Source: a virus. Taken from it: DNA of 22,026 bases. Positions 1 through 22,026 of the stretch are shown here, piece by piece. The stretch covers positions 1 to 22,026 of IMG/VR virus record IMGVR_UViG_3300049477_000108; one strand, 5' to 3'. Both the position numbers and the translations under genes were made by a program. A model generated the notes under the pieces. That model made no database searches, was not told the origin of the DNA, and saw only the letters and a list, made by a program, of their open reading frames with translations. Each line of letters opens with the position of its first letter. Position 1 is the first letter of the stretch.

Positions 1-1
1 A

Positions 2-859
2 TCCTCCAACGTCACGATGGCGAACAGCAGCCAGTTCAGGATCAGTAGCTACTTGGCTAGTGGTACTAACACTGGAGCCTCCACCCCTGCATCGCTGGGT
101 CAGTACACAACAAAGCGTCGTGATGCGAGCGCCAGTACTTACACCACCACCAGTGCAACTCCTGGTACAGCGCCGTCTGCCGCAAATGGGTTCCTCATTT
201 ACCGTGGTACAGCATGGGGTACCGGCGATAGCGTTAACCAGCCTACCCGGTACGATATTTTTATAGGTAGGAATAAAAGTTACCGGGTGGTGGCCTACAC
301 AGGTACAGGCTTCACTGGCCCCGTAAACATCACTCCCGGCATCGTCGCCTCAGCTAATGGTATTGGATACGCCACAGCCTATGATGAAAGCACGGGCATC
401 CTGACCATTGTTGGGTTTAACAACGCGAACCTGACCAGTGCTCCATCTACTGGCATTGATGTGACAGGCAATGTCATCACATCAAACCTATACATGGATG
501 TCATCGTGTCAGAGAACGCCTTGGCGGTGGGGATGGACACCACGGCTGTCATCTCCAACAACCGCAATGAGCGGGTGGAAAGGGCGCGGCTAGATTGTGA
601 TAGCAGCGCAACAATACTCAGCCAGTCTGGGTCATGGATTTCAACCATTGGGAATATCTCTGGAGGGGGGTGCGCTCTGACCTTCACGTCAGGGTATTTC
701 TCCGTTGCGCCCACATGCATCGTGAACAACGAGAATGCTGACTATTTTGCGTCCATGCAAAGTTCTACCACCAGTGGTGTCACTATTACTTCTCGGGACT
801 ATAACGGTAGTAATGCCACCGCTTGGACTGCCCAGGTCGTCTGCATGGGACCACGTTAA
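2..859 (+). CDS. Tail fibre / appendage protein, C-terminal part (5' partial)
   Basis: The frame is open to the left edge and the first ATG (17) has no Shine-Dalgarno sequence, so the gene very probably starts outside the window. What is visible is Thr/Ser/Gly-rich and beta-strand-like, as in phage fibre shafts. The last ~90 residues form a small Gly/Cys-containing domain (Cys at LDCDS, GGGCAL, PTCIV and VVCMG) that resembles the C-terminal tip of many phage tail fibres, where receptor binding usually sits. Base composition looks different from its neighbours: sampled lines are about half G+C, against 60-68% in the next genes, which fits a module exchanged between phages. It is followed at once by the lysis cassette. 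The virion/fibre assignment is inferred from composition, the C-terminal pattern and position; no enzymatic motif was seen. Confidence 0.6.
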   Translation, partial: SSNVTMANSSQFRISSYLASGTNTGASTPASLGQYTTKRRDASASTYTTTSATPGTAPSAANGFLIYRGTAWGTGDSVNQPTRYDIFIGRNKSYRVVAYTGTGFTGPVNITPGIVASANGIGYATAYDESTGILTIVGFNNANLTSAPSTGIDVTGNVITSNLYMDVIVSENALAVGMDTTAVISNNRNERVERARLDCDSSATILSQSGSWISTIGNISGGGCALTFTSGYFSVAPTCIVNNENADYFASMQSSTTSGVTITSRDYNGSNATAWTAQVVCMGPR

Positions 860-871
860 CGGGGGACGAGG

Positions 872-1099
872 ATGGGGGCTTTGTTTGATGAGAAAACGAA
901 GTTTGCTTGGCCCATCGTAGTAGTCCTCCTGGGCGGGGCGGCATGGCTGACTAGCCTGCACTGGAATGTCTCCCACGCCCACCAGAAGCTGGACGAGATG
1001 AAGGCCGACCAGAAGGCTTACGCGGAAGGCCAACAGAAGATTCTTCGGGAGCTTTCCCGCATCCAGGGGAAGATGGGGTTGATGCCTGATGAAAAATAA
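872..1099 (+). CDS. Small membrane protein with coiled coil (holin or inner-membrane spanin candidate)
   Basis: A 75-residue protein with a short N-terminal tail, one hydrophobic segment at about residues 11-30 and a charged, heptad-like helical tail at about 31-65. This N-in, C-out single-pass layout with a coiled coil matches both small single-pass holins and Rz-type inner-membrane spanins; sequence alone does not decide. Its place immediately before the endolysin supports a lysis role. The start is preceded by a G-rich stretch (859-870) that is repeated exactly upstream of the gene at 5615. It overlaps the endolysin start by 11 bases, suggesting translational coupling. Confidence 0.6.
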   Translation: MGALFDEKTKFAWPIVVVLLGGAAWLTSLHWNVSHAHQKLDEMKADQKAYAEGQQKILRELSRIQGKMGLMPDEK

Positions 1100-1565
1100 C
1101 CGGGAGAAAATCAGGGTCAGCCTGTCTGTCCTGTACCTGCCGTACTATGACAAGCTGTGTGAGGCCCTGGGCCCCATGTGGCAGCCCTACAACGGCCTCC
1201 GGTCCATGGAACTGCAAGCAACGCTGTACGCCACGGGAAGAACGAGATCGGGCAAAATCGTTACTAACGCCCGGCCCGGGGAAAGCCCCCACAACTATGG
1301 CATGGCTACTGACTGGGCCCCGACCCACAACGGCCAGCCCTTCTGGCCGAATGCCAGCGATCCCCTGTGGCTAGACTACGGGAAGGCGGTCAAAGACGTC
1401 GGGCTCAAGTGGGGCGGGAACTTCACCAAGTTCATTGACTGCCCCCACAACGAGCTTCAGATCACCGGCCCCTGGGCCAAGCTCCAGCCGGTCTTCGACC
1501 AGGGGGGTTTGTCTGCGGTGGAAAAATTCGTGGTGGAGCGATGCTTGAAAAGCTCAGAGCCCTGA
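1089..1565 (+). CDS. Endolysin, M15-family peptidase (D-Ala-D-Ala carboxypeptidase / L-Ala-D-Glu endopeptidase type)
   Basis: A 158-residue peptidoglycan peptidase expected to cut the peptide stems of the host wall at lysis. The zinc-site motifs of family M15 are visible: SPHNYGMATDW at residues 66-76 supplies His68 and Asp75, and FIDCPHNEL at 115-123 supplies the catalytic-type Asp117 and the third ligand His120. The Asp-x-x-His spacing is the one known from the T5 endolysin. The length is normal for a single-domain phage M15 endolysin. No signal peptide or wall-binding domain is seen, so export would need a holin; candidates lie on both sides. The gene overlaps the preceding membrane protein and the following one, as in a compact lysis operon. 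The exact bond cleaved cannot be read from sequence. Confidence 0.9.
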   Translation: MKNNREKIRVSLSVLYLPYYDKLCEALGPMWQPYNGLRSMELQATLYATGRTRSGKIVTNARPGESPHNYGMATDWAPTHNGQPFWPNASDPLWLDYGKAVKDVGLKWGGNFTKFIDCPHNELQITGPWAKLQPVFDQGGLSAVEKFVVERCLKSSEP

Positions 1566-2005
1566 ACCTTTTACTATCCCTCCTGGGCGGGGTAACCTAT
1601 CTTTTACGGCAGATATGGGCCTGGATCAGGCCCCAAACCAAGCAAAAGGAGCTTTCCATGGGTGAGGCGGTGGGTGTGAAGGAGATGAAGGAAGTCGTCG
1701 ATGCGGTCCTGGACTGCGTGGACCTGGGTAAGGCCGTTGCGGCTGATGGCAAGGTGGACCTGGGCGACCTGGACGACCTGCTGAAAGCCCTCCCCGGCCT
1801 CGTGGGAAGTGTCTCGGCGGCTGTGAAGGACGCCAGCCAGATCGTTCCGGAAGCCAAAGACCTCTCCGCCGAAGAACTGGCTGAGCTGGGCGCCCACGTC
1901 ATGGCGCGGCTGGCCGTTGCCAACGAGAAGGCCGTGAAGGTCGTGGAAGCCTCCCTGAAGGTGGCGGCCTCGGTCCTGGGCCTCGTGAAGGCGATCCAGG
2001 CGTAG
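1541..2005 (+). CDS. Lysis-region helical protein with N-terminal membrane segment and a possible internal start
   Basis: From ATG 1541 the product is 154 residues: a hydrophobic segment at about 6-29, then a long, mostly alpha-helical Ala/Val/Asp/Lys-rich region without recognised motifs. A second in-frame ATG at 1658 (residue 40) has a better ribosome-binding site (AAAAGGA at 1644-1650, 7 bases away) and would give a soluble 115-residue protein without the membrane segment. The start at 1541 has only a GGAG four bases upstream and lies within the endolysin gene. Either the real gene starts at 1658 and the 5' part is a short membrane peptide, or both products are made. A holin/antiholin-like pair is one reading; the function is unknown. 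The next gene starts 2 bases after the stop. Confidence 0.6.
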   Translation: MLEKLRALNLLLSLLGGVTYLLRQIWAWIRPQTKQKELSMGEAVGVKEMKEVVDAVLDCVDLGKAVAADGKVDLGDLDDLLKALPGLVGSVSAAVKDASQIVPEAKDLSAEELAELGAHVMARLAVANEKAVKVVEASLKVAASVLGLVKAIQA

Positions 2006-2006
2006 T

Positions 2007-2219
2007 ATGTCCACTTGGCAGGGCCTCTTGGCCGCGTTTCAGGTTCTGAAAGAACTGATCGACGGGGCCAAGTGGCTCGCCCAGTGGGTAAACGAGAACA
2101 AGGACGAGAAGTGGTTCCAAGAGTCCGCCGCCCTGTTCTCCGACCTCCGGAAGGCGAAAACCCCAGATGAAAAGAAACTGGCTGCTGAGCGCCTGCGCGA
2201 TCTTATCCGTAAGCTCTAG
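2007..2219 (+). CDS. Small helical protein of the lysis region, unknown function
   Basis: A 70-residue protein beginning 2 bases after the previous stop. It is amphipathic and highly charged (many Lys, Glu and Asp, with WLAQW and KWF clusters), predicted all-helical, without a clear signal peptide or a long enough hydrophobic segment for a membrane anchor. The lipoprotein gene that follows begins inside its 3' end in another frame (53-base overlap). That arrangement recalls Rz/Rz1 pairs, but this protein lacks the inner-membrane anchor expected of Rz, so it is not called a spanin. The ORF is supported mainly by tight packing between two likely genes. Confidence 0.6.
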   Translation: MSTWQGLLAAFQVLKELIDGAKWLAQWVNENKDEKWFQESAALFSDLRKAKTPDEKKLAAERLRDLIRKL

Positions 2220-2415
2220 CGGGTGCGTTTCGGGGCCCCGGGTAAGCCCATGCCTACTGGACCCAGCTAATGGTGTGTCGTACTGCGCCCCGGCCCAGGG
2301 CGGGGATGCCGTGGAGCTTCCGGTGGCCCAGATGGACAACTTCACCTGTTTTTCCCCGGACGACACCCAGACCTTGGTAGAATGGATCAAAAGGCGTAGT
2401 CGCCGGGAGAAGTGA
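2167..2415 (+). CDS. Outer-membrane spanin-like lipoprotein (Rz1-like)
   Basis: An 82-residue protein with a lipoprotein-type N-terminus: basic MKRN, a hydrophobic stretch at about residues 5-15, then SSSGC with Cys20 as the probable lipidated residue. The -3 position is Ser, which is weaker than the usual Leu. A closer lipobox (LSAC, Cys10) is too near the start for a signal peptide. The mature part contains three more cysteines and ends with a CFSPDD...LVEWIKRR pattern that I associate with small phage lipoproteins beside endolysins. The gene begins inside the previous one and ends in a TGATG overlap with the nozzle gene. Expected role: outer-membrane partner in the last step of lysis of a Gram-negative host. 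The inner-membrane partner is uncertain. Confidence 0.65.
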   Translation: MKRNWLLSACAILSVSSSGCVSGPRVSPCLLDPANGVSYCAPAQGGDAVELPVAQMDNFTCFSPDDTQTLVEWIKRRSRREK

Positions 2416-5400
2416 TGGCCGATCTTCAGCCGTTGACTAGAAGCGACTTCACGGGCGGGTTCACGGACGATCTTTTCGACCAGGACCCGACGGTCTGCTT
2501 TTACAACGACAACCTGCTGATGGATGACGACGACAAGCCCGTGACGCGCTGGGGCAGTCAATATTTGGCACAGCCCGGCGCGGCATCCCGGGTGGGGACC
2601 ATCATGGTCGTGGACCATGAAACTGGCGGCAGCCCTACCAAATACGCTTACGTCCAAGTGGCCCGAAGCCTGTACTACGGCAGCATTAGCGATTCGACTG
2701 GCCAAGTTTCTAGCCTATCTACGTTTGGGTCGGACTTCCTGTCCCAGAACGTAGGCACGACCCCTGTAAATCTTACATGGGGTACCTGGGACGGAGTTCT
2801 TTACTACGCAGGCTACGGAAAGCGGCCGTTCAAATGGGTCCCCGGCCTGGGGTCCGCAGGCGCCATCACAGCGGGCCTGCCTGACGTCCCGAACGACCTG
2901 AACACGGACGTCTATGCCAACGAGGCGGCCATGGTCACGGCAGCGGCTACTCTGGCCGTTGCGATCCGTAGCGCCATGAATACTCACTTCGCAGATACTG
3001 GCCAGCATACAGCGGCTGATACCGTGGCGTCCGCACTTCTCCCCTCGGCCACTCCTCCGGCTTCTACGAGCGCCCTGATCACTTACGTGAACTCTCTGAT
3101 CGACGCCTACGTGAGCCATTTCACGGACCAGCGGACGATCTCCCAGTACCACAAGAAAGAAACTGAGAGCACGACGATCCCCCAGGTGACCCTGGCGCAG
3201 CAGACGCTAGAGTCAGTGGAAGCGCCCACGGATATCTACGAGTGTGTGGACCGGCTGCACGATCTTAAGACCAGCTACAACAGCCACTTCGCCAACCAGG
3301 ACATTCATACTAATACGTCAGGCTCTAGCGCCACTGTGACATCGGCTTTCTTGCTGGGCGTGGACAAGGGCCCCCGGATTTCCCAGAACCTCCAGGCGGT
3401 GTACGACTTCGCTAACCGGCTGAAGACCAAGTACGGCACGCATATCGCAAGTGGCGGCAGCGCGGGAACCGCTCACTCCACGGGGGCTGACGGGACGAAT
3501 ACGATCACCGCAGCTAATGCGACAGATTACGACACTCTTGCGACACTGATCTACAACCTCCGGGCCAGCTATAACGCGCATGATATCGACTCGGAGCTTG
3601 CCGCTGGGTGGGCCTTCCACGTAGCCCAGAACTCCACCGACCACTCCCTAGACCGTAGGGCGCCTACCTCTTCCCCGCCCAACGCCGATACGTGGTGGGG
3701 CTTGTACGGCGGCCCCAAGACGCTGTCCGACATGGTGGACGCGCTCAACGAACTCAAGCTCAAGTACAACGGCCACGTAGAAGACTGGACGACGCACTAT
3801 ACCACCAACCCAGGGACCGCTGAAGCGAACACCCTCCCCGGCCCTGATCTCGCCCTGGGGAATTACGTATATGCGTTTTGCTGGAAGCATTCTTTCAGCC
3901 AGAACAGCCTCAAGACCGTCACCGACACCGGGCCTACGCTGCTCAAGTCCGTGGAAGCGATTGCGGTAGAATACGCACCCCTGACCATTTCCCGGCTCCC
4001 CACGTTTGCCAATACCAGCGGGGTTTCCCACTGGATCACCGACACCACCCTGGTCCTGCAAATCTACCGAACCTCCAGCGGGGGGACCGACTTCTTCCTG
4101 GTAGGCGAAGTCACCAACGGAACCAGCACATTTACCGACGACGTAACCGACGAAGAACTGGTGACGCGGGAAGCCCTCTACACCAACGGCGGCGAGGCCG
4201 ACAACGACCCCCCGCCCGCTTGTAATGCCTTCCACGCAGTCAACGGCTACGGCTATTACGGCAACACCTACGAAGTCAGCTACGCTGGCGCCCTGTCCGA
4301 CTACCAGCCCACCCGTCTCTACCAGAGCAAAAAAGACGACATCGACTCGGTGCCAGGGGACTTCTACGAAGACCTGAAAAGCGCCATTATTGGTGTCAGC
4401 TCCGTCCGCTCGGTGCCCGTGGTCTTCTGCAAGCGCCAGATCGTTCGCATCGAAGGGGCGATTGACGACCTGGGCCGGGGCGGCATGAACCCAGTGGATA
4501 TCGCCTCCACCATGGGTTGCGTCAGCCAAGCCAGCATCGTGCAGATCGAAGGCGGGATCATCTTTGCCGGTACCGATGGCTTTGCTTTCACCGACGGCTA
4601 CCAGATCGTACCGCTGTCGGACAAATGGAAGAACACCTACCAGTCCCTGATCGACACCGAAACCAAGAAGCTCCGCATTACCGGAACGTATGATCCGGAC
4701 AACAAGCTGGTCTTCTACTCGGTACAGCGCAACTCGGCTAGCTCTGACAACGACGCGTGGCTAGTTTTGGACCTGTCCTACGGGCTCCAGAAGCCTTGCT
4801 GGCTGTCTGCCAGCAACGGCAGCATTTTCTCCCCTACGGCCCTGGCAATCACGGCCAGCGGGAAGCTGATGCGCGGGGACCGGCAGGGCTACGTCTTCCA
4901 GCACAAAGAGAGCTATACGACTGACCCTTACGTGAACACCGCGATCAGCCCGGGAAGCTGGGGGACTGCGCCGATTGCACCGGACTACCAATCATGCCAA
5001 ATCGACTTCGGGGACCGGAGCGCCAAGAAGTGGGTGCCGGGGATGAGCATCGTCTGCAAGCAGCTGACGGGGCTGAATCTGGCGATTCAGAGCAACAGCG
5101 ACGACGGGAAGCATGTAGGGGCCCTGGAACCCATCGACCGGGATGCGGTTGCCTACACGGCCCCGACGGACGTCGCATTTGGTACGCCATCCAACCCCCT
5201 GTCCTATGACGGCGTGTTTGAAGAGAAGCGTCATTTTCCTGCCGGTTCCCTCCGGTGCAATACTAAAGCGATTCGGTTTACGGCCTCAGTAGTCACGCTC
5301 CGGGACTCCGTGACGGATTCCGACGGGACAGCCACGGTCGCGTCCACTGCGGTGACGCTGGATAACGGCGCCAAGAGCTGGCCGTCTGATTGCGTAGGGC

Positions 5401-5618
5401 AGTATCTTACGCTGGCGGGGGATAGCTATGTGACCCGCTACCGGATCATCCGGCGCAATTCCGCCACCGTCATCACCCTGGCCTCGGCCCCGAGCAACGG
5501 GAGCACGGCCTGGCGGATCGTGGGCCAGGTCAAAGACCAACGCTGGAAGCTGCTCTCGTACACCCTGCGCTTCCGGATGCATGATTATGCACAGTCTTCG
5601 ACGGGGGACGAGACATGA
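2415..5618 (+). CDS. Tail nozzle-type protein (T7 gp12 / P22 gp10-like) with inserted His-rich repeats
   Basis: About 1067 residues, larger than T7 gp12 (about 790). The N-terminus (DFTGGFTDDL...RWGSQYLAQ) and the C-terminal half, especially VFCKRQIVRIEGAI, then GCVSQASIV...GGIIFAGTDGFAFTDG, match the beta-propeller pattern of podovirus tail-tube proteins. There a 'GC..pgSv....g.i.Flg.dG' signature is typical. Residues ~175-475 hold a repeated module with Leu-Lys-x-x-Tyr-x-x-His cores (YNSH 289, YGTH 341, YNAH 387, YNGH 452) separated by His/Thr/Asn-rich linkers, apparently an insertion between propeller parts. GTG at 2412 is also possible, but ATG 2415 has better spacing from GGGAGA and overlaps the previous stop. 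It overlaps the next start by 4 bases (ATGA). The structural role is inferred from family pattern and size. Confidence 0.75.
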   Translation: MADLQPLTRSDFTGGFTDDLFDQDPTVCFYNDNLLMDDDDKPVTRWGSQYLAQPGAASRVGTIMVVDHETGGSPTKYAYVQVARSLYYGSISDSTGQVSSLSTFGSDFLSQNVGTTPVNLTWGTWDGVLYYAGYGKRPFKWVPGLGSAGAITAGLPDVPNDLNTDVYANEAAMVTAAATLAVAIRSAMNTHFADTGQHTAADTVASALLPSATPPASTSALITYVNSLIDAYVSHFTDQRTISQYHKKETESTTIPQVTLAQQTLESVEAPTDIYECVDRLHDLKTSYNSHFANQDIHTNTSGSSATVTSAFLLGVDKGPRISQNLQAVYDFANRLKTKYGTHIASGGSAGTAHSTGADGTNTITAANATDYDTLATLIYNLRASYNAHDIDSELAAGWAFHVAQNSTDHSLDRRAPTSSPPNADTWWGLYGGPKTLSDMVDALNELKLKYNGHVEDWTTHYTTNPGTAEANTLPGPDLALGNYVYAFCWKHSFSQNSLKTVTDTGPTLLKSVEAIAVEYAPLTISRLPTFANTSGVSHWITDTTLVLQIYRTSSGGTDFFLVGEVTNGTSTFTDDVTDEELVTREALYTNGGEADNDPPPACNAFHAVNGYGYYGNTYEVSYAGALSDYQPTRLYQSKKDDIDSVPGDFYEDLKSAIIGVSSVRSVPVVFCKRQIVRIEGAIDDLGRGGMNPVDIASTMGCVSQASIVQIEGGIIFAGTDGFAFTDGYQIVPLSDKWKNTYQSLIDTETKKLRITGTYDPDNKLVFYSVQRNSASSDNDAWLVLDLSYGLQKPCWLSASNGSIFSPTALAITASGKLMRGDRQGYVFQHKESYTTDPYVNTAISPGSWGTAPIAPDYQSCQIDFGDRSAKKWVPGMSIVCKQLTGLNLAIQSNSDDGKHVGALEPIDRDAVAYTAPTDVAFGTPSNPLSYDGVFEEKRHFPAGSLRCNTKAIRFTASVVTLRDSVTDSDGTATVASTAVTLDNGAKSWPSDCVGQYLTLAGDSYVTRYRIIRRNSATVITLASAPSNGSTAWRIVGQVKDQRWKLLSYTLRFRMHDYAQSSTGDET

Positions 5619-6703
5619 GCCTACTCTCCCTGGTCACCGCGCAGTTTGCCGACCTGAACCTGAAAGAGAATTTCAGCCGGATCGTGGCCTATATTGAAGC
5701 CCACTCGGTCCTCCACGGCTTCAAGTTCGTCCAGTTCGAGCTGAACGCTGGCGATAGTCATGTCAAGATCAAGCACGGCCTGGGGTTCGTCCCAGACGAT
5801 ATCATCCGGCTCAGGCTCCTGGGCGACGCTCATATTACATTTCACAGGGATAAGTTCACAACGGACTCGCTCTGTGTAAGCTCAAGTGGACATGTGAAGG
5901 TCAGGATTCTAGTAGGGTCTTTCCACTCGGCGGAGAAACAAACCCTGACCGACGAGACTGACGAAGTTTGGCACTCTGAGCATGACGAGCTTACCGCCAC
6001 TGAAGAGTCTGTAGCCTACTCCGCTGATACTGACCCTATCCTGATCCACGAAGACTTCCTGGGGGACAGCACGGACGGGGTTCTGGGCTGGGTGTCAGCC
6101 TCTACCGGCGCAAGCCTCCAGTTCGTCAATACGCCCGTCACGACGACCCAGCGGGCGCTGGGCGTTCTGGAACTGGACACCGGCACGACCGCCACGGGCC
6201 GGGCCGCGCTCCGGAACTCCACGGTTCAGGGCATCCTGTTTGGCTACGCAGCCCAGCGGTTTGACGCCCGGGCCGCCGTTGCTACCGCCCACCCCACGGC
6301 TGCCGAAGCCTACATGTGGCACTTCGGGTTCGGGGACCACTTCGACAACGGCCTGGGGACCACCAACGCCACCGATGGGGCGTATTTTGTCATCGATGAG
6401 ACTTCAGCCTTTCTTCAATGCCGCACTGCCAACAACGGCACTTTAAAAACAGAGGTCACCCGGTATAATATCCCTGCGGCAGGGACGTTTGCCCGGTACG
6501 CCATCCTGGTGTCCGAAGACGGCAAAACGGTCAAGTTTTACCTCAACGAGCAACTGGTCGCGACGATCATTGACCAAGTACCCATCGGGGCGGGCCGGTG
6601 GACCAACTTCGGGGCCAAGCTCATGAAAACCAACGGGACCACGCTCCGGGCGACTTGGTTGGACTACGTGGCCTACAAGGCTACGTTCTCCAGTAACCGA
6701 TAG
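5615..6703 (+). CDS. Tail fibre / appendage protein with lectin-like C-terminal domain
   Basis: A 362-residue protein. Residues ~1-110 contain the pattern HGLGFVPDDII...G...FTTDSLCV...VKVRILVG, which I recognise as a recurring N-terminal virion-attachment module next to podovirus nozzle genes. Residues ~140-360 are beta-rich and resemble a concanavalin A-like jelly roll (EDFLG start, W/F-rich core, YAILVSEDGKTVKFYLNEQLVATI strand pair typical of that fold). Such domains in phages bind glycans or decorate fibres. The start overlaps the nozzle stop (ATGA), with an ACGGGGGACGAG leader at 5601-5612. G+C appears lower around 5820-5960, between the two domains, which fits module exchange. No catalytic residues were identified. 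Confidence 0.6.
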   Translation: MSLLSLVTAQFADLNLKENFSRIVAYIEAHSVLHGFKFVQFELNAGDSHVKIKHGLGFVPDDIIRLRLLGDAHITFHRDKFTTDSLCVSSSGHVKVRILVGSFHSAEKQTLTDETDEVWHSEHDELTATEESVAYSADTDPILIHEDFLGDSTDGVLGWVSASTGASLQFVNTPVTTTQRALGVLELDTGTTATGRAALRNSTVQGILFGYAAQRFDARAAVATAHPTAAEAYMWHFGFGDHFDNGLGTTNATDGAYFVIDETSAFLQCRTANNGTLKTEVTRYNIPAAGTFARYAILVSEDGKTVKFYLNEQLVATIIDQVPIGAGRWTNFGAKLMKTNGTTLRATWLDYVAYKATFSSNR

Positions 6704-6740
6704 AAAACAGCGGTTTTACTGGGTAGCATAGAGGGAAGTC

Positions 6741-7439
6741 ATGCGTATCTGGACCTATACCGAGCTAAAAACGAAAGTCCAAAACGACCTGGACATGGCA
6801 AGCGAGAGCTTTGTCGTAGCCCAGGAATGGATTGACCTGTTCAACGAGGCCGTGGACGAGGCTGAGGCCGAAATTCACCGTTTGTATGAAGACTACTTCC
6901 TGACCAAAGACACCGTGACGCTGGTGGACGGAACGGCGGAATACGCCCTGCCCAGCGATATCTACGCCAACAAGATCAGGGCGCTGCTGTACTCCAACGG
7001 TTCCCGCCGGTTCCCGCTGAAGCGTTACTCCAACGCCAACAAGTTTGAAGAGATTCTGGAAGACAGTAGGCTCAGCCCCGATACGGCAGAGTATAAGTAT
7101 TACATCGACAACCCCAGTGTCTCCACGGGCTACCGGATGGTCTTAGTCCCCACCCCTGGCGAGGCCGGTGCGTATATCACCCGATGGTATCTACGCAATG
7201 CGTTCAAGTTCACTGGGGTGACGACGGAACGCCTGGACATCCCCGAGTTCGCCAACTTCGTCATGGAGTACGTGAAGGCCAAGATCAGGCAGAAAGAAAA
7301 CGGCGGCGTGTTGCCGTCTGACTCCGCCGCGCTGGTCGAACAGCAGCGCGAAATGATGATCAAAACGCTGACTACCATGGTCCCCGATGCGGATACCTAC
7401 ATCCCCGTGGATACCCGAATCTTTCAGGAGCACACCTAA
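6741..7439 (+). CDS. Head-tail adaptor (connector) protein
   Basis: A 232-residue protein with a helical N-terminus (WTYTELKTKVQNDLD...QEWIDLFNEAVDEAEAEI), then TLVDGTAEYALPSDI and later LVPTP, TRWY. This helix-then-'G.aeYaLP.d' layout is the familiar pattern of T7 gp11 / P22 gp4-like adaptor proteins that sit between portal and tail nozzle. Its place close to the nozzle gene supports this. The start at 6741 has GAGGGAAG directly upstream (6731-6738). Its stop overlaps the next ATG (TAATG). The 37-base gap before it (6704-6740) contains nothing convincing beyond the ribosome-binding site. Confidence 0.7.
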   Translation: MRIWTYTELKTKVQNDLDMASESFVVAQEWIDLFNEAVDEAEAEIHRLYEDYFLTKDTVTLVDGTAEYALPSDIYANKIRALLYSNGSRRFPLKRYSNANKFEEILEDSRLSPDTAEYKYYIDNPSVSTGYRMVLVPTPGEAGAYITRWYLRNAFKFTGVTTERLDIPEFANFVMEYVKAKIRQKENGGVLPSDSAALVEQQREMMIKTLTTMVPDADTYIPVDTRIFQEHT

Positions 7440-8569
7440 TGCCGCTAAAACCAGCCGACTACGGCGACCGCATGGAACAGCTTGGGGCCGGAGGCTTCAA
7501 CGTCAGGCCTAAAACAGGGAATAAAGCCTACGACGATCGCGTCCAGGCGCTGCTTGCGGCAGGGGTTGACCCGGACGAAATCGGGAACTACCTCCCGGAC
7601 GAGTACAAATATCTCTACGACCGCCCGGAAGAAATCCAGTATCAGGCCGCCTACGACCCCAAGACCATGTCGCTGCTGCCTGAGCTGGACCAGAAGCTGG
7701 CTGGCATCCAGATGGACAAGCGGGGCCTGAATAAGTTCCGCGACGAGGCCCTGCGCTCAGGAGAAAGCGCCTGGGCTGGGCTCGCTAAAAGAAGTGCCAG
7801 CATGGACGCGATGGCCAACCGGGAAATGCTTCTGCGGGGGGCTCAAGGACGAGCCGCAGAAGCCCGATCCGGGATGGCCCGGCGCGGGGGCATCGGCTCG
7901 GGGTCCCAGGAACGCCTGGGCCGCATGGCCATGCGGGAAGGACTGCTTGCGCAGCAGGGGTCCTACCGGGACCTGGGCAAAGCCAAGCTTGGGATCAGCA
8001 TGCAGGACGAACAGAACCGTATTGGCCAGCTGGGCCAGTTGCCGGGGATGGAAGTCCAGGCACTTCAGCCTGAGTTTGAAAAGACAGGTCTGTGGGCCAA
8101 GGGCAAGCAGTTTGATATTGGTAACTCGCTGCAAGAAGCCCAGAACAAAAACAAATTCGCCATGGATATGTGGCAGAAGAAAATGGAGCAGTGGGGCGCA
8201 GGGCAGACAGCGGCTGCCCAAGTAGAAGCCGGGGATGGTTCCTGGCTCTGCACGGAAAGCGCTAAGCGCGGCAAGCTGACAGACTCCGACCGCAAGGCCC
8301 TGGGGCGGCTGCTGCGCTACGGCATGCAGACGGCCAAAAAGCGGACTTCGTTCTATGTCAAAAATTGTCACCCCCTGGTAGCGGCCATGCAGGCCAATGG
8401 CTACGATTGGGGTAAGAACGACGCTTTCGTCCGGGCGGTGATCACCATGGTCGATGCAGGTCAGTTGCCCCAGGCACTGGAATTCTACACCGCTCACACC
8501 CTGGATTTGCTGGCCCGGCACTGGCCTGAAGGCTATCATACCGTGAGAAAACTCAAGGAGGCTGCATAA
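7439..8569 (+). CDS. Putative internal virion (ejection) protein
   Basis: A 376-residue protein with no enzymatic motif seen. Residues ~90-240 are helical and rich in Arg, Ala, Gln and Met, with an ARSGMARRGGIGSGSQERL segment. A similar 'arRG..sSga.eRl' stretch is common in phage proteins encoded between adaptor and ejection genes. The last ~110 residues (from GDGSWLCTESAKRGKL) form a separate helical domain with conserved-looking Trp, Cys, Tyr and His. Both neighbours overlap it through TAATG junctions, so it is translated as part of a virion operon. The role in DNA delivery or in the capsid interior is inferred from composition and location only. Confidence 0.55.
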   Translation: MPLKPADYGDRMEQLGAGGFNVRPKTGNKAYDDRVQALLAAGVDPDEIGNYLPDEYKYLYDRPEEIQYQAAYDPKTMSLLPELDQKLAGIQMDKRGLNKFRDEALRSGESAWAGLAKRSASMDAMANREMLLRGAQGRAAEARSGMARRGGIGSGSQERLGRMAMREGLLAQQGSYRDLGKAKLGISMQDEQNRIGQLGQLPGMEVQALQPEFEKTGLWAKGKQFDIGNSLQEAQNKNKFAMDMWQKKMEQWGAGQTAAAQVEAGDGSWLCTESAKRGKLTDSDRKALGRLLRYGMQTAKKRTSFYVKNCHPLVAAMQANGYDWGKNDAFVRAVITMVDAGQLPQALEFYTAHTLDLLARHWPEGYHTVRKLKEAA

Positions 8570-8883
8570 TGGACCCCTGGTCACTGGTTGGTGGAGGCGT
8601 TATTGGCGGCCTCGGAGCCTTGTTTAACGCGGGCAAAAAGCGCAAGCAGGCCCGACTTCAGGCGGAAACAACTATGTATAGTCCGTGGACCGGCTTGAAA
8701 GGCGAAGCCCCAGAAGAAACTAACGCTTTTGGCGACGTCACCCAGGGCCTGGCCCAGGGCCTGGCGTTCGGGCAGAATATGGCTAACCAGAAGTCGGCTT
8801 CTGAGTGGGACGACCTGCGTAAGAAATACATGACCAAGCTCATTGACCGCGACGATCCGCCTTACATCGCACCGGGGTTCTAA
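8569..8883 (+). CDS. Small virion-region protein with glycine-rich N-terminal segment
   Basis: A 104-residue protein. The N-terminus (SLVGGGVIGGLGALFNAG) is a Gly-zipper-like hydrophobic stretch of about 18 residues followed by a basic KKRKQAR, which fits a membrane-interacting or membrane-inserting segment. Then comes an MYSPWTGL motif that I associate with small proteins in the ejection cluster of podoviruses. The start has a strong AAGGAGG ribosome-binding site (8557-8563) and overlaps the previous stop by one base. It is probably packaged and ejected, or forms part of a conduit across the membrane; this is inference. Confidence 0.55.
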   Translation: MDPWSLVGGGVIGGLGALFNAGKKRKQARLQAETTMYSPWTGLKGEAPEETNAFGDVTQGLAQGLAFGQNMANQKSASEWDDLRKKYMTKLIDRDDPPYIAPGF

Positions 8884-8885
8884 TT

Positions 8886-10163
8886 ATGGCACGTAGACGC
8901 ATGCCCGCCGTATTTCCGCTAAGTCCGGTAGGGGGCCGGGGAAATCCATTGGAAGACCCCGGCCAGACGCAGCTTGATCTCTATGGTCAGCTGGGGCTCC
9001 CTGGCGGGGGCATACGTAACCCAGCGGCCCAGCAGCGCACCAAGACAGTGACGCATAGCCAGGACAAAGGCGTCAAAGCCGCGCTGACGCACCAGCCGTC
9101 CCAAATGCTACCGTTTGCCGACGCCCTGCGTGAGATGCCAGAGTTCCAGGACTATTGGTCAGGGCTCCAGGAGCAGTCTGAGCTGATCGACCAAGCACGG
9201 GCGCAGCCATCGGGCCTGAATCTATCACCCGTCATGGGCTTGGCGGATTACTTTGCCAAGGGCCGGGGGACGGCGCTCAAGTCTTACACGGCGCCCGAGT
9301 CTAGTGCATCACGGCTGAAGGCCGTGATGGACGCGCAGCAAAAGGCCCAGGACGACAAGCGCGACATGCTGAAGCAGATTATCTCTGCCATGGCCCTGGC
9401 CCGCAGCGGTGGGTTTGAAACCACTATGGCTAAGACGACCACCAAGAACGAAGTCGTGGATCGGAGCAAAGACTGGCAGACCAGCGGTGCGGCTAGCAAC
9501 TTTGACCCCCTCAAATTCCGAAAAGGCTTTGAGACATCTAAAGTCGTAGAGCCAGTGCAGGCAGAGCTTAAGTCCACTTATGAGGCTTTGCGTGAGATGC
9601 AGGGCGACCCCAACTGGTTCAAATCACGGAACCTGCAAGCCCTGATCGTGTCGGTCCGGGGTATGAAACCTGTGTCTGACCGAGATTATAAAATCGGTGG
9701 TGGCGGGGAGCAGGTATTCAACCAGGCCCACCGGTTGATGGGTAAGTACATCGACGGTACAGGCGACTTTACCGAAGAAGACTTGAGTATTATTAAGACC
9801 CACTTGAAAGCGCTGGCTTACGACCGTGAAAAGAATGCCGAAAAGCTCGCCCGGCAGTTTGCTGAAGGCGTAGTCCAGATGGATACCCGGGCCCAGCGGG
9901 CAGGCATTACCCCCGAGCAGGCGTTCAATTTGCTGAAGCCTTACCCCGAAGGCTTTGTCCGTAAAGAAGACCGAGAACTAGGTAAAACACAGTTTCAGAA
10001 AATCATGGAAGCCGTGGAGAAGGGGGAGAAAGCGCCCAAAGCCCCTGCTTCTCCGACGCCGTCACTGAAAGAGCAGGTAGAAAAGGCCAAGAAAGGCCTA
10101 CCCATCCCGGATATTAAGAAAGCCTTGGAAGACCTGAAAAAGCCTAAGAGGACGGATCAGTAA
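8886..10163 (+). CDS. Putative internal virion protein, unknown function
   Basis: A 425-residue protein, basic at the N-terminus (MARRRMP) and Pro/Gly-rich for the first ~60 residues. It is then largely helical (e.g. residues ~135-180 with many Gln, Lys and Met) and ends in a Lys/Pro/Glu-rich tail. No transmembrane segment, signal peptide or catalytic motif was found. It starts 2 bases after the preceding stop and overlaps the next start (TAATG). Position between adaptor and metallopeptidase in a run of large helical proteins suggests a capsid-internal or ejected protein. I do not recognise a family. Confidence 0.5.
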   Translation: MARRRMPAVFPLSPVGGRGNPLEDPGQTQLDLYGQLGLPGGGIRNPAAQQRTKTVTHSQDKGVKAALTHQPSQMLPFADALREMPEFQDYWSGLQEQSELIDQARAQPSGLNLSPVMGLADYFAKGRGTALKSYTAPESSASRLKAVMDAQQKAQDDKRDMLKQIISAMALARSGGFETTMAKTTTKNEVVDRSKDWQTSGAASNFDPLKFRKGFETSKVVEPVQAELKSTYEALREMQGDPNWFKSRNLQALIVSVRGMKPVSDRDYKIGGGGEQVFNQAHRLMGKYIDGTGDFTEEDLSIIKTHLKALAYDREKNAEKLARQFAEGVVQMDTRAQRAGITPEQAFNLLKPYPEGFVRKEDRELGKTQFQKIMEAVEKGEKAPKAPASPTPSLKEQVEKAKKGLPIPDIKKALEDLKKPKRTDQ

Positions 10164-12043
10164 TGGCTCAAGAAAAGCCTCAGAAAGAGAAGCTGGAAAA
10201 GAGCACGGTCGCCAAGTTCCAGGAAGCTTTCAACGAGGCTAGGGCCATGCCCCCGGGCCCAGAGCGGGATGCCCGCATGGCCAAGCTCAAAAAAATCTAC
10301 ACGGTCATGGATACGAACTTCGACCCACCGATGGATGCCAACGGGCCGTTGGACAAACTGGTGGACTGGGGCCTTCGCGCCGCTGACTTCCTACCCGGGC
10401 TAGCCCGAACGGGGACTATCGGCCTGCCACTGTATAAGTCCGGAGATTTTACACGGGCTATCCAAGGTCAGGCGCCCACCGGGGGTGAGTATCTGGAACG
10501 CGCAGGCGTTCCAGAAGGGCCGTCTACGAAAATAGGGCGCTTTAATCCCGGGCTCCGTGACGTCGCCGGTCTAGGTATCGACATGTTCGTTAGTCCGGGT
10601 GGCCCAGCCGCCATGCGGCAGATACTCAAGTCGCTCAAGAAAGTCCCCACCCCCAATTTGGCTAAGCAGACCGCTGCGGAAGCCCGTACCGCCAAGATTC
10701 TGGCGGAGAACGCCCCCAGGCCCCCGTTGCTGAGCACGGAAACCGCAAAAAAAGCCGGGACTGCTTTGGTAAACCCATGGGGGGCCCAGGCGTTAGACAC
10801 GGCTGGTGAGTTCGCGTACCAGCGGGCTTTCGGCCCTGAGAACTTGGCTGCCAAAGAAAGCTTTGTGATGCCCCTAGGCCAACAGGCTGCGGAGAAGGGC
10901 TACCCCATCATGACGGAGCGGGGTAAGATGCAGTTCGCCAAAGACGTCATGAAAGAGCACGCGGGTCGCAGGAATGCTCTGCGGTCCCAGCTGGCGAATC
11001 TGGCCCCGGAAGAAATCATCCCCCCAATGGAGATGATTCAGCCTACTGGGGCGTCGCTGGATATCGGCCCGACGAAGGCCAAGAAGCCTTTGACTGAAGG
11101 CGGCTTAGGGCTACGCGACGTCAAAATAGGTCTCAAAGGCGAGCGCGCACTACCATTCACTGGCCAGTCCGCTGAAGACGTTTTAGATTTCTTGAAACCT
11201 AACTTTGACCTGCAGTCTGGCCGCATCACCAAGCGCCCCAGCACGGGTTTGGTAGGCTCTGGCGGCCCGTGGGAAGCCGTGAAGCGCAAAGGCGAATGGT
11301 GGGCTGTCGATAAGTCCAAGAAAGCCGCGTTCAACAAGTGGGTGGATGCAGGTAACAAACCCAAGAAATTCCCCGGCGCTATGAAGTGGGGTGACTATGA
11401 GTCTGCCCGGCTTACTGGCTATGACATTGCCGAAGTATCAAAAATTGCCGACGCAGCGCAAGAGGTGGCTAAGCTGAAAGGCGCGTATAGCAGCCAGCCG
11501 ATTCGCACCAAAGGCTCCCCGGCCAAAAACGTCAAGAACCAGCTCACTGGGGAACGCCTGGGTGAGGCTGCCAAAGATATTGGTTACAACGCCAGGCGCT
11601 ACGAAGAAGAACTTGCGGATATTATCTCAAAGCAGACCGCTGGGCCGGGGGTTCCACCTAAGGCCTACGGTGGAGAAATCTTTGAGCGAAACCAGCGCAT
11701 TGGCGGCGCGGCGGCAGCCGCACCGATCATTGAGAAGAAGCTGGACCGGATCACCCCCCGAATTGCTGCTGTAGAAGCGGGTATCCCCGTGAGTACTGGC
11801 GCGGCCATGTACGCACTGTCGCAGAGCCCGCTGCTGACTGGGATGGGTGTGCTGGGTGGCCTTGGCCTGACCACCACCCTGGGTAAGACCCTGACCGGTA
11901 GAGCGCTTAAAGCCGGGCGTACCCCGAGCCTCTTTGTCCGACCCCTGCTCTTGGAGGCCTACAACGACAAGCGCAAAGGCGAAGAACAGTCCCCCTGGAA
12001 GCTCATGAAGATGGAGCTGAACAAGTATGCCCCGTCCAAGTAA
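10163..12043 (+). CDS. Large putative internal virion protein with C-terminal hydrophobic segment
   Basis: A 626-residue protein with a charged helical N-terminus (KEKLEKSTVAKFQEAFNEAR), a long Ala/Pro/Lys-rich middle part and, near the C-terminus (about residues 545-590), a hydrophobic Gly/Leu/Thr-rich stretch (AAMYALSQSPLLTGMGVLGG and following) that could insert into a membrane. The middle part includes a compact-looking WEAVKRKGEWWAVDKSKK segment of unknown meaning. Large ejection proteins of podoviruses often combine helical bulk with such a segment. It overlaps the following metallopeptidase gene by 17 bases. No enzymatic motif was recognised; the assignment rests on context. Confidence 0.5.
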   Translation: MAQEKPQKEKLEKSTVAKFQEAFNEARAMPPGPERDARMAKLKKIYTVMDTNFDPPMDANGPLDKLVDWGLRAADFLPGLARTGTIGLPLYKSGDFTRAIQGQAPTGGEYLERAGVPEGPSTKIGRFNPGLRDVAGLGIDMFVSPGGPAAMRQILKSLKKVPTPNLAKQTAAEARTAKILAENAPRPPLLSTETAKKAGTALVNPWGAQALDTAGEFAYQRAFGPENLAAKESFVMPLGQQAAEKGYPIMTERGKMQFAKDVMKEHAGRRNALRSQLANLAPEEIIPPMEMIQPTGASLDIGPTKAKKPLTEGGLGLRDVKIGLKGERALPFTGQSAEDVLDFLKPNFDLQSGRITKRPSTGLVGSGGPWEAVKRKGEWWAVDKSKKAAFNKWVDAGNKPKKFPGAMKWGDYESARLTGYDIAEVSKIADAAQEVAKLKGAYSSQPIRTKGSPAKNVKNQLTGERLGEAAKDIGYNARRYEEELADIISKQTAGPGVPPKAYGGEIFERNQRIGGAAAAAPIIEKKLDRITPRIAAVEAGIPVSTGAAMYALSQSPLLTGMGVLGGLGLTTTLGKTLTGRALKAGRTPSLFVRPLLLEAYNDKRKGEEQSPWKLMKMELNKYAPSK

Positions 12044-12614
12044 GATCGTTTACAAACCCAGCCCCTGGTCCGGGCTGGCGGGGGCGCTTTCAGAACGCTA
12101 CAAGTCCCAAGACCCAGCTGATATCGGCGCCCGGTTCGCGGAAGAGATTGGCCTCAGGCCCTATAAGCTCCGGGCCAAAGAGTACGCACTGAACACCCAA
12201 ACCATGGCCGGGGACGATCAAAAAATGGGGGATTTTAACCCAGATACGGGCCTAATCCGCATGGATCAAGACCTGTCCCAGGAAGAGAAATCCGGGACGC
12301 TACCCCACGAGCTGGCCCACGTAGCCGATTACATGGCCGCAGGCTACACGCCCCCCGAAGGCAACCCCCAGGGGTTCAGGCACCACCGGGACTTCGCTAG
12401 CCTTGAGGCCGAGCTACCCCGGGTCCTGACCACGCAGAAAGAGAAAGAAATGGGCCTGCCTATTTCCCCTACGGCCAGCCGTAGGTATCCTTGGTTGTCG
12501 GACGTAAATCCCCTGTCCAGCAACCGTATGGCGAACCCCTGGGCCGACCGGCTGAAAGCCAACCCATGGATGCCCTCGCCGGTCTGGAACGCCTTACAAG
12601 GAGAGCAACGCTAA
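12027..12614 (+). CDS. Putative zinc metallopeptidase (HExxH) of the virion gene cluster
   Basis: A 195-residue protein with a canonical zinc-protease helix, TLPHELAHVADY at about residues 91-102 (His94, Glu95, His98). HHRDFASLEAEL at ~119-130 follows and could supply a third zinc ligand (His119, His120 or Glu127). A preceding NPDTGLIRMDQDLSQEE segment looks like the beta strand and helix that lead into the active site in small gluzincin-type peptidases. No signal peptide or transmembrane segment was seen. The gene starts within the end of the preceding large virion gene and ends with TAATG into the next. Because it sits in the ejection-protein cluster it may be packaged, or may process virion proteins; substrate unknown. 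Confidence 0.65.
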   Translation: MPRPSKIVYKPSPWSGLAGALSERYKSQDPADIGARFAEEIGLRPYKLRAKEYALNTQTMAGDDQKMGDFNPDTGLIRMDQDLSQEEKSGTLPHELAHVADYMAAGYTPPEGNPQGFRHHRDFASLEAELPRVLTTQKEKEMGLPISPTASRRYPWLSDVNPLSSNRMANPWADRLKANPWMPSPVWNALQGEQR

Positions 12615-12895
12615 TGGCTAAGAAAGCAAAAGCCCCTAAAGAAACCCAGCCCCAGCCCGCTGGAGTCCCAGCCATAAAGACGGACACGGACTGGCAGGCC
12701 GACGACGACGCCCGAACCATGCAGCGCTTTGGTGAAATCATCGGTGACGAAAAACGTCACCAGGCGGCCAAGGCTAAGCTGGCCAAGCTCAAGGCCAGTA
12801 TCTCCAGCGTCGAAGACCTAAAAGCTGTCTACCAAGAGAAGTTCGGCCACAAAGCCATGATGAAGGCCCACGAAAAGGCCGAAGGCGAGGCCTGA
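12614..12895 (+). CDS. Small charged protein, unknown function
   Basis: A 93-residue Lys/Ala/Glu-rich protein: a disordered basic, Pro-rich N-terminus, then a helical part (DDDARTMQRFGEIIGDEKRH...KAKLAKLK). The start at 12614 is chosen over an in-frame upstream ATG at 12491 because it has AAGGAG at 12598-12603 and overlaps the previous stop (TAATG). It probably belongs to the virion operon. The reading frame of the following HNH gene is open through its 3' end, from 12778 onward. No domain recognised. Confidence 0.6.
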   Translation: MAKKAKAPKETQPQPAGVPAIKTDTDWQADDDARTMQRFGEIIGDEKRHQAAKAKLAKLKASISSVEDLKAVYQEKFGHKAMMKAHEKAEGEA

Positions 12896-13287
12896 ACCCC
12901 GGCCCCAGGCCCCCCGCTTGGGGGAAACGCTTTGGCGCCAAGCGGTTCAGTGGGTACCGGAAGGTCTTTAATACTTACGTATCCAGCTCCAAGAGCAGGG
13001 GCATCCCCTGGCGCTTGGTCTTTGGCCTACGGTTCTGCGAACTGATCCGGGCCAATTGCGTCTACTGCGGCAAGCCTCCGCAGAATATTATGCGGCGGTC
13101 GTGTAAGCTTGGGGCTACCCGGTACCAGGGCCTGGACCGGAAGCGTAACTCAAGCGGCTACACCTGGGGGAACTCGGTCCCGTGCTGCGCCCGCTGCAAC
13201 AGCGTCAAAGGCCATCACCTGGACTACGCCACGATGCTAGCCGTAGGGAGAATCCTGGCGATCATAGAAAAACAGGGCCGGGGATAG
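12892..13287 (+). CDS. HNH endonuclease, possible CTG start
   Basis: A small phage-type HNH nuclease. Visible motifs: RGIPW helix start, CVYCG, then GLDRKRNSSGY, NSVPCCARCNSVKG. These give the two Cys pairs of the zinc site and the Asp/Asn residues of the beta-beta-alpha-metal core. The first standard start in frame is TTG 13015, which would remove KVFNTYVSSSKSRGIPW, a stretch normal for this family. The frame is open back to 12778 without ATG, GTG or TTG. CTG at 12892 overlaps the previous TGA (CTGA) and follows an AAGG/GGCGAGG-rich stretch, so it is proposed as the start (131 residues). Alternatives are a frameshift from the previous gene or the shorter form. Such genes may be free-standing homing endonucleases or assist packaging. 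Confidence 0.75.
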   Translation: MNPGPRPPAWGKRFGAKRFSGYRKVFNTYVSSSKSRGIPWRLVFGLRFCELIRANCVYCGKPPQNIMRRSCKLGATRYQGLDRKRNSSGYTWGNSVPCCARCNSVKGHHLDYATMLAVGRILAIIEKQGRG

Positions 13288-13307
13288 GCTCTAAATACCC
13301 CCGGCCC
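13268..13307 (-). terminator. Rho-independent terminator candidate for the minus-strand operon
   Basis: GGGCCGGGG at 13275-13283 pairs perfectly with CCCCGGCCC at 13299-13307 (9 base pairs, 15-base loop). Read on the minus strand, the hairpin is followed by TG and then TTTTT (13272-13268). It lies just past the last minus-strand gene (stop at 13322) and overlaps the 3' end of the convergent HNH gene. A competing hairpin (13281-13290 with 13309-13317, one bulge) overlaps it. There is no T-run on the plus side, so termination of plus-strand transcripts here is less certain. Confidence 0.6.
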
Positions 13308-13321
13308 GAGCCTACCCGCGA

Positions 13322-13732
13322 TCAGGCGCTGACGGCGGGGGCTTCATCGGCAATGTCATACTCCAGAACGCCGTCCAAAGCCGTGAGGTCAGAAGCGGAC
13401 AGTGAGTAGCCCGCGTTGACCAGGATGCTCACGGCAAGCTTGTTCCGGTCGATGGTCTTCTCCTTAAGCCCAAATTCGTCTTGGGCCTTCATGAAATCGT
13501 CCTGCTTGGCCTCTTCGATCTTGGGCTGGCCGTGCTCGTCTTTCTCCGTGGAGAACTTGGGGAGCACTTCTTTCTCAAACTCGGTGGCGACTTCTTTACG
13601 GGCGATAGTGATCTTGTCCACCAGCCGCTTGATGTCGTAGGTCAGCTTGATGGGGAACGGCGTCTGAGCCAGCTTCTGAATGGCAGCAACGAACCGGGGA
13701 TTGGCGAGCGAAGAGTGCGTGATCTTAAACAT
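13322..13732 (-). CDS. DUF1617-like phage protein, unknown function
   Basis: A 136-residue protein. Its N-terminal half (ITHSSLANPRFVAAIQKLAQ, TPFPIKLTYDIKRLVDKI, FEKEVLPKF) follows the pattern I associate with the DUF1617 family: a short strand, a helix with 'l..L...plp.k..y.l.kl' and a long charged helix. The function of that family is not established. It is the last gene of the minus-strand operon. The start has a TAAAGAAAGG leader (13741-13750) with 8 bases to the ATG, where the TAA is the stop codon of the upstream nuclease. The same arrangement occurs before the gene at 20727. Confidence 0.6.
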   Translation of the reverse strand: MFKITHSSLANPRFVAAIQKLAQTPFPIKLTYDIKRLVDKITIARKEVATEFEKEVLPKFSTEKDEHGQPKIEEAKQDDFMKAQDEFGLKEKTIDRNKLAVSILVNAGYSLSASDLTALDGVLEYDIADEAPAVSA

Positions 13733-13747
13733 GACAGGGTCCTTTCT

Positions 13748-14080
13748 TTAGTCCCAGATATTAGGCCCGAGGGCCAAGTCCACTTTCTTCTGTTTGGACA
13801 GAAGCTCAAGCCTTTTTTTGATCAAAGCCCAAGTCTTGGGGCGAGCGATGAGAGAAAAGCCCCCGGTAGTTTCCACGGCGTCCAGCTTAGCCTGTTGCAA
13901 AGCGGCCACGGTACCGGTGTCCGTCTTGAGTTCGAGCGCCACGAAGTAGCCATTGATGCAAAGTATATAGTCTGGGTCCCCGATAATCGCTAGCTGCTGG
14001 ATCGGGAAGATCACAGTGTGGGGGAGCTTCTTTAGAAATGGCAGAACCCGGCTACGCCGAAACGCTGTTTCTGGATGCAC
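13748..14080 (-). CDS. VRR-NUC-type PD-(D/E)xK nuclease
   Basis: A 110-residue single-domain nuclease. The PD-(D/E)xK core is visible: an N-terminal helix with Glu4 (MHPETAF), GDPDYIL at residues 34-40 (Asp35/Asp37), ALELKTD at 48-54 (Glu50, Lys52) and a Gln-containing helix (LQQAKLDAVETTGG), ending in a small strand. The order matches the VRR-NUC fold found in phage replication modules, where such enzymes cut branched or structured DNA or recycle DNA. The start is a GTG at 14080 with AAGGGG seven bases upstream, and it overlaps the end of the polymerase gene by 29 bases. Exact substrate unknown. Confidence 0.75.
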   Translation of the reverse strand: MHPETAFRRSRVLPFLKKLPHTVIFPIQQLAIIGDPDYILCINGYFVALELKTDTGTVAALQQAKLDAVETTGGFSLIARPKTWALIKKRLELLSKQKKVDLALGPNIWD

Positions 14081-15971
14081 TCGGGAACCCCTTGTGTTTG
14101 GCAGCCAGATTCGTCGGGGACCATTCCATGCCGCAGGTCAGTGGGACGTACTTGGCTGGGTAGACCGATTCCATGATATCTTTGACGATCTTGGGGACCG
14201 TGTCTATTTCGCTCTCGTGGACGATGCAGGGGTTTTCATCGTGGACGGTCAGGACCAGCTTGGACTTCTTGCCTTCCAGGGCCTGGCTGATCCGGTTCAG
14301 GGCGATCTTGTTAACGTCAGCGCACCCGCCCGCGATGACGTAATTGGGTGCCCGGTAGGCGAACCGAGGATCAGGGAAGTGACAGCGGCGGCCTAGCCAG
14401 TTGTAAATCCAGCCCCGTGTCTCGGCGGTTTTAGTCATGCTGCGGCATACCATGTCGATCTCGGGGGCGGTCTGGAAGATCGACGCCCGGATAGCCTTAG
14501 CCTTCTCCAGGGAGCAACCCAGGCTCTCGGCCAGCTTCTTGTCCCCCCCGCCGTAGATGCTCAGGAAGTTGGTCGTCTTAGCTGCGTCCCGGTCGATATG
14601 GGCCTGCACGGCGACAGCCGTATGGACGTCCATGCCGCCTAGGACTTTCTCTACCAGAGGTGTCTTGGCGCCTACGTGGGTGGCCGCGTAGTCCAGCATC
14701 ATCCGGTATTCCATCTGGTCGTAGTCCGGCATAATGAAAACATACCCAGGCGGGGGGATAATCGCCTTTCGGACCAGGAAGTCTTTCTCACCTACTTCGC
14801 CACCGCACTTGAGGCAGACCTCCGTGAAATGCTCGTGCTGGGCGCCGCAAGCGCCGCATTCAAAAGCCTTCTCGGACGTCAGGTTCTGGAAGTTGGGGTC
14901 TGACGACGACAGCCGCCCGTGGGCCGTGCCGTCTTGGTTGAAGTTAGGATGGATATACCCACGGTCGTCCATGTGGTCGAGGAAGCCCGCGTAGAAGTCT
15001 TGCTTGGACTTGGCATCACGGTAAGCCAGAACGGCCCTAGCCACGGGGGAGTTAAACTTCTTTAACACGTCGCTTTCAAAGCTCGGGTTACCCTTGGGGG
15101 TGTACTCCCACTGGTGTTTCTGGTCGGCAAAGACGTCGGCAAACAGCTTGGGGCTAGCCATGAAGGTCTTCCCGGTCAGGGCGTGGAACTCCAGTGTGGC
15201 TTTGACAGCCCGGTCGGCCTCATGGGCTAGGGCTTGCTTGGTGTAATATACGTCCACCAGAAGGCCGGTGCGCTCCATCTGGAACAAGGTCTTGGTCAGG
15301 TCTTCTTCGTTCAGTACCACGTTACGCAGCGTAGGGGCTGGGCCCCGGCCCAGGTCAAGTTCGTGGCCTTTGATCGACAGAGAGTCGGTCAGGGCTACCA
15401 CGAGCCTGACGTCCTGCTCTGCGTAGGGCTGAATGATCTCTAGGGGCACTTTGTCATAGTGAAGTTCTGTGCGGGAGGCCTTGCGCCCTGGCACGGCCAC
15501 GCGGGTCTTGAGCCCATGGGCGTCGATATACTTCTCTACCGTGTCGTCTTTCTTGAGCCCGAGCCGTTTGACGCTCTCTTCTAAAGAGTAGCTCATGTGT
15601 TCGTTGTACATAATCCGCCCCATGGCCCGGGTACAAGCCACCCGGCCTTTGATCTCCAAGCCAGACGCATGCAGCATGGCCATGTCAAACTTGGCATTAT
15701 GCGCAAACCATGTCTTGGAGACATCCCCAAACAGCATTCCCTGGAGTGACTGAAAATGCTCCGGGCCCAGGACTGACTCCGGGTCGGCGCCCAGGGGATT
15801 CCAGTTAAAGTAGAAGACGTCTGGGGTCTCCTCACACGTAGCAATGGCAATAGAAAAAAGCCGGTCGCTCTTGTAAGGCCTCAGGCCTGTAGTCTCGGTA
15901 TCCAGGGCAAGCGCGGTGTGCTTGCTCAGAGCGACCAAAACGGCAGGGAAAAGCGACCGGCTTACTAGCAT
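14052..15971 (-). CDS. DNA polymerase I (family A) with 3'-5' exonuclease and inserted Cys4 ribbon
   Basis: A 639-residue replicative polymerase without a 5'-3' exonuclease domain. Proofreading domain: LDTETTGL (Asp24, Glu26), HNAKFD (Asp96), YAEQD (Asp187). Polymerase domain: GTAHGRLSSSDPNFQNL at ~348-364; motif A MPDYDQMEYR (Asp416, Glu421); motif B RDAAKTTNFLSIYGG (Arg461, Lys465, Phe469, Tyr473); motif C TVHDE (Asp578, Glu579). Between the GRLSS region and motif A lies an insertion with Cys372, Cys375, Cys386 and Cys389, a probable zinc ribbon. Phe469 corresponds to Pol I residue 762, where Phe or Tyr has been linked to virulent phages and Leu to temperate ones. The start overlaps the preceding stop (TAATG). 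All catalytic residues expected are present, so it should be active. Confidence 0.95.
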   Translation of the reverse strand: MLVSRSLFPAVLVALSKHTALALDTETTGLRPYKSDRLFSIAIATCEETPDVFYFNWNPLGADPESVLGPEHFQSLQGMLFGDVSKTWFAHNAKFDMAMLHASGLEIKGRVACTRAMGRIMYNEHMSYSLEESVKRLGLKKDDTVEKYIDAHGLKTRVAVPGRKASRTELHYDKVPLEIIQPYAEQDVRLVVALTDSLSIKGHELDLGRGPAPTLRNVVLNEEDLTKTLFQMERTGLLVDVYYTKQALAHEADRAVKATLEFHALTGKTFMASPKLFADVFADQKHQWEYTPKGNPSFESDVLKKFNSPVARAVLAYRDAKSKQDFYAGFLDHMDDRGYIHPNFNQDGTAHGRLSSSDPNFQNLTSEKAFECGACGAQHEHFTEVCLKCGGEVGEKDFLVRKAIIPPPGYVFIMPDYDQMEYRMMLDYAATHVGAKTPLVEKVLGGMDVHTAVAVQAHIDRDAAKTTNFLSIYGGGDKKLAESLGCSLEKAKAIRASIFQTAPEIDMVCRSMTKTAETRGWIYNWLGRRCHFPDPRFAYRAPNYVIAGGCADVNKIALNRISQALEGKKSKLVLTVHDENPCIVHESEIDTVPKIVKDIMESVYPAKYVPLTCGMEWSPTNLAAKHKGFPSASRNSVSA

Positions 15972-16207
15972 TAGGCAGCTGCCTTACTCTTGGTCACTTT
16001 GCCTTTTACGTCGTCAAAGAACTGGGGGGTGAGCGCCAGTGTGATGGCCGCTTGAGCAAACGCGGTCATCCGGCCCCGGGGCAGTCGGGTGATCAGACGC
16101 TTGTGCAGATTCTTATCCAAGTAAAACAGGACGGCCACTTTGTTGGCTTTGTCCATCATCGCCTTCCGGCGACGATAGGTTGCCTTGCTATCGGTGTTCG
16201 GTTTCAT
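15971..16207 (-). CDS. Ribbon-helix-helix-like DNA- or RNA-binding protein (putative regulator)
   Basis: A 78-residue basic protein. After a charged N-terminus, residues 22-30 (NKVAVLFYL) look like the beta strand of a ribbon-helix-helix fold, followed by helix A (DKNLHKRLITRLP), a Gly-Arg turn and helix B (MTAFAQAAITLAL). This is the layout of small Arc/MetJ-type dimeric DNA binders. ATG 16207 is chosen because AAGGAG lies at 16219-16224 (11 bases upstream) and longer versions would run into the exonuclease gene. That ribosome-binding site is inside a perfect palindrome (16214-16233), so the product may control its own synthesis and that of the downstream polymerase, whose start overlaps its stop. 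RHH fold and autoregulation are inference; another small basic protein is possible. Confidence 0.6.
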   Translation of the reverse strand: MKPNTDSKATYRRRKAMMDKANKVAVLFYLDKNLHKRLITRLPRGRMTAFAQAAITLALTPQFFDDVKGKVTKSKAAA

Positions 16208-16213
16208 AATACA

Positions 16214-16233
16214 ACTATCTCCTTGGAGATAGT
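16214..16233 (-). promoter_or_regulatory. Perfect palindrome covering the ribosome-binding site of the RHH-like gene
   Basis: ACTATCTCC (16214-16222) and GGAGATAGT (16225-16233) are perfect inverted repeats separated by two bases. In minus-strand mRNA this folds into an 8-base-pair stem with a closing CAAG loop. The AAGGAG ribosome-binding site of the downstream gene lies in the loop and 3' arm, 6 bases before the spacer end. It falls entirely between the exonuclease stop (16239) and the start at 16207. It could be a DNA operator for the RHH-like protein or an RNA switch that hides the ribosome-binding site. Confidence 0.6.
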
Positions 16234-16238
16234 CTGTA

Positions 16239-16973
16239 CTAGCCTTGCTCCAGAACGACAACAGGGAACTTGGTTGCTTTGCGCTCGTCTTCTAGCTTGT
16301 TTGCCCGGATGCGCTTGACCCAGCATCTAGGGTAGCTTTTCTCCCCGACCTTCTCCCAGGAGTAGCGCAAGTCTTTGGCGGCCTGCCGGTCGTCGTAGCC
16401 AACTACAATGCGCACTGTCATCCAGGGTTGGGCTGCCAAGTCTAGGACGGCTTGCATGTCATACTGGGAAAGCACCCGCAGCATGGTCATGACGTCGAAG
16501 ACAGCCCGGTGGGGGAACGGATTCAGAAAGCCGTGCTCGGCTGCCAGATACGGCAGCTTGCGTGTCTCTATGCTTTCCGCCATGGGGAGATCGTAACGGG
16601 TATCCAACCAAGTACGTCTGAGCAATACGTCGTCGCAGCCGTGGCGGGTGTATTCACTGGCAAGCAGGGTTTTGTCGTAGTTGGTACCGTTGTGGGCGAC
16701 TACGTGGCTGATCCCGAATTCTTTGGCTACTTGGTTCAGGCCAGCGAACGCTAGGGCCGGGGCCTTCCCCCTAGCCACGGCTTCAGCGGGGATTTTCTTG
16801 TAGCTCTCGGGCTTGGCTAGTAAAGCCTGTACTTGGTCGTCCGTGACGAAAGTTGAGTAAAGCTCAAGTGGCATTTTTGCGTCTGTATCCCAGACAACAG
16901 CGCCAATTTCTGTCACTCGGTCGTTGGAAGTATCTAGCCCCGTAGCCTCAAAGTCCAAACCGAGAACAAGCAT
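16239..16973 (-). CDS. DEDDh-family 3'-5' exonuclease (DnaQ-like)
   Basis: A 244-residue exonuclease. The four acidic/His sites of the DEDDh class are visible: LDFEATGLD (Asp7, Glu9), AHNGTNYD (Asp100) and PHRAVFD (His155, Asp160). The C-terminal ~70 residues (after LDLAAQPWMTVRIVVGYDDR) form an extra domain with a KDLRYSWEKV...CWVKRIRANKLE pattern like that seen at the end of some phage DnaQ-type exonucleases. It removes nucleotides from 3' ends, perhaps for repair, recombination or nucleotide recycling. The polymerase two genes on has its own proofreading site, so this is a second 3'-5' exonuclease. Its upstream region (16974-17130) is unusually rich in hairpins. Ribosome-binding site is weak (AAGG 12 bases upstream). 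Confidence 0.9.
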   Translation of the reverse strand: MLVLGLDFEATGLDTSNDRVTEIGAVVWDTDAKMPLELYSTFVTDDQVQALLAKPESYKKIPAEAVARGKAPALAFAGLNQVAKEFGISHVVAHNGTNYDKTLLASEYTRHGCDDVLLRRTWLDTRYDLPMAESIETRKLPYLAAEHGFLNPFPHRAVFDVMTMLRVLSQYDMQAVLDLAAQPWMTVRIVVGYDDRQAAKDLRYSWEKVGEKSYPRCWVKRIRANKLEDERKATKFPVVVLEQG

Positions 16974-17007
16974 GCACTGACTTTGCCTTATGGCTTATTT
17001 TTGTCAA

Positions 17008-17089
17008 CCGATTCATAAGCCCCCGGACTACGGTCAGGGTTTGTGGGGATCACGATGGAGTGACCGTGGCCCGGGGACTTGTGAATCGG
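17008..17089. repeat. 29-base imperfect inverted repeat (intergenic)
   Basis: Left arm 17008-17036 and right arm 17061-17089 match as inverted repeats at 25 of 29 positions, with a 24-base loop (17037-17060). In RNA from either strand, two of the four differences become G-U pairs, so a very long stem is expected. It lies in the 157-base non-coding stretch between the SSB-like gene and the exonuclease. Neither side is followed by a T-run suitable for a rho-independent terminator. A TTGACA (17002-17007, minus strand) follows directly, but no matching -10 box was found. Possible roles: RNA processing site, replication origin, attenuator; not determined. Confidence 0.7.
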
Positions 17090-17117
17090 GGTGGACTGCT
17101 CTCGAACAGCCCACCCC
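17088..17117. repeat. Second intergenic hairpin
   Basis: GGGGTGG at 17088-17094 pairs with CCACCCC at 17111-17117, and inside it CTG (17096-17098) pairs with CAG (17107-17109). It abuts the 29-base inverted repeat, sharing two bases with its right arm, and lies between that repeat and the stop of the SSB-like gene. Function unknown; it adds to the strong structure of this intergenic region. Confidence 0.5.
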
Positions 17118-17125
17118 CGAGCCGA

Positions 17126-17142
17126 GGCGCTTAGAAAGCGCC
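17126..17142 (-). repeat. Hairpin across the stop codon of the SSB-like gene
   Basis: GGCGCTT (17126-17132) and AAGCGCC (17136-17142) are perfect 7-base inverted repeats with a 3-base loop. On the minus strand the hairpin contains the TAA stop (17131-17133) and final codons of the SSB-like gene. There is no T-run after it, so it is not a classical terminator. It is the first of three hairpins in a row before the exonuclease gene and could stabilise the 3' end of the upstream message. Confidence 0.5.
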
Positions 17143-17934
17143 CTGGCTCATGTCTCGCTCCACCTGGACGTCGGAGTCGTCCACACGCACGGCCTGAGTG
17201 CCGAGGGTCCGGGACCATTCGTCGGCCTGCCCAAGCATGCCGGTGGGGGTGCGCTTACCCGGCTCAATACCATAGATATAGTAAGTACCCTTGTCATTCT
17301 TCTCCAGCTTACAGGTCAGGAACAGCGTTCCTGAGTACGGCTGGACGCCATACTTAGCCATCTGCGCGGCCTTGGCAAAGTGGGTAGCCACGATACGTCC
17401 GGCTGCAAACGACGTATTCCGGAAGCTGATCGCCACCGGGAGAAGCACCTGGTTCATGTCAAACCCCTGGCTGGGGTCTTTCTTGAACTTCTCGATGTTC
17501 TCTTTCTCCGCCGTGATGTCAGCGGGGAGCAGGGCGTACAGCGTCAGGACTTTCACCCGGCGCCACTTAGTTCCGTTCTGGTCGAACTCCCAGGGAAGGT
17601 CTTCCGTCTTGGCGGTACGGGGCTCGTACCCACGGAACTCAAACTGCTTGCCGACCATCTCCTGGAGCATCCACTGGTTGGTGAACGTCAGGGGGATGAT
17701 CTCCACCGGCTTGCCGTCCGTACCAAGAATTTCTTTCGTGGTCGAACGGATCATGTGGCCGGACTGGAGCACTTCCCCACCCAAAGACTTCTCTTTACCA
17801 GACACCACTTCGGACAGCGCCTGGAGCAGAAGAACCTTGGGGATCAGAACGTCGGACTTCAGAACGGTCGCGCCAGCGGGGGCCTCCTGCACGGCGGGAA
17901 CGTGGGCTTCTTGTTTCATGACTGCGTTACTCAT
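17131..17934 (-). CDS. Putative phage single-stranded DNA-binding protein
   Basis: A 267-residue protein. After a flexible N-terminus it has LIPKVLLLQALSEVV, then IIPLTFTNQW, KWRRVKVLTLYALLP, VAISFRNTSFAAGRIVATHF and LEKNDKGTYYIYGIEPG. This series of beta strands is one I associate with a family of phage replication proteins of the SSB type. The tail (VRVDDSDVQVERDMSQGAF) is acidic and ends in Phe, like the partner-binding C-termini of E. coli SSB and T7 gp2.5. It sits in a replication operon that otherwise lacks an SSB. It follows an ATGA overlap from the upstream gene and has AAGAAAGG seven bases before the ATG. The role is inferred; DNA binding is not shown by a recognised motif. Confidence 0.55.
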   Translation of the reverse strand: MSNAVMKQEAHVPAVQEAPAGATVLKSDVLIPKVLLLQALSEVVSGKEKSLGGEVLQSGHMIRSTTKEILGTDGKPVEIIPLTFTNQWMLQEMVGKQFEFRGYEPRTAKTEDLPWEFDQNGTKWRRVKVLTLYALLPADITAEKENIEKFKKDPSQGFDMNQVLLPVAISFRNTSFAAGRIVATHFAKAAQMAKYGVQPYSGTLFLTCKLEKNDKGTYYIYGIEPGKRTPTGMLGQADEWSRTLGTQAVRVDDSDVQVERDMSQGAF

Positions 17935-18470
17935 GGATTCACCTTTCTTGAGGGATAGGGCCTCAAATCTTCAAACAGTTTCGGTTCCGGTACACCAGGG
18001 ATGGAGAAAGACAAACCTTCGCCCCTGTCTTTTGCGGCTTCCCACTCGGCGTTATACAGTGAATTCAGGCTGGCCGAATGGACAGTCGCATACTTGTCAA
18101 AAATGCCGCGCTCGCGCAGCCAGTCAAAGAACTTGGTCTTGGCCTCGTCCGTCGCTGGCAGGGCTACCCGCCACTTGGCCTGGATAGACAGAGTACCACC
18201 GGAGGACTTGTAGTCTTCCCGGCCAAGCTCTTTCAGGTAGCTGACAAACTTTGCCTTGGCCGCAGCCAGTTCTTTGTTCTCCTGGCTGACCAGTTCTTCG
18301 ATGGCCTCGATGCGCTGGCGCTTGGCGAAGATATAGGCGGCCAGTTCGTCTAGTTCTTTGACGGTGACTTTGCCTTCAGCAGCATGCTTCACCGGCTCGG
18401 GGTTCGGGTTGCGTCCAGCTAGGAAATCGTCGATGGCCGCCTTGGCCATGGGGGAATCAAAGCCGCTCAT
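17931..18470 (-). CDS. Replication-module protein with coiled coil, unknown function
   Basis: A 179-residue protein. Residues ~38-85 form a charged helical hairpin or coiled coil (LDELAAYIFAKRQRIEAIEE and following). The C-terminal half has a pattern I have seen in phage replication modules: WRVALPATDEAKTKFFDWLRERGIFD, then VHSASLNSLYNAEWEAAKDR, and a final PGVPEP...PSRKVNP. No catalytic residues are apparent and the family's function is not known to me. It starts and ends in 4-base ATGA overlaps with its neighbours, so it is co-translated with the SSB-like protein downstream, suggesting a partner role. Confidence 0.6.
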   Translation of the reverse strand: MSGFDSPMAKAAIDDFLAGRNPNPEPVKHAAEGKVTVKELDELAAYIFAKRQRIEAIEELVSQENKELAAAKAKFVSYLKELGREDYKSSGGTLSIQAKWRVALPATDEAKTKFFDWLRERGIFDKYATVHSASLNSLYNAEWEAAKDRGEGLSFSIPGVPEPKLFEDLRPYPSRKVNP

Positions 18471-18892
18471 GTGGACCTCTTTTCCGCCAGCTTAGCTGCA
18501 AAATCAATGGGCTTGGCTGAATCCGCTTCTTTGCGCTCACGGATCAGCTTCTCCAGATTCTCCGTGCCACTGTAAGTGGCAAGCTCCAGAAGGCCTACGC
18601 CGTACAGCACCCCAAGCACCCAGCCGCTATCAAACGGCTCGGCGGGGCCGGAGAGCACGTTCATCAGCGGGTTGGCGCTGGCGGTCTTCATGTAGCTTTC
18701 CCGAAGCTTCTGGGCCATGAACATACGGGCGGCGGGCTGGGCCTGCTTGCCGTCGTCTTCTTCCTGGACTTCGTTGAACGCCGTCCGGATGGCCAATTCA
18801 AAGTTGGCTGGAATCTGCTTGTAGTGCCGGTTAGGGAACATGCCGGTGATATCAAGCCATTCCAGAATCTGCTTTTTATGTGCTGCTTTCAT
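18467..18892 (-). CDS. Unknown protein of the replication operon
   Basis: A 141-residue protein, mostly helical, with a basic start (MKAAHKKQILEWLD) and a mid-region that includes EEDDGKQAQ and a more hydrophobic WVLGVLYGVGLLELA segment. That segment is short and flanked by polar residues, so it is more likely a buried helix than a membrane anchor. ATGA overlaps link it to the helicase upstream and the coiled-coil gene downstream. The ribosome-binding region contains AAGAAAGAGAG. I do not recognise a family. Confidence 0.6.
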   Translation of the reverse strand: MKAAHKKQILEWLDITGMFPNRHYKQIPANFELAIRTAFNEVQEEDDGKQAQPAARMFMAQKLRESYMKTASANPLMNVLSGPAEPFDSGWVLGVLYGVGLLELATYSGTENLEKLIRERKEADSAKPIDFAAKLAEKRST

Positions 18893-20352
18893 TTGGTTCT
18901 CTCTTTCTTAAGTTCAGCCGATAAATCGGTAAGCAGCTTTTCTCCGATCTGAACTTTGTCCGCAAGCTTTTTCAGCACTAGCTCGTCGATGCTATTCTCT
19001 GTCACCAAGTCTATCCGAGTTACTTTGTCGTGTATCTCGCTACCGCCCCGGTGGTTGCGGGCCTCCGCCTGCTGGTCGTGATCAAGAGAGAAAGACCGGG
19101 AGTAGAAAATCGCATATGGCGCGGCGACCAAATTGATCCCGATGCCCCCTGAGCCGGGGTGACCGATCAGGACGTCGATGCTTGGGTCCGTGTTGAAAGC
19201 TTTTGCGTTGGCTTGGTTCTTCTCGCTGGAGCCCACTCCCCCATGGACTTCCGTATAACGCAGTTTCAGCTTGTCGCAGACCTGCTTGATTTGCTCGTAG
19301 TTTTGTTTCCACACGGCCCATACGATCACTTTCTTTCCGCGTAGGTCTTCCAGCAACTCGGCCAGAGCCTCTGCCTTGGGGTTGTCTTCCATGGCGATCT
19401 CTTCGCCTTCGGTCGTTTTGATATAGCCACTGGCAATCTGCTGAAGCCGCAGGGCCTTGGTAATAGCCAGCGTAGCCATGGACGCCTGGCCGGTGCTGGC
19501 GTCGATAACCGCGATCAGGTCTTTCTTCATGGCTTCGTATAGTTCCCGCTGCTTGGGGGCCATGGCTACTTTGATCTCTTTGCGTACCAGCGGCGGCAGG
19601 TCCAGGCAGTCAGCCTTCATGACGCGCATGGACTTGGCTGCGATCTTGGCGGCGATCTCTTCGTAGGCCCCGGGGATAATCTGCCAGTCAGGGAAATGCT
19701 TTTGGCTGGGCATCCCGGCGTTACGGTCCCGGAAGTAGCGGGCGCGAAAGACAAAGAAGTTATCCCCGAAAGTCTTGCCACCGTCCAAAACTAAGAACTG
19801 TTGGAAGATATCCATGGGGGAGTTAAGAATAGGCGAGCCAGTGAGAATCAGGCACTCGGGCCGGGGCTTCTGCTGGTTCACTAGCCGAGCCAAAGCTTTA
19901 GACCGTTTGCTAGTTGGCGACTTAATCCGGTGGGCCTCGTCGGCTATAACACACTCTGGCCGCCAGTCTTTGAACAGGGGGTATAAATCCGCCATGAGTA
20001 GCGACTCATAGTTGGTGACAAAAATTGTCCCCACCGGGGTGTCGCCTGAGTAGGCCATACGTAGAAAAGTAGTCACGCGCTTCTTCTGGGTGCCCTGCAA
20101 CAGCACGATCTTGTCAGGGTCTATAGTAGAGTGCTTGGCCCACTCGTCTTTCCAGTTACTGACTACAATCGGCGGGCAGAAGACCAGGGTCCGGTAGACT
20201 CTCTTCTGGGTGTTGAACTTGGTCCGCAGAATATTTATTGCCGTCCCCGTCTTCCCCGTCCCCATCTCGAAGAACAGAGCGAAATCCGGCAAAGACGTTG
20301 CTCTCTTTATAGCTTCGAGTTGATGCTTCCACGGCGGGATCAGGAAGTGCAT
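18889..20352 (-). CDS. SNF2-type superfamily 2 helicase
   Basis: A 487-residue ATPase with two RecA-like lobes. Motifs in order: Q-like WKHQLEAI (8-15); Walker A EMGTGKT (29-35); DEAH box IADEAHRIKS (136-145); motif III LTGSP (170-174); lobe 2 with KVIVWAVW (341-348), motif V GHPGSGGIGINL (397-408) and motif VI QAEARNHRGG (428-437, Arg fingers). This is the compact SNF2-like form common in phages, thought to remodel or translocate along DNA in replication or recombination. The start at 20352 is fixed by an in-frame TGA just before the ATG. Only a poor ribosome-binding site precedes it, so translation may depend on the overlapping upstream ORF. The end overlaps the next gene by ATGA. Confidence 0.93.
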   Translation of the reverse strand: MHFLIPPWKHQLEAIKRATSLPDFALFFEMGTGKTGTAINILRTKFNTQKRVYRTLVFCPPIVVSNWKDEWAKHSTIDPDKIVLLQGTQKKRVTTFLRMAYSGDTPVGTIFVTNYESLLMADLYPLFKDWRPECVIADEAHRIKSPTSKRSKALARLVNQQKPRPECLILTGSPILNSPMDIFQQFLVLDGGKTFGDNFFVFRARYFRDRNAGMPSQKHFPDWQIIPGAYEEIAAKIAAKSMRVMKADCLDLPPLVRKEIKVAMAPKQRELYEAMKKDLIAVIDASTGQASMATLAITKALRLQQIASGYIKTTEGEEIAMEDNPKAEALAELLEDLRGKKVIVWAVWKQNYEQIKQVCDKLKLRYTEVHGGVGSSEKNQANAKAFNTDPSIDVLIGHPGSGGIGINLVAAPYAIFYSRSFSLDHDQQAEARNHRGGSEIHDKVTRIDLVTENSIDELVLKKLADKVQIGEKLLTDLSAELKKERTK

Positions 20353-20467
20353 TCAGGATTTTCTCAACCTCTTTTGCTCGCTTGGGGCAGTTGCCTTCAG
20401 GCCTGACTCCGTAGTCGTCCGCCGTAGTAGGTGAGTCCAGGAAATTCAGGACCCTAGTCAGACTCAC
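20156..20467 (-). CDS. Small ORF overlapping the helicase 5' end (uncertain)
   Basis: A 103-codon frame that begins in an ATGA overlap with the stop of the preceding gene and covers the otherwise empty 115 bases before the helicase. Its first ~38 residues (MSLTRVLNFLDSP...KRAKEVEKILN) look like plausible protein. The remaining ~65 residues lie in another frame of the helicase gene and look low-complexity (DGDGEDGDGN), as expected of an out-of-frame shadow. It may be a real small gene, a leader that couples helicase translation, or the remnant of a longer gene. No domain recognised. Confidence 0.4.
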   Translation of the reverse strand: MSLTRVLNFLDSPTTADDYGVRPEGNCPKRAKEVEKILNALPDPAVEASTRSYKESNVFAGFRSVLRDGDGEDGDGNKYSADQVQHPEESLPDPGLLPADCSQ

Positions 20468-20727
20468 AGCGGCAGGTCCATCTGGTTGGCTACGACGATT
20501 TTCTTCTTCAGGGACATATGGGCTTTCCAGGCCTCACCGATCAGGGCCGCAAGCTCCTGCAACTCTTCGTAGGACATCACGGCCAGCTGGCCGGAGAACG
20601 TCACCCCTACGGGCCCAGCGATGATCTTGCCTGTTTCTTCTCTTACACCGTCCCGTAGCTCGCCTACCGTGAAGACCATTTGGGTTTCCCCGGTCAAGGC
20701 GCTGATTTTCTTCTTCTCATATTCCAT
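20464..20727 (-). CDS. Small protein of the replication operon, unknown function
   Basis: An 87-residue protein starting at ATG 20727. A GTG two codons upstream (20733) is too close to the ribosome-binding site. The leader TAAAGAAAGG (20736-20745) with an 8-base spacer includes the stop codon of the upstream glycosidase-like gene and is identical in layout to the one before the gene at 13732. The protein has a mixed strand-helix pattern (ISALTGETQMVFTVGELRDG, then SYEELQELAALIGEAWKAHM). No motif recognised. It links by ATGA to the next ORF. Confidence 0.6.
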   Translation of the reverse strand: MEYEKKKISALTGETQMVFTVGELRDGVREETGKIIAGPVGVTFSGQLAVMSYEELQELAALIGEAWKAHMSLKKKIVVANQMDLPL

Positions 20728-20742
20728 TGGCACAGCCTTTCT

Positions 20743-22026
20743 TTAGGGCAGCAAGCCCAGGGCTTTGGTCCGCAGGGCCTCAAACGCAGCCAGGCTACGG
20801 TTCCATGTCAGAGAGTTGGTCATCAGGGCCTTGGCTTCGGCTTCCAAGCCAGCGGCCATGATAATATCCACCCACTGGGAGGCTTCCCGAATCAGGGCTA
20901 GCCGTGCCGATGGATAGGCCTGCTTCTTGGCCCGGTCAGGATAGAGCAGCAAGCCATCACCCCAGCCGCCGAACTGGTAGGGGTTGGTGTTGACGTCGCG
21001 CCCAGGGAAAGCTGACCAGCCTTCGATGGTATTATAATAAAGCAGGTTGCGGATGTCATGCTTGAGCGCCAGCAAGTAGAAGCCAAAGACTTCCACGGCA
21101 GAGCGGTCAATGACCAAGTCCGGCGCACCGCTGGCCGCAGAGCCTTCGTTGCCATGTGACATATTTGAGACATAGGTCCAAAGCTCTTTACCAGCCGAAG
21201 CGTATTCAGCCGGGCAGGGGTAGAAGTCCCCGCTACCGCGCCAAGTCTCTTGGCACAGCTGCTCTGCCACAGGCACCCAGATTTTCACCCCTGCTGTGAC
21301 ATCGGCAGGCCAAGCGACCGTCTTACCGTAGTTAGGGCTAGACGTCCGGTAGTCCCGCTGGCGCAGCGGCGTAGTCAGCATGGGTTTCACCCACGGCGCG
21401 GTAGCCGCCCAAGCGGTCAGGGCTGTGCTGATACCCGCCGTGCTGCCGATAGCAGGCTCGTCTTGGATATACACCCAAGAGTCAGCGAGCCGAGGGGCCG
21501 TGGCCAGCCAGCCGTCCGGCGTACCCCAGTCCATGTAGACCGAGCCCAGCGCAAACGGGACGGTATACTTATTCCAGTCCGCCAGCGTCGGGCTCTCCAC
21601 GCCTTTGTACGGGCTGATCTTGAAGTCAGACAGCAGCTGCAAGGCGGGCAGGGCGTCCGCACCGGTAGCCACGCCCGAGCCGCCGTAGCCCAGGACCATG
21701 GTCCAGTTGTTGAAATCGGCATGCAGATTCACCCGGGGTTTGGCCGGGGCTAGGGTCTGCTTCTTGGTGATATTCACTTGGGCCGTACCCACCCGCATGC
21801 TGGCGTTCACAGGCACCCAGGCGAAGACCATGCCCTGGCAGTTATTAGAAGTAAGGGGCTCCATGCGGTCGTAGAAAGTCCCCGTGGGGTAACTCGGCGC
21901 AGAGCCCTTATTTGTCACCAGCGGGGTCAGCTTCATGATACCTGGCGTAGCCACCAGGCTACACGGATTAGAAGACTTCACGAACACGCCGGTCATCTGG
22001 CCGGTCAGGACCGTCCGGGTCATGAA
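20743..22026 (-). CDS. GH123 / DUF4091-like glycoside hydrolase (5' end at window edge)
   Basis: At least 426 residues; the frame is open to the right edge, so the N-terminus may be missing. The C-terminal ~130 residues carry the DUF4091 pattern: FGFYLLALKHDIRNLLYYNT, W336, GWGDGLLLYPDR (353-364), YPSARLALIREASQW (370-384). The middle has SWVYIQDEP (182-190), where adjacent Asp188-Glu189 fits the acid pair of GH123 enzymes that act by substrate-assisted catalysis on N-acetylhexosamines. Residues ~60-95 (VFAWVPVNASMRVGTAQVNI) resemble the Ig-like domain before the barrel. No signal peptide is visible. It is the first gene seen in the replication operon, an unexpected place for a surface-glycan enzyme. 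Substrate unknown; a virion depolymerase or host-envelope enzyme are both possible. Confidence 0.7.
   Translation of the reverse strand, partial: FMTRTVLTGQMTGVFVKSSNPCSLVATPGIMKLTPLVTNKGSAPSYPTGTFYDRMEPLTSNNCQGMVFAWVPVNASMRVGTAQVNITKKQTLAPAKPRVNLHADFNNWTMVLGYGGSGVATGADALPALQLLSDFKISPYKGVESPTLADWNKYTVPFALGSVYMDWGTPDGWLATAPRLADSWVYIQDEPAIGSTAGISTALTAWAATAPWVKPMLTTPLRQRDYRTSSPNYGKTVAWPADVTAGVKIWVPVAEQLCQETWRGSGDFYPCPAEYASAGKELWTYVSNMSHGNEGSAASGAPDLVIDRSAVEVFGFYLLALKHDIRNLLYYNTIEGWSAFPGRDVNTNPYQFGGWGDGLLLYPDRAKKQAYPSARLALIREASQWVDIIMAAGLEAEAKALMTNSLTWNRSLAAFEALRTKALGLLP

Follow-up and report, generated by a model that had tools for sequence, protein, structure and literature searches.

A divergent GH123/DUF4091-family glycosidase gene upstream of the replication genes in a phage record

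The window analysed here is a whole IMG/VR record of 22,026 bases in which two convergent gene blocks meet. Late genes occupy the plus strand, among them those for a tail-like protein, an endolysin and an internal-virion-like protein; the replication block, on the minus strand, encodes an SNF2 helicase, two Pam3-like proteins, an exonuclease and a family A DNA polymerase. The furthest-upstream visible gene of the replication block, which is truncated by the end of the record, is the subject of this report (Table 1); it is a minus-strand ORF of 427 aa, stop-free and with an open 5′ end, at the position given in the first-pass annotation. Elsewhere in the window we noted a lysis cassette (1089–2415, plus strand) consisting of the endolysin gene followed by small genes, in which the endolysin shares 41% identity over 99 aa with an endolysin of L050, a phage-like record that is considered below, and a lipoprotein-like ORF (2167–2415, plus strand) may be part of a spanin. 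Where the convergent blocks meet, a 90-codon ORF (13015–13287, plus strand) has the look of an HNH endonuclease (CxxC ... CARCNSVKGHH).

Table 1. Positions in the window of the glycosidase gene, its parts and neighbouring genes of the replication operon.
Feature	Position	Strand	Remarks
GH123/DUF4091-family glycosidase gene	20743..22026	-	427 codons, stop-free, open at the 5′ edge of the record
Residues 1–95, most of N-terminal beta-sandwich	21742..22026	-	Lacks the first strand and any signal peptide; alignment to L046 and to NgaCa-type chains, model strands 2–90
Residues 96–335, (beta/alpha)8-barrel-like catalytic region	21022..21741	-	Model; loops poorly modelled
Catalytic Asp-Glu pair	21457..21462	-	D188-E189 from Met, D189-E190 counting Phe1; invariant against 11 bacterial sequences (alignment A2)
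Tyr285 (NgaLy Y392, substrate recognition), kept	21172..21174	-	Alignment
Asn327 at the NgaLy Gly427 site, substituted	21046..21048	-	Alignment
Tyr331 at the NgaLy Trp431 site, substituted	21034..21036	-	Common to five other viral-record proteins
C-terminal DUF4091 segment	20842..21021	-	GDGLLLYP (Y362 = NgaLy Y466), PSARLALIRE (R375 = NgaLy R478)
Next gene of the operon, 87–89 aa	20464..20727	-	33% identity to counterpart in relative L001
SNF2-type helicase, replication operon	18889..20352	-	59% identical in L001
Family A DNA polymerase, replication operon	14052..15971	-	Pfam/PHROG scans

Between the stop codon of the glycosidase gene (TAA, 20743–20745) and the ATG of the downstream gene (20727) there are 15 nt, which include the ribosome-binding-like sequence AGAAAGG, and terminator-like sites were absent from 20300–22026. 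Given the short spacing and the absence of a terminator-like site, the gene is likely to be on one transcript with the replication genes; its description as the head of a replication operon holds for the visible part of the operon. Standing on the opposite strand and 15 nt upstream of the next replication-block gene, it is not encoded with the late tail genes. Separately, we observed inside the gene a sequence directed at the replication genes (21031–21059, minus strand; ATGACA, 17 nt, TATAAT) that matches the sigma-70 consensus at 11 of 12 positions, as a consensus match only.

Standard searches that started from the window protein came back empty. The Pfam check for DUF4091 that the first-pass annotation had proposed does not, with the GH123_cat model (PF13320) alone, detect the protein even at E ≤ 10; hmmscan placed it in no PHROG family; phmmer against the PDB gave no match; and pattern scans of the viral and genome collections, made from the window protein alone, retrieved nothing. 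We therefore built a profile from fetched bacterial members of GH123, which were collected by a DNA pattern for GDGFLxYPGP and then by PF13320. This profile, made of 34 diverse bacterial GH123 domains with the window protein left out, scored 47.9 bits against the window protein over aligned residues 183–389 (controls: other ORFs of the window, ≤4.3 bits; best of 2000 shuffles, 9.7 bits), and a chance match to GH123 is excluded. Direct comparison of the window protein with GH123 by hhalign gave a probability of 98.5 and an E-value of 1.9e-14. A protein of 486 aa from another viral record, L046, served as an intermediate: it aligned with the window protein over 423 columns at 21.5% identity (E = 6e-20), and it exceeds the PF13320 cut-off (31.7 vs 23.1 bits), indicating that the failure of PF13320 on the window protein reflects a limit of that model's reach. 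When a joint profile of the window protein and 12 relatives was searched against the whole PDB, all sequence matches at E ≤ 0.01 (11 of 11) were GH123 enzymes. On these comparisons we assign the window gene to the GH123/DUF4091 family as a divergent member, in agreement with the identity first proposed for it. In a tree, the window protein sits on a long branch (2.6) in an unresolved region, with L046 as its nearest sequence, and a single viral origin of the GH123 genes was not supported.

The fold expected of the family was also recovered. An AlphaFold2 model computed from an alignment with relatives reached modest confidence (pLDDT 54.9, pTM 0.67) and displayed beta-sandwich strands followed by a barrel-like region, with the Asp-Glu pair ending the strand at residues 183–189. 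Foldseek comparison of this model with the PDB returned 16 matches at E ≤ 0.001, every one of them a GH123 enzyme (best 5.8e-10); since the alignment behind the model contained GH123 relatives, this agreement and the sequence evidence are not independent. Nothing was found at E ≤ 0.001 when the model was compared with viral models, and a prediction from the single sequence was discarded (pLDDT 33.8). As modelled, the protein is thus supported as a beta-sandwich joined to a (beta/alpha)8 barrel.

All three motifs picked out by eye beforehand (D188-E189, GDGLLLYP, here within GWGDGLLLYP, and PSARLALIRE) are present in the translation of the ORF, and the Asp-Glu pair aligned, both in A2 and by HMM, with the DE motif of the family, the consecutive catalytic motif of GH123 as defined previously (PMC11087588). 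Nine residues are strictly conserved in all characterised groups of the family (NgaLy D95, W115, D327, E328, Y392, G427, W431, Y466 and R478; Sumida et al., PMC11087588). Mapped by alignment and numbered from Phe1, seven of these are kept in the window protein (D53, W70, D189, E190, Y285, Y362 and R375) and two are changed: Gly427 is replaced by Asn327, and the active-site Trp431 by Tyr331. Tyrosine at the Trp431 site also occurs in five proteins of other viral records (L046, L048, L049, L050 and L051) and in 3 of about 80 bacterial members examined (L078, L080 and L083), among which Trp predominates. In NgaLy, W431A loses much activity and G427 variants are hardly soluble (PMC11087588), and the Asn and Tyr found at these sites may therefore matter for activity or specificity. 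Two differences at strictly conserved positions, one of them in the active site, together with the long branch of the tree, would fit a GH123-fold protein whose catalysis has been lost or changed and that now binds or otherwise modifies a glycan. We consider this very unlikely, given that the Asp-Glu pair, Tyr285 and the inter-domain residues (D53, W70, Y362 and R375) are kept, that the change from Trp to Tyr is conservative and shared with the viral and bacterial proteins just listed, and that the reading frame is intact and coding-like.

The beginning of the protein appears to lie beyond the record. In the alignment with L046, the first residues of the window protein pair with the segment that follows the signal and linker of L046, and in comparison with PDB entries its start corresponds to approximately residue 37 of NgaCa. 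As the first residues of the window protein thus fall within the N-terminal beta-sandwich, the gene probably does not start at the ATG at 22023 and would run on beyond the record, with a missing N-terminus of about 35–85 residues that includes any signal peptide. By a crude score rather than SignalP, the N-terminus of L046 (MKRLLIALILTAC) is a lipoprotein-type signal and those of L049, L050, L051 and L053 are Sec-type signals. By analogy with these relatives, the window protein is probably exported by an N-terminal signal located beyond the record.

A search with the helicase yielded one relative, L001, which lies in a 45,003-base record, G001 (IMGVR_UViG_3300015194_000004; L001, L112, L113), in which structural and replication genes converge as they do in the window. 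Besides the helicase (59% identity), the polymerase (43%) and structural genes (35% over 1152 columns in one case, 43% over 232 in another) are related between the two records, and G001 carries terminase and portal genes. The ends of G001 overlap by 138 bp at 97.8% identity, indicating that it is a near-complete genome. Over its 45 kb, G001 has no match to the window protein or to the GH123 profile. Since a near-complete, syntenic genome does without it, the GH123 gene is an accessory gene in this phage group, on the evidence of this single relative. The suggestion that it is a recently gained cargo gene is supported as regards accessory status but not as regards recency: the composition and codon use of the gene are phage-like (GC 60.7% vs 58.0% in the window as a whole; a codon distance of 0.157, which is close to the range seen for genes of comparable length), giving no clear signal of recent transfer, and the protein is very divergent.

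GH123 genes are rare in phages, as the first-pass annotation had supposed. With tblastn, the window protein had no match in 50,697 phage records or in 72,556 plasmid records, and the sole match to the GH123 consensus among the phage records, L044 (MT836844.1, 'Bacteriophage sp.'), was rejected as a mislabelled Bacteroides contig, in which ORFs resembling SusD, GH78, GH20 and GH123 by eye read together as a polysaccharide-utilisation locus. Two alignment-based scans of IMG/VR found GH123 genes in about ten records. We did not count L045 and L048 as phage evidence because their GH123 sequences group with bacterial ones in the tree; these records are probably bacterial DNA called viral, or provirus flanks. 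GH123 genes whose products begin with signal peptides occur in at least five further phage-like records (L046, L049, L050, L051 and L053), and for L046, L049, L050 and L053 the phage structural or lysis neighbours were confirmed by PHROGs. The GH123 genes of L046, L050, L051 and L053 are complete, and the proteins of L051 and L050 are 61% identical. L046, the closest viral relative, has its GH123 gene and its tail genes on opposite strands, as in the window, and is also the only one to resemble the window gene in size. The proteins of L049–L053, of 263–763 aa, are encoded in late tail regions, unlike that of the window. In L049, L050, L051 and L053, the GH123 gene moreover belongs to a cluster of two to four adjacent genes, all with signals of Sec or lipoprotein type, in the tail/lysis region of a tailed-phage contig (L049, 5627–10570; L050, 6777–10522; L051, 652–5142; L053, 7179–11687), and one member of the cluster in L049 also matches tail-fibre families; no such cluster was seen in the window or in G001.

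Phage depolymerases, which are glycosidases or lyases of tail fibres and tailspikes, attack glycans of the host surface, and the usual tailspikes are beta-helices, a fold class other than that of GH123. The window protein could be such a virion-associated depolymerase, its GH123 domain providing the catalysis in a tail fibre, a tailspike or some other particle protein that cuts capsule, O-antigen or exopolysaccharide at adsorption. The location of the GH123 gene among tail, head and lysis genes in L049, L050, L051 and L053, some of whose GH123 proteins have short glycine-rich C-terminal tails, speaks for this reading; we nevertheless consider it unlikely. In both the window and L046 the gene and the tail genes are on opposite strands, and in the window replication genes follow it directly; signals of lipoprotein type, as in L046, and of Sec type, as in the others, are unusual for particle proteins, which are assembled in the cytoplasm; and the window protein belongs to no PHROG family. 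Unlike phage depolymerases, it also has no virion-anchoring domain in the part we see, the 5′ end of the gene being beyond the record.

GH123 is abundant in some environmental bacteria, being found in 101 of the 151 genomes of the phylum to which G006 (the Armatimonadetes MAG L010) belongs, and PF13320 matches 20 times in G006 alone. This abundance would suit an auxiliary metabolic gene whose exported product releases N-acetylgalactosamine or oligosaccharides from polymers in the environment and so feeds the infected host, and a precedent for a glycan-degrading enzyme on an environmental phage comes from a soil-virus chitosanase that was shown to be active (PMC9485262). It differs from the present case in the kind of enzyme and the neighbourhood of its gene, as well as in the activity of the window protein being a prediction. 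We rate a nutritional role as improbable, for the window gene lacks neighbours for transport or sugar use, a lone enzyme would give little, and the tie to the replication operon suggests that the gene serves during a lytic cycle.

Our first choice is instead that this is a captured, accessory tailed-phage gene for an exported, divergent GH123 beta-N-acetylhexosaminidase that acts on glycans of the host envelope or around the cell (probability roughly 45%), with the virion depolymerase and the nutritional role as its main rivals. As a working hypothesis for its role, the gene would be transcribed with the replication operon and its product made in the infected cell, exported by the predicted signal and directed at beta-linked N-acetylhexosamine in host-envelope glycans or in material around the cell. 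An N-acetylhexosamine polymer is a reasonable substrate to expect from the family, and beta-GalNAc would most likely be preferred. GH123 enzymes hydrolyse beta-linked N-acetylgalactosamine by a substrate-assisted mechanism in which Asp stabilises the acetamido group and Glu acts as acid/base (PMC11087588); by family membership, the window protein would be a retaining hydrolase of this kind, with Asp188 orienting the 2-acetamido group of the substrate and Glu189 as the predicted acid/base. The most plausible benefit would be a changed surface of the infected cell, with loss of the phage receptor and less re-adsorption of progeny. Against the envelope-acting enzyme, the GH123 genes of L049–L053 are located among late tail genes, unlike the early operon of the window. 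The candidate readings would differ in their targets, which would be host surface glycans for an envelope enzyme or a depolymerase, and environmental polymers for a nutritional enzyme.

A more specific proposal, likened to the receptor-destroying enzymes of some animal viruses, is that the protein is produced early and, after export, anchored in the envelope of the infected cell, where it would strip the N-acetylhexosamine glycan on which phages of this group adsorb, block superinfection and free the progeny. The lipoprotein-type signal of L046 suggests such anchoring, and as a whole we hold this proposal to be quite improbable; if it were true, the shared change from Trp to Tyr would mark a phage-adapted branch of the family.

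Among known systems, the window protein most resembles the GH123 beta-N-acetylgalactosaminidases, such as NgaCa (8k2f), NgaDssm (8k2j), NgaLy (8k2n), NgaP2 (8k2l), BvGH123 (5l7r) and CpNga123 (5fqe) (PMC11087588). It shares with them the order of beta-sandwich, barrel and DUF4091 segment, the DE motif and the equivalents of Y392, Y466, R478, D95 and W115. It differs from them in two substitutions (Gly427 to Asn and Trp431 to Tyr), an insertion near residues 249–268, a degenerate REASQWVDII in place of RDGIEDYEYL, an identity of only about 20% and in being encoded by a phage. With the GH123 proteins of other IMG/VR records it has in common a GH123 domain near phage structural or lysis genes and, in L046, L049, L050 and L051, the Tyr at the Trp431 site.

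The kind of enzyme is already known and its occurrence in phages unreported as far as our literature searches go, which found no report of GH123 in phages. That the standard Pfam model misses the window copy also indicates that sugar-cutting enzymes are under-counted when viral contigs are annotated with curated models. GH123, whose characterised members so far come from bacteria and a plant, is now placed in tailed phages, and L046, L050, L051 and L053 offer testable candidates for phage enzymes that may act on N-acetylhexosamine surface glycans.
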